Positions 1 through 49,269 of a stretch of 49,269 bases of DNA are shown one piece after another. This DNA is from an uncultured Prevotella sp. (GTDB taxonomy: Bacteria > Bacteroidota > Bacteroidia > Bacteroidales > Bacteroidaceae). Every line of letters begins with the position of its first letter. Within the stretch, counting starts at the first letter, position 1. The translations under genes and the position numbers were made by a program. Under the pieces are notes generated by a model. It saw nothing but the letters and a program-made list of their open reading frames with translations, made no database searches and was not told the DNA's origin. The DNA lies in the NCBI GenBank assembly GCA_945787895.1, contig CALZJQ010000006.1:1-49269 (forward strand), given 5' to 3'.

Positions 1-1197
1 CTTGCTGCCACTATAGGAACGGGAAACATCGTCGGAGTGGGAACAGCCATTGCGTTGGGCGGTCCCGGGGCTGTTCTGTGGTGCTGGCTTACTGGAGTCT
101 TCGGCATAGCCACGAAATACGGCGAGGGTCTTCTCGCTATAAAATACCGTGTAAAGACAGGTAACGGCAAGATGTCTGGCGGTCCGATGTATGCTCTCGA
201 ACGTGGCTTGGCTGATAATAGCAACGGTGTCAGGCGACATCTCTGGAAGATTCTTGCCATCTGCTTTGCCATATTCACTTCCATTGCCACCTTCGGAATA
301 GGTTCCACGGTTCAAGCCAATGCCATCTCTACGCTCAGTCTTGAGACGTATGGCATAGATCCAGTCATTGTGGGTGGGGTGCTTACCATTCTCGCAGCAG
401 CCGTCATAATGGGCGGAGTAAAGAGTATAGGCAGGGTGTGTGAGACACTTGTGCCGTTCATGGCATTGCTGTACGTATTTGGCTGCATCGTGATACTATA
501 CATCAATTCTTCATACGTCATCCCTGCAATAAAGCTGATTGTAGTGTCTGCTTTCAATCCCGAAGCAGCAGGGGGAGGCTTTGTTGGATCAACGATTATG
601 ACGGCTGCCAGATACGGCATAGCACGAGGACTCTTCTCCAACGAGTCGGGACTCGGTTCAGCTCCTATCGTAGCAGCAGCCGCACAGACAAGAAACCCTG
701 TAAGGCAGGCACTCGTCAGTTCATCGGGCACATTCTGGGATACTGTCGTCATCTGTGCGATGACAGGCGTGGTGATAGTGTCATCCGTAATAGCATATCC
801 TGATATCAACCTTTCTGACGGCGGCATACTGACAAAGATGGCTTTCTCCAAGATACCTTACATAGGAGAGCCTATCCTTACTTTCGGCTCGCTTACATTT
901 GCCTTCTCTACAATACTCGGTTGGAGCTACTACGGTGAGCGTGCCGTGGAGTATCTTGCTTCGAAGCGCTTCTTCCGTCATTGGACTACGCAGCATGTTG
1001 TCAATACCTATCGCGTGCTCTTCCTCATCACAGTATATCTCGGTGCCGTGATAAGCCTCGACCTGGTATGGAATCTTGCAGACATATTCAATGCCCTCAT
1101 GGCTTTGCCAAACCTCATCGCGCTCATCGCCTTGAACGGCATCATAGTGCATGAAACAAGAAAATACCTTTGGCGGAACCGACTTGACAGGGAGTAG
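1..1197 (+). CDS. Sodium:alanine/glycine symporter (AGCS family), 5'-truncated by window edge
   Basis: Inner-membrane carrier expected to import alanine or glycine with sodium. The reading frame is open from base 1, so the N-terminus lies upstream of the window; the visible part begins with GTGNIVGV and continues into a GGPGAV stretch, the glycine-rich signature near the N-terminus of the AGCS family. About 398 codons are visible, against roughly 450-480 for the family, so only the first part is missing. Repeated hydrophobic segments, a GGVKSIGRV loop and the motif SNESGLGSAPI, also conserved in the family, support the call. A GTG at 37 is an internal valine codon and not the start. A family-B intergenic hairpin follows directly. 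The exact amino acid carried cannot be told. Confidence 0.93.
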   Translation, partial: LAATIGTGNIVGVGTAIALGGPGAVLWCWLTGVFGIATKYGEGLLAIKYRVKTGNGKMSGGPMYALERGLADNSNGVRRHLWKILAICFAIFTSIATFGIGSTVQANAISTLSLETYGIDPVIVGGVLTILAAAVIMGGVKSIGRVCETLVPFMALLYVFGCIVILYINSSYVIPAIKLIVVSAFNPEAAGGGFVGSTIMTAARYGIARGLFSNESGLGSAPIVAAAAQTRNPVRQALVSSSGTFWDTVVICAMTGVVIVSSVIAYPDINLSDGGILTKMAFSKIPYIGEPILTFGSLTFAFSTILGWSYYGERAVEYLASKRFFRHWTTQHVVNTYRVLFLITVYLGAVISLDLVWNLADIFNALMALPNLIALIALNGIIVHETRKYLWRNRLDRE

Positions 1198-1204
1198 GAC
1201 TTTT

Positions 1205-1306
1205 TTTTATGAGGTATAAGGTTTTGAGGATATATGGTAGTGTGGGGAGATGATAATAAATCCTCGTAAACATCCTTGAAACCATAAAACCGAAAACCAT
1301 ATACAA
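1205..1306. repeat. Intergenic imperfect inverted repeat, family B (ATGAGGTTTTAAGGTT-like)
   Basis: Between the symporter and the flavodiiron gene the + strand reads as a degenerate G/T-rich repeat (GAGGTATAAGGTTTTGAGG, 1211-1229), a spacer, then an A/C-rich arm (ACCATAAAACCGAAAACCAT, 1281-1300) that is roughly its reverse complement. The same pattern recurs at 9755, 13406 and 32274. It could act as a transcript-end hairpin, but it is imperfect; that role is inference. Confidence 0.55.
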
Positions 1307-1331
1307 CAATACACATAAAATAACATCAACA

Positions 1332-2492
1332 ATGATCAACAACATCACACCAACAATCAAGTACATAGGAGTAGATGACAATGACATAGACCTCTTTGAG
1401 AGTCAGTATGTCGTACCCAACGGAATGTCATACAATTCCTATCTCATCGAAGACGAAAAGATAGCAGTCATGGACACTGCCGATGCCCGAAAGGGAAAAG
1501 AATGGTGGAAGAACCTTGAGGAGGCTCTCAACGGACGGACTCCCGACTACCTCGTGGTGCATCACATGGAACCTGATCATGCTTCTCTCATACAAGAGGT
1601 GGCAGACAGGTTTCCTAACATCAAAATAGTTACCTCCGAAAAGGCGGTGATGATGCTCGGACAATTCTTCCCAGAGAAGGATTTTTCAGCAAATGTCATG
1701 ATAATCAAGGAAGGTGACACTCTCTGTCTTGGTTCTCATACCCTGACCTTCTATGCCGCTCCTATGGTACACTGGCCTGAGGTAATGGTCAGCTATGATG
1801 CTCAAGACAAGGTGCTGTTCTCGGCAGATGGATTTGGAAAGTTTGGAGCTCTCTCTGCTGATGAAGACTGGGCTTGCGAGGCACGCCGCTATTATTTCAA
1901 TATTTGCGGGAAATATGGAGGACCTGTGCAGAAACTGCTGAAGAAAGCCGCAACCCTCGACATAGAGGTTATCTGCCCACTGCACGGACCTATCCTTAAG
2001 GAAAACCTCGGATATTACATCGGTCTGTATGATACATGGTCAAGTTACGGTGTCGAGACAGAGGGCGTGCTTATTGCATACGCTTCAATACATGGAGGAA
2101 CAAAGGTTGTGGCAGAGAAAGTGGCAGAGATGTTCCGTGAGAAGAATATAGGTAAGGTTGCAATCACCGACCTTTGCCGTGACGATATGGCTGAAGCTAT
2201 TGAGGATGCTTTCCGAATGAATCGCCTCGTCCTTGCAGCCGCAAGTTATGACGGCAGCGTATTCCCGCCAATGTACGACTTTATCCATCACCTTAAAATG
2301 AAGGCATTCCAGGGACGAAAAGTGGGCATCATCGAGAATGGATCATGGGCTCCTACGGCTGCAAAGACGATGAAGAAACTGCTTGAAAACTGCAAGGACA
2401 TTGAAATCGCAGAGCCTACTGTGACTATCTGGAGCCGCATGAAGCAGAGCGACATCCCTCAATTACAGGCTCTCGTGGATAGTATGTGCTAA
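1332..2492 (+). CDS. Flavodiiron protein (FprA-type O2/NO reductase)
   Basis: Cytoplasmic enzyme that reduces oxygen to water, or nitric oxide to N2O, protecting anaerobes. The N-terminal half is a metallo-beta-lactamase fold with the full diiron ligand set: H78-x-E80-x-D82, H147, D166 and H218. The C-terminal part from about residue 247 is a flavodoxin-like FMN domain opening with VLIAYASIHGGTKVVAEKVA. The protein is 386 residues, normal for a two-domain class A member without a fused rubredoxin or flavin reductase, so electrons must come from a separate rubredoxin not seen here. The start is the ATG at 1332, preceded by an A-rich leader. Neighbours are unrelated, so this is probably a single-gene unit. 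Whether O2 or NO is the main substrate cannot be told. Confidence 0.95.
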   Translation: MINNITPTIKYIGVDDNDIDLFESQYVVPNGMSYNSYLIEDEKIAVMDTADARKGKEWWKNLEEALNGRTPDYLVVHHMEPDHASLIQEVADRFPNIKIVTSEKAVMMLGQFFPEKDFSANVMIIKEGDTLCLGSHTLTFYAAPMVHWPEVMVSYDAQDKVLFSADGFGKFGALSADEDWACEARRYYFNICGKYGGPVQKLLKKAATLDIEVICPLHGPILKENLGYYIGLYDTWSSYGVETEGVLIAYASIHGGTKVVAEKVAEMFREKNIGKVAITDLCRDDMAEAIEDAFRMNRLVLAAASYDGSVFPPMYDFIHHLKMKAFQGRKVGIIENGSWAPTAAKTMKKLLENCKDIEIAEPTVTIWSRMKQSDIPQLQALVDSMC

Positions 2493-2548
2493 GGAGGGGA
2501 TAAACAGGCAGACCAAAAAAACATACCTTCATTAATGAAACATGACTC

Positions 2549-3364
2549 ATGAAGACAAGAAGTATCAGATTTGCAATACTCTTTTTTCTCCTTACACTGA
2601 CATTCCCTGCCGTGGCTCAGACTATTGTCCACCCATGGCAAGGAAAGAAAGTGGCATACTTCGGCGACTCCATCACTGACCCGAGGAACAAGGCTGGAAA
2701 GAAAAAGTACTGGGGACTGCTGCAGGAATGGCTCGGCATGACACCCTATGTCTATGCTGTAAGCGGAAGACAATGGGACGACATACCGCGGCAAGCTGAG
2801 AAATGCCATGCAGATCATGGCGACTCCATCGACGCTGTTATCATTTTCATCGGCACAAACGACTACAACAATGGAGTGAAGCTTGGGGAATGGTACTATG
2901 AAAAGGAAGAAAAGGTGATGTATGGTCATGGAAAACCCAAGGAAATGGTAAAGAGGATGCGGAGATACCCTTGTATGGATAAGGACACATATCGGGGAAG
3001 AATCAACATCGCCCTTGACAAGGTGAAGAAGATGTATCCGGAAAAACAGATTGTTCTGCTCACTCCCATTCACAGGCAGAACTTCCATGCCAATGAGAAA
3101 AATTGGCAATGCTCAGAGGATTACACGAACCAGTGCGGGGAATATATTGACGAATATGTAGAATCCGTGAAAGAGGCGGGCAATATCTGGGCAGTACCAG
3201 TCATTGATCTCAATGCTATCTGCGGACTCTTTCCGATTATTGATGAGCATGCAGGCTATTTCAACAATGCGGAGACTGACCGTCTTCATCCCAACGACAG
3301 CGGACACAGGCGTATTGCGAGAACGCTCATGTATCAGTTGCTGACGCTTCCATGTACGTTTTGA
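2549..3364 (+). CDS. Secreted SGNH/GDSL-family hydrolase
   Basis: Exported esterase or lipase-like protein of 271 residues. A signal peptide covers about residues 1-24 (hydrophobic core, then AVAQ). The SGNH blocks are visible: block I FGDSITD with S41, block III GTNDYNNG with N104, and block V DRLHPND with D244 and H247 completing the catalytic triad. Bacteroidota members often remove acetyl groups from polysaccharides, but the substrate cannot be read from the sequence. It begins 56 bases after the flavodiiron stop and is followed by a clear intrinsic terminator at 3516-3546. The unusual insertion after block III, rich in Lys and Glu (about residues 110-150), is not a standard part of the fold. 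Confidence 0.9.
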   Translation: MKTRSIRFAILFFLLTLTFPAVAQTIVHPWQGKKVAYFGDSITDPRNKAGKKKYWGLLQEWLGMTPYVYAVSGRQWDDIPRQAEKCHADHGDSIDAVIIFIGTNDYNNGVKLGEWYYEKEEKVMYGHGKPKEMVKRMRRYPCMDKDTYRGRINIALDKVKKMYPEKQIVLLTPIHRQNFHANEKNWQCSEDYTNQCGEYIDEYVESVKEAGNIWAVPVIDLNAICGLFPIIDEHAGYFNNAETDRLHPNDSGHRRIARTLMYQLLTLPCTF

Positions 3365-3515
3365 AGTAGGGTCAGTCGGTCAGCATGGTCTGGACTTTTT
3401 GCCATTGTCAAATCAGAGGGCTATATGATGACTCCTGATGACATGACAATGTGTTCGTTTTTTTTGAAAAATTTCTAAAATAACAATCTGTTTTTCCACT
3501 TAAATCTAAAAAAAA

Positions 3516-3546
3516 GGTAAGTAAATTCAATTTGCTTACCTTTTTT
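3516..3546 (+). terminator. Intrinsic terminator after the SGNH hydrolase
   Basis: A 12-bp stem (GGTAAGTAAATT at 3516-3527 with AATTTGCTTACC at 3529-3540, one T-G wobble) is followed by six T residues at 3541-3546. It is preceded by a run of A, so it could also work on the other strand. It lies 151 bases after the hydrolase stop and directly upstream of the next promoter, separating two transcription units. Confidence 0.85.
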
Positions 3547-3547
3547 G

Positions 3548-3578
3548 TTTGTCAATTAACTGAAAATAACTAATTTTG
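3548..3578 (+). promoter_or_regulatory. Bacteroidota-type promoter for the exporter operon
   Basis: A -33 box TTTG (3548-3551), 19-nt spacer and -7 box TAATTTTG (3571-3578) match the Bacteroidota consensus TTTG-N19-21-TAnnTTTG exactly. Transcription would begin near 3584, which rules out a TTG at 3576 as a start codon and places the ATG at 3642 first in the transcript. Confidence 0.85.
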
Positions 3579-3641
3579 CAAAACATAGGATATAGAAAGA
3601 AAAAGCTCAATAAAGAGACAAAAACACGTTACAGAAGAAAA

Positions 3642-4511
3642 ATGGTGAAAAAGATTATTATTCCATTGATTGTGATTCTCCTGGCTCTTGCCGGAGGCAT
3701 GGTTTACCTCTTCCTCTCTCTTGATGCTGAAAAGAAAGCCAACAAGGAGATGCAGGAACTCGCAGAACTCGACAAAAAAGAAATGGAGAATGAATATCAG
3801 GACTTCGCTAATCAATATAGCGAAATGATGACTAAGATTAACAATGACTCCATCATCGCACAACTGACACAGGAACAACTCCGCACGCAGCAACTCCTCA
3901 AGGAATTGCAGGAGACGAAATCCGCTGACGCAAGGGAGATAACGCGACTGAAAAAGGAACTGGCGAAGGTGCGCGCCGTACTCAGACAGTATGTCATTCA
4001 GATAGACTCCCTCAACCGCCTCAATGAGCATCTCACAGCGGAAAACAACAGGGTGAAGGCTGATCTTGAAGAGTCAAACAGAGTCAATGAAGCTCTGAAT
4101 GCCGACAAGGCTTCGCTGACGGAGAAAGTTGCCATTGCAGCGCAGCTCGATGCATCAAACATCAACTTTACTCCAATCAACAAGAAAGGAAAAGCTGAGA
4201 AAAAAGTGTCGAAGGCTAAACAACTGAAAATTGACTTTACTATAGCACGAAATGTCACAGCCCAAAGCGGGATGAAGACGGTTTATGTGCGCATTACTCC
4301 TCCAAACGGATCTACGCTTGCCGTAGGCACCTTGCAATATGAAAACAAGAAAATTCAGTACTCCATCAAAAAGCAAGTGGAATATAATGGCGAGGCAACT
4401 CCTGTCACCCTCTATTGGGACATACATGAGGTGCATTCGGCAGGCACGTATCATGTCTCAATCTTCTGCGATGGACAGATGATAGGTCAGAAATCTTTCA
4501 CAGTCAAGTAG
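3642..4511 (+). CDS. Membrane-anchored coiled-coil protein of unknown function
   Basis: No family recognised. The 289-residue protein has a short basic N-terminus, one membrane segment (about residues 4-26, IIIPLIVILLALAGGMVYLF) and then a long charged, heptad-like coiled coil to about residue 170. A C-terminal beta-rich domain of about 95 residues contains repeated hydrophobic strands ending MIGQKSFTVK. The start is the first ATG downstream of the promoter at 3548-3578; a longer frame from TTG 3576 would overlap the -7 box. Only 18 bases separate its stop from the TolC gene, so it is probably co-transcribed with the exporter. Its topology (anchor, periplasmic coil, globular end) could suit a periplasmic spacer or accessory factor for the exporter, but that is inference. 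Confidence 0.85.
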   Translation: MVKKIIIPLIVILLALAGGMVYLFLSLDAEKKANKEMQELAELDKKEMENEYQDFANQYSEMMTKINNDSIIAQLTQEQLRTQQLLKELQETKSADAREITRLKKELAKVRAVLRQYVIQIDSLNRLNEHLTAENNRVKADLEESNRVNEALNADKASLTEKVAIAAQLDASNINFTPINKKGKAEKKVSKAKQLKIDFTIARNVTAQSGMKTVYVRITPPNGSTLAVGTLQYENKKIQYSIKKQVEYNGEATPVTLYWDIHEVHSAGTYHVSIFCDGQMIGQKSFTVK

Positions 4512-4529
4512 TTTTCAGTCATCATAGGA

Positions 4530-6023
4530 ATGGACATAATCAGACTATTATCATTCATAGCTGCGGCAATATGCCTCGCATCACCGGCACATTCTCAGGT
4601 CTTGACTCTTGATTCGTGCCGTGCCCTTGCTCTGCAAAACAACAAGCAGCTGGGTATCTCACGGACAAAACAGCAGATGGCAACGCAGGCCAGAAAGGCT
4701 GCACGGACCAAAAGACTGCCACATATCGACGTGATAGGAGGGTGGATGCTGTCAAGCGACGAGATTTCAATCCTCAGTGATGAACAGAAAAGCAAACTGA
4801 CGAATATTGGAACGACGGCAGCTGGACAGATTGACCCAGACCAGATGAAAAACGCTCTGTCGCAGATGGCGCAGGCAGGTCACATCACTCCGGGCGCGGC
4901 TCAGGGATTCGGACAGTTGTCGCAGGGTCTCGTTGAGCAGTTGGCGGGTTTCGGCAATAATCTGGGCACTAACATAAAGAATGCTTTCCGTACCAATACC
5001 CGAAGCATCATAGTGGCAAGTGCCGTCATCAACCAGCCCGTTTACGTGGGAGGCGCAATCACTGCAGCAAACTGCATGGCTGACATTACGGAACGGATGG
5101 CGGGAATCAGCATTGATGCTATGGAGCAAAACGTGCTCTATGACATAGACCAGGCGTATTGGCTCGTTGTTTCGCTCAAGCAGAAGCGGCAGTTGGCAGA
5201 GAGTTATCTCAGTCTTGTCACAAAGCTAAATAGCGACGTTCACAAGATGATAGAGAATGGAGTGGCTACAAAGGCTGACGGACTGCAGGTGGATGTAAAG
5301 TCTAACGAGGCGGAAATGGCAAAGACGCAGGTGGATAATGGGTTGAGTCTTGCAAAAATGCTGCTGTGCCAGTTGTGCGGTCTTCCAATAGATGCTGACA
5401 TACGTTTGGCAGATGAGGACATCAAGGACATAAACGTGAGTGACATTGCTCAGCAATATGACCGCAATGCTGCTGAGATTCATCGCCCTGAACTGCGTAT
5501 TCTCAGCGATGCTGTGGCTCTCAGCGAACAGGCTACAAGGTTGTCACGTTCATCAATGCTTCCGCAGGTGATGCTGTCAGGAGGATACCTGCTGACAAAC
5601 CCCAACCTATTCAATGGCTATGAGAAGAGTTTTGACGGTATGTGGACTCTCGGACTCATGGTCCGTATCCCCGTATTGGACTGGGGGGAGGGAATGTGCA
5701 GGGTGAGAACATCCAAGTATGCCACGCAGATGGCGCGCTACGAACTGGAGGAAGCAAGGGAAAAGGTGAATCTTCAGGTTACACAGTATGAATACAAACT
5801 TCGTGAAGCCAACAAGAAACTCATCACTGCAGAAAAAAATATCATACGGGCAGAGGAAAACCTGAGATGCGCCAACCTCGGTTTCTCTGAGGGAGTGATG
5901 GACGCTACCCAAGTGATGGCGGCACAGACTGCATGGAATCAGGCACAGACGCAGAAGATTGATGCCCAGATAGAGGTGCGTCTTTGTGAGGCTGGAATGA
6001 AAAAGGCTCTCGGCGTCAGGTAA
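4530..6023 (+). CDS. TolC-family outer-membrane efflux channel
   Basis: Outer-membrane channel component of a tripartite exporter, 497 residues. A signal peptide is seen at about 1-22 (ending PAHSQ), followed by LTLDSCRALALQNNKQLGISR, the usual start of the OEP repeat, in pieces LTLDSCRALAL and NNKQLG. Two long helical repeats with the typical A/Q/N-rich coils are present; the second ends near LNLQ/VNLQVTQYEYKLREA and MDATQVMAAQTAWNQAQ. An insertion of about 80 residues rich in G, Q and N (residues 80-160) lies between the first helices and is larger than in E. coli TolC. It is followed by the HlyD-family adaptor and two ABC-2 permeases, so it should form the exit duct of that system. Confidence 0.93.
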   Translation: MDIIRLLSFIAAAICLASPAHSQVLTLDSCRALALQNNKQLGISRTKQQMATQARKAARTKRLPHIDVIGGWMLSSDEISILSDEQKSKLTNIGTTAAGQIDPDQMKNALSQMAQAGHITPGAAQGFGQLSQGLVEQLAGFGNNLGTNIKNAFRTNTRSIIVASAVINQPVYVGGAITAANCMADITERMAGISIDAMEQNVLYDIDQAYWLVVSLKQKRQLAESYLSLVTKLNSDVHKMIENGVATKADGLQVDVKSNEAEMAKTQVDNGLSLAKMLLCQLCGLPIDADIRLADEDIKDINVSDIAQQYDRNAAEIHRPELRILSDAVALSEQATRLSRSSMLPQVMLSGGYLLTNPNLFNGYEKSFDGMWTLGLMVRIPVLDWGEGMCRVRTSKYATQMARYELEEAREKVNLQVTQYEYKLREANKKLITAEKNIIRAEENLRCANLGFSEGVMDATQVMAAQTAWNQAQTQKIDAQIEVRLCEAGMKKALGVR

Positions 6024-6085
6024 TAACAGCAATCATTCTGAATAGGAAACATGTTATTGGAATAATCTAATCAAAAATAATAAAT

Positions 6086-7075
6086 ATGGATTCAGAAAAT
6101 TCACATCATAAGGGAATACTCCTTGCCGTGGCTGCGTTTGCCGCAATAATTGTCATCGTAGGCATTGTCGGCTACTTTACCATAGGCAACGAGTCTGAGG
6201 TAATACAGGGACAGGTGGATGTCTCGGAGTATCGAGTGTCAAGCAAAGTGCCAGGACGCATTCTTGAAATAAGAGTGAAAGAGGGAGATTATGTCCATGT
6301 GGGCGATACTCTCGCTATACTCGATGCGCCCGAGGTGGAAGCAAAGCGAATGCAGGCGCAGAGTGCGGAGAATGCTGCTTCGGCAATGAGTGACATGGCG
6401 CAGAACGGCGCGCGTCAGGAACAGATAAGGGCAGCCTACGAACTGTGGCAACAGGCGCAGGCAGGACTCACCATATCCCGCAAGTCATACGAACGCGTGC
6501 AGCGGCTCTTTGAGGAAGGAGTGATGAGCGAACAGAAAAGGGATGAGGCGTTTGCCAACTACAAGGCCATCGAAGCGCAGGAGAAAGCAGCCAAAAGCCA
6601 ATATGACATGGCTAAGAATGGTGCGAGAATTGAAGAGAAAAGGGCTGCAAGGGCACAGGTGGAACGTGCCAACGGGGCTGTCATGGAGGTTACCTCATAC
6701 ATCCATGAGACAATACAGACGGCACAGGCTGAGGGCGAGGTGAGCAATATCTTCCCAAAGGTGGGGGAACTCGTAGGTACAGGTTCGCCGATAATGACTA
6801 TCTCCATCATGTCCGACCTTTGGGGTACGTTCAACGTGCGTGAGGACCAACTGAACGGACTGAAGGCAGGCGACACCTTTACTGCCTTTATCCCTGCTTT
6901 CAACAAGGACATTGAGATGAAGGTGTCAAGCATTAAGGACCAGGGAAGCTATGCCACATGGAAGGCAACCAAGAGCAACGGACAGTATGACCTCAAGACT
7001 TTCGAGGTGAAGGCCCGTCCGGCAAAGACGTTTGACGGCCTGCGTCCGGGAATGTCTCTGGTAATAAGGAAATGA
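6086..7075 (+). CDS. HlyD-family periplasmic adaptor (membrane fusion protein)
   Basis: Links the inner-membrane permeases to the TolC channel. The 329-residue protein has an N-terminal membrane segment (about residues 10-30), then the split biotinyl-lipoyl domain (GRILEIRVKEGDYVHVGDTLA near residue 55, with the returning half at about 210-230), a helical hairpin rich in Ala, Gln and Glu (about 85-200), and a beta-barrel end with VREDQLNGLKAGD and LRPGMSLVIRK. The order and length fit the YbhG/EmrA-like adaptors. It begins 62 bases after the TolC stop and precedes the permeases by 164 bases, a gap filled by a repeat element. Confidence 0.93.
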   Translation: MDSENSHHKGILLAVAAFAAIIVIVGIVGYFTIGNESEVIQGQVDVSEYRVSSKVPGRILEIRVKEGDYVHVGDTLAILDAPEVEAKRMQAQSAENAASAMSDMAQNGARQEQIRAAYELWQQAQAGLTISRKSYERVQRLFEEGVMSEQKRDEAFANYKAIEAQEKAAKSQYDMAKNGARIEEKRAARAQVERANGAVMEVTSYIHETIQTAQAEGEVSNIFPKVGELVGTGSPIMTISIMSDLWGTFNVREDQLNGLKAGDTFTAFIPAFNKDIEMKVSSIKDQGSYATWKATKSNGQYDLKTFEVKARPAKTFDGLRPGMSLVIRK

Positions 7076-7225
7076 GCAGGTCACTGAATCGCTCAGTTGG
7101 TTTAGTTGTCTTGTTGTTTAGTGGTTTAGTGGTTTTGTTGATAGTTCCCCTCATTTGCGAGGACTATCAACTAAACAACAAGACAACTAAACCACCGAAG
7201 AAATTGAACCCTGCGAAACTTGAGT
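7076..7225 (-). repeat. Intergenic hairpin element with shared ends, family-A core (copy 1)
   Basis: Left arm 7096-7144 reads GTTTAGTTGTCTTGTTG-like tandem units; the right arm 7163-7196 is largely its reverse complement (CAACTAAACAACAAGAC). The loop contains a small CCTC/GAGG hairpin. Read on the minus strand the element begins ACTCAAGTTTCGCAGG at 7225, the same end as the elements at 8430 and 13524, and ends CTGAGCGATTCAGTGA, a weaker match to their other end. It sits inside the exporter operon between HlyD and the first permease and could modulate read-through. Confidence 0.7.
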
Positions 7226-7239
7226 AATATAATAACACA

Positions 7240-8397
7240 TTGAACATAATAAAAGTAGCGGCACGAGAAACGCAAGTTATCCTGAGACATCCCATATACC
7301 TTATATGTATGGTCTTGATGCCCATCGTTGTCACAGTCTTGTTCACGTCCATGATGGACAAAGGACAGCCTGTGGAGATGCCAGTGGGTGTGGTGGATAA
7401 TGACAATACCCCGACGACCCGAAAACTCATACGCACGCTCGATTCATTCCAGTCAACAAAGGTGGTGGCAAGATACCCAAGCGTGGATGAGGCAAGAAAG
7501 GCGATACAGAGAGGGGAGGTTTATGCTTTCGTGTATTTCCCCAGACATACTGCTGACGCACTGCTTGCCTCGCGTCAGCCCAAGATTTCGTTCTATTATT
7601 CCAACACGTCGCTGATGACAGGCACGCTGCTCTTCAAAGACCTGAAGACGATGTCGGTATTGGGTTCTGCCGCGGTAGGGCAGGCCACACTGTCGGCAAA
7701 GGGTGTCCCAGAGAATATGATCATGCCTATACTGCAGCCCATTGCCATAGATTTGCACACGATAGGCAATCCCTGGGTAAACTACAATATTTACCTGAGC
7801 ACGATGCTTGTACCGGGAGTCCTCCTGCTTTTCATCTTTCTCATTACTGCATACAGTCTCGGAACAGAACTGAAACACGGGACTGCCCGACAGCTGATGG
7901 CACTTTCAGGAGACAATGTCGTCGTTGCCATGGCGGGAAAGTTGCTTCCCCATACCCTGATATTCCTTTCAGTGATGTATATGCAGATGCTCTACCTCTT
8001 CGGAGTACTACATTTTCCGGCTCCGGGCGGTTTCTGGACCCTCGCTTTCCTCGGCTTCATCTCCGTCCTGGCCACGCAGGGACTTGGACTGTTCTTTTTC
8101 TCTCTCATACCCCATATGCGCATGGCGATGAGCATTTGCTCGCTCTGGGGCGTGCTGAGTTTCTCTATGGTAGGAAGCGCATTCCCCGTCTTCGCAATGG
8201 ACCCGCCCCTTCAGTTGCTCTCGTGGCTTTTCCCATTGCGGCATTACTATATGATTTATCAGTTGAATGTATTCAATCCTTTCCCACTCTCCGACTCATT
8301 ACCGCATATCTTGGCTCTCCTCGCTTTCATCATTGCACCTTTGCTCCTTGCTAAACGTCTTGGCAAGGTGATGAGGACTTATCAATATACTCCATAA
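7240..8397 (+). CDS. ABC-2 type transporter permease (first of two)
   Basis: Inner-membrane subunit of an ABC exporter, 385 residues. One N-terminal membrane segment (about 20-42) is followed by a large periplasmic domain containing PVGVVDNDNTPTTRKLIR, typical of the YhhJ/YbhS/YbhR subgroup, and then five membrane segments in the C-terminal half with the conserved ELKHGTARQLMAL motif after the third. The start is TTG at 7240: an in-frame stop lies at 7225-7227 and no ATG precedes the first membrane segment. No ATP-binding subunit is encoded next to it. Together with HlyD, TolC and the second permease it should export a hydrophobic or drug-like substrate that is not identifiable here. Confidence 0.92.
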   Translation: MNIIKVAARETQVILRHPIYLICMVLMPIVVTVLFTSMMDKGQPVEMPVGVVDNDNTPTTRKLIRTLDSFQSTKVVARYPSVDEARKAIQRGEVYAFVYFPRHTADALLASRQPKISFYYSNTSLMTGTLLFKDLKTMSVLGSAAVGQATLSAKGVPENMIMPILQPIAIDLHTIGNPWVNYNIYLSTMLVPGVLLLFIFLITAYSLGTELKHGTARQLMALSGDNVVVAMAGKLLPHTLIFLSVMYMQMLYLFGVLHFPAPGGFWTLAFLGFISVLATQGLGLFFFSLIPHMRMAMSICSLWGVLSFSMVGSAFPVFAMDPPLQLLSWLFPLRHYYMIYQLNVFNPFPLSDSLPHILALLAFIIAPLLLAKRLGKVMRTYQYTP

Positions 8398-8429
8398 TGC
8401 CTCATTCCGAAGGATTGGAAAAGAAAAAT

Positions 8430-8590
8430 ACTCAAGTTTCGCAGGCTTCAACTTGTCTTGTTGTCTTGTTGTCTTGTTGTTTGTCTGCGCAATAGAGTCG
8501 AATGCTATCAACAAAACAACCAAACAACCAAACAACAAGACAACCAAACAACAAGACAACTAAACCACTGAGCAAGTCACAGACTTGAGA
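8430..8590 (+). repeat. Intergenic hairpin element with shared ends, family-A core (copy 2)
   Basis: Begins ACTCAAGTTTCGCAGGCTTC and ends AAGTCACAGACTTGAGA, giving short terminal inverted repeats (CTCAAGT/ACTTGAG). Inside are a TTGTCTTG tandem arm (8452-8484) and a longer complementary arm of AACAACCAAACAAC units (8509-8566), separated by about 24 unrelated bases. It fills the gap between the two permease genes. The ends match those of the elements at 7076-7225 and 13377-13524. Confidence 0.75.
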
Positions 8591-8614
8591 AAGTTGAGAA
8601 AAATATCATAGCAC

Positions 8615-9754
8615 ATGACAGCAATACGACAGACATTGGAAATATGGATTGAAGAACTGAAAACCCTTGTCAGAGATGAGGGAGCACTGATTTTCTGCGT
8701 TCTCCTTCCATTGACTTACCCCCTTGCTTACTCATGGATATACAATAATGAGGTGGTAAGGGAAGTGCCGGTCGTCGTCGTGGATGATTCCAACTCTGGA
8801 CTCAGCCGCAAGTTCATTCAGAAACTTGATGCCTCGCCAGACGTTCTCGTAGCTTACCGTGCCAACAGCATAGAAGAGGGAAGGGACCATGTAGGGCATG
8901 GCGAGGCTTACGGCATAGTATATTTTCCAAGGGATTTTGCCGTAAGCGCAGGAAGGCATGAGCAGGCTCACGTCAGCGTATATTGCGACATGAGTTACAT
9001 GCTGACTTACAAGGCTGTCTTCCAGTCAGTCACAGCCGTTGCTGACATACTTGGAAATGACATCAAGGCTCAGCTTGCAGGCAATGTCACGCTGCGGGAA
9101 GATGAAATATCCCAGAAGCCGCTCGACTTCGAGGAAGTGCCTATTTTCAATACTACGGCAGGTTATGGCAACTTCATCCTTCCCGGAGTCCTCGTCCTCG
9201 TCATTCAGCAGGCAATGCTCCTTGCCGTAGGACTTTTGGCAGGCACACGAAGGGAACGTAGGTATTGCTCACCTCATGGTGCAGTGCCTGCCGTCATGGG
9301 CAAGGGAATGGCCTATTTCATGATTTTCACCCTGATGCTTGCCTACACCACTCTCGCCGTGCCCCGCTTCTTCGGTTTCGTCATGATGATGCACCTTGAC
9401 GACTGGTTCCTCTTCATGCTGCCCTATACACTGGCCTGCGTGTTCTTCTCCATCGTGCTCAGTACGTTTGTCCGCTACCGCGAGGATGTAATGCTGATAG
9501 TGGTCTTCACGTCGATACCGATACTGTTCCTCTCCGGATTGTCATGGCCACAGAGTGCAATGCCTGCGTTCTGGGAATATGTAGGCGGTCTGTTTCCATC
9601 TACCTTCGGCATCAGGGGTTATGTCCGTATGAGCAGCATGGGGGCAGACGTGGGCGACGTGCTGCCCGAACTGTACGCTATATGGATTCAGGTGGCTGTC
9701 TATGGCTGTCTCGCCATTCTGCTGACATACAGGACAACTAAACGACGATTATAA
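8615..9754 (+). CDS. ABC-2 type transporter permease (second of two)
   Basis: Paralogue of the preceding permease, 379 residues, with the same layout: a first membrane segment (about 25-45), a periplasmic domain with PVVVVDDSNSGLSRKFIQKL, then five C-terminal membrane segments and the TRRERRYCSPHG loop in place of ELKHGTARQL. Two such permeases would form the heterodimeric membrane core of the exporter. The ATG at 8615 is used. No ATPase gene occurs before the STAS gene that follows. The pair resembles YbhS/YbhR and RbbA-YhhJ systems; unlike those, the nucleotide-binding subunit must come from elsewhere or the complex is energised differently. Confidence 0.92.
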   Translation: MTAIRQTLEIWIEELKTLVRDEGALIFCVLLPLTYPLAYSWIYNNEVVREVPVVVVDDSNSGLSRKFIQKLDASPDVLVAYRANSIEEGRDHVGHGEAYGIVYFPRDFAVSAGRHEQAHVSVYCDMSYMLTYKAVFQSVTAVADILGNDIKAQLAGNVTLREDEISQKPLDFEEVPIFNTTAGYGNFILPGVLVLVIQQAMLLAVGLLAGTRRERRYCSPHGAVPAVMGKGMAYFMIFTLMLAYTTLAVPRFFGFVMMMHLDDWFLFMLPYTLACVFFSIVLSTFVRYREDVMLIVVFTSIPILFLSGLSWPQSAMPAFWEYVGGLFPSTFGIRGYVRMSSMGADVGDVLPELYAIWIQVAVYGCLAILLTYRTTKRRL

Positions 9755-9865
9755 GTTTTTATGGTTATGAGGTTTCTATTTCGGTTATAAGGTTTTACGG
9801 AAGTTACAATCAGCCTCTTCAAACCTCCGAGTAACCTTAAAACCATAAAACCACATAACCGTAGA
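9755..9865. repeat. Intergenic imperfect inverted repeat, family B
   Basis: Left arm 9757-9806 contains TATGGTTATGAGGTTTC and CGGTTATAAGGTTTTACGG units; right arm 9832-9864 (TAACCTTAAAACCATAAAACC and following) is approximately complementary. Roughly 25 unrelated bases form the loop. Same family as the repeats at 1205, 13406 and 32274. It separates the exporter genes from the STAS gene. Confidence 0.65.
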
Positions 9866-9894
9866 GAAACCCGCAGAGAAAACAACAAATTATC

Positions 9895-10197
9895 ATGACA
9901 TTGGAAATAAGATATGGGGAAAATGCCGTCACGGGCATCCTCGCAGGAAGATTAGACACGGTGGCGGCCGTTCAGTTTGCCAAAGACATTGAAGCACTGA
10001 CGGAGAATGCCGACAAGAAGATAATACTCGACTGTTCTCAGCTTGAGTTTATTTCCTCCAGCGGACTGCGTCTGTTCCTTACCCTTCGCAAGGCGACGTT
10101 GGCAAAGGGGGGGAAGGTAGTTGTCAAGGGCATAAGCAAGGAAATAAAGAAGGTGTTCACCATTACAGGATTCTCTTCCCTGTTCGACTTCGAATAG
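9895..10197 (+). CDS. STAS-domain protein (anti-anti-sigma factor-like)
   Basis: A 100-residue single-domain STAS protein. The core shows the SpoIIAA-type pattern: strand KKIILDCSQL, then FISSSGLRLFL with the phosphorylatable serine at S55 or S56, followed by the helix-strand RKATLAKGGKVVVKGI and the terminal helix KKVFTITGF. Members of this family either bind anti-sigma kinases or, as in MlaB, regulate an ABC transporter. No anti-sigma kinase or phosphatase partner lies beside it. It follows the two ABC permeases by 140 bases, so a regulatory link to that exporter is possible but unproven. Confidence 0.88.
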   Translation: MTLEIRYGENAVTGILAGRLDTVAAVQFAKDIEALTENADKKIILDCSQLEFISSSGLRLFLTLRKATLAKGGKVVVKGISKEIKKVFTITGFSSLFDFE

Positions 10198-10309
10198 GAG
10201 GGGAGGGACTGTCGTTTTTTTGTTTAAGGTAGAACCGCCATAAGATAAGAAAACAGTAGTGCAAAGGATTGACAGGGTAGCAACCAATAGGAAAGAAGGA
10301 GTTTTTTTG

Positions 10310-10317
10310 TAACTTTG
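10310..10317 (+). promoter_or_regulatory. Candidate -7 box upstream of the MATE gene
   Basis: TAACTTTG matches the Bacteroidota -7 consensus TAnnTTTG and lies 79 bases before the MATE start. No good TTTG box is found 19-21 bases upstream, so the promoter is only half supported. Confidence 0.45.
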
Positions 10318-10395
10318 CATTCGGTAACTGTAATTTGACATAGTGTAGGGATGACGTTACGCAGTCATTCCAGTATATGAGGATAACATTTTGAG

Positions 10396-11733
10396 ATGAA
10401 CAACGATATAAACTTGAAAAAGCAGTTGAATAGACTTGTAATGCCTATTCTTGTCGAGACTTTGCTCACATTCATGCTCGGAGGCATTGATACTTTCATG
10501 CTCAGCCAGCATAGTGACAATGCCGTGGCTGCAGTGGGTATGGACAACCAGATACTGCAACTTGTATTTCTTCTCTTTACCATTATCAATGCCGGAACGT
10601 CCGTGCTTTGTTCCCAATATTTCGGAGCAAGGCTCCACGACCGCTTCGTGGCTGTCAGCGGTGTGGCTCTGCTGATGAATGTCGCTATGGGACTTGCGAC
10701 AAGCCTTGCCCTCGTCTGTTATGCAGGACCTGTCCTGCGCTTCATGGGATTGCGTCCGGAATTGATGTCTGACGGCATTCCATATCTGAGGATAGTCGGT
10801 GGGTTTGCTTTTGCACAGGCTGTCACGACAACGGTAAGTGCCATACTGCGCAGCGCAAACAAGCCTGTCTATCCGATGATAGTAATAGCAGTAGTGAACG
10901 TCCTGAACATCATCGGCAACTATACCCTTATCTTCGGAAAATGCGGAATGCCGGCTCTCGGAGCTGAGGGCGCAGCCATCTCCACGAGTATTTCGCGTGT
11001 AGTGTCGATGCTGATGCTCATATTGATGCTGCAAAGGAAGCAGATACGTAGTTTCCCGTTGCGCCTCTTCCGTCCCTTCCCTTATTCCGAGATGCGCAGA
11101 CTGCTGAAGATAGGACTGCCTTCTGCCGGAGAAAACATATCATACAACTTGCAGCAGCTCGTCCTCATGTTTTTTATCAACATGATAGGCAATGAGGCTC
11201 TGACGGCACGCATCTACGTGGGAAACATCGTCATGTTCGTCTATCTCTATGCCATCTGCATTGCGCAGGGAAACAGTATCATGGTAGGCAACCTCACCGG
11301 GATGGACAAGAACAATGCCTCTTACATCGTAGGCAAGCTCTCGTGGCACCGGGGAGCAATGGTAAGTATGTTCTTCTCGGTAATATGTGCACTCTGTGGC
11401 CCATACATTGCAGACATCCTTACCGACAATGAGGAGATAGCGGTATTGGTATGCAGTTGTTTCTGGGTCGATGTGCTGCTTGAGATAGGAAAGTGTATCA
11501 ATATATGGGCGACAAATACCCTGCGTGCAACAGGTGACATCTTTTTCCCTTTCTATCTCGGCATTGTTGTACAATGGATAGTCGGGGTAGGATGCGGCTA
11601 TCTTTTTGGTATAGTCTTCGGTTTTGGGCTCATAGGAATGTGGTTTGCCTTTGCCCTTGATGAGAACATCCGGGGCTTGGTCTTCGTGCAGAGGTGGAAC
11701 AGCATGAAATGGGTAGGCCGCGGATTCAAGTGA
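10396..11733 (+). CDS. MATE-family efflux transporter
   Basis: Cation-coupled multidrug or metabolite exporter of the inner membrane, 445 residues with about twelve hydrophobic segments arranged as two six-helix halves. The family start is seen in LKKQLNRLVMPILVETLLTFMLGGIDTFMLS and the second half opens with MRRLLKIGLPSAGENISYN, the usual repeat of the first motif. The ATG at 10396 lies 79 bases after a candidate -7 box. It is the last + gene before a convergent lipoprotein gene. Its end is followed by a long non-coding stretch with repeats. Substrate unknown. Confidence 0.93.
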   Translation: MNNDINLKKQLNRLVMPILVETLLTFMLGGIDTFMLSQHSDNAVAAVGMDNQILQLVFLLFTIINAGTSVLCSQYFGARLHDRFVAVSGVALLMNVAMGLATSLALVCYAGPVLRFMGLRPELMSDGIPYLRIVGGFAFAQAVTTTVSAILRSANKPVYPMIVIAVVNVLNIIGNYTLIFGKCGMPALGAEGAAISTSISRVVSMLMLILMLQRKQIRSFPLRLFRPFPYSEMRRLLKIGLPSAGENISYNLQQLVLMFFINMIGNEALTARIYVGNIVMFVYLYAICIAQGNSIMVGNLTGMDKNNASYIVGKLSWHRGAMVSMFFSVICALCGPYIADILTDNEEIAVLVCSCFWVDVLLEIGKCINIWATNTLRATGDIFFPFYLGIVVQWIVGVGCGYLFGIVFGFGLIGMWFAFALDENIRGLVFVQRWNSMKWVGRGFK

Positions 11734-11798
11734 CGTAAGTTCGGGAAACGTTTCCGTTAAGCCAGATGAGCAATGATGAGCTTGCTCAACCATTGCCA

Positions 11799-11825
11799 TG
11801 GCGAGAAAAGGTCGGATGAAATCCA
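11799..11825 (+). repeat. 27-bp dispersed repeat, copy 1
   Basis: The 27 bases from 11799 (starting TGGCGAGAAAAGGTCGG) occur again, exactly, on the minus strand at 14831-14805. The 3' half contains GGATGAAATCC, a tiny hairpin with a GAA loop. Flanking sequence is not conserved beyond a few bases. Confidence 0.8.
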
Positions 11826-11959
11826 TCAATTTGACTCCATGCTCACACCTGTAACAGACTCTACCCTTGGTTTGAGATGCAGGCTCTACGGTAGTCAATT
11901 CTGCGAAATCATCCGCTCGCTCATGAGCGTTTGCTTTTGTGGCGGTCCATGTGTGGAGG

Positions 11960-12139
11960 ATAGGACAAAATGAATGTCGTTGATATTGCAGGACAATAGC
12001 GTTGAGATTGCAATGCAAAAGCGTTGAGATTGCCTGGTAAAAGCACGGCTTTTGCAGGGTAATCTCAACGCTTTTTGTATTTTGCTGATTGACAGTATGT
12101 TATGTATAGGATAAGAAGGTGGGGAGTATAGGACAAAAT
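11960..12139 (+). repeat. 180-bp structured repeat element, copy 1
   Basis: Bounded by direct repeats ATAGGACAAAAT at 11960-11971 and 12128-12139. Inside are GCGTTGAGATTGC units and a compound hairpin: outer stem 12017-12031 with 12061-12075 (15 bp, AAAAGCGTTGAGATT), 29-nt interior with CCTG/CAGG and AAAAGC/GCTTTT stems. A second copy with identical length and spacing is at 30968-31147 on the other strand. Confidence 0.85.
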
Positions 12140-12228
12140 GGACATTTGCTTTTCCCTTTCCCTATATCGCTCCGATGTTTCAGACAGAGATGGGAAAAGG
12201 GATGGGCTTGGGAAAACCGGGGGCTGAA

Positions 12229-12274
12229 AACAATTATTGCGGCTACCTGCTGCAAGGTAGCCGCAATGATTGTT
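12229..12274. terminator. Strong hairpin between convergent genes
   Basis: AACAATTATTGCGGCTACCT (12229-12248) pairs with 12255-12274 through 20 bp with one T-G wobble and a 6-base loop. It lies 35 bases past the stop of the minus-strand lipoprotein gene and could end transcription from both sides, although no T-run follows in either direction. Confidence 0.6.
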
Positions 12275-12309
12275 GATTGATATTCAGCGGTTGATATGTT
12301 GTTTTATGA

Positions 12310-13341
12310 TTAGTGCTTGGCAGTAAGGGTGTTGACTCCAATGATTCTGCATGTCAGCCCACCTTCGATGTCGGTGTAGTCCTCATATATACGCATCTGT
12401 TTTCCTGCAAAGCGAACGGTACACTCTCCAAGCCAGTCGTAATCGTAGTCATATCCCTTGTTGTCTTCATAGTGCAGGATCCCTTGTGACTTGTCAGTCC
12501 AGTTCCACAGAGCCAGTTCTGTTTCTCCGTCAAGATATGAGACTATATATGTGCCGTAACTTGTAAAGACCACCTGATATGCCGCTTCGCTGTCCACATC
12601 AATGAAGTCATCCATCTCCAATTCTTCATCGAAATTAGGAGAAAACTTTATTTCTGTTTTTGCTTTGCCGTTGCTTATCGTCTGTTTGACATAGGCCATA
12701 TATGCGGAATTGACATATCCCCAGAATTCAATGCTGTTGATGTTCCACGTCCTGCATAGGCTGCGTGTGGCGTCATCGACTGTCTTCTCCGCAGTGTTGA
12801 CATAAACGGTAGATATGATGCCGTTGCGGTCGAGGTAACTGATGGTGGAGTTTGAACCTGTCTCTTCGATTATTTCCAGCACGGCTCCGCTGCTGAGCAC
12901 GTATTTGTTGTCGCCGCTCTTCGTATATGTGCCGTATTCGTTGCCTTTGCCGAATGATACCGTTTCATCTCCTGACCTTGTCGTTGCAGGCTTTATGGCA
13001 AGTCTGTTGCCGCGCTTGGCAATATTCAGCCTGTTTCCTGAAACAGCGACACTCACCTTTCCGCTCTTTGCAAAAAGACCTTTGTCTGCCATCATGAGGT
13101 AATGTCCGTCAGGAAGGAACTCTATAGACTGGAAGGGTGCATTGTCTTCACCTTGCGTAACGTACTTTACTGCACTTTCCGCATAGGGTTCATCATTAAG
13201 GCTGTTAGGAGAGAACTCTTTTGAAGGCAGTGCACCTTCTGGTATGGAGCCGCCATTGCCTTCGTTTTCATTGTCATCATCGCACGATACTGTCAGCAAT
13301 GTGAATGCTGTCAGGAACAAAAGGAAATGTTTGATTTTCAT
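12310..13341 (-). CDS. Hypothetical lipoprotein, probably surface exposed
   Basis: No family recognised. The 343-residue protein starts with a lipoprotein signal (hydrophobic core then TVSC, lipidated C20). The residues after the cysteine, DDDNENEG, are acidic like the lipoprotein export signal that directs Bacteroidota lipoproteins to the cell surface; that location is inference. The rest looks beta-rich: residues about 75-160 alternate short strands (VSVAVSGNRLNIAKRGNRLAIK), and a second part (about 190-343) contains LCRTWNINSIEFWGYVN and ends with strand-like segments. It could be a small surface binding or lipocalin-like protein. The gene is followed by a strong hairpin and preceded by a repeat element, so it is probably transcribed alone or as the end of the run starting at 14469. 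Confidence 0.85.
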   Translation of the reverse strand: MKIKHFLLFLTAFTLLTVSCDDDNENEGNGGSIPEGALPSKEFSPNSLNDEPYAESAVKYVTQGEDNAPFQSIEFLPDGHYLMMADKGLFAKSGKVSVAVSGNRLNIAKRGNRLAIKPATTRSGDETVSFGKGNEYGTYTKSGDNKYVLSSGAVLEIIEETGSNSTISYLDRNGIISTVYVNTAEKTVDDATRSLCRTWNINSIEFWGYVNSAYMAYVKQTISNGKAKTEIKFSPNFDEELEMDDFIDVDSEAAYQVVFTSYGTYIVSYLDGETELALWNWTDKSQGILHYEDNKGYDYDYDWLGECTVRFAGKQMRIYEDYTDIEGGLTCRIIGVNTLTAKH

Positions 13342-13376
13342 AATTTTTCAAGTGTTTTGGTGTCTATGTTTCCAGC

Positions 13377-13524
13377 TCTCGCAAGTCTGTGACTTACTCA
13401 GTTTCATAAGGTTATGCGGTTTTAAGGTTGTGCGGTTATGCGGAAGTTACCATCAGCCTTAGCATATCTCCGCAAAACCCTAAAACCATAAAACCGAAGA
13501 AGCAGAAGCTTGCGAAACTTGAGT
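13377..13524 (-). repeat. Intergenic hairpin element with shared ends, family-B core (copy 3)
   Basis: On the minus strand it begins ACTCAAGTTTCGCAAGCTTC and ends CTGAGTAAGTCACAGACTTG, matching both ends of the element at 8430-8590. The core, however, is the family-B repeat: arms GGTTATGCGGTTTTAAGG (13410-13427) and CTAAAACCATAAAACCG (13480-13496). It lies between the lipoprotein and the barrel protein genes. Confidence 0.75.
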
Positions 13525-13530
13525 AAATGT

Positions 13531-14469
13531 TTAGAATCGGAATGCGATATATACACGCGGGCAGACGTTTTTCAGCTTGAACTCCTCTGTAGAGAAGATG
13601 CTGCCTCCTTCTTCATCGTCTTCGTCGTCATCAAATGAAGCCTGCTTGTATTTCAGCTTGCTCCAGTTCCATTCCGCTCCGACAGATATTGTCTTGTAGG
13701 AAATGGAGAGACCTGCTTCGGTAGCCACTCCGAATCCGTATGAGAACTTGTCGTTTTCGATGATGCCTGACGCTATGGGCTTCACATGGAAATATGTGTG
13801 GACAAAGAGGTAGTCAACAGGATTTATTGAGAGACTCGGACCTACGTGCCATGCGTAGTCTATCTTGTGCATCCCCAGTTTTATTCCGGCAATATCCAGG
13901 ATGCTGCCGTCAGGGTCTCCACTTACGATGTCGTCGAAACCATCGCCGTCAGTGCCTGATGAAGCAGAGCCGCTTGGCTTGTTGCCTGACGTGCTTGTCT
14001 TTACCTTGTCAAACTTCAATTTTGAATATGTGAGGTCTATGAATCCGAAGTCGATGGCGAATTTCATTATCCCGGCAATGGGCTTACTGTGCAGGTAAGC
14101 GGATTTTCCCCTCTGCATGAAGACTGCGAAATCAGTCTTCCATGCCATGTTTGCGCCGTCAGTACGTTCCACGTCAGGTAATGCCATGCCTATCTTCCAA
14201 TACTTGTTGCGTTTCCATTTCTTTTCTATGAGGTCGTCTTCCTCATGTTTTGCCTGTTGCTGTTTCAATGATTCTACCTGAGAATATAGCTCATTGATGG
14301 CGTTGTCGTCCTGCTGAGTCTTTCGAGTTGCAGTGACATCATTGCCTTCATCTTGACTTATTACCACGGTATCTACCTGTTCATCGATGATACCTGCCTC
14401 TTGCGCTGATGAATATGAGAATACCCCCGCCAAAAGACTTATAGTCATGAAAAATCTATTTGCCTTCAT
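13531..14469 (-). CDS. Outer-membrane beta-barrel protein, unknown function
   Basis: The 312-residue protein carries a signal peptide (about 1-22, ending SSAQ), then a linker with a short coiled coil (INELYSQVESLKQQQAKHEEDDLIEKKWKR, about residues 58-88). The remainder alternates amphipathic strands typical of a small outer-membrane barrel and ends in VYIAFRF, with the terminal phenylalanine expected of barrel proteins. Two low-complexity loops, Ser/Gly/Asp-rich near residue 170 and Asp/Glu-rich near 285, are probably exposed. A full promoter (14525-14555) lies upstream. No specific family recognised; a structural or porin-like role is a guess. Confidence 0.82.
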   Translation of the reverse strand: MKANRFFMTISLLAGVFSYSSAQEAGIIDEQVDTVVISQDEGNDVTATRKTQQDDNAINELYSQVESLKQQQAKHEEDDLIEKKWKRNKYWKIGMALPDVERTDGANMAWKTDFAVFMQRGKSAYLHSKPIAGIMKFAIDFGFIDLTYSKLKFDKVKTSTSGNKPSGSASSGTDGDGFDDIVSGDPDGSILDIAGIKLGMHKIDYAWHVGPSLSINPVDYLFVHTYFHVKPIASGIIENDKFSYGFGVATEAGLSISYKTISVGAEWNWSKLKYKQASFDDDEDDEEGGSIFSTEEFKLKNVCPRVYIAFRF

Positions 14470-14524
14470 AGTGTAAATATTAAAAAAGTGATAATTTGTG
14501 TTGATTTGTTTGTCAATGTCAATG

Positions 14525-14555
14525 CAAAATTATAAAAAAAACAAAAACAAACAAA
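14525..14555 (-). promoter_or_regulatory. Bacteroidota-type promoter for the barrel protein gene
   Basis: On the minus strand, -33 TTTG (14555-14552), a 19-nt spacer and -7 TAATTTTG (14532-14525) match the consensus. The expected start of transcription is near 14519, leaving about 50 nt of leader before the ATG at 14469. Confidence 0.8.
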
Positions 14556-14961
14556 GGATGATGGGATTTTTTTGAAAAATAAGAAAGAAAAAAGGTCGCA
14601 CCAGTGATGTGATGAAAACTCCGAGTGAATATGTTTAGAGAGTCTCCCGTCTTTGTAATCCACCGGCATTGCTGCTTGCCCAATGTGATGTCACCCAAGG
14701 TGATTATGCCACTGAGCGTCATGGCCCGCCATTGACAAGGAAACTGTCTCGGTTTTCTGAAAATATTGATGAGTATCCCTATCGAACCGATGCGACCTGT
14801 ATGTTGGATTTCATCCGACCTTTTCTCGCCAAGCCAAGGTAATCAAACTCCCATTGGTCTTCTGGATTATCGAAAACGTTGGATTTCTTTTCTGCAATCG
14901 AAAATGCTAAACGCACTGCAAAATTACTATATTTCCCGTAAACTGCAAAAATATTGAACGG
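14556..14961. other. Non-coding gap of about 400 bp
   Basis: No gene with normal codon use is seen between the promoter at 14555 and the GH30 stop. The gap contains one copy of the 27-bp repeat at 14805-14831. Frames crossing the gap translate to short basic peptides that I do not recognise. It may be decayed sequence. Confidence 0.6.
14805..14831 (-). repeat. 27-bp dispersed repeat, copy 2
   Basis: Exact reverse-strand match to 11799-11825. Both copies lie in gene-free stretches about 3 kb apart and point in opposite directions. Confidence 0.8.
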
Positions 14962-16935
14962 TTATTTCACAAAAGTTTTCTTGCCGTTCTTGATTCTCAA
15001 GCCACGGTAATCGTCACCAACTTTCTGTCCCTGAATGTTATAACAGTCTTCAGAATATGAAGACGGCGTGGGAATTATTTCCTCAATGCCGGAGGCTGTA
15101 TCGTTGTGTCTGATAAGCCTGACATTGCCGACAAGCATTTCGTTGAAGCCTCCTGACGATTTTGCCACAGCCCATTTCAGGATGTAATTGCCTCCGTCCT
15201 TCAATTCAAAGTCGAGAGAGTAGTCGGTGGTTTTCACGATACGTGAAGATGCGCCGTTCTCAGATATTGTCACTGTCGGCGTTGAGGGCATCTTGGCAAC
15301 GAGTGAGTTGCCTGCCGTAGATACCGTGGCGGTCACGGTAGGTGTACCTTTGTAGCCGACCATGGAGTAGGAGAGCGTGTATTTGCCTGCGTCGAGGTTG
15401 AGGCGGTGGGAAGAATCTTCTCCATAACTGGCATATCCTGCCTGTGATGAGCCGGAACGGAAGTAGAAGGCATAGCGCATGAGCCCTTCGGCGTTGAATC
15501 CCATGATGCGGGGACCCATTCCGTAGTCGCCTGCCTTACGTATATTGCCGGTTTCATCCTTCGCCTGCCATCCTGCGGGAACGCATCCCGAGCCATACAT
15601 ATCGAAGTTGTCAGCAAATACCACCTCATCTTCTGAAGCCTGTTCGGGAAGGTCTGTGCGCGGACTGCTCTTGACATAGATATACGTGTTGACGCTGTAT
15701 GGCGCGAGTGAAACCTTGCTGCTGCTCGTCTCTTCTTCGTAAGTGAGTTCGGATTTCTTGACGTTCTGCGTCTCTGTAGTGACAATCTGCCTTACTCCCT
15801 TTGTCATGAATGGAAGGTCGAGAGTCGTGGTGTAAGTGTCTGCGGTAGGGTTGAGTGCCATTACAATGATGCTGTCGCCGGTGACTGACAGGTAGGCGGA
15901 AGATGAAATCTTGCCCGTGGCGTCGTTCAGGGCGTGCGCGATGCGGGTAGTGCCTGATACATACTTGGCATAATGCGACAGTATCCATCCTCTTTTTGTT
16001 ATGACATTGTTCTGAGTGCCGAACTGTCCATCGCCAAGACAACCATAATAACGCTTCAATGAATAATGCACCCAGGCACTCATATTGGCAAGCATGGCAT
16101 CGTTTACGCTTTTCGCAAAAAGGAATCCGTCGGTCTGCCAGTCTATGTTTGGACCGTCCTTTGCCCCTCCGTTCTCCTGACGCTCGTTAATAAGGAACTC
16201 TGTCATCCATACCTCCTTGCCTTTCTGTGCCGCAAGGGGATAGTCGGAGCCGTCCCAACCGTAGAAATGTCCTCCCACTATATCAAGATTCTTGCAGGCT
16301 TCCTCATCGTTGAGCATTGGCTCATGCAGGTTCTTCGTGAAATGTACGCTCTCAGGTGCAATAATCTTGCACTCTATCTTTGAACCATGCTGACGCAGGA
16401 ACTGCGCCAGTTCCTCTCCTGTCCAATTACAACTCTCGTAAGAGGGACTCCAATCCGGCTCATTCTGTATGGAGACAGCATCTATCTTCAGTCCGTAGCC
16501 TTTCATATATTTATAGTAATCGTTGAGGAAAGTTGCCCAATCACCCCATCGGGATACAAGGAGTTTGCCTCCGTTACCTGTCTGATTATTGTCTTTCCAA
16601 GCAGCCGGAGGCGACCAGGGCGATGCAAAGACAAACGCTCCATACTTCTTGGCACGGCGAATATTGGCTACTCCGCTATTCCAGTAGTTCTTGTTGTTGG
16701 CTATATAGACACGGAGTACAGTCAGTCCGAGCTGGTTGTCTGCCTTGCCAAACAACTTGTCCATCTCTGTATCCGACAGCCAATAACTCCACTGCGGACT
16801 CGGGCTGAAGCCTCCGAAACCTGTCACGTGCTGGTATCTTGTCCTGCTGTCTATCCTGATGCCAGCAGTCTTTTCTGCTCCCATGGATGCAACACACAGC
16901 ATAAGAGCAACGGTTAGTAGTAAAAAATTCTTCAT
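14962..16935 (-). CDS. Secreted GH30 glycoside hydrolase, glucuronoxylanase-like
   Basis: Extracellular or surface glycanase, 657 residues. Signal peptide about 1-19; a (beta/alpha)8 catalytic domain spans about 25-340 with the associated beta domain to about 425. Acid/base E159 lies in SIQNEPDW and nucleophile E246 in VWMTEFLI, the GH30 pair. GFGGFSPSPQW and YESCNWTGEELAQFL resemble subfamily 8, which cuts glucuronoxylan, so xylan is the likely substrate; subfamily is inference. A second beta-sandwich module (about 440-610, DNFDMYGSG onward) may bind carbohydrate. The C-terminus, CYNIQGQKV followed by GLRIKNGKKTFVK, is the tail also found on the GH43 enzyme at 48241. The gene stands apart from the PUL at 36-48 kb. 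Confidence 0.9.
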   Translation of the reverse strand: MKNFLLLTVALMLCVASMGAEKTAGIRIDSRTRYQHVTGFGGFSPSPQWSYWLSDTEMDKLFGKADNQLGLTVLRVYIANNKNYWNSGVANIRRAKKYGAFVFASPWSPPAAWKDNNQTGNGGKLLVSRWGDWATFLNDYYKYMKGYGLKIDAVSIQNEPDWSPSYESCNWTGEELAQFLRQHGSKIECKIIAPESVHFTKNLHEPMLNDEEACKNLDIVGGHFYGWDGSDYPLAAQKGKEVWMTEFLINERQENGGAKDGPNIDWQTDGFLFAKSVNDAMLANMSAWVHYSLKRYYGCLGDGQFGTQNNVITKRGWILSHYAKYVSGTTRIAHALNDATGKISSSAYLSVTGDSIIVMALNPTADTYTTTLDLPFMTKGVRQIVTTETQNVKKSELTYEEETSSSKVSLAPYSVNTYIYVKSSPRTDLPEQASEDEVVFADNFDMYGSGCVPAGWQAKDETGNIRKAGDYGMGPRIMGFNAEGLMRYAFYFRSGSSQAGYASYGEDSSHRLNLDAGKYTLSYSMVGYKGTPTVTATVSTAGNSLVAKMPSTPTVTISENGASSRIVKTTDYSLDFELKDGGNYILKWAVAKSSGGFNEMLVGNVRLIRHNDTASGIEEIIPTPSSYSEDCYNIQGQKVGDDYRGLRIKNGKKTFVK

Positions 16936-16970
16936 TATTGTCTTAGGAATTATATGTACACTTCTGCCTG

Positions 16971-16978
16971 CAAAGATA
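16971..16978 (-). promoter_or_regulatory. Candidate -7 box of the GH30 gene
   Basis: On the minus strand TATCTTTG matches TAnnTTTG, 36 bases before the GH30 start codon. No clear TTTG is found at the -33 distance. Confidence 0.5.
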
Positions 16979-17148
16979 CAAAAAAAATCTCATTCCTAAA
17001 ACATCACGTGTCCGTCACAACGGCAGTTTCAGCCTTTATGGTATTTTCGCTCAACTTTCTGGTACATATCACCAAATCCTCACATGGCAATTCCCTATCA
17101 CATCCGCTGCCACACACCCCTACCTGAGACAGAAAAAACTTGTCAAGG

Positions 17149-17859
17149 TTACGTTTCCGCAAGTCCCTGCATGACCTGTTGCATAGTCTCAAGCATCGTA
17201 TTCATATTCTCGGGACTACGGCAGACAGCAAGGAACAACTCGTTAAGGTCCATATCATCAGGCGTTTCTACAGGACTATTGTGCATGAGTGTCTGCATAT
17301 TATCTACCAGCAGACGGTAGATGCACACCACATTCATCTGTTTTTCATGTGCTTTTACAGCTTTCCTTCCCGACTGATAACCTCGAATGACTGCCATGAC
17401 AAGTGCTCTGATGGCAGTTTTCTCTTCTATTTTGCCTGCCATGAGTGGACACATCTCTTCGTTTATTACTTCAAAATATTCCTCTTTCGTCATCACGTGA
17501 CCTGCAAGTATGGCATAGAAATTACGTCGGTACTCGTCAGCCATGAGCTGGAAAAGCTGGTCGGTACGGCAGGCATGCTTCATCATCGTCATTGCGTCAA
17601 GGCTGGTTGGGTCAGCTTCACGCAAGCGTTTCTCAAGGAGGTCGGGTGAGGAATAGTTGACTATTGCGAGAGCATCAAAGACGCTTTCATAGAGATACTG
17701 TGCCACTTCACCGTAATGTTCGAGCAACAGTTGCTTCATCTGCCTCGGCTCTACCTCCTGCGGCCTGTCGGAAAGGGGCAGGCTGCCCTCTACAATTCCT
17801 TCGACAAAGGCTGAGAAGAAAGCTCTTACAATGGCTGGGGTTATTCTTGGTGAGTTCAT
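17149..17859 (-). CDS. Helical protein of unknown function
   Basis: No family recognised. The 236 residues are almost entirely amphipathic helix, without signal peptide or membrane segments, so it is probably cytoplasmic. It shows no DNA-binding motif at the N-terminus; the general helical layout recalls the ligand-binding part of TetR-type regulators, but no helix-turn-helix precedes it. It is followed downstream by a 213-bp gap before the GH30 start, and lies 62 bases downstream of the BASS transporter gene on the same strand, so the two may be co-transcribed. The start is the ATG at 17859, giving MNSPRITPAIVRAFF. Confidence 0.78.
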   Translation of the reverse strand: MNSPRITPAIVRAFFSAFVEGIVEGSLPLSDRPQEVEPRQMKQLLLEHYGEVAQYLYESVFDALAIVNYSSPDLLEKRLREADPTSLDAMTMMKHACRTDQLFQLMADEYRRNFYAILAGHVMTKEEYFEVINEEMCPLMAGKIEEKTAIRALVMAVIRGYQSGRKAVKAHEKQMNVVCIYRLLVDNMQTLMHNSPVETPDDMDLNELFLAVCRSPENMNTMLETMQQVMQGLAET

Positions 17860-17921
17860 TTGTATGTTTCTGTCTATGTGTCTCTTATTGCGAAATCATG
17901 TAATTACTGCGGTGCGTCTTG

Positions 17922-18791
17922 TCATTGAGCCGTCACTTCTCTCCCGATGCTTCTTTTTATGAAGCCTACATATAGGAGCAGGACGACGTTCATCATCAGG
18001 GCGTAGATGATGGCAGGGATGGCGATGCGTCCGTCATTGAAGACGTAGGGGCTTGATGCTATCGCTATTGCCTGTGCCGCATTCTGCATTCCTACTTCAA
18101 TGATAATGGTCCTTCTTACGGTCTGCTTCAGCCTGAAGACCATACATCCGAGCAATGCGATGATGATGGCAAGGAGAATGAGTGACGTTGTCACGAAGCC
18201 GAGGGTGGAAATATGTGAGGCTATCGTGGTGCGATGCTGGAGGAAGAAGACTGCTGCGAGAAACATGAGTGCAGGGAAAGCACACTTCGTAAGCACTTTT
18301 TCTGTCTTTTCAGCCACCCGGGGAAGGTATTTCCTGACTGTTATTCCGGCAACTATCGGTACAAGCATGGTGAAGGCATTCTGTACCAGAAGGTTGCCTA
18401 CTGGCAGGCTTATGCCTGAGGCTTCCCCTACGTGTGCCGTCACCCATCCTAATATGAGAGGTATCGTGAAAAGCGTCACCACCGAACTGAGTGCCGTAAG
18501 CGACACGGACAGGGCTACGTCGCCCTTAGCGAGCATCGAGAAGACATTGCTTGACGAGCCGCCCGGCGAACAAGCAACGAGAACGAGTCCGATATAAAAC
18601 AGCGCAGGGAGGGAAAAGCCTTCTGCCAGTGCCACAGCTACTGCCGGAAGTACCAATATCTGCCCGGTGAGTCCTATGAGAACAGGCTTCGGCCGCCTGA
18701 ATACAAGAAGGAAATCGGCTGCCTTCAGAGTCAGTCCGAGGTCGAACATCAGCAGGGTAAGGATAGGAAGAACTATAAAGATGGTATTCAT
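17922..18791 (-). CDS. Bile acid:sodium symporter (BASS) family transporter
   Basis: Inner-membrane sodium-coupled carrier for organic anions, 289 residues with nine or ten hydrophobic segments. The motif LVACSPGGSSSNVFSMLAKGD (in parts: ACSPGGSSSNV, FSMLAKGD) is the conserved family signature, and the second crossing region VEVGMQNAAQAIAIA-like (EVGMQNAAQAIAIASS) is also present. Bacterial members often move pantoate, other keto acids or bile salts; substrate is not decidable here. The gene is preceded by a long family-A hairpin and palindrome region (18795-18992) and followed by the unknown helical protein on the same strand. Confidence 0.92.
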   Translation of the reverse strand: MNTIFIVLPILTLLMFDLGLTLKAADFLLVFRRPKPVLIGLTGQILVLPAVAVALAEGFSLPALFYIGLVLVACSPGGSSSNVFSMLAKGDVALSVSLTALSSVVTLFTIPLILGWVTAHVGEASGISLPVGNLLVQNAFTMLVPIVAGITVRKYLPRVAEKTEKVLTKCAFPALMFLAAVFFLQHRTTIASHISTLGFVTTSLILLAIIIALLGCMVFRLKQTVRRTIIIEVGMQNAAQAIAIASSPYVFNDGRIAIPAIIYALMMNVVLLLYVGFIKRSIGREVTAQ

Positions 18792-18794
18792 TCA

Positions 18795-18992
18795 GTTTTT
18801 GTTGTTTAGTTGTTTTGTTGTTTAGTTGTTTAGGTCGTATGTTATTCGACCAGGTCGAAGAATACCGTTTGTTTAGTTGTTTGTCTGTTTTGTTGTTTAG
18901 TTGTCTTGTTATTTTATTGATAGAAATCGACTCCATTGCGAAGACAAACAACTAAACCCCCAAACAACTAAACCCCCAAACAACAAGACAAC
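18795..18992. repeat. Long family-A intergenic hairpin with an inner palindrome
   Basis: Left arm units GTTGTTTAGTTGTTTTGTTG (18801-18820 and again after 18870) and right arm units CAAACAACTAAACCCCCAAA (from 18945) are complementary over most of their length. The left arm is interrupted by ATTCGACCAGGTCGAAGAAT (18844-18863), whose core TTCGACC-A-GGTCGAA also occurs near 23128. It fills the gap between two minus-strand genes. Confidence 0.7.
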
Positions 18993-19010
18993 AGAGGCAC
19001 CATACAGGCC

Positions 19011-19622
19011 TCATTCAAAAGTCTTAAATTTGTATCCCTCGCTTTTCATCCATTCGATTGACTCAGGTAAGGCAGTCTTCAGTTTGTCAATGCTCTTCAG
19101 GGAGTCATGGAATGTGATGATGGAACCATTCCTCGTATATGTCTTCACGTTGTTTACTACGTCCTCTGCTGTGAGGAGTCTTGAGTAGTCACGTGTCACC
19201 AGGTCCCACATCACGATGGTATATTTCCGCTTTAGCCAAAGGTATGCAGGAATACGCATCCATCCGTGAGGTGGACGGAAGTAATGGGAGTGAATCAGTT
19301 CGTTTGCCTTGTTTACGTTTTTTACGTAAGTATCAAGGCGATGTCTGATATTTCCGAGGTGATTGAATGTGTGGTTGCCCACCAGATGTCCGTCATCCAG
19401 TATTCTCTGATAAAGCTCAGGGTACTTTCTTACATTGTCACCGACGACAAAGAAGGTCGCCTTGACACCATATTTTTTCAGAGTATCGAGAATAAAAGGA
19501 GTCGATTCGGGTATGGGACCGTCGTCAAAGGTCAGATATACCGAATGCTCTTTGGCGTCCATGCGCCAAAGAGCTTTCGGGTATAGCCATCGCAACCACA
19601 TTGTAGGTTGTTCGATAATCAT
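19011..19622 (-). CDS. Polysaccharide deacetylase (NodB-homology) family protein
   Basis: Metal-dependent deacetylase of about 203 residues. The NodB blocks are clear: TFDDGP (motif 1 with the catalytic and metal-binding aspartates), HTFNH (motif 2 metal-binding histidines) and RPPHG (motif 3). No signal peptide is seen; the N-terminus WLRWLYPKALWRM is hydrophobic and could associate with the membrane. The frame stays open to 19682, but that extension translates a G/T-rich repeat (19626-19660), so I place the start at ATG 19622 (MIIEQPTMWLRW); ATG 19601 is an alternative. It lies downstream of the DUF2723 gene, on the same strand, and may modify the cell envelope. Confidence 0.9.
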   Translation of the reverse strand: MIIEQPTMWLRWLYPKALWRMDAKEHSVYLTFDDGPIPESTPFILDTLKKYGVKATFFVVGDNVRKYPELYQRILDDGHLVGNHTFNHLGNIRHRLDTYVKNVNKANELIHSHYFRPPHGWMRIPAYLWLKRKYTIVMWDLVTRDYSRLLTAEDVVNNVKTYTRNGSIITFHDSLKSIDKLKTALPESIEWMKSEGYKFKTFE

Positions 19623-19625
19623 ACA

Positions 19626-19692
19626 TGTCTGGTTGTGGGTTTTGGGTTGTGGGTTTTGTGTTGTGGTACCTACCTGAAACAAAAACCCCTAC
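19626..19692. repeat. Short G/T-rich tandem repeat (GGTTGTGGGTTTTG)
   Basis: GGTTGTGGGTTTTGGGTTGT (19630-19649) repeats a 14-base unit nearly twice, and a weak complementary arm (AAACAAAAACCCCTACC, 19677-19693) follows. It resembles the other intergenic families in architecture and sits between the deacetylase start and the DUF2723 stop. Confidence 0.5.
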
Positions 19693-19695
19693 CTG

Positions 19696-22600
19696 TCATT
19701 CATCTCCTGCGAGCCTGCCGCCACGACCACGATAAGCATCTACCAACTGTTGGAATGACGGGTATAACTTCGTGGTCATTGCTTCATCATACTTGTAGGT
19801 GATGGCGAGGAGATTCTGCATTACATAGAAATGATACATACATTCGCGCTGTGACTGGAAGAAACGATTCTGGTTGAGTGACATATACCACTTGATGTAC
19901 TGCATGGAATTGTTCCACATAGCCTCAAACGCTTCCTTTGCCTTTGTCTTCTGACCGAGCAGGAAATAAGCCTCCAGATATTCCGGACCGCCGGCAATAT
20001 ATGTCAAAGGAACATTGTAAGTAGGCATTTGCTTCTCTACGTAAGCGAGACACTTTGCAGCCTTGTCCTTCTTGCCTTCCTCAATGAGTTTCATTATGAG
20101 GCGGCCGAAGAGGCGGCGATGAGTATAACACATTCGCATTACAGTCTCATCGATGTAAAGTCCCGGCTTGTCGAGTCCTCCAAACTTAAACCTGTTCATC
20201 ACGACGTCATAGGAGCGGTCAGCGTCGAAGTTTGTGGAATCGTTTGTAGCAAACGGAGTGATGCGGTTGACCAGACCCTCCTGTATGAAGTTCTCACCGA
20301 GGTTCATGAAGTTTTCTGCACCTACGGTAGCAGCGACATAGAGCGGACGAGTCCAGTTGGCATTGTTTATCATCTCAAGCATCATGAGGTCGTTCTTGTA
20401 GAGGGCTGTCTTGCCTGTGAGCGAGACAGCCATCTTTTCAGGTATCTCCATGCCGGCAGGAATCTTCATTCCGCTCTTGAGGATGGCGTTTCTGTCGATT
20501 GTGACATAGACGGTATCGGTAGGAATGCAGTGCATTTCACCTTCTCCTCCGCGTACCCAGTACTTCATGATGTTGGTAAGGTTAAACGGATCATTGCCAT
20601 ACTGCCGTGCAGCCTCTTCGGGGTTTTCCTCATAGTAGCTGAGAAGCTGTTCCTTGAGACCCGGTTCTACGGTGATGTATTCATTCGTACCGGAGCAGTA
20701 GTCGATACGTTTCCATGTAATAGGCAATGCAGGAGAGTCGTATGCAGGGCGTACCATCTGGTCGATGTACCAGTCAGTCTGGAGATATGAGAGGTTGCAG
20801 ACACGAGCATCTGTGCCTACTCCTTCTACATCTTGGTTGTACCAGAGGGGGAAGGTGTCGTTGTCTCCGTTGGTGAAGATGATAGGGTTAGTGCCTTTCT
20901 GCATAGAGTTGAGATAATTCTGACCGAAATCACGGCAGGTATAGCGTCCTGAACGGTCGTGATCATCCCAAGTCTGCGATGCCATTTGTATAGGAACGAG
21001 CAGTGCAACGGCTCCTATTACGCCTGCAACGACAAGGTTTTCTTTCTTTGTGAGATAACGGAATACCATGTTGATGATGGCTGCTACGCCCATACCACAC
21101 CATATAGAGAATGCATAGAAAGAACCAGCATAGGCATAATCACGCTCACGAGGCTGCAAAGGAGTCTGGTTGAGGTATATGACAATGGCAAGTCCTGTCA
21201 TGAAGAAGAGGAAGAAAACAACCCAGAATTGTTGTATTCCTTTCTTTCCCTCTTTGCCTTTCTTGCGGTTGATGCTGTCGGAATAAGCCTGCCAGAAGAG
21301 ACCTATGAGTCCGAGAAGCAGTGGCAAACAATAGAAAACGTTATGTCCCTTGTTGTTCTTCAAGTCATCAGGCAGTTTGCTCTGATCACCGAGCATGGCA
21401 TTGTCGATGAAAGGAATACCTGTAATCCAGTTGCCTTTTTCCAGTTCGCCATGTCCCTGAATGTCATTCTGACGACCGGCAAAGTTCCACATGAAGTATC
21501 GCCAATACATAAAGTTGCATTGGTAAGAGAGGAAGAAGCGCAGGTTCTCCCATTGTGTTGGCATATTGATTGTCAAAGCCTGACCACAGCGGTCGTAATC
21601 GACGGGGTATGTATCAATACCTCCCATCCAGTCTTGATAAGCCTTTTGGTGGTTTTCTTCGGAACTGTGCATACGTGGGAAGAGCATATTTTGAGCATAC
21701 ACGTATGAATCCTTTGTGCGAACTACGAAATATTTGTCTTTTTCGTTAGGGTCTTTCTTTTCTACACGCTGGATTATCGGTGCTCCCTTCTTCTGAACAG
21801 GGCGACAGTAATCACCTTCTGGCACGAGTTTTACCTGTGAACAGTATGCTTGTCCATAGAGAAGTGGACGGTCGCCATACTGATCACGGCTAAGGTAGTT
21901 GCCGAGTGTGAAGATATCCTCTGGTGAATTCTGGTCCATTGGTGGGTTGGCAGACGAGCGAACTACCGTTATTGCGTATGTGGAATAGCCTATCATGAGC
22001 ATAAGCATACATGTGAGGGCGGTATTCTTGATGCGTGAGGTGACGTAATATGCCTTCGTCTTCTTGTCTTTCAGCTGCAGGAGGAAGTAGAGCGCAGCGA
22101 GCACTACTATTCCAATGAAGAAGGCGGACCATCCGAATCCGTAGAAAGGAATGCCGAGCATTGCTATGGAGAGGAGGAAAGAGACGTTGATGCGCCTGTC
22201 GTTCTTGTCCGTATAGCTCTCATAGATTGCCCATACTACGGTGGCAATGAGGAGGAATATGTAGATTATCTCACCCGTGTTGAATGGCATTCCGAGGTCA
22301 TTTACAAAGAACCATTCAAACCATCCGCCGACAGTGATGATGCCGGGCACTACGCCGTAGAGCACTGCAGCGACGATAATGCCGCTCATAAGGAGGGCAA
22401 GCAGCGAACCTTTCAGGTCGGCATTGGGATATTTCTTGTAATAGAAGACAAGGACTATGGCAGGTATGCAGAGCAGGTTGAGCAGGTGTACTCCGATAGA
22501 CAAGCCTGTCATGTATGCTATGAGTACGAGCCAGCGGTCGGAATGCGGTTCGTCAGCGTGGTCTTCCCATTTCAGAATGAGCCAGAATACTACGGCAGTG

Positions 22601-23058
22601 AAGGCACTGGAGTAAGCATATACCTCTCCTTCTACGGCAGAAAACCAGAAGGTATCGCTGAATGTGTAGATGAGTGCGCCGACAAGACCGGATGCTTCTA
22701 TGGCTATCATCTTGGAAGGTGTCAGTTCATCCCACGAGTTGATGAGGAGACGACGGACAAGATGCGTGATAGTCCAGAAGAGGAATAGGATACATGTCGC
22801 AGATAACAATGCGCTCATAGTGTTCACCATGCGTGCTACGTCAGAGGGGTCGCTTGCGAACTGCGAGAAGAGATTGGCTGTAAGCATGAAGAAAGGCGCG
22901 CCCGGCGGGTGACCTACTTCGAGTTTGTAGCCTGTGGTAATAAACTCAGGACAGTCCCAGAAGGATGCTGTCGGCTCAATGGTAGAGCAATATACGAAGG
23001 CGGCAACGAAGAATGCTACCCAGCCGAGTACATTGTCTATCAGTCTGTACTGTTTCAT
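19696..23058 (-). CDS. DUF2723-family giant membrane protein, GT-C-like
   Basis: Large integral membrane protein, 1120 residues. The N-terminal region matches the DUF2723 pattern, seen in FVYCSTIEPTASFWDCPEFI and KLEVGHPPGAPFFML, with about twelve membrane segments to residue 720. A soluble part of about 400 residues follows, with helical repeats near the end (GKKDKAAKCLAYVEKQMP) that look TPR-like. The family is distantly related to protein O-mannosyltransferase-type GT-C enzymes, where an early acidic residue (here the D in SFWDCPEF) is catalytic. A lipid-linked-sugar transferase acting at the outer face of the inner membrane is plausible but unproven. It begins 129 bases after the YqaA gene and ends 73 bases before the deacetylase start, suggesting an envelope-glycan context. 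Confidence 0.9.
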   Translation of the reverse strand: MKQYRLIDNVLGWVAFFVAAFVYCSTIEPTASFWDCPEFITTGYKLEVGHPPGAPFFMLTANLFSQFASDPSDVARMVNTMSALLSATCILFLFWTITHLVRRLLINSWDELTPSKMIAIEASGLVGALIYTFSDTFWFSAVEGEVYAYSSAFTAVVFWLILKWEDHADEPHSDRWLVLIAYMTGLSIGVHLLNLLCIPAIVLVFYYKKYPNADLKGSLLALLMSGIIVAAVLYGVVPGIITVGGWFEWFFVNDLGMPFNTGEIIYIFLLIATVVWAIYESYTDKNDRRINVSFLLSIAMLGIPFYGFGWSAFFIGIVVLAALYFLLQLKDKKTKAYYVTSRIKNTALTCMLMLMIGYSTYAITVVRSSANPPMDQNSPEDIFTLGNYLSRDQYGDRPLLYGQAYCSQVKLVPEGDYCRPVQKKGAPIIQRVEKKDPNEKDKYFVVRTKDSYVYAQNMLFPRMHSSEENHQKAYQDWMGGIDTYPVDYDRCGQALTINMPTQWENLRFFLSYQCNFMYWRYFMWNFAGRQNDIQGHGELEKGNWITGIPFIDNAMLGDQSKLPDDLKNNKGHNVFYCLPLLLGLIGLFWQAYSDSINRKKGKEGKKGIQQFWVVFFLFFMTGLAIVIYLNQTPLQPRERDYAYAGSFYAFSIWCGMGVAAIINMVFRYLTKKENLVVAGVIGAVALLVPIQMASQTWDDHDRSGRYTCRDFGQNYLNSMQKGTNPIIFTNGDNDTFPLWYNQDVEGVGTDARVCNLSYLQTDWYIDQMVRPAYDSPALPITWKRIDYCSGTNEYITVEPGLKEQLLSYYEENPEEAARQYGNDPFNLTNIMKYWVRGGEGEMHCIPTDTVYVTIDRNAILKSGMKIPAGMEIPEKMAVSLTGKTALYKNDLMMLEMINNANWTRPLYVAATVGAENFMNLGENFIQEGLVNRITPFATNDSTNFDADRSYDVVMNRFKFGGLDKPGLYIDETVMRMCYTHRRLFGRLIMKLIEEGKKDKAAKCLAYVEKQMPTYNVPLTYIAGGPEYLEAYFLLGQKTKAKEAFEAMWNNSMQYIKWYMSLNQNRFFQSQRECMYHFYVMQNLLAITYKYDEAMTTKLYPSFQQLVDAYRGRGGRLAGDE

Positions 23059-23117
23059 TTGATTTGAATTTATTATTTGTTGTTATCGTTTTTTCTTTCT
23101 TTTCTTTCTTCTTTGTG

Positions 23118-23138
23118 CACTTCGACCTGGTCGAAGTG
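23118..23138. promoter_or_regulatory. 21-base palindrome CACTTCGACC-T-GGTCGAAGTG
   Basis: Perfect 10+1+10 inverted repeat located 60 bases before the DUF2723 start codon. The inner 15 bases TTCGACC(A/T)GGTCGAA occur also at 18845-18859 ahead of the BASS gene region. It may be an operator, a transcript hairpin or a dispersed repeat; the sequence alone does not decide. Confidence 0.6.
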
Positions 23139-23187
23139 TACCATTTTTTCTTCCCTTTCCCTCGGCGGTGATTGCCTTCCCAGGGTG

Positions 23188-23628
23188 TCAGTGCCAGATA
23201 AAGGGGGCTGCAATTATGGCATACCTCATGACCTTTCCGAGCGTGATGCTTGTCAATGTGATGGCTATGTTGGCGCGCATCAGTCCGAGGAGAATGCTTA
23301 TTGCGCTGCCGAGTATGGGCAGGAAGGCGAAGAAGCCCATCCATGCTCCGTGACCTCCCATAAACCGCTGTGCCCTGTCGAGACTTTCCTTCTTCACGTG
23401 CAGGTAGCGTTCTATCCAGTCAAGGCGTCCCATGCGTCCTACGCCATAGTTGAACATCGACCCTGCCACATTGCCAATGGAGGCTGTGACGACGAGTTCC
23501 CAAGGGTCAACTCCTGCTGCAAGCATGGCAAGCATGACGGCTTCACTGGAGAAAGGGAATACGCTGCCTGCGATGAAGGAGGCTATGAGCATTCCGAAAG
23601 GACCGTATTCTATGAGGTAGTCGAGCAT
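23188..23628 (-). CDS. YqaA/VTT-domain (SNARE-associated, DedA-like) membrane protein
   Basis: Small inner-membrane protein, 146 residues, of the VTT/DedA superfamily. It begins with LIEYGPFGMLIASFIAGSVFPFSSEAVMLAMLAAG, visible in parts such as AGSVFPFSSEAVML, where the acidic residue after FPFSS is conserved in YqaA proteins. GNVAGSMFNYGVGR and the RFMGGHGAWMGFFAFLPILGS loop are also typical. DedA-superfamily members take part in lipid carrier or phospholipid flipping, but the role of the YqaA branch is not settled. The start codon overlaps the stop of the preceding gene (TAATG), so the two are translationally coupled. Confidence 0.9.
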   Translation of the reverse strand: MLDYLIEYGPFGMLIASFIAGSVFPFSSEAVMLAMLAAGVDPWELVVTASIGNVAGSMFNYGVGRMGRLDWIERYLHVKKESLDRAQRFMGGHGAWMGFFAFLPILGSAISILLGLMRANIAITLTSITLGKVMRYAIIAAPFIWH

Positions 23629-24599
23629 TATTCAATGACTATTTTTATTTTGTCGAGACCTAAAGGATGGTTCAGCCAGTCTGTCGTGACTCCTATGACG
23701 GATATTATGACCACGATGAGCATCGTTGCCACGAAGGTATAGTTGGACAGTCGGGTGTCGGTCAGTGAGAAGAAATGCGCCGCCAAGGGGCAGACTGCCG
23801 TCACCATCACCGGCATGAGGCTGTGGGCATGGACAGGAGCAATCACAATGAAGGACATAAGGGTGAATGATACTGCCACAAAGGCATTGAGAAACATTCT
23901 TGTCCTTATCTTGTCCTTGTAGGCTGTCCTGAGGAAATGTATCCATCCTGTCAACAGGAGGCATGCTGAAAGGACATATTCCGTGAGCAATCCCACTGTC
24001 ACGGTGGAGTAGTCGAAGAAGGAATGCACGTCAGCCAACGGAAGGAAATGGCCTGTCAGCCGTTCGATTTCTCCTTTGTAAATGGCGTAAGGCAGGAGCA
24101 ACCAGTATGGAGTCACGATGCCAAGGAAGACCGCACTCAACCCTTTTGCCGACATGGCGTAGAGCGGTCGTGCCACGAGCAAGGCGAGCAAGGGTACGAA
24201 CCACAGTATCTGCACCGTGGCAAGGCTGGCAATGCCTATTGAGACGAATGCGGAGAAGATAAATCCTACGGCTTCTTTCCTCTGGTAAGTATGGAATATG
24301 CACAGGTAGAAGAATACGAAGCACAGCTGCAGGATGGCTTCCCTCAAGCCGTAACCCATGCTGAGCCCCATGACGGTAAGGAAGAGAAATGACGCTGACA
24401 TCATCCTCGACCTTATCCTTATGATGGCATTGCGGTTGTTTATCTCTGCCATCAGATAGGTAGAAAGGGCCATGAGCAGAAAAGGTATCCATTTGTTTTC
24501 TGATACTAATCCTGCAACAAGCCATATTGCCGTGGCAAAAAGCGCAGCCACCGGCAATGTAAGCCTACTTCCCGCTACCTTGTTCTGAAAGCGTTTCAT
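23628..24599 (-). CDS. Multi-pass inner-membrane protein of unknown function
   Basis: No firm family. The 323 residues form about nine or ten hydrophobic segments with short charged loops; the N-terminus is basic (KRFQNKVAGSRL). Loops such as AEINNRNAIIRIRSRMM and TYQRKEAVGFIF are positively charged and probably cytoplasmic. The gene starts 6 bases after purD and its stop overlaps the YqaA start, so it is firmly inside the operon. This kind of protein is often annotated as a hypothetical integral membrane protein in Bacteroidales. The neighbours (DUF2723, deacetylase, VTT protein) suggest an envelope role; that is inference. Confidence 0.82.
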   Translation of the reverse strand: MKRFQNKVAGSRLTLPVAALFATAIWLVAGLVSENKWIPFLLMALSTYLMAEINNRNAIIRIRSRMMSASFLFLTVMGLSMGYGLREAILQLCFVFFYLCIFHTYQRKEAVGFIFSAFVSIGIASLATVQILWFVPLLALLVARPLYAMSAKGLSAVFLGIVTPYWLLLPYAIYKGEIERLTGHFLPLADVHSFFDYSTVTVGLLTEYVLSACLLLTGWIHFLRTAYKDKIRTRMFLNAFVAVSFTLMSFIVIAPVHAHSLMPVMVTAVCPLAAHFFSLTDTRLSNYTFVATMLIVVIISVIGVTTDWLNHPLGLDKIKIVIE

Positions 24600-24605
24600 T
24601 ATGAT

Positions 24606-25964
24606 TTACAAATCGCTGCCTATGTCACGTCTGAAATATTTGTCTGTAAAGCAAATTTTCTGTGCCTCCTGGAAGGATTTCTTCAGAGCTTCTTCCTTGT
24701 CCTTTCCGTAAGAACTTACTGCTATTACGCGTCCGCCGTTGGTGACAACCTGTCCGTCCTTCTCTGCCGTACCGGAATGGAACACGATGCTTCCCTCTAC
24801 GTTTTCAATGCCCGTGATGGGGTAACCTTTCCTATATTCCTGCGGGTAACCGCCGCTTACGAGCATGACGCAGACTGCCGCACGCGGGTCAAACTCGACA
24901 GTTCTCTCTCCGAGATTACCCTCTGCAATACCTTCAAAGAGATCTACGATATCGCTTTTAAGGCGTAGCATGACGCTTTCTGTCTCAGGGTCACCCATGC
25001 GGCAGTTGTATTCTATTACCATTGGTTCGCCTTTCACGTTGATAAGACCGAAGAAAATGAAGCCTTTGTAGTCGATATTCTCTTCTGCCAGTCCCTCTAC
25101 GGTAGGACGTATGATGCGGTCCTCCACTTTCTTCATCCATTCTTTCGTAGCGAAAGGTACGGGGGTCACGCTACCCATACCGCCAGTATTGAGCCCTGTA
25201 TCGCCTTCTCCGATACGCTTATAGTCTTTTGCTTCGGGAAGAATCTTATAGTCTTTTCCGTCTGTGAGCACGAATACGGAGCACTCTATGCCTGACAGGA
25301 ACTCTTCGATAACCACTCTGCTTGAAGCGTTACCGAACATGCCACCGAGCATTTCCTTCAATTCCTTCTTCGCTTCATCGAGGGTGTCAAGGATGAGTAC
25401 GCCCTTTCCTGCGCACAATCCGTCTGCTTTGAGCACGTAGGGAGCTTGTAGAGTCTCAAGGAACTTCAGTCCTTCTTCGAGATGTTCTCCGTCGAAAGTT
25501 GCGTAAGCAGCAGTAGGAATGCCGTGACGCTTCATGAAAGCTTTTGCAAAATCCTTTGAACCTTCCAATACAGCACCCGCTTTTGATGGTCCGATGACAG
25601 GGATATTAGCAGTGCGGGCATCGTTTTTCAAATCATCATAGACTCCCTTTACGAGAGGGTCTTCTGGTCCTACTACGACCATATCTACCTTATTCTCTAC
25701 GATAAATGCCTTGATAGCTTCGAAGTCATCAGCTTTTATCGCTACGTTTTCTGTCACGCACTGTGGTGTGCAGTGACATCCAGCGCAAGGCATGCCGGCT
25801 GTTCCTGCATTACCAGGAGCAATATATAGTTTCTCGCACTTGGGGCTTTGTGCTATCTTCCATGCGAGTGCATGCTCACGTCCGCCATTTCCTAAAAGCA
25901 GAAGCCTTTCTCCTTTTGTCCTTTCCGTATTGCAGGAAAGGGATTTTTCTGTATTGCAACTCAT
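24606..25964 (-). CDS. purD: Phosphoribosylamine-glycine ligase (GAR synthetase)
   Basis: Second enzyme of purine synthesis: joins glycine to phosphoribosylamine using ATP. The GARS N-terminal domain opens with [16 protein letters not shown] (from residue 21), then an ATP-grasp domain ([16 protein letters not shown] and [11 protein letters not shown]) and the C-terminal domain. It is 452 residues, longer than the usual 420-430, for two reasons: an extra N-terminal segment holding SCNTE twice (residues 2-6 and 10-14), and an insertion after GNAGTAG with cysteines C60, C63, C65, C69 and H64. No ATG nearer to the GARS domain exists, so the extension appears real. The gene follows the DPP-like peptidase by 47 bases. 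Confidence 0.96.
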
Positions 25965-26011
25965 CTTTTCTTATTTCTTATATTTGTTTGTTTCTTTCAG
26001 TTTCCTAAGTT

Positions 26012-28213
26012 TTATTTCAGGTAATCCTCGAAATATTGCGTGATACGTTGATGCAGATGCACGCTCTTGTGTCCCATCATGTTGTGTCCTTCACCAGGAT
26101 AAGCGAAGAAGTCTGGTTGTGTACCTGCTTCGCTGCACGCATTGAGGAACATCAGGCAATGTTGTGGTACAACAGTAGGGTCGTTCATGCCAGTGATAAT
26201 CTGTAGCCTGCCTTTGAGATTTTTAGCTTTATCGAGAAGTGATGCCTGTGCATACCCCTCCGGATTACTCATGGGAGTGTCCATATATCGCTCTCCGTAC
26301 ATCACTTCATACCATTTCCAGTCAATGACCGGTCCTCCAGCAACGCCGACCTTGAAGACATCCGGATAGTTTGTCATCAGTGATATGGTCATAAATCCAC
26401 CATAACTCCATCCGTGTACGCCGAGTCTGTCAGCATCTACGTATGGTAAGGACTTTAGGTATTCTACTCCGCACATCTGGTCTTTCATTTCTTCCTGACC
26501 GAGATGTCGGAAGGTGACCTGCTCAAAATCCTTGCCGCGGTTCTCCGAACCTCGATTGTCGAGTATGAATATGATATAGCCTTTCTGTGCCATATATGTC
26601 TCCCATGAGCGAGAGGCCCACAACCAACGGGCGTCCACGTTGTGAGCATGAGGTCCTCCATAGACGTAAACGACTGTAGGATATTTCTTCGAAGCATCGA
26701 AATCGGCAGGTCGCACCATGCGGTAATAAAGGTCGGTGATGCCGTCTGCTGCTTTTATCGAACCGCTGAGGTACTGCGGTATCTTGTAGCCAGCCCAGGG
26801 ATTGGCTGCAGTGAGATAGTTGACACGCTTTTTGTTCTGCGTATTGATAATGTCTATATTGTGCGGTATGTCAGGTTCGGAATATGAATCAAGGAGATAA
26901 AGTCCTGATTCTGAGAGTGTACCAGAGTGTACTCCACGTCCGTTGTCGATAAGGGTGCGCTTGCCTGTTTCTATGTTTACTGCAAAGAAATTCATCTGCA
27001 GCGGATGTATCTCGTTGCTAAGGATGATTACCGACTTTGTCTTCTGACAGAACCCTGCAATCTTACTCACCACGAACGCCCCTTTGGTAAGCTGTTTCAG
27101 CATTCTTCCTTCAGTGTTCATGAGATAAAGGTGCATATATCCGTCCTTCTGACTCCAAAGCAGGAACTTTTCGTTATCCCACGGCAGGAAAGAAATAGGA
27201 TGCAGAGGTTCTACATATTTCTCGTCTTTCTCCTCATAAAGGGTGCGCATTTTCTCCCCAGTCTCGACGGAATATTGGTCAAGGGATGTGTTGTTTTGGT
27301 CACGATTGACTTCAAAGAGGTAAATGGACTTGCCGTCGGGTGCCCACTGTATGTTGGTGAAATAACGGTCAGTAGGGTCACCTACATTGAGATAGACGCT
27401 CTTTCCGTCGGAGTCAGCTGTGGTATCAGCAATTCCGATGGTCACTTTGTGGCTCGTCATTCCAGCCATCGGGTATTTGTCGGGGGTGTGCTTTGCCACT
27501 CGCTCAAACAAATCTACCTGCGGATAGTCCGTCACCATACTCTGATCCATGCGATAGAACGCAAGTTTCTGCCCGTCGGGTGACCAGAACGTGCCTTTTT
27601 CGATGCCAAATTCGTTGCGATGAACAGCCTGACCATATACTATTTCCCTGCTTCCATCGTGATTGCCAACTTCCTTTTCCCTGCCGTCAGCATTGCGGAT
27701 AAAGAGGTTGTCGTCTTTCAGCAGGGCGTCTGCCTTGCTCTCTGCATTCCATTCGAGGGAACCGTTGCGTTGCTGGCTCCAGACGAGTTTCTTTGCCTTG
27801 AAGTCGATAATCATGCGTTTCTTGTCGTTGAAGACAAGGGCAAGTGTTCTTTTTGCGTAGGGAAACGAGGCATATAGCAATGACCTTACGACCTCGTTGC
27901 CTTCCAGTCCTGCCCATGAGTTGAGCTCTTCAAGGGTGAAAAGAGTCTTTTCGCCACCTTTTACCTTATTTATAATAGACACTTTCTCCACCTCGAGGCG
28001 CACCAGTTCATCGCCCCACCATGTGGTGTAGCGGTTTTCAGGGCGCATATTGCGGTAGTTCATGCCGCCGAAGTTGAGGTCTTCGAGGGAGAAAAGTTTC
28101 TCTCCTGCCACCTCTGGCTGTGCTTTGACAATGCTCATGCCCTCATTCTGCGCCATTATCATTCCAGAAGTGGAAATCATCAGAGCTGTAATTATTGATT
28201 TAATCTTCATCAT
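26012..28213 (-). CDS. DPP IV-like prolyl peptidase, S9 family, secreted
   Basis: Exported serine peptidase removing X-Pro dipeptides or related, about 733 residues. Signal peptide MMKIKSIITALMISTSGMIMAQ; N-terminal beta-propeller (DPPIV_N) to about residue 480; C-terminal alpha/beta hydrolase with Ser in GWSYGGFM (about S603), Asp in MNDPTVV (about D678) and His in GEGHNMMGH (about H710). The propeller contains the DPP4-type FDGSREIVYG-like segment NHDGSREIVYG. The frame is open to 28327, but that extension lies inside the upstream methyltransferase gene and lacks signal character; the ATG pair at 28213/28210 overlaps that gene's stop by 14 or 11 bases, indicating translational coupling. Periplasmic or surface location is expected. 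Confidence 0.93.
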   Translation of the reverse strand: MMKIKSIITALMISTSGMIMAQNEGMSIVKAQPEVAGEKLFSLEDLNFGGMNYRNMRPENRYTTWWGDELVRLEVEKVSIINKVKGGEKTLFTLEELNSWAGLEGNEVVRSLLYASFPYAKRTLALVFNDKKRMIIDFKAKKLVWSQQRNGSLEWNAESKADALLKDDNLFIRNADGREKEVGNHDGSREIVYGQAVHRNEFGIEKGTFWSPDGQKLAFYRMDQSMVTDYPQVDLFERVAKHTPDKYPMAGMTSHKVTIGIADTTADSDGKSVYLNVGDPTDRYFTNIQWAPDGKSIYLFEVNRDQNNTSLDQYSVETGEKMRTLYEEKDEKYVEPLHPISFLPWDNEKFLLWSQKDGYMHLYLMNTEGRMLKQLTKGAFVVSKIAGFCQKTKSVIILSNEIHPLQMNFFAVNIETGKRTLIDNGRGVHSGTLSESGLYLLDSYSEPDIPHNIDIINTQNKKRVNYLTAANPWAGYKIPQYLSGSIKAADGITDLYYRMVRPADFDASKKYPTVVYVYGGPHAHNVDARWLWASRSWETYMAQKGYIIFILDNRGSENRGKDFEQVTFRHLGQEEMKDQMCGVEYLKSLPYVDADRLGVHGWSYGGFMTISLMTNYPDVFKVGVAGGPVIDWKWYEVMYGERYMDTPMSNPEGYAQASLLDKAKNLKGRLQIITGMNDPTVVPQHCLMFLNACSEAGTQPDFFAYPGEGHNMMGHKSVHLHQRITQYFEDYLK

Positions 28214-29714
28214 TGTCACGGAAGTTCTTTTTGTATTTTCCTTCACGTCTTGCGTTTTTGCCGAACGACCTGCTGTCGCCTTTTCCCTCGCGTTTGCTGT
28301 ACTGTTTCTTTCCTCCACGATCCTCACGGTCGAAACGTTTACTGCTACGTTCGCTTTTGTCCTCTCGTGCGAAACGCTTGTGCTCAGTCTCGCGACGTTC
28401 TTCTTCGCGACGACGCTCTAAGGAGAGAAATTTGAATGAGCGAATGTCCTGCTCGCTGTTTTCCTCTTCTTCCCCGATACGCTTCTTAAACTCACGATTT
28501 TTGCGGAAACGATGCTTCTCGGCCATTTGCCGTTTCTCTTCTTCAGTCTTTACTATTCCGCCTTCAGCTCGAAAATCTTTGAAACTACCGTCGAAGAGAC
28601 AGTATTTGCGGAACTCACATTCTAAGGAACCGTTGTACAGAGGCACTTTCAGACTTGGCTTCAGTCGTATCTGCTCGAAGCATTCTTGTCGATAACTGAG
28701 AATCCATGCCTCGTTGTCCTTGAAATATTTCTTCAGCTTGTCGCCTATTGTCTTATAGAAAGCGAGGAGGTTTGGTGTGGAGATACGTTCACCATAGGGT
28801 GGGTTGGTCACCATGACAGCCTTGCCTTTATGTCCTTGAAAGTCGTTGAAATCCGCCTGCTCGATGGAGATGTATTTTGCAAGCCCTGCAGCACGCACGT
28901 TGAGCGCAGCGGTGTTGACAGCTTTCATGTCAATGTCGTAGCCGTATATCTGATGCTCAAACTCGCGTTCCTTGGAGTCATCGTTGTATATTTCGTCAAA
29001 GAGGTCGGCATCAAAGTCTGCCCATTTCTCAAAGGCAAACTCTTTGCGGAACACGCCCGGCGAAATGTTGCGGGCTATGAGCGCGGCCTCGATGGCAATG
29101 GTGCCCGACCCGCACATCGGGTCAATGAGGTCGCATTCTCCCTTCCATCCTGTCATGAGTATCATTCCTGCCGCAAGGACCTCGTTGAGAGGAGCTTCCA
29201 CGCTTTCCTGGCGATACCCCCTGCGGTGCAGGGACTCTCCGCTTGAGTCGAGGGACACCGTGGCTTCCCCCTCGGAAATGTGGACGTTGATGCGCAGGTC
29301 GGGATTGGCTACGGAGATGTTGGGGCGGTTGCCTGTTTTCTCACGGAATTGATCCACGATGGCATCCTTTACCTTGTACGTGACAAAACGGGAGTTGCGG
29401 AAATCATCCGAATATACTACAGAATCGACGGAGAACGTCTTTCCTTCGCCTATATACTGGCTCCAGTCTATCTTCTGCACCTCATCATACACCTCTTCGG
29501 CAGATGTTGCGGTGAAGGTGTAAATTGGTTTGAGGATGCGTATCGCTGTGTGCAGCTGGAAATTGGCACGATACATCATCTCCTTGTCTCCGGTAAAGCT
29601 CACCATGCGGCGACCTTTCTCTACATTATTGGCACCAAGTTCGATAAGTTCTGTCGCCAATACATCTTCAAGACCCATGAAAGTCTTGGCTATCATTCTA
29701 AATTCCATATCCAT
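28200..29714 (-). CDS. THUMP-domain 23S rRNA guanine-N2 methyltransferase (RlmL-type)
   Basis: SAM-dependent RNA methyltransferase of 504 residues. An N-terminal ferredoxin-like and THUMP region (about 1-160, GLEDVLATELIELGANNVEKGRR in parts) is followed by a Rossmann methyltransferase domain with DPMCGSGTIAIEAAL and the catalytic NPPYGER motif. It corresponds to the N-terminal enzyme of E. coli RlmKL, which makes m2G in 23S rRNA. The last 110 residues are a low-complexity tail of Arg, Lys, Glu and Asp, probably disordered and RNA-binding; this is longer than in most homologues. Starts at 29714, 29708 or 29696 are possible; all lie at or just after the stop of the serine acetyltransferase gene, so translation is coupled. 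Confidence 0.92.
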   Translation of the reverse strand: MDMEFRMIAKTFMGLEDVLATELIELGANNVEKGRRMVSFTGDKEMMYRANFQLHTAIRILKPIYTFTATSAEEVYDEVQKIDWSQYIGEGKTFSVDSVVYSDDFRNSRFVTYKVKDAIVDQFREKTGNRPNISVANPDLRINVHISEGEATVSLDSSGESLHRRGYRQESVEAPLNEVLAAGMILMTGWKGECDLIDPMCGSGTIAIEAALIARNISPGVFRKEFAFEKWADFDADLFDEIYNDDSKEREFEHQIYGYDIDMKAVNTAALNVRAAGLAKYISIEQADFNDFQGHKGKAVMVTNPPYGERISTPNLLAFYKTIGDKLKKYFKDNEAWILSYRQECFEQIRLKPSLKVPLYNGSLECEFRKYCLFDGSFKDFRAEGGIVKTEEEKRQMAEKHRFRKNREFKKRIGEEEENSEQDIRSFKFLSLERRREEERRETEHKRFAREDKSERSSKRFDREDRGGKKQYSKREGKGDSRSFGKNARREGKYKKNFRDNDED

Positions 29715-30630
29715 TTATCAGTTCCTCCACTTTGATGTGGGAACCCTTATACAGTTTTGAGTTTGGTTTTACATTTTGTGTTACCCACACACTGGCTCCT
29801 ATCACAGAGTTTTTTCCTATGGTAATTCTTCCGAGTATGGTGGCGTTGCTATATACTATTACGTTGTCTTCGAGTATCGGATGACGGGGTATGCCCTTTA
29901 TTGGATTGCCATTAGCGTCGAGAGGAAACGACAATGCTCCGAGCGTCACACCTTGATACAGTTTTACGTTGTCACCAATGATACAGGTGGCACCGATGAC
30001 CACTCCCGTGCCGTGGTCGATGGTGAAATGATGTCCGATGGTAGCACCGGGGTGAATGTCGATGCCAGTCTCCGAGTGGGCCAGTTCGGTAATCATTCTT
30101 GGTATGAGAGGCACATCGAGAAGATGGAGTTCATGCGCCAGTCTGTAGTTTACCAATGCCTTTATGACGGGGTAGCACGATATTATTTCTCCGAAGTTGA
30201 TAGCCGCAGGGTCTCCGTTATAAGCCGCCTCCACGTCTGTGGCAAGCAGTTTTCTTAAATGCGGGAGGCGTGACACGATGTTATTGGTTATCACCTTTGC
30301 CTTCTCACGCCTTTCCTCCCTTGTCTGCATTCCCTCCTCGCTTTCGTCAGAGAAACAGAGACCTGCGAGCACCTGGTCGCAAAGCAGCTTGTGAAGTCTT
30401 TCTACGCCGACACCGATATGATAGGGCAGTGTACTTCTATTGATGGATGATTGTCCGTAATATCCAGGAAAGATTATTGTTCTTGCCAGTTGCACTATCT
30501 CTGACAGAGCTTCTCCCGAAGGAAGCGGGTTGCCCTCCTGATGCTGGTGGAACAATCCTTTTATCGACTCGTCGGTCGATAGTTCTTCTACCACTTCAGT
30601 CAGTGTCTGTGTTGTCTTTGTAGTTGCCAT
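29698..30630 (-). CDS. Serine O-acetyltransferase (CysE/EpsC-type)
   Basis: Makes O-acetylserine from serine and acetyl-CoA, the precursor for cysteine. The 310-residue protein has an N-terminal helical domain (about 1-180) and a left-handed beta-helix of hexapeptide repeats, with GIDIHPGATIGHHFTIDHGTGVVIGATC (read in parts: DIHPGATIG, HHFTIDHG, GVVIGATC), GDNVKLYQGVTLGA and RHPILEDNVIVYSNATILG. The catalytic His-Asp pair lies in IDHGTGVVIG and the helical domain. Length and the long N-terminal domain fit the EpsC-type enzymes of Bacteroidales. It heads the long minus-strand run, with a candidate -7 box 27 bases upstream. No cysK lies in the window. Confidence 0.93.
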   Translation of the reverse strand: MATTKTTQTLTEVVEELSTDESIKGLFHQHQEGNPLPSGEALSEIVQLARTIIFPGYYGQSSINRSTLPYHIGVGVERLHKLLCDQVLAGLCFSDESEEGMQTREERREKAKVITNNIVSRLPHLRKLLATDVEAAYNGDPAAINFGEIISCYPVIKALVNYRLAHELHLLDVPLIPRMITELAHSETGIDIHPGATIGHHFTIDHGTGVVIGATCIIGDNVKLYQGVTLGALSFPLDANGNPIKGIPRHPILEDNVIVYSNATILGRITIGKNSVIGASVWVTQNVKPNSKLYKGSHIKVEELINGYGI

Positions 30631-30656
30631 TTCTTTTGTGAATACTAATTTGGTTA

Positions 30657-30664
30657 CAAAGGTA
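30657..30664 (-). promoter_or_regulatory. Candidate -7 box of the serine acetyltransferase operon
   Basis: On the minus strand TACCTTTG matches TAnnTTTG, 27 bases upstream of the ATG at 30630. A TTTG on that strand (30693-30690) is present at a 25-nt spacing, longer than ideal. Confidence 0.5.
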
Positions 30665-30967
30665 GTAAAAAAATATGAATGGAGAAAAGCAAACAGTGTG
30701 AAAAAATGTGTTTTTGCCCATAATAGGATAATTATCCATGTTGTCTATGACAAAACCATGCACTATTTCTCTAACTGAAAGTACTGGATAAACGCAATTC
30801 AGCAAGTCAGCCACCAATAGTTGGTCAATATGGAATACAGGTTGAAGATGATGAAAAATCTGCCGAAATAATGAGTTGTCCACATACTGGGATATATGCT
30901 TCGGATTAGTCTTTACGAAGCAATCTCTGCGTATTGTCGATGCCTCCGAAGTGATATGCCAATGATT

Positions 30968-31147
30968 ATTTTGTCCTATCCTCGCCTTTGGGTTTTCTTC
31001 TTTGTAATATGCTGTAAACCAATGTAATACCAAAAGCGTTGATATTGCATCGCAAAAGCATAGCTTTCGCATGGTAATATCAACGCTTTTACAATGCAAT
31101 ATCAACGCTATTACAGTGCAAAAGCGTTGATATTGTTTTTGTCCTAT
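30968..31147 (-). repeat. 180-bp structured repeat element, copy 2
   Basis: Bounded by TTTTGTCCTAT-type direct repeats at 30968-30979 and 31137-31147. Outer stem 31032-31046 with 31076-31090 (AAAAGCGTTGATATT, 15 bp), 29-nt interior. Read on the minus strand, length (180), stem offset (57 bases from the end) and interior length equal those of the copy at 11960-12139. The one stem difference, G in copy 1 and T here, is matched by C and A on the opposite arm. A further GCGTTGATATTG unit lies next to the right border. Confidence 0.85.
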
Positions 31148-31187
31148 TTTTCTTCACAAATTGAGCATTCAAGGCATAGATGTTTTG

Positions 31188-31259
31188 ATTATCCCAAATC
31201 GGTCATTAGAGCACAAGAAGTTTTGAACTTTTGTGGTCTAATGACCGATTTGGGATAAT
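31188..31259. repeat. 23-bp perfect inverted repeat
   Basis: ATTATCCCAAATCGGTCATT at 31188 begins a 23-base arm whose exact reverse complement ends at 31259. The 26-base interior can extend the hairpin further (CACAA...TTGTG). It stands 40 bases after the second 180-bp element and about 240 bases before the next promoter. No T-run follows, so a terminator role is uncertain. Confidence 0.8.
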
Positions 31260-31500
31260 ATCATTGCCAACCTTTTGAGAGGTATAACTGCATACTGACA
31301 TTTCCCAAAGAAATCAACTAATTCGGGTACAGGCCGTGGATATATCAAATGACACGTAGCTTGTTTTCAAAATATTATTTGTTGAACTCACGAAAAAATA
31401 TAATTATTAAATCATATATCTTTCATTTATTGAACCAGTCTCAAATCAGTATGTAGTGAAAAATTAACACAATTTGTGACAGATTGTTGTAATTATTCAT

Positions 31501-31508
31501 TATCTTTG
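31501..31508 (+). promoter_or_regulatory. Candidate -7 box of the nucleotidyltransferase operon
   Basis: TATCTTTG matches TAnnTTTG, 39 bases before the ATG at 31548. A TTTG at 31473-31476 is at a 24-nt spacing, slightly longer than the usual 19-21. Confidence 0.55.
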
Positions 31509-31547
31509 CAGAAGTTTTTAATTATTTAGGTAAAAAATAGATAAAAA

Positions 31548-32273
31548 ATGAAATTTGCAATCATCGCAGCAGGAGAGGGCTCGCGACTCACACAAGAGGG
31601 AATAAAGGAACCGAAACCGCTTGTAAAGGTGAGAGGAGAAGGACTTGTTGACAGATTGCTCCGCATCTTCACAGATTGTGGTGCATCCGAAATAGTTGTC
31701 ATCTGCAATAATCTCACGCCTTATGTCAGTGAGCATCTCTCCGATATAGAACAACACGGACTTGAAGGTAGAAAGATTCCGCTGCGTCATATCGTAAAGA
31801 CTACTCCAAGCTCTATGCACAGTTTTTACGAATTGTCCCCTCTCCTGGGAAACGAACCATTTGTCATGACAACGGTAGATACAATATTTCGTGAGGAGGA
31901 GTTCAGGGATTATATTCAGTGTTTTGCTACTTCACTGGCTAATGGAACGGCGGAGGGAATGATGGGAGTGACAGATTACATAGACGACGAAAAGCCTTTG
32001 TATGTCCGCACTGATGCTCAGAACAGGATAACGGGTTTCCTTGACACAGATACAGCGCACGAATGCAAATATATCTCTGGTGGTATTTATGGTCTTTCTG
32101 CATCTGCTATTGATACACTGCGACGCTGCATGGAGAGTGGGCAGAGTCGTATGCGTAACTTCCAGCGCGGACTTATTGACGATGGCAGAGAGCTTCTTGC
32201 ATACCCTTTTACCAAAGTCCTTGATATCGACCATGCCTCAGATATAGCAAAGGCTGAGGAATTGATGGGATGA
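31548..32273 (+). CDS. Nucleotidyltransferase-family protein (NTP_transferase)
   Basis: Cytoplasmic enzyme expected to couple a nucleoside triphosphate to a sugar phosphate or similar, 241 residues. The N-terminal Rossmann motif MKFAIIAAGEGSRLTQEG with the later KEPKPLVKV segment is the pyrophosphorylase signature (G-x-G-x-R and P-K-P). TTVDTIFREEEF supplies the metal-binding aspartate. It ends after the catalytic domain, without the left-handed helix found in GlmU. The exact substrate is not decidable. It begins a three-gene run with an ATP-grasp protein and an outer-membrane DUF5686 protein, which suggests synthesis and attachment of an unknown small molecule. Confidence 0.88.
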   Translation: MKFAIIAAGEGSRLTQEGIKEPKPLVKVRGEGLVDRLLRIFTDCGASEIVVICNNLTPYVSEHLSDIEQHGLEGRKIPLRHIVKTTPSSMHSFYELSPLLGNEPFVMTTVDTIFREEEFRDYIQCFATSLANGTAEGMMGVTDYIDDEKPLYVRTDAQNRITGFLDTDTAHECKYISGGIYGLSASAIDTLRRCMESGQSRMRNFQRGLIDDGRELLAYPFTKVLDIDHASDIAKAEELMG

Positions 32274-32378
32274 AGATTATAAGGTAGCGTGGTCGTATGG
32301 TTATGAGGAATGTACAAATAGCATAGAAAACCTCCAGTAAAATCATAGGCCGAAGAACCTTAAAACCGAAAAAAAAAC
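32274..32378. repeat. Imperfect inverted repeat, family B
   Basis: GGTCGTATGGTTATGAGG (32291-32308) and CCTCCAGTAAAATCATAGGC plus AACCTTAAAACCG (32331-32370) form imperfect complementary arms. It separates the nucleotidyltransferase and ATP-grasp genes, which are otherwise in operon-like order. Confidence 0.5.
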
Positions 32379-32390
32379 AACTCGCATAAA

Positions 32391-33206
32391 ATGCTACACG
32401 CAACACTGATATACAGAGCAAGACGTTTCTCGCCAAACTCGGTGGAGAATGACCGCCTTATCCTGCATCTTACTGGCGAGAGACTCAGGCAAAAAGGCTT
32501 TGAAGTGACGGAGATGACGGAGGAGGATTTGCTTGCCGCAGGTTCATTGCCTGCAGCTGATGCCATATTCACCATGGCAAGGAAGGAGGAAAGCATGAGG
32601 ATTATCTCTCGTTGCGATTGTCCTGCTGTCATAAATGCACCCTCAGGAATCATAAGATGCTCTGACCGTCAGGCTCTTTCAGAGGCTATGCACGAGGTGT
32701 CGGTGCCTGTTCCGCCAGAATATGGCAAACAGGGGATATGGCTCAAGCGAAGCAAGGGAACGGCTGAAGTGGTGGAGGATACCATTTTTTGTCATACTGA
32801 AGATGACGTAGAAAAAGCAATAAGCCAGTTTCAAAAACGAGGAATACACGAAATATTCCGACAAGCCCATGTCCCAGGCGACCTTGTAAAGTTCTATGGT
32901 GTGGCTCACACCCCCTTCTTTTATCATTTTTACCCTACTGATACAGGAAGAAGTAAATTCGGTAGCGAGAAGCATAATGGCAAGGCGCATCACTATTCTT
33001 TTTCACTTGACGCACTGCAGTCGGTTGTCAACAGACTTGCCCAGTATATAGGAGTATGCGTTTATGGCGGTGATGCCATAGTAAAGGAAAACGGGGATTT
33101 CTGCATTATCGACTTCAACGATTGGCCCACCTTTTCCCCTTGTAGAGATGAGGCTGCAGATGCTATTGCATCGCTTGTGACAGATACTCGAAATACTTCC
33201 CACTAA
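32391..33206 (+). CDS. ATP-grasp-like protein
   Basis: A 271-residue cytoplasmic protein with the features of a compact ATP-grasp ligase. A pre-ATP-grasp part (about 1-85) ends at CPAVINAPSGIIRCSDR, the strand usually preceding the ATP-grasp domain, and the C-terminal half has GIWLKRSKGT (ATP-binding lysine region), GDLVKFYGVA and IIDFNDWPTFSPC, where the acidic residues and asparagine bind magnesium. The glycine-rich loop is weak. Family members join carboxylates to amines via acyl phosphates. The partner substrate is unknown. The gene lies 9 bases before the DUF5686 start and shares the run with the nucleotidyltransferase. Confidence 0.82.
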   Translation: MLHATLIYRARRFSPNSVENDRLILHLTGERLRQKGFEVTEMTEEDLLAAGSLPAADAIFTMARKEESMRIISRCDCPAVINAPSGIIRCSDRQALSEAMHEVSVPVPPEYGKQGIWLKRSKGTAEVVEDTIFCHTEDDVEKAISQFQKRGIHEIFRQAHVPGDLVKFYGVAHTPFFYHFYPTDTGRSKFGSEKHNGKAHHYSFSLDALQSVVNRLAQYIGVCVYGGDAIVKENGDFCIIDFNDWPTFSPCRDEAADAIASLVTDTRNTSH

Positions 33207-33215
33207 TTATTGACG

Positions 33216-35831
33216 ATGAACCACTTGAAGAGCGTGATATTACTATTCTTGCTATGGACTTCAGCCATTGTGGCAGAAGCCCAGATAAGAGGTGTCGTGC
33301 TCGATGATGTGACGGGCGACAGTATTCCTTTCGCCAGCGTGGCGTATAAGGGAAGAAATGTAGCCACTTCATGCAACGCAAGGGGGCATTTTTACATAAA
33401 GAAGCATAAAGGATGGCGGCTGACGTTCTCTGCCATAGGATACGTAACGCAGACTATTAATGTCACGGAAGACACCCCTGAAGAGCTGGTCATCAGGCTT
33501 CATAATGAGGATTTGGAATTGTCGGAGGTGATAGTGAAATCAAAGAAGTCACGCTACTCGCGCAAGAACAATCCTGCCGTGGAGCTGATGAAGAAGGTGA
33601 TTGCTGCCAAGAAGGTCAATAAGTTGGAAAACAAGGATTTCTACAGCTATGACAAATACGAGAAGATGACCCTCTCTATCAACAATATAGCACCGGAAGC
33701 ATTGCTGCATGGTTTCTTGGCGAGAAGGAAATATATGATAGACCAGGTGGAGAAATCGCCTATCAGTGACAAGCTTATCATGCCTGTCTCCATCACAGAG
33801 CAGTCGTCAAAAGTGCTTTACCGCAAAGACCCAAAGAAGGAAAGAACCATCATTGACGGTGAAAGGACAGAAGGTGTCAATCAACTGATACAGTCGGGTG
33901 TCATTCTCAATGCCCTCTCTGCAGATGTATTCTCCGAGGTGGATATTTACGATGATGATATTCGCCTGCTGCAACGCACGTTCCTTTCTCCTATTGCCAA
34001 TGAGGCTATAGGTTTCTATCGGTATTATATCATTGATACCCTAAAGATAGAGCGTGACTCTTGTATTCACCTTACTTTCGTTCCCAACAACCAGCAGGAT
34101 ATGGGATTTAGCGGGGAACTATACATTCTCAAGGATACTACATATCACGTTAAGCGTGTGACGCTGACAATACCACGAAATTCTGCTGTCAACTTTATTG
34201 ATGACATGAGGATAAATCAGGAGTATGAGCGTCTCATTAATGGAGAGTGGGTACTTTCGCTCAATGATATGTTTGTCGAAATGACTATCAATAGGGCAAT
34301 GGGCAGATACCTTATTAACAGGGTTTCAAAGAGATACAACTATGATTTCGGTCCTATCCCCAATACTCTCCTTCGCGGAATGGAGGAGACGAAGCGTGAT
34401 CCCGACTATGACCTCCGCAATGAAGCCTATTGGGATGCTTGCCGACAGTTGCCTTTATCCAAGTCGGAAGCTAATATGGGGCGGTTTATTCGAGAAATGA
34501 GGACCTCCAATGGCTTTGGAATAATGCTCTTTGCTGCCAAAGCTGTAATAGAAAACTACGTCGAGACGGGCACTGAGAACAATCCGAGCAAGTTTGATAT
34601 AGGTCCCATCAACTCAATGTTCTCCTTCAACAGCAGTGATGGATTTCGCTTGCGGCTGTCGGGTTTCACTACGGCAAACCTCAACAAGCATTTCTTCTTC
34701 TCGGGTTTCCTCGCCCACGGCTTCAAGTCGAACAGTAACTATTATCGTTCTACGTTGACATATTCGTTCAACGAGAAGAAATATCTCGCTTCTGAGTATC
34801 CTCAACGTACTATTTCTTTTACCTCGACATACGACAGTGGTTCTCCTTCAGATAAATTTGCTACCAACGACAAGGACAATGTCTTTACCTCAATGAAATG
34901 GAGTGATGCTTCGAAACGTATGTATTCCAATTGTCAGAACATACATTTCAAATACGAGACAGAATGGGGACTGAAGTTGTCAACAAGGGCTAAGGTAGAG
35001 AAAAATGAGGCTATAGGAGAACTCCTCTTCAAGCCTCTCAGCGATTATGCAAAGGATGGGATAAACTATGTAGGCGGTCCGTGGGAGGATTACTATGATG
35101 CTGACCCCAATAGCCTGCATAATGGCATTATGCGCAATACGGAGTTAGAGTTCGAAGTGGAATATTCCCCAGGTAGGATATACGTTAATTCCAAACAAGG
35201 CAGAGTATTGGTCAATAGAGATGCTACAGTCTTTACTCTCTCGCATACTCTCGGACTCAAGGGTGTTCTCGGAGGTCAATACTCTTATAACGTTACAGAA
35301 GTGGGATTATACCGCCGCTTCTGGCTCAACTCATGGGGTAGGATGACGTGGAATATGAAGGCAGGATACCAGTGGAATCAAGTGCCTTACCCCCTGCTCA
35401 TTGCGCCTGCTTCAAACCTTTCATACATCGTGCAGCAGCAATGCTTCAACCTCATCAACAACATGGAGTTCCTCAACGACCGCTATGCTTCACTCATGTG
35501 GGACTGGGATTTTGCAGGAAAGATACTCAATCGTATTCCGTTGATACGCAAACTGAAATGGAGAGAGAGCGCTGGCTTCTGTCTCCTCTGGGGGGGACTA
35601 TCGGATAAGAACAACCCTAATGTGTCAGCCAACTGGCACAGCCATAATCTCATGGCATTTCCACAGGGATGTTATATCATGGATACAAAGCGTCCTTACA
35701 TGGAATTTTCTGTCGGCATACATAATATTTTCAAGTTTTTCCGCATTATATACGTTCACCGAGTCAACTACAAATATCTGCCTACAGCAGGAAAGGACGG
35801 CTTCCGCATCGGCTTCCGAATGGAGTTCTAA
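33216..35831 (+). CDS. DUF5686 outer-membrane protein with carboxypeptidase-like regulatory domain
   Basis: Predicted outer-membrane protein of 871 residues. Signal peptide about 1-22 (ending AEAQ); a carboxypeptidase-D regulatory-like domain at about 23-105 with VVLDDVTGDSIPFASVAYKG and FSAIGYVTQTINV, the pattern also seen at the N-terminus of SusC proteins; then a long region and a C-terminal beta-barrel ending GFRIGFRMEF with terminal Phe. No TonB box or plug domain is seen, which separates it from SusC. The ATG at 33216 is chosen; a TTG at 33210 would add two residues with no reason. It may process or export the product of the two cytoplasmic enzymes upstream. Confidence 0.88.
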   Translation: MNHLKSVILLFLLWTSAIVAEAQIRGVVLDDVTGDSIPFASVAYKGRNVATSCNARGHFYIKKHKGWRLTFSAIGYVTQTINVTEDTPEELVIRLHNEDLELSEVIVKSKKSRYSRKNNPAVELMKKVIAAKKVNKLENKDFYSYDKYEKMTLSINNIAPEALLHGFLARRKYMIDQVEKSPISDKLIMPVSITEQSSKVLYRKDPKKERTIIDGERTEGVNQLIQSGVILNALSADVFSEVDIYDDDIRLLQRTFLSPIANEAIGFYRYYIIDTLKIERDSCIHLTFVPNNQQDMGFSGELYILKDTTYHVKRVTLTIPRNSAVNFIDDMRINQEYERLINGEWVLSLNDMFVEMTINRAMGRYLINRVSKRYNYDFGPIPNTLLRGMEETKRDPDYDLRNEAYWDACRQLPLSKSEANMGRFIREMRTSNGFGIMLFAAKAVIENYVETGTENNPSKFDIGPINSMFSFNSSDGFRLRLSGFTTANLNKHFFFSGFLAHGFKSNSNYYRSTLTYSFNEKKYLASEYPQRTISFTSTYDSGSPSDKFATNDKDNVFTSMKWSDASKRMYSNCQNIHFKYETEWGLKLSTRAKVEKNEAIGELLFKPLSDYAKDGINYVGGPWEDYYDADPNSLHNGIMRNTELEFEVEYSPGRIYVNSKQGRVLVNRDATVFTLSHTLGLKGVLGGQYSYNVTEVGLYRRFWLNSWGRMTWNMKAGYQWNQVPYPLLIAPASNLSYIVQQQCFNLINNMEFLNDRYASLMWDWDFAGKILNRIPLIRKLKWRESAGFCLLWGGLSDKNNPNVSANWHSHNLMAFPQGCYIMDTKRPYMEFSVGIHNIFKFFRIIYVHRVNYKYLPTAGKDGFRIGFRMEF

Positions 35832-35850
35832 TATCGTTGATGCGGACGAT

Positions 35851-35991
35851 GATTAGGTTTTTGGTATTAGATGTCAGTGATTGAGTATTAGTGATTAGTG
35901 ATTAGGTTTTAAGTTTTTAGATTATTGTTTTTTCTCACATAGACTAAGAAACCCAGCGTAAAACCTAATCACTCATCACTAATACTTAATA
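35851..35991. repeat. Intergenic inverted repeat, family C (TTAGTGA heptamers)
   Basis: Left arm 35875-35914 contains GTGATTGAGTATTAGTGATT and further TTAGTGA units; right arm 35960-35991 (AAACCTAATCACTCATCACT and following) is complementary. About 45 bases lie between. The repeat sits between the convergent DUF5686 and GH51 genes and could be a bidirectional transcript end. Confidence 0.7.
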
Positions 35992-36025
35992 GCACGTACC
36001 TTTGACTATTATTCTTACCCAGTTA

Positions 36026-38044
36026 CTACTTTAGAATGAAGACAGAGAAAGAAGATGCTGGCACTTCCGTTTCAAGGATAGAGCCAGAGACTGCTATGTC
36101 TTTCTCTACAGGACTAATCTTATTAGGCTCTTTGATAGAATTCTCGGCTGTAGGGTTATCACTCTTCAGCGTGATAACCTTGCCAGAAGAGAGACTTTTC
36201 TTGCCCTTGAGATTGAGCTTGATGGGTTGAGGCTTGTTGCTCGTATTCGCAATTTTTACGTATATCTCACCGCTTTCCTTGTTCACGACAGCAGAGGCGG
36301 ACAGACCATTTTGGTCATAATCACCCGCTACCACTTTCTTGTTCATGGTGAGAGGAAGGACGTTAGTGCCTTTGTAGTTGGCATATAGATACTGTACCCA
36401 GTAAGAGCACGTGCGGAAAGAGTTGAGATTGTCGTACCATATCATGTCCGGACGCCACTGCCAACCTTTCACGTGGGCAAAGAGAGGAGCGTAGGTAGCC
36501 ATGTGTACGATGTCGGCATTACGCTCATAGCCTGTCATAAAAGCAGCCTCAAGGAGTGCGGCATTAAAGTGATTCCATTTCTTTCCCTTGCCGTGACAAG
36601 CATATTCTCCTGCGAAAATTTTCGGACCCTTGCGGTCATAAGAGTCATAACGATGACGATTGATAGAGTCGGTGAACCATGCCTCGTTACGATAGAAATG
36701 CTCATCGTAGAGATCTACTTTCATCTCTTTCATCTTTGGCTGTAGCATACGGAACTTCTCTCCTTCAGAGTCAGGACCTGTAGTGCCGATATACTTGATT
36801 TCTGGATGCTTCTTCTTCAGCACGTCCATAAACTTCTGCAGGCGTGCGGTAAAGGCTGGATTGTCCTTATAGTCCCACTGCTCGTTGCCTACACCGAGGA
36901 AACGGAGATTGAATGGGGCTGGATGTCCCATGTCGGCACGTACTTTTCCCCACGTAGTGTTCACATCACCATTGGCAAACTCTATGAGGTCAAGGGCATC
37001 CTGTATGTAAGGGTCAAGGTCATCGATGGCTACATGACATTTTGCCTCGTCCTTAATTTCATTCTGGAACTGGCACGCCAGACCGCAGGAGATGACAGGG
37101 AGGGCATCGCAGCCGAAGTCCTCGCAAAGCTGGAAGAACTCGAAGAAGCCGAGACCGTATGACTGATGATAGTCAGGATAGAGACGATGTGGGAAGGTAT
37201 TCTCCCAACGATTTTCGTTGAGCGGACGGTTCTCTACCGGACCGACAGAGTTCTTCCACTGATAACGCTGCTCCAAGGTCGTTCCCTCGACGATACATCC
37301 TCCGGGGAAACGGAACACTCCGGGGTGAAGGTCGGCAAGTGCCTGTGCCAAATCCTTGCGCATGCCGTTCTCACGTCCTTTCCATGTGTCAGTGGGGAAC
37401 ATACTTACGTGCTCTATGTCAACGTCAGAGATTGGCGACCAGAAGTCCTCGCCTTTGGCATGACCGAGGAAAAGGCGCAGGTGGGCATCGTCCATCGTCT
37501 TCCTTGACGTAATGGTGACCGTATATTTCTTCCATTCCTTGCCCTCGACAGTGATGACGTCAGAGGTAAATTCCTGATGCTCCCCCATCGTGTCGTTATC
37601 GACAAGCTGAACCTCAAGGTTCGCCTTACCGCCCTTAGGGCAGCGTGCATAGAGCGAGAAGCGATATGTGGCATCCTTCTTCACTGCCACACCGAAGAAA
37701 CCCTCGTTCTCTATACCCGTACGCTTGTGAGGGTGTCCCGGGTCAGAGAGACGCACATAGTGGGGATTGCGGTCAAAAGGACCGCCCTGGTCGAGCACTT
37801 GGAATTTTCCAAACGGAATCCACCCCATGAAAGGATTGGGGAACTCGAACGAACGGTTTTTTATCATCTCTGCGTAGAGGCCGCCATCGGCGGCGAAGTT
37901 GATGTCCTCAAAGAAGATGCCGTACATGGTCTTTTGGATAGGTGCACCGACTTTCTTGGTTTGAATTACCATTTCGTTAGTCTGCGCATACGCACCGAAA
38001 GCAGATGCAAGAGCCAGAGAGGCAAAAATTACTTTCATTTTCAT
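36026..38044 (-). CDS. GH51 alpha-L-arabinofuranosidase, secreted
   Basis: Exported enzyme releasing terminal arabinofuranose from arabinan or arabinoxylan, 672 residues. Signal peptide about 1-20 (ending AYAQ). A beta-sandwich CBM-like insertion spans about 75-215; the (beta/alpha)8 catalytic domain follows, with acid/base E388 in GVGNEQWD and nucleophile E448 in YDEHFYRN. GVFRFPGGCIVEG is the family motif near residue 245. The C-terminal arabinofuranosidase beta domain ends SSFSVFILK. MKMK gives two adjacent start options (38044, 38038). The gene is transcribed away from the SusC operon from a shared 427-bp region and belongs to the same utilization locus. Confidence 0.95.
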   Translation of the reverse strand: MKMKVIFASLALASAFGAYAQTNEMVIQTKKVGAPIQKTMYGIFFEDINFAADGGLYAEMIKNRSFEFPNPFMGWIPFGKFQVLDQGGPFDRNPHYVRLSDPGHPHKRTGIENEGFFGVAVKKDATYRFSLYARCPKGGKANLEVQLVDNDTMGEHQEFTSDVITVEGKEWKKYTVTITSRKTMDDAHLRLFLGHAKGEDFWSPISDVDIEHVSMFPTDTWKGRENGMRKDLAQALADLHPGVFRFPGGCIVEGTTLEQRYQWKNSVGPVENRPLNENRWENTFPHRLYPDYHQSYGLGFFEFFQLCEDFGCDALPVISCGLACQFQNEIKDEAKCHVAIDDLDPYIQDALDLIEFANGDVNTTWGKVRADMGHPAPFNLRFLGVGNEQWDYKDNPAFTARLQKFMDVLKKKHPEIKYIGTTGPDSEGEKFRMLQPKMKEMKVDLYDEHFYRNEAWFTDSINRHRYDSYDRKGPKIFAGEYACHGKGKKWNHFNAALLEAAFMTGYERNADIVHMATYAPLFAHVKGWQWRPDMIWYDNLNSFRTCSYWVQYLYANYKGTNVLPLTMNKKVVAGDYDQNGLSASAVVNKESGEIYVKIANTSNKPQPIKLNLKGKKSLSSGKVITLKSDNPTAENSIKEPNKISPVEKDIAVSGSILETEVPASSFSVFILK

Positions 38045-38155
38045 GATTTAGTCAGTTTGATAGAGTAGTAATAATATTAATAATAGGTATAGACGAGAGT
38101 GTTTTTTTTGAAACGAGCGGTATGCAGAATTATTGCAGTATGTTAGTTTCGCCTG

Positions 38156-38163
38156 CAAATATA
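38156..38163 (-). promoter_or_regulatory. Candidate -7 box of the GH51 gene
   Basis: On the minus strand TATATTTG matches TAnnTTTG, about 112 bases before the ATG at 38044. The -33 position is A/T-rich without a clear TTTG. Confidence 0.5.
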
Positions 38164-38215
38164 GCAAAAATAAATAATTAGGGAAAATATAAGGCAGGAA
38201 AAATAAAAAAAAATA

Positions 38216-38242
38216 TCATGTAAGTGTTATTTTGACACATGA
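38216..38242. promoter_or_regulatory. Candidate operator: TCATGT-N15-ACATGA inverted repeat
   Basis: TCATGT at 38216-38221 and ACATGA at 38237-38242 are perfect inverted half sites with a 15-base spacer, about halfway between the two divergent promoters. Such a layout fits a dimeric regulator such as a hybrid two-component or SusR-like protein, none of which is in the window. Chance occurrence in A/T-rich DNA is possible. Confidence 0.3.
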
Positions 38243-38295
38243 ATGTTATAAAATGAGAGTTTATTGATATTTTTTTTATTTTTTTCCCGATTTTG

Positions 38296-38327
38296 TTTGG
38301 AGTTTTTCCAAAAGTGAATTAATTTTG
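38296..38327 (+). promoter_or_regulatory. Bacteroidota-type promoter of the susC operon
   Basis: -33 TTTG (38296-38299), 20-nt spacer, -7 TAATTTTG (38320-38327). Transcription would start near 38333, giving a leader of about 140 nt before the susC ATG at 38472. Confidence 0.85.
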
Positions 38328-38471
38328 CAGGTACTAACTAAACGACCTATTTCCGCATTCTATACCATTTTCATTATCTCAGAAAACAGCCTTGCATAAA
38401 GGACAGTACATAGTCCTGTCATTACAAGATATACCTTATAAATAATATACAAACTACTAATCTAAATCAAA

Positions 38472-41400
38472 ATGCAAAGACAACTTTTATCAATGATGCT
38501 GGGTCTCAGCCTGATTGGAGGAGGACTAATCCTCAGTCCTACTCCTGCACATGCTGCTGTCTCCCAAGCTCCCCAGACCATAACGGTCAAGGGTCAGGTT
38601 GTGGATCAGAACGGTGAACCGCTTATAGGTGCCACCGTCAAGGTAAAGGGTGCTGCCAATGGTGCCGTGACCGACATTGACGGTAACTTCCAGGTTACCG
38701 CTTCAGCCAACGACGTGCTGACTGTCAGCTATGTAGGCTATAAGGACAGGGAAATAGCCGTACGGGGACGTGCCATAATAGAGCAGATACAACTTACTGC
38801 CGACGAGACAGTCCTCGAACAAGTGGTGGTAGTGGGTTATGGTACACAGAAGAAAGCCGACCTTACAGGTTCCGTATCAGTCGTAGATGCCGACGAACTG
38901 AAGAAGGTTTCCCATTCCAATATATCCAGTATGCTTGAAGGAAAGGTGGCAGGCGTGCAGATTACTACCGATGGTCAGCCTGGCGCAAATCCGTCAGTAC
39001 GCATACGCGGTATAGGCTCTTTCAACGACACATCTCCTCTGTATGTCGTAGATGGCGTGCCGATGGGTACCACGATACGCGACTTCTCGCCTAACGACAT
39101 CGCTTCCATACAAGTGCTGAAAGATGCTTCCGCTGCTGCTATCTACGGTTCACGTGCTGCCAACGGCGTGATTATCATCACGACGAAGAACGGTCAGAAA
39201 GAGCAGCCTCTCAAGGTGGAGTACAAAGGATATTTCGGCATGGACTACATATCTGACGGAGTATATGACGTGATGGATGCCAACCAATACAGTGAGTACC
39301 TCGGCATCTCCTGTCTCAACTCCAACACCCCTGTTCCCGGAGGATACAAGCTCAATCCCGAGACGGGCAAGTATCAGTTCATGGATGACACGAATACTGA
39401 CTGGTTCAAGGAAGTGTTCAAGACCGGTGTGCGTCAGAACCATAACGTGAACCTCAGCGGTGGAGGTGTCAACAACACATACAACGTAGGACTCGACTAC
39501 TTCTCTCAGAAAGGAACACTGGAGGGTGCAGGCCCCAACTACGAACGCTTCACTGCGCGCGTGAACAATACGATGGACGTGAAGTTCGTGAAATTCCGCA
39601 CCAGTCTCGTATATTCACACTCCGACCAGGACGGCATAGGTATCTCCAATGCCAACGAGTACGTTCAGGGTCTCTATGGCTACGTACCCAACGTGCTCCG
39701 CGGAACCGTTCTCATGCAACCCACTATAAAGGCATACGACGAATCCACGTGGGTGCTTGACGACAAGGTCGGTGCAGCAAACAAATTCGAATACGACGCA
39801 TACGGATACGGCGTCTATTATGATGACATTCACGGTGACATCTCTGCCTCCAACCCCCTGCTTATCAATAACCTCATGGAGCGTAACTCGCTCGTTGACC
39901 GCTTCGTAGGCACGGCATCCGCCGACGTGGATCTTCTTGACATGATAGGTCTGAAGAACAAGAACCACAAGCTCAGCTACAAACTGAACCTGTCATACAG
40001 CAAGACGCACGTAAAAGAAAAGACATGGACGCCCGCATGGATTCAGAGCAACCGCGTATATCTCGACAAACTCAACGAGAGCCTCACAAAGACCGACCGC
40101 ACCTATGGTGATGCCCTCATAGAAAACACCCTCACATACGATGGAACCATAGGCAAGCATCACGTCAATGTCGTAGTAGGTCAGACATACGAGGAGGAAA
40201 ACACCAACTTCCTTACAGGTATCGGCATAGAGCTGTCGGAGCCATATTACCTACAGCTCCAGAACTCCAAATCCACAAAAGCCGAGTCATACGAATACAA
40301 GCATGCCCTCGCCTCATATATCGGACGTATCAACTACGACTACGAGGGCAAGTACCTTATCTCAGGCGTAATACGTCGTGACGGCAGTTCACGCCTTTCC
40401 AAGGATATCCGCTGGGAGACCTTCCCCTCCATATCAGCAGGATGGCGTTTCGACAAGGAGAAATTCTTCCCTATCAGCCATGACATCATCAATATGTTCA
40501 AGATTCGCGGCAGCTACGGCGTGCTTGGTAACGAATCAATAGGCGACTATCAGTTCCAAGGCACGATGAAGCGCAACAACCTCGTCTATAGCTTCGGCAA
40601 CAACGTGGTATATGGTTCTGCCATTTCCGATTTCATCAACGAGCATATAGCATGGGAGAAGAAGAAGAGCACCAACATCGGTATCGACCTCGCCCTCTTC
40701 AATAACAGGCTGGAGTTCACTGCCGAGTGGTACAAGAACGTATCTGAAGACCTCCTCTATGGTGTACCAGTTCCTGCCAATGCCGGCGTAGATAGCGAGA
40801 AAGTGACCATGAATGCCGCCTCAATGGAGAACAGCGGCTTCGAGTTCTCCGCCACATACCGCAATCACGACCATCCGCTGAAGTACGAGATTTCCGCCAA
40901 CCTCTCCACCCTGAAGAACAAAGTCACCTCTCTCGGCTTTGGAACGGAAAGCTATATCACAGGCACATACGCCACGTTCGTAGGTCAGGAAGTAGGTCAG
41001 TTCTACGGATATGTATATCAAGGCATAGCCCGCACACAAGCAGACCTTGACAATCACGTCAATGACAACGGCGAAGTCATCACACAGATAGGTGCCGGCA
41101 TCGGTGACTGCCTCTACAAGGACGTGGACAACAACGGCATCATCGACTCCAAAGACCAGGTGGTTCTCGGCAGCGGTCTGCCAAAAATCAACTACGGTCT
41201 CAGTGCCCACCTCGCATACAAGGGCTTCGACCTCAGCATCTCCACCTATGGTGCCCTGAACTTTCACGTATCCGATGACATCTACAACGGACTTAACTCC
41301 TGCTACGGATACAGCAACAAGGATATCGCAATGCTCGAAGCGAACAGATGGTCTGAGGATGGCACCACATACCTCTCAAGCAGGCCGCGCACATACATCG

Positions 41401-41687
41401 TCAGCAACGGCGAAGCATGGAACGACTATTTCAGCGACCGCATGATACAGAATGCCGCATACTGGAAGATAGCCAACGTAGAACTGGGTTACAATTTCCC
41501 TGACAAGTGGTTCAAAGGCGTAGTGACAGGTGTTCGCGCATATATCTCTGCACAGAACCTTCACACGTTCACAAGCTATAAGGGCTACAACGTGGACTAT
41601 GCCGGCGGCACATTCACTCCCGGCTACAACTACTGCTCATACCCAAGCCCGAGAAGCTTCATGGGCGGTATTCTCTTCACATTCTAA
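38472..41687 (+). CDS. SusC/RagA-family TonB-linked outer-membrane transporter
   Basis: Imports oligosaccharides across the outer membrane, powered by TonB, 1071 residues. Signal peptide about 1-29 (ending AHAA); carboxypeptidase-like regulatory domain about 38-115 with GQVVDQNGEPLIGATVKVKG; then EQVVVVGYGTQKKADLTGS, the SusC signature at the start of the plug (about 120-140); plug to about 255 with PLYVVDGVPM and SAAAIYGSRAANGVIIITTK; then the barrel, ending FMGGILFTF with terminal Phe. It pairs with the SusD-like lipoprotein 18 bases downstream. The GH51 and GH43 neighbours indicate arabinose-containing oligosaccharides as cargo; this is inference. Confidence 0.97.
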   Translation: MQRQLLSMMLGLSLIGGGLILSPTPAHAAVSQAPQTITVKGQVVDQNGEPLIGATVKVKGAANGAVTDIDGNFQVTASANDVLTVSYVGYKDREIAVRGRAIIEQIQLTADETVLEQVVVVGYGTQKKADLTGSVSVVDADELKKVSHSNISSMLEGKVAGVQITTDGQPGANPSVRIRGIGSFNDTSPLYVVDGVPMGTTIRDFSPNDIASIQVLKDASAAAIYGSRAANGVIIITTKNGQKEQPLKVEYKGYFGMDYISDGVYDVMDANQYSEYLGISCLNSNTPVPGGYKLNPETGKYQFMDDTNTDWFKEVFKTGVRQNHNVNLSGGGVNNTYNVGLDYFSQKGTLEGAGPNYERFTARVNNTMDVKFVKFRTSLVYSHSDQDGIGISNANEYVQGLYGYVPNVLRGTVLMQPTIKAYDESTWVLDDKVGAANKFEYDAYGYGVYYDDIHGDISASNPLLINNLMERNSLVDRFVGTASADVDLLDMIGLKNKNHKLSYKLNLSYSKTHVKEKTWTPAWIQSNRVYLDKLNESLTKTDRTYGDALIENTLTYDGTIGKHHVNVVVGQTYEEENTNFLTGIGIELSEPYYLQLQNSKSTKAESYEYKHALASYIGRINYDYEGKYLISGVIRRDGSSRLSKDIRWETFPSISAGWRFDKEKFFPISHDIINMFKIRGSYGVLGNESIGDYQFQGTMKRNNLVYSFGNNVVYGSAISDFINEHIAWEKKKSTNIGIDLALFNNRLEFTAEWYKNVSEDLLYGVPVPANAGVDSEKVTMNAASMENSGFEFSATYRNHDHPLKYEISANLSTLKNKVTSLGFGTESYITGTYATFVGQEVGQFYGYVYQGIARTQADLDNHVNDNGEVITQIGAGIGDCLYKDVDNNGIIDSKDQVVLGSGLPKINYGLSAHLAYKGFDLSISTYGALNFHVSDDIYNGLNSCYGYSNKDIAMLEANRWSEDGTTYLSSRPRTYIVSNGEAWNDYFSDRMIQNAAYWKIANVELGYNFPDKWFKGVVTGVRAYISAQNLHTFTSYKGYNVDYAGGTFTPGYNYCSYPSPRSFMGGILFTF

Positions 41688-41705
41688 TACATAAGACATC
41701 ATACT

Positions 41706-43499
41706 ATGAAACTATATAGATTTTCCATTGCCCTCCTGCTGGGCATCGCCACTCTCACCTCGTGTGAAGACAAGCTGGATTTAGTCAATCCAAATCAGCA
41801 GACAACAGGTACCTACGGAAATACTGCCGACGACTTGGAGGAATGTATCGTAGGAACCTACAAACGCATCCGCATGGAAGGCTCCTACGCACGTGTAGGA
41901 TATACATACGACCTCACCCGTGGTGATGAGGTATGGAACTCCTCGCAGACATGGAACTACCTCCCGGTAGATGACTACATCACCCCTGTGACAAACGAGG
42001 AAACCATGTGGCCATGGCGCGAATGGTACTACGTGCTCAATGTCTGTAACTTCGTCATTACAAAGGTGGAGCAGAATGACATGACCATGACTGACAAGGT
42101 GAAAGCCATCAAGGGACAGGCTCTTTTCTTCCGTGCCCTGTCATACTACAATCTTGTAGGCTATTACCAGAACCCGCCACTCATCACCGACTATTCCACA
42201 TACTCCACGCTTGACGGACTCTACTGCACGAACAATACTCAGGATGAAGTCCTCGACCAGATAGAGGCTGACCTCAAGGAAGCCATGGAATTGCTGCCCT
42301 CACGCGACAAGGGTGGAGAATGGGCAAAGGGACGTGCTACCTGCGGTGCGGCTGCCGGATACTATGCCCGCGTGCTGATGTTCCGCCACAAATTCCCCGA
42401 GGCTCTCGCCGTACTCAAGGATATCCTCAACAAGGACGATAACGGAGCTGAGAAATATGGCAAGTACGCCCTCGTGAAGAACTATGGTGACAACTTCCGT
42501 GAAGGTTCCGCTTACGAGAACAACGAAGAGTCCCTGTTTGAAGTACAGTTCATGGACCATGGCACACAGGGCACAGACGACGAATGGACGCCGGTAAACA
42601 CCTCCATCAATGCCACACAGGGTCATGCCATAGAGAGCAACTTCTGCCCGGGAAGTTTCGGAGGCTGGGCAGACCTCTCCGCTACTCCTTGGCTCTATGA
42701 CCTGTTCAAGGCAGAGCGCACAAAGGAGGGAAAACTCGACCCACGTCTCTATTGGACTCTCGGCACATACGAAACGGACTGGGAAGGCTTTGAGTTCGGA
42801 AACGTAGCCTACGGCACAAAGGTGAAGGATGAGCAGAACCTCTGCACGAATAACAACTTCGGAGGTATTCCCATTGCCAAGTACACGAATATGCGTACCG
42901 GCATCTACGAAAGCGTTGTCGTAGGTCTGCGCTGCGGTATCAACCTGCGTATGCTACGCTATGCTGACATCCTGCTCCTTGCAGCAGAATGCGAGAACGA
43001 GGTCAACGGACCTACACAGCAGGCCATCGACTGGATTAACCGAGTGCGTTCACGCGCCAATCTTGCAGACCTTTCACGTAACGACTTCAATACCGCCGAC
43101 AAACTCTTTGAGCAGATTGCCAACGTAGAGCGTCCAAAGGAATTGGGATGCGAGTTCGGCAGAGGTTTCGACCTAATCCGCTGGGGTTTCTTCTACGATG
43201 CAGGACGCCTGCAGCAGATGAAAGAGCATAACCTTTCACGCCTGCACAATTACACAAGCGAAGACAATACCATCTCCATCAAGGCAAGCGTGGATTACTC
43301 TATGATAGGAAGTGATTCTGAACTCAAGTCCGGATTTGACACATATCTCCCCGGACACGAGTATCTGCCTATCTCACAAGGCACGATGAATGTCAATCCC
43401 AAGCTCATAGGCAACTCTGCAAACGACAACATCGACAACTCCTCCTATTTCTTCGGAAAGGGATGGACGGTGCGACCTGTGACAAGCCTCGAGAAGTAA
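41706..43499 (+). CDS. SusD/RagB-family surface glycan-binding lipoprotein
   Basis: Lid and binding protein for the adjacent SusC channel, 597 residues. Lipoprotein signal with lipidated C20 (TLTSC) followed by EDKLDL, acidic as expected for surface export. The N-terminal helical repeat region carries KAIKGQALFFRALSYYNLVGYY (in parts: QALFFRALSYYNLV), the TPR-like helix conserved in SusD proteins, and the C-terminal part has RYADILLLAAECENEVNG with INRVRSRANL, also a family hallmark. Length is within the usual 500-600. Cotranscribed with susC and the next lipoprotein gene (22-base gap). Confidence 0.97.
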   Translation: MKLYRFSIALLLGIATLTSCEDKLDLVNPNQQTTGTYGNTADDLEECIVGTYKRIRMEGSYARVGYTYDLTRGDEVWNSSQTWNYLPVDDYITPVTNEETMWPWREWYYVLNVCNFVITKVEQNDMTMTDKVKAIKGQALFFRALSYYNLVGYYQNPPLITDYSTYSTLDGLYCTNNTQDEVLDQIEADLKEAMELLPSRDKGGEWAKGRATCGAAAGYYARVLMFRHKFPEALAVLKDILNKDDNGAEKYGKYALVKNYGDNFREGSAYENNEESLFEVQFMDHGTQGTDDEWTPVNTSINATQGHAIESNFCPGSFGGWADLSATPWLYDLFKAERTKEGKLDPRLYWTLGTYETDWEGFEFGNVAYGTKVKDEQNLCTNNNFGGIPIAKYTNMRTGIYESVVVGLRCGINLRMLRYADILLLAAECENEVNGPTQQAIDWINRVRSRANLADLSRNDFNTADKLFEQIANVERPKELGCEFGRGFDLIRWGFFYDAGRLQQMKEHNLSRLHNYTSEDNTISIKASVDYSMIGSDSELKSGFDTYLPGHEYLPISQGTMNVNPKLIGNSANDNIDNSSYFFGKGWTVRPVTSLEK

Positions 43500-43521
43500 T
43501 TAATTTCTAAAATTTAATACA

Positions 43522-45480
43522 ATGAATTATCTACATAAAATAGCATCAGCCCTATGCCTTTTTGCAACAGGCATGCTCACCCTGACATCATGCGAAGGCG
43601 GAGAAATCTTCGGCATAGACTCTCCCGACTGGCTTTCCGAAAAGATTGACTCCATAGCGGCTACTAAGGGAGAAGGAAGCATACCGGGAGAAGAGGATAT
43701 TTACACTGTCGGAAATACAGACTTCTCTACCGGATGGTGGCAGACGTTCTCAAAGTATTATGTCATCCCGGACGGTGAAGTGTGGTACGGAATGTTCAAC
43801 CTGAACATCAATCCTGATGCCTCCAATACCTATAAGAACTTCGCTCTCATCCTCTGCAATGACGCTGACAGAGGTAGCGCCAGCTATAAAGAATATGGCG
43901 CAATACGCTATGACCACCAGCCAAGCGGCAACTCCGAATGGGGAGACTATATCGACCGCGACTGCGTGACGAGTACACTGACGTTCAGCACGGATACCGA
44001 CCCTGGAATAACAAACCTTGGAGGTACTGTAGTTCTCACCATCGACCGTTCCGACCCCAATGCGTTCACCGTGACAATGACCAATGGTACCGTCACCAAG
44101 ACCTACAAGCAGAAGACGCCTATCGTGAACCTCAACGATGATTCCGCCAACACCAATATACGCGCTTTCCTCGTACCGGAGGGTTCATACATCAACTTCC
44201 TGCAGTCAAACATTGAACCTATCGGTGGCTATACCTCCGCAGAGGACAAGCAGCCAGAGTCAATGATACTGTCGTCTGTGCCGAAGAAAGTGCTTGCAGG
44301 CACAACGCTTCAGGAGGCCATGGCTAACGTTACCGCTACAGTAACGTTTGAGACAGGTGTCACAAAGGTCGTTCCTGTCTCAGAACTTTCAATAATGGCT
44401 GTGCCTGACATGAACAGCACAGGCACGAAGACTCTCGTTGCCATCTACAACAAGACCTTCAAGAACGAAAACTGCGACACCCCCGTTTCTGTGACAGCAG
44501 AGTTTGAAGTGGTAGATAAGATGTACAATTCCTTAGGCGCAACAGACAACTCCACACCATTCTTCGGAGTAACGTCCGATATTGTCAAGGTTAATCCAAA
44601 TGAGACACACATAGTGAAGTTCACCAACTATACCGACGGTGTCGCCAACTGGGATAACTACCTCGTTGTCATGGTTGATGGAACCAATACCACCGAATAT
44701 GGCGTAGTACGTGCCGACTGCTACGGATGGGGAACAGCATGGAACACGGTATCAACTACAGGTGCTCCCGATGACTGGGGACAGTGGCTTGCCGATATGG
44801 ACGGAGCAAAGGTTACGCTCTACGTGACCAACAACGGCGACGGCACAGCTGAGATAAAGGCAGACATCGTAGCTATCAACGGCAATACCTACTGCATCAC
44901 TTACAGCAACCTCGGAGGCATCAATCCCGATGACTTCTACTTCAAGCTGTCACTGGAAAAGGCACACCTCGAGTTTGACACGACTGTCGGCAGTGAAGAC
45001 AACACCACCGCATTCTTCGGTGCTGCATCCGAACTGTTCACCGTGCCTGCAGGCAAGACTGTTTCCACCCAGTTCACCAACTATACCGACGGTGCTGCCA
45101 ACTGGAACAACTTCATCATAGCCCTCGTAAATAATGCCAACATATCGGAATATGCCGTAGTACGTGCCGACAACTACGGATGGGGCACAGGATATGACGC
45201 ATGTACACATTCCTGCTCTCAGACCAACTGGGAGGAGTGGGCAGCTGCCATGGACGGAGCCAAGGTCAATGTCTCTGTCACCAACGTCGGCGACGGCACT
45301 GCCAACATCAAGGCAGTAATCCTCGGCAACAATGGAGTGACCTACACCCAGACCTACGACGGCATCAACACCATCAATCCTGATGACCTTTCATTCAAAC
45401 TGACGCTTGAAAAGGCTCATCTTGTCTTCGACCTCCCATTTACGGTAAATACCACCGCATCTGCCAAGGCACGAAGATGA
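43522..45480 (+). CDS. Multi-domain surface lipoprotein, putative glycan-binding protein (SusE/F position)
   Basis: Third PUL gene, 652 residues, in the place of SusE/SusF or SGBP proteins. Lipidated C24 (TLTSC) and acidic following residues. Domains in order: a divergent copy of a beta-rich module (about 61-228, DFSTGWWQTFSKYYVIPDGE), an Ig-like module (about 245-332, MILSSVPKKVLAGTTLQEA), then two closely similar modules (about 338-486 and 491-636) sharing FTNYTDG, ANW(D/N)N, EY(G/A)VVRAD and YGWGT, MDGAKV and KAHL. The same module appears at about 682-838 of the GH43 protein. Conserved tryptophans and tyrosines suggest carbohydrate binding, but this is inference; I do not recognise the module as a named CBM family. 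Confidence 0.88.
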   Translation: MNYLHKIASALCLFATGMLTLTSCEGGEIFGIDSPDWLSEKIDSIAATKGEGSIPGEEDIYTVGNTDFSTGWWQTFSKYYVIPDGEVWYGMFNLNINPDASNTYKNFALILCNDADRGSASYKEYGAIRYDHQPSGNSEWGDYIDRDCVTSTLTFSTDTDPGITNLGGTVVLTIDRSDPNAFTVTMTNGTVTKTYKQKTPIVNLNDDSANTNIRAFLVPEGSYINFLQSNIEPIGGYTSAEDKQPESMILSSVPKKVLAGTTLQEAMANVTATVTFETGVTKVVPVSELSIMAVPDMNSTGTKTLVAIYNKTFKNENCDTPVSVTAEFEVVDKMYNSLGATDNSTPFFGVTSDIVKVNPNETHIVKFTNYTDGVANWDNYLVVMVDGTNTTEYGVVRADCYGWGTAWNTVSTTGAPDDWGQWLADMDGAKVTLYVTNNGDGTAEIKADIVAINGNTYCITYSNLGGINPDDFYFKLSLEKAHLEFDTTVGSEDNTTAFFGAASELFTVPAGKTVSTQFTNYTDGAANWNNFIIALVNNANISEYAVVRADNYGWGTGYDACTHSCSQTNWEEWAAAMDGAKVNVSVTNVGDGTANIKAVILGNNGVTYTQTYDGINTINPDDLSFKLTLEKAHLVFDLPFTVNTTASAKARR

Positions 45481-45495
45481 CAAGATTGTAAAAAA

Positions 45496-45536
45496 AAGTA
45501 CTTGGTTGCAGGCTTATAACCTACAACCAAGTACTT
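45496..45536 (+). promoter_or_regulatory. Intercistronic hairpin before the GH43 gene
   Basis: AAGTACTTGGTTG (45496-45508) pairs perfectly with 45524-45536; AGG/CCT can extend the stem inward. A run of A lies before it, and no T-run after it, so in the + direction it is not a classical terminator. It may set the relative level of GH43 transcript or protect the upstream message from decay. Confidence 0.65.
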
Positions 45537-45577
45537 ACCTACAAGCTATATACCATAACCGACAACCATAACGATAT

Positions 45578-48241
45578 ATGAAACAGACACTATTTCTTCT
45601 CACTTTCCTCGGATTGGGATACCAGACGACTAACGCACAGACTCCTCTGACCGATGCAGATCTTAATGGGGCATACACGCTGAAAAGCATCACGCGGCAA
45701 GGAAACCTTTGCCACGACCCCTCCATCGTAATGGACAATATCACCAATCCCTCAAGTCCAGTATTTTATATTTATGGTTCACATCTGGGACATGGTAAGA
45801 CAACGGCAGAGAAAAACTATCAACAGTGGACTACATGGGGAGCATACGAAGATAACTCCACCGCCACCAATTCTCTCTTTTGCAATACCAGTGGCAATAG
45901 GATAAACTATGCCAATGCCTATAATACCCATGCCATCACAAAGGTAAAGAACTATAAAGGCGAAGAGGTAACTTTCGGTCAGTTCAATGCACACAGCTGG
46001 CAAAGGTCCGGGGCTACGATACGTGGAAACCAGTGGGCTGCGGACATCATCTACAACAAGACGATGAAGAAATGGTGCATGTATATGAGCATCAACAGCA
46101 ATGACTGGTGCTCATCTATCGTATGCCTTACGTCCGACAGCCCGGAAGGACCATGGAAATATCAAGGTCCGGTAGTATTCTCGGGCTTCGCAGGGAAATG
46201 GGATCATGTAGGCTTTACCAAGACTGACGATTGGAAGAAGACTGACCTCGCAATAGCTACAGGCTATACCTCGCTCCCCGCCAAGTACGCTCCAAGCGAC
46301 AACTACGGCAACACGTGGCCCAACTGCATTGACCCCTGCGTCTTCTACGATGCTGACGACAACCTGTGGATGTCATACGGCTCATGGAGCGGCGGTATCT
46401 TCATGCTTCGTCTCAATAAGGAGAACGGGTTGCGTGACTATACTTACAAGTTCCCAAATACGGGTTCGGGCAAAGCTGCAACATCCGACGAATATTTCGG
46501 AAAGAAAATCGCAGGCGGTTACTATGTCTCTGGCGAAGCAAGTTATATAGAGAAAATAGGCAAATACTATTACCTTTTCATGAGTTATGGCGGACTGGTG
46601 ACGACTGGTGGCTATCAGATGCGTGTCTTTCGTTCGGAGAAGCCTGACGGACCATACAAAGACCCATACGGCACTTCTGCCATATACACCTCCTACGTGA
46701 TGAACTACAGTGCTTCCGCCCGTGATGCCCGTGGTATGCTCCTCATGGGAGGATACAAATGGAATCTCATGCCATACGCAGAAATAGCGCAAGGACACAA
46801 CTCTGCCTTCACCGACCACAAGGGACGCTCGTTCGTTGTCTATCACACACGCTCCACAGTAGGGCACGAAGGACACGAGGTAAGAGTACACCAACTCTTC
46901 CTCAACCAGGACGGATGGATTATGGCAGCACCCTACGAGTTCTCCGGAGAGACGATAACAAACGATGAAATAGCCACCAAAGCCTCCATACCGGACAGCG
47001 AAATCCCAGGTTACTACCAGTTCATGCGCCATGAGTACAACCAGAATACCGAGGCAAAGGCGTACGAGACACCAGTAGATATTGAGCTTACAGCCGACGG
47101 AAGGATTCAGGGAGGAGCTACAGGTACATGGTCACGCACTGCAGGGACTGACTTCATCTCCCTCAATATCAGCAACGTCACCTATAAGGGAGTGCTCGTT
47201 CGTCAGACTATAGACTACTCCGACATACCTGCCCTGTGTATCTCTGCCTGCTCATCATCAAGCGGTAGTCTGACAATAGGACAGAAGACTTTCACCTATC
47301 AGCAGAATATATGGTGCTCTAAAGCTGATTACAAGGCTGCGATAAAATACACTCTCAGCAAGACCTCCGCACCATTCTCCAACGGACAATCTATAACCAC
47401 CGCCCCAAAACTTCCGACAACGGGATATTTCAGTGCCAAGGTGACATGGAAATCAAGCGACGAAAGCATCATGGCATCTGACGGTACGATAAAGGGAAAA
47501 GGAGATGTCACCATGACTATGCAGATAGAAAAGGACGGTTATGCCTACTCCAAGGCATATAATCTCAAGGTGGATGCAGACGCTCCCGTCACCCCTATTG
47601 TGACAACTTATTACCCTGAGTGTGGAGCAAAAGACTTCTCCAATGGCTTTTGGACTGAGTTCTCCGATTATTACACTGTAGAAAAGGGTAATTCTGCCCG
47701 CTTTCGCTTCGTGAACCACAACTCCGGAACTGGTAATAATTGGGACAACTGGCTCATCGTAGCCGCAAATGCTCAGCGCAATGAAACGGGTTACGCTGAG
47801 TATTTCGTGCTGCGTAACGACAACTACGCATGGGATTCAAAGGGTAACAGCATTGACAACACGATGACATATCCATTTGCCATGAGCAGCAGCTTCAATT
47901 GGCAGACCTTCGTTTCCGACATGAACGGCTCTACAGTCGATATGACAGTAAAATATACTACTGACGGCAACATCGAAATCAACTCTACCATCAGGACGAC
48001 AGCCAACAAGACGTACCCCTATTCCTTTGTGTACAAACCAGCTTCCACAGCCTCATCCATAGTACTTTTCTTCACTACGGAGCATTCATACATCTCAACA
48101 GACGGAACAGGCATATCATCCCCCAACGTATCCACGGATCTTCCTGTACGTATCTACAATCTCAACGGGCAGGCTGTGGACTCTCATTACCAAGGCATCA
48201 CTATCAGGAACGGAAAGAAATACCTTCAGAAAGGTCGATGA
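45578..48241 (+). CDS. Secreted GH43 glycoside hydrolase (endo-arabinanase-like) with accessory modules
   Basis: Exported enzyme, 887 residues. Signal peptide about 1-20. Five-bladed propeller about 40-450 with the GH43 acids: base D47 in CHDPSIV, D252 in CIDPCVF, acid E320 in VSGEASYIEK; GHNSAF with H407 matches the calcium-binding histidine of arabinanases, pointing to endo-1,5-arabinanase. Then a beta domain (about 455-590), an Ig-like stretch (about 590-668), the module shared with the lipoprotein encoded upstream (about 682-838, NWDNWLIV and AEYFVLRNDNYAW), and a C-terminal tail RIYNLNGQAV...GKKYLQ like that of the GH30 enzyme. Last gene of the susC operon; arabinan as substrate is inference. 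Confidence 0.92.
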   Translation: MKQTLFLLTFLGLGYQTTNAQTPLTDADLNGAYTLKSITRQGNLCHDPSIVMDNITNPSSPVFYIYGSHLGHGKTTAEKNYQQWTTWGAYEDNSTATNSLFCNTSGNRINYANAYNTHAITKVKNYKGEEVTFGQFNAHSWQRSGATIRGNQWAADIIYNKTMKKWCMYMSINSNDWCSSIVCLTSDSPEGPWKYQGPVVFSGFAGKWDHVGFTKTDDWKKTDLAIATGYTSLPAKYAPSDNYGNTWPNCIDPCVFYDADDNLWMSYGSWSGGIFMLRLNKENGLRDYTYKFPNTGSGKAATSDEYFGKKIAGGYYVSGEASYIEKIGKYYYLFMSYGGLVTTGGYQMRVFRSEKPDGPYKDPYGTSAIYTSYVMNYSASARDARGMLLMGGYKWNLMPYAEIAQGHNSAFTDHKGRSFVVYHTRSTVGHEGHEVRVHQLFLNQDGWIMAAPYEFSGETITNDEIATKASIPDSEIPGYYQFMRHEYNQNTEAKAYETPVDIELTADGRIQGGATGTWSRTAGTDFISLNISNVTYKGVLVRQTIDYSDIPALCISACSSSSGSLTIGQKTFTYQQNIWCSKADYKAAIKYTLSKTSAPFSNGQSITTAPKLPTTGYFSAKVTWKSSDESIMASDGTIKGKGDVTMTMQIEKDGYAYSKAYNLKVDADAPVTPIVTTYYPECGAKDFSNGFWTEFSDYYTVEKGNSARFRFVNHNSGTGNNWDNWLIVAANAQRNETGYAEYFVLRNDNYAWDSKGNSIDNTMTYPFAMSSSFNWQTFVSDMNGSTVDMTVKYTTDGNIEINSTIRTTANKTYPYSFVYKPASTASSIVLFFTTEHSYISTDGTGISSPNVSTDLPVRIYNLNGQAVDSHYQGITIRNGKKYLQKGR

Positions 48242-48363
48242 TGGCTGGTGGCTATTGGCTATTAGCTGTTGGCTGTTAGCTGTTGGTTGTTAGTTTTTGT
48301 TGGGTTACCTTTTCCTCATGAGAAAGACTCCATAGGAAAGGCATTGTTAGCTAACAGCCAACT
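48241..48363. repeat. Intergenic tandem repeat, family D (GTTGGCTGTTAGCT)
   Basis: GGCTATTAGCTGTTGGCTGT (48258-48277) and neighbours are degenerate units of about 14 bases; a short complementary arm TTAGCTAACAGCCAACTG lies at 48347-48364. It directly follows the GH43 stop. Confidence 0.65.
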
Positions 48364-48431
48364 GTCTTGCACGGAAATAACTTGACAACTTTTTGGCAAA
48401 AAAAGTTGTCAAGTTATTTCCGTGCAAGACA
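48363..48431. repeat. 32-bp perfect inverted repeat
   Basis: The arm 48363-48394 (starting TGTCTTGCACGG) is exactly reverse-complementary to 48400-48431, with a 5-base loop. Five bases later comes ATTTTGTCCTAT (48436-48447), the same motif that borders the 180-bp elements. It lies between the convergent GH43 and pseudouridine synthase genes and may act as a terminator for both, although it is much longer than usual. Confidence 0.85.
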
Positions 48432-48531
48432 ATTCATTTTGTCCTATAGCAACAACAAAAAAATGCAACAACAACAACTAAGAACCAAACGACCGGACCG
48501 TTTATCAGCGAAGCATGATTGAGGCGTGGTA

Positions 48532-49194
48532 TCAGAAACTGTGCCAGATGTCAGTCTCGGGCAATGGGGCGTCAATGCTTATGACTTCTTTTGATACAGG
48601 ATGTATGAATTCTACATGACGTGAGAGCAGACTGATACTGCCGTCGGGATTGCTGCGCGGCGCACCATATTTCAGGTCGCCTTTTATCGGACAGCCTATC
48701 TTTGCCAATTGACAGCGTATCTGATGGTGCCTGCCCGTCAGCAGTTCTACCTCGACAAGGTGATAGTTCGTGGACGAGGATATGAGGCGATAATGCAGCA
48801 CGGCTTTCTTCGAGTGCTTCACTTCCTTGTCGTGGGCATAGGATTTGTTCTGCTTCTCATTGCGCACTATCCAGTGGGTCAGCGTGTCCTCTTCCTTTTC
48901 GGGGCGGTTCTTTACGATAGCCCAATACGTCTTGTGTACGTTTCCGAGTCGGAACATATCGTTGAGACGCGAGAGAGCCTTGCTTGTCTTTGCGAAGACG
49001 ACGAGTCCGCTGACAGGTCTGTCAAGGCGGTGGACTACTCCGAGAAAGACGTTCCCCGCCTTGTGGTATTTCTCCCTGAGGTATTCCTTTACGGTTTTTG
49101 ACAGGGGCACGTCGCCCGTCTTGTCGCCCTGCACTATCTCGCCGGTAGCTTTGCTGACTATGATGATATGATTGTCTTCGAATATTACCTGCAT
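48532..49194 (-). CDS. RluA-family RNA pseudouridine synthase
   Basis: Converts uridine to pseudouridine in rRNA or tRNA, cytoplasmic, 220 residues. The catalytic motif HRLDRPVSGL places the aspartate at D58, and later LLTGRHHQIRCQLA and GCPIKGDLKYG are RluA-family motifs. No S4 domain is present at the N-terminus, so it resembles the short single-domain members such as RluA, TruC or YjbO-like proteins. Target site cannot be told. The start at ATG 49194 is followed immediately by MQVIFEDNHIIIVSK. Upstream of it is another family-A repeat. Confidence 0.93.
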   Translation of the reverse strand: MQVIFEDNHIIIVSKATGEIVQGDKTGDVPLSKTVKEYLREKYHKAGNVFLGVVHRLDRPVSGLVVFAKTSKALSRLNDMFRLGNVHKTYWAIVKNRPEKEEDTLTHWIVRNEKQNKSYAHDKEVKHSKKAVLHYRLISSSTNYHLVEVELLTGRHHQIRCQLAKIGCPIKGDLKYGAPRSNPDGSISLLSRHVEFIHPVSKEVISIDAPLPETDIWHSF

Positions 49195-49202
49195 TGTCTC
49201 GT

Positions 49203-49269
49203 TGTTTTGTTTTCGTTTTGTTGTTTAGTTGTTTTGTTGTTTAGTTGTTTTGTTGTTTAGTTGTTTTGT
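49203..49269 (+). repeat. Family-A tandem repeat, cut by the window end
   Basis: At least three units of GTTGTTTAGTTGTTTT follow one another, more regular than the other family-A copies. Only one arm is visible; a complementary arm would be expected beyond 49269. Confidence 0.7.

Follow-up and report, generated by a model that had tools for sequence, protein, structure and literature searches.

The window, a stretch of 49,269 nucleotides from the draft genome of an uncultured Prevotella sp. (contig CALZJQ010000006.1), holds two copies of a structured intergenic repeat in opposite orientation, at the places given by an earlier, sequence-only reading: 11960-12139 on the plus strand and 30968-31147, read on the minus strand. 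Copy 1 occupies a convergent gap between a MatE-family ORF that ends at 11733 and a minus-strand ORF at 12310-13341, and copy 2 a divergent gap between ORFs at 29698-30630 (minus) and 31548-32273 (plus). The whole elements, including some 11 bases beyond the right border, extend over 11960-12149 and 30958-31147; the covariance model R1, which was built from 42 copies of this focal family alone, matches the former with 164.6 bits (E 8e-29, over 11960-12112) and the latter with 156.8 bits (E 2.3e-27, over 30995-31147). Near copy 2 lies a second long inverted repeat of unrelated sequence, with 23-bp arms at 31188-31210 and 31237-31259. At 48376-48447 (minus strand), the window carries a lone ATAGGACAAAATGAAT, with which many copies start, followed by a quite different long palindrome (R1 E 0.15); this is perhaps a chimaera in which a left border is joined to another hairpin. 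The sole Rfam pass within the window is RF01693 (Bacteroidales-1, a suggested 6S RNA), at 14588-14797 on the minus strand (125.4 bits).

A copy of ~190 bp consists of a left border, ATAGGACAAAA, five quasi-palindromic units of the form AAxxxC NNN GxxxTT with a period of 22 nt, a TTGATnnnnARnnnGTTAC-type tail, some 25 bases with little conservation, a second, direct ATAGGACAAAA, and about 11 further, more or less conserved bases. In copy 1 the left border, at about which the homology with sister copies begins, lies at 11960-11970, and the 15-nt quasi-palindromes of the 22-nt units lie at 11973-11987 (unit 1), 11995-12009 (unit 2), 12017-12031 (unit 3, the 5' arm of a 15-bp stem), 12039-12053 (unit 4, a self-complementary inner hairpin), and 12061-12075 (unit 5, the 3' arm); the tail follows at 12085-12104 and the right border with its additional bases at 12128-12149. 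Copy 2 shows the same succession on the minus strand: left border at 31137-31147, unit 1 at 31120-31134, unit 2 at 31098-31112, the 5' arm (unit 3) at 31076-31090, the inner hairpin (unit 4) at 31054-31068, the 3' arm (unit 5) at 31032-31046, tail at 31003-31022, and right border with the additional bases at 30958-30979. The hairpin offset of 57 bases, the 15-bp stem, and the interior of 29 bases reported earlier hold in both copies, as does the single change from G-C to T-A on both arms (alignment columns 69 and 105). The border motif had been drawn one base too long: both copies share the 11-mer, but they differ in the 12th base, with T in copy 1 and, at its left end, A in copy 2. Folded as DNA on their own strands, copies 1 and 2 lie 6.7 and 7.6 standard deviations, respectively, below the energies of dinucleotide shuffles.

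The description of a two-copy element was mistaken, as the draft genome contains at least 59 copies, some of them partial. The border 11-mer is found at 114 places in the 2.76-Mb draft, versus 2 for the reversed control; among exact border pairs, which were sought only at distances of 140 to 170 bases, there are 46 in the genome and 0 in the control. Reading of the loci gave 47 copies with exact borders and 51 once variants of the left border were admitted. Together with 8 further copies recognized by the model (L010, L016, L023, L030, L034, L042, L052, and L057), these make up the minimum of 59; among the 8, L042 is cut by the start of its contig, L023 lacks the right border, and L052 is shortened internally. 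The absence of other copies, or of covariation, had been named as what would count against the element, and both tests came out for a real one: the former by the 46 border pairs, the latter by two-sided changes in the stem and the matching of its arms within copies (see below). In a wider collection of genome contigs, which may exclude the genome of the window, the scan for border pairs returned 20 stretches, mostly Bacillus-like or from Tetragenococcus. None of them held a convincing element (lowest R1 E value, 0.098), and the border is therefore not diagnostic by itself. Viral contigs contained no exact match of a focal-family core and one of a core from the related repeats described below, no plasmid was found with a focal copy as the query, and no phage was found with a related repeat as the query.

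The distance from border to border is exactly 179 bp in 28 of the 51 copies. The left end is sharp. Among 23 pairs of closely similar copies (a minimum of 80% identity over a minimum of 150 bases, with L042 left out), 21 begin to be alike no more than 3 bases from the first base of the border. The right end is less clear, as likeness stops at the border in 6 pairs, stops 7 to 13 bases beyond it in 10, and extends further in 7, six of which come from a single subfamily (L038, L046, L065, and L070). Past the right border, 50 of 51 copies have T at position +7, and the information drops to 0.08 bits at +12. Three copies (L024, L026, and L033) start with GTAGG instead of ATAGG; this variant lies at the border of the element and not at the foot of a hairpin. 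Upstream of the full copy in L018 (minus strand, ~960-865), the apparent tail of a second copy is followed by three 20-bp tandem repeats and then by the left border at which the full copy begins, a head-to-tail arrangement in which the two share a border. In L070, a palindrome of ~118 nt (798-915) near the element copy has weak, sub-cut-off matches to many hairpin families.

Stem structure was analyzed in an alignment of 42 of the 51 focal copies, nine being left out for odd length or make-up. The swap seen in the window recurs in the family, with T-A in 26 copies and G-C in 12, and 97.1% of the cells of the stem formed by units 3 and 5 and of the unit 4 inner hairpin are paired. Two-sided changes in this stem affect four pairs (shuffled mean, 2.2; 26 of 500 shuffles as high) and 17 cells (shuffled mean, 5.9; 0 of 500 as high). 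The arms match slightly better within copies, at 14.38 of 15 positions, than between copies, at 13.93 (z = 6.0; 0 of 1,000 permutations as high); complementarity of the arms within a copy is an observed property of the family. Much of this stem needs no covariation: 39 copies pair units 3 and 5 at 13 or more of 15 positions, with 37.2 expected from pairing across copies, a small difference because the units themselves are conserved. Units 1 and 2 pair that well within 12 copies, against 4.6 expected. The claim that the extra units share the base of the stem within each copy survives as a tendency only, in that units 2 and 3 are directly more alike within than between copies (z = 4.5). Some pair of units forms a stem of at least 13 of 15 positions in 41 of the 42 copies.

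The search with a covariance model that had been proposed as a check covered 120 genomes of the genus and had matches in 19, namely the window's own and 18 of the 119 others; among 198 genomes of the order, R1 matched its own genome and 0 of 197 others. These searches used stricter filters and examined at most 25 candidates per genome in the genus and at most 15 in the order. Among the genomes examined, the class is thus found only inside the genus. Outside the window's own genome, matches are most numerous in G108 and G017 (at least 25 each), G063 (17), G012 (12), and G021 (6), and R1 matches the repeats of G108 and G017 from its position 1 to 153 (best E 7e-10). The latter repeats are almost certainly PINSR of Prevotella intermedia and Prevotella nigrescens, an identification made from the description in passages of PMC4755523, as the published consensus is given there only in a figure. 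According to these passages, published in 2015, PINSR is a 188-bp intergenic sequence of unknown source and function that lacks terminal inverted repeats; two P. intermedia strains carry 177 and 184 copies, and its occurrence is limited to a single species group (intermedia/nigrescens). In the literature searched, the name PINSR was used with Prevotella only in PMC4755523, and the border 11-mer as a search term brought up only papers with titles on a frog, a rabies vaccine, and an alga. A G108 copy matches the P. nigrescens sequence NZ_CP082843.1 at 8 places, the best match (82.4% identity over 99% of the query) lying between two annotated convergent genes. In the same sequence, the annotated hypothetical protein WP_223381213.1 (L238, 3031-3444) overlaps a PINSR-type match at 3200-3351 and may not represent a real gene.

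The PINSR-type repeats of G108 and G017 have ends of the form TTGTAAAGATAATT ... GAAAAATATTTACA, which by eye match each other imperfectly, at 11 of 14 positions, as an inverted pair, with 187 bases between the end motifs in 64 of 68 copies, 68 being the number measured out of 72. Among 32 aligned PINSR-type copies (of 40 fetched loci, with L133 and L134-L140 left out), 31 contain a stem between units at 13 or more of 15 positions, formed by units 2 and 4 in 20 copies, 2 and 3 in 9, 3 and 4 in 1, and 4 and 5 in 1; the within-copy excess is slight (37 of 1,000 permutations as high for units 2 and 4, 360 of 1,000 for units 2 and 3). Other genomes show further variants of this architecture. At four G063 loci (L134-L137), AAAAGCATAGCTTTT-like units recur every 22 nt and neither family's borders are present, and in two G021 loci (L138 and L139) an outer stem of quite different sequence still encloses an inner hairpin of the AAAGCAATGC type.

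Comparison of orthologous PINSR-type copies revealed how the units change. Eight 7-nt cores (four when the strands are pooled) account for 192 of the 213 cores of units 2 to 4 in 71 copies. In nine orthologous pairs from G108 and G017, the 27 cores differ by 0 bases in 7 cases, 1 base in 9, 3 bases in 3, 4 bases in 7, and 5 bases in 1, and never by two bases; 9 of the 11 larger changes replace one of the eight words by another of the eight. Two units changed together at 4 of the 9 loci, and the two were mutually complementary afterwards in all four cases and beforehand in three. A stem of at least 12 of 15 positions is kept in both genomes at 9 of 9 loci, although the best-matching pair of units differs between the orthologues at 7 of 9. 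This small vocabulary of 7-nt cores, largely replaced as whole words between PINSR-type orthologues, is the new observation here. The vocabulary of the focal family is wider, with 55 cores in 210 units, of which the five commonest (strands pooled) cover 66%. Word swapping between orthologues is visible only in the PINSR-type genomes, as no focal-family relative close enough for such a comparison was found among the genomes searched. Of the two processes suggested by the sequence-only reading, selection for a folded form and its concerted copying, these whole-word swaps lend better support to the second.

Focal copies are over-represented between convergent genes, with no preferred orientation. 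Of the 34 copies that could be placed (17 of 51 could not), 19 lie between convergent genes, 14 between tandem genes (7 in each orientation), and 1 between divergent genes; background gaps called likewise, with a minimum length of 100 bp and taken from eight contigs (435 kb in all), comprise 19 convergent, 118 tandem, 22 divergent, and 1 unplaced (p = 1.4e-7). This background was first taken with slightly different ORF settings, and a repeat with matched settings agrees; the seven copies on these eight contigs are distributed as 2, 4, and 1. PINSR-type copies show the same trend, with 28 convergent, 31 tandem (15:16), and 13 divergent versus a background of 42, 111, and 58, respectively (p = 0.002). 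That set comprises 72 of 146 R1 rows, one per place and with E values of up to ~3e-4; since orthologous copies of G108 and G017 are both counted, its members are not independent. The bias is weaker in these 72 matches than in a smaller earlier set of 28 elements (15 convergent, 11 tandem, 2 divergent), and the results of a looser detector (95 elements; 31, 42, and 18 gaps) were superseded as too loose. As the gene calls come from a simple ORF script, individual assignments of context may be wrong.

Intrinsic curvature, considered as a common property of the class, holds for the PINSR-type arrays and is not specific in the focal family. In a wedge model, all 72 PINSR-type arrays are predicted to be curved more strongly than the mean of their own dinucleotide shuffles, 52 of 71 surpass at least 95% of the permutations that keep their period, and the family mean is reached by 0 of 150 shared permutations (30 of the 71 copies used). 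Predicted curvature of the focal arrays is above shuffles in 50 of 51, yet 0 of 49 exceed their period-keeping permutations, and 28 of 150 permutations are as high as the family mean (30 of the 49 copies used).

On balance, these repeats probably form a class of interspersed, non-coding intergenic sequences, with PINSR almost certainly among them, that provide a hairpin-capable site at the DNA level near the 3' ends of genes. Recombination, through gene conversion and strand switching on the hairpin, would copy words from unit to unit and from copy to copy, which would change both arms together. Past spread may have been helped by a putative enzyme acting in trans, and the copies would now mostly stay put or vanish by deletion, persisting near gene 3' ends. 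The function that we infer is that of an orientation-independent structural site, most likely acting as DNA, capable of forming hairpins or cruciforms and with a dyad every 11 bp, in a mode that would resemble REP/BIME sequences rather than an RNA gene. Several results weigh against this reading: much of the focal stem needs no covariation, the within-copy excess is slight in PINSR-type copies, orthologous elements are barely better conserved than their flanks, purging of insertions near promoters would give the convergent bias as well, copy 2 of the window has divergent neighbours, and the curvature of the focal arrays is not specific.

The most serious alternative, possible though distinctly less probable, is that the element is an inert, decayed miniature transposon, inserted once in the past by a putative transposase, surviving where it did no harm, and now subject to drift and recombination. 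The sharp left end shared by sister copies is what such an origin would leave, and the excess in convergent gaps fits a purging of insertions near promoters. The left flank of copy 1 (11747-11961), which recurs in other genomes of the genus, is presumably the start of an IS1380-type insertion sequence, and it ends no more than two bases from the border. The stretches fetched from G108 contain 43 elements, 16 in blocks bridging to G017 and 27 outside them; of the 16, 9 are present in both genomes, 1 has a weak match in G017 (L202 4845-4996 in G108 versus the orthologous place L211 8420-8560; E 0.0064), and 6 have no match. No clean empty site between G108 and G017 was found among the six aligned loci, which show ragged losses, remnants, and replaced stretches. 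Over the nine orthologous pairs, identity is 0.845 in the element versus 0.826 and 0.836 in the flanks, a difference so small that identity does not demonstrate purifying selection; six locus pairs chosen for having the element in both genomes (seven alignments of six distinct loci) had looked better, with 0.77-0.91 versus 0.53-0.89.

Compared by eye, the left end ATAGGACAAAAT does not match the reverse complement of the right end (GCnAATG...), and flank matches at the two sides of the 51 copies show no excess indicative of a target site duplication (TSD) at offsets of 0 to 29 and lengths of 3 to 12, although old insertions could have lost it. No border pair at a transposase-sized distance was seen among 100 of the 114 border places in this assembly, which is 88.85% complete. 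Neither a mobilising enzyme nor a TSD nor a clean empty site was found in these searches, which counts against the preferred reading. Plain decay would not be expected to leave the rigid length of the PINSR-type copies, which speaks for constraint or for resetting by conversion, or near-invariant borders beside ~25 poorly conserved bases, unless gene conversion resets the copies.

A bidirectional terminator array, in which units with an A-tract, a GC core, and a T-tract end the transcripts of both convergent genes, is unlikely, despite the T-runs that follow the stem in focal-family hairpins, the location at gene ends, the even orientation, and one weak terminator-like match inside copy 2, at 31114-31129. 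Gaps that hold the element are not short of other terminator-like hairpins: such hairpins are present outside the element at 36 of 56 convergent gene ends with it and 41 of 84 without it, and at 13 of 31 versus 26 of 111 tandem ones, so that a terminator role is not favoured. The gap of copy 1 contains a separate strong terminator-like site at 12229-12274. As the scan admitted loops of up to 8, it excluded the 15-bp stem, the absence of which from the calls is therefore uninformative.

Still less probable is a structured small RNA, or a family of mRNA leaders or trailers, selected for a single fold. The two-sided changes in the stem of units 3 and 5 would be expected of it, and on the plus strand G-U pairs exceed A-C pairs (22:9 and 39:12), an excess that is carried by few columns and gives a hint of pairing at the RNA level. 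Against such an RNA, the units that pair best vary between copies and between orthologues, orientation to the neighbouring genes is even in both families, and seven element loci (2 focal, 5 related) had nothing above the Rfam cut-off. The earlier suggestion of a small RNA gene is therefore not supported.

The other suggestion, of a REP-like sequence or a MITE, captured the life-style of the element and not the defining features: no terminal inverted repeat (TIR) was seen, no TSD was found, no GTAG or CGTC tag of REPs was seen at the units of the focal element, and no RAYT is associated with it. Overall, the observation made in the sequence-only reading is confirmed and its interpretation partly supported. 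Y1_Tnp (PF01797) had no match in G108 (two contigs, 99% complete), G017, G063, G012, or G021; among 10 examined of the other genomes that match the element, four (G085, G089, G115, and G010) have such a gene, each with no more than 5 element matches. The window's own genome encodes one weak RAYT-like protein, C69 (22 bits; cut-off, 23), with homologues in 70 of 120 genomes of the genus, including G021 and not G108, G017, G063, or G012. A RAYT or IS200 partner, tested in this way, showed no association with high element copy number. A RAYT-like gene encoding 325 aa, at L080 94-1071, has its own short palindromic repeats downstream (1076-1260), which are unlike the element. Movement by a RAYT or Y1 HUH transposase, in the manner of REP/REPIN or IS200-like elements, is very improbable. 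The lack of a visible TIR, the internal hairpins, the intergenic position, C69, and the four Y1 genes might be cited for it; against it, the five other genomes richest in matches lack Y1_Tnp, and four of these lack a C69 homologue.

A more far-reaching version of the preferred reading, that of a DNA-level site near gene 3' ends, is offered tentatively: a few complementary 7-bp words, interchangeable with one another and held in a fixed 22-bp frame, might carry the information of the element class. Through the exchange of words between copies, in some cases as complementary pairs, the sequence and the pairing partners would change and the dyads and their spacing would not. This would mark a DNA site, scattered across the genus near gene 3' ends, that is recognized by its shape or by a putative dyad-binding chromosomal protein. 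The present analysis places PINSR in a wider genus-level class that includes a second family with other ends, and describes its modular anatomy. It also poses a testable question, namely, whether compensatory change in bacterial palindromic repeats reflects structural selection or copying between arms, and carries a warning for RNA motif searches, since covariation alone can arise from concerted copying in DNA repeats. Passages of a metagenomic RNA screen mention palindromic Bacteroidetes candidates (PMC8040213).

Among the known systems, REP, BIME, and REPIN sequences are likewise intergenic palindromic repeats present in many copies, often as composite arrays, and according to the parts of PMC3733652 and PMC1525189 cited here, REPs are found mainly between tandem and convergent genes. 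As described there, REPs measure 20-40 bp, most carry a GTAG or CGTC tag, and the GTAG types are linked to RAYTs; in contrast, the focal element is 190 bp long, contains five phased 22-nt units, and has no RAYT association. The BrickBuilt MITE of Porphyromonas gingivalis, another Bacteroidales genus, is also intergenic and built of repeats, and its leader and tail are unlike each other, as in the focal element (passages of PMC4596501). BrickBuilt, however, contains 1 to 22.8 direct 23-nt tandem repeats (AGAYCATARTATCCTCTCRTRTG) and IS5-type TIRs, whereas the units of the focal element, about five in number, are 22-nt quasi-palindromes with a different sequence, and no TIR was seen; the 23-nt consensus in these passages differs by eye from the focal units. 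The closest relative is PINSR, which, as described in PMC4755523, resembles the focal element in its length (here about 188-190 bp), intergenic position, lack of coding capacity, and high copy number, and the PINSR-type copies share with it the same five 22-nt units and the TTGAT...GTTAC tail. The focal family differs in its other unit cores, weaker predicted curvature, lower copy number (at least 59, versus the 177 and 184 in print), and ends, which are ATAGGACAAAA twice in direct orientation instead of TTGTAAAGATAATT ... GAAAAATATTTACA; the PINSR end sequences are absent from the focal copies, which begin with ATAGGACAAAA and end past the second ATAGGACAAAA. The element is thus known as an interspersed repeat of the PINSR class, REP-like in position, and is new in its ends and in the modular, word-swapping change seen in its relatives.
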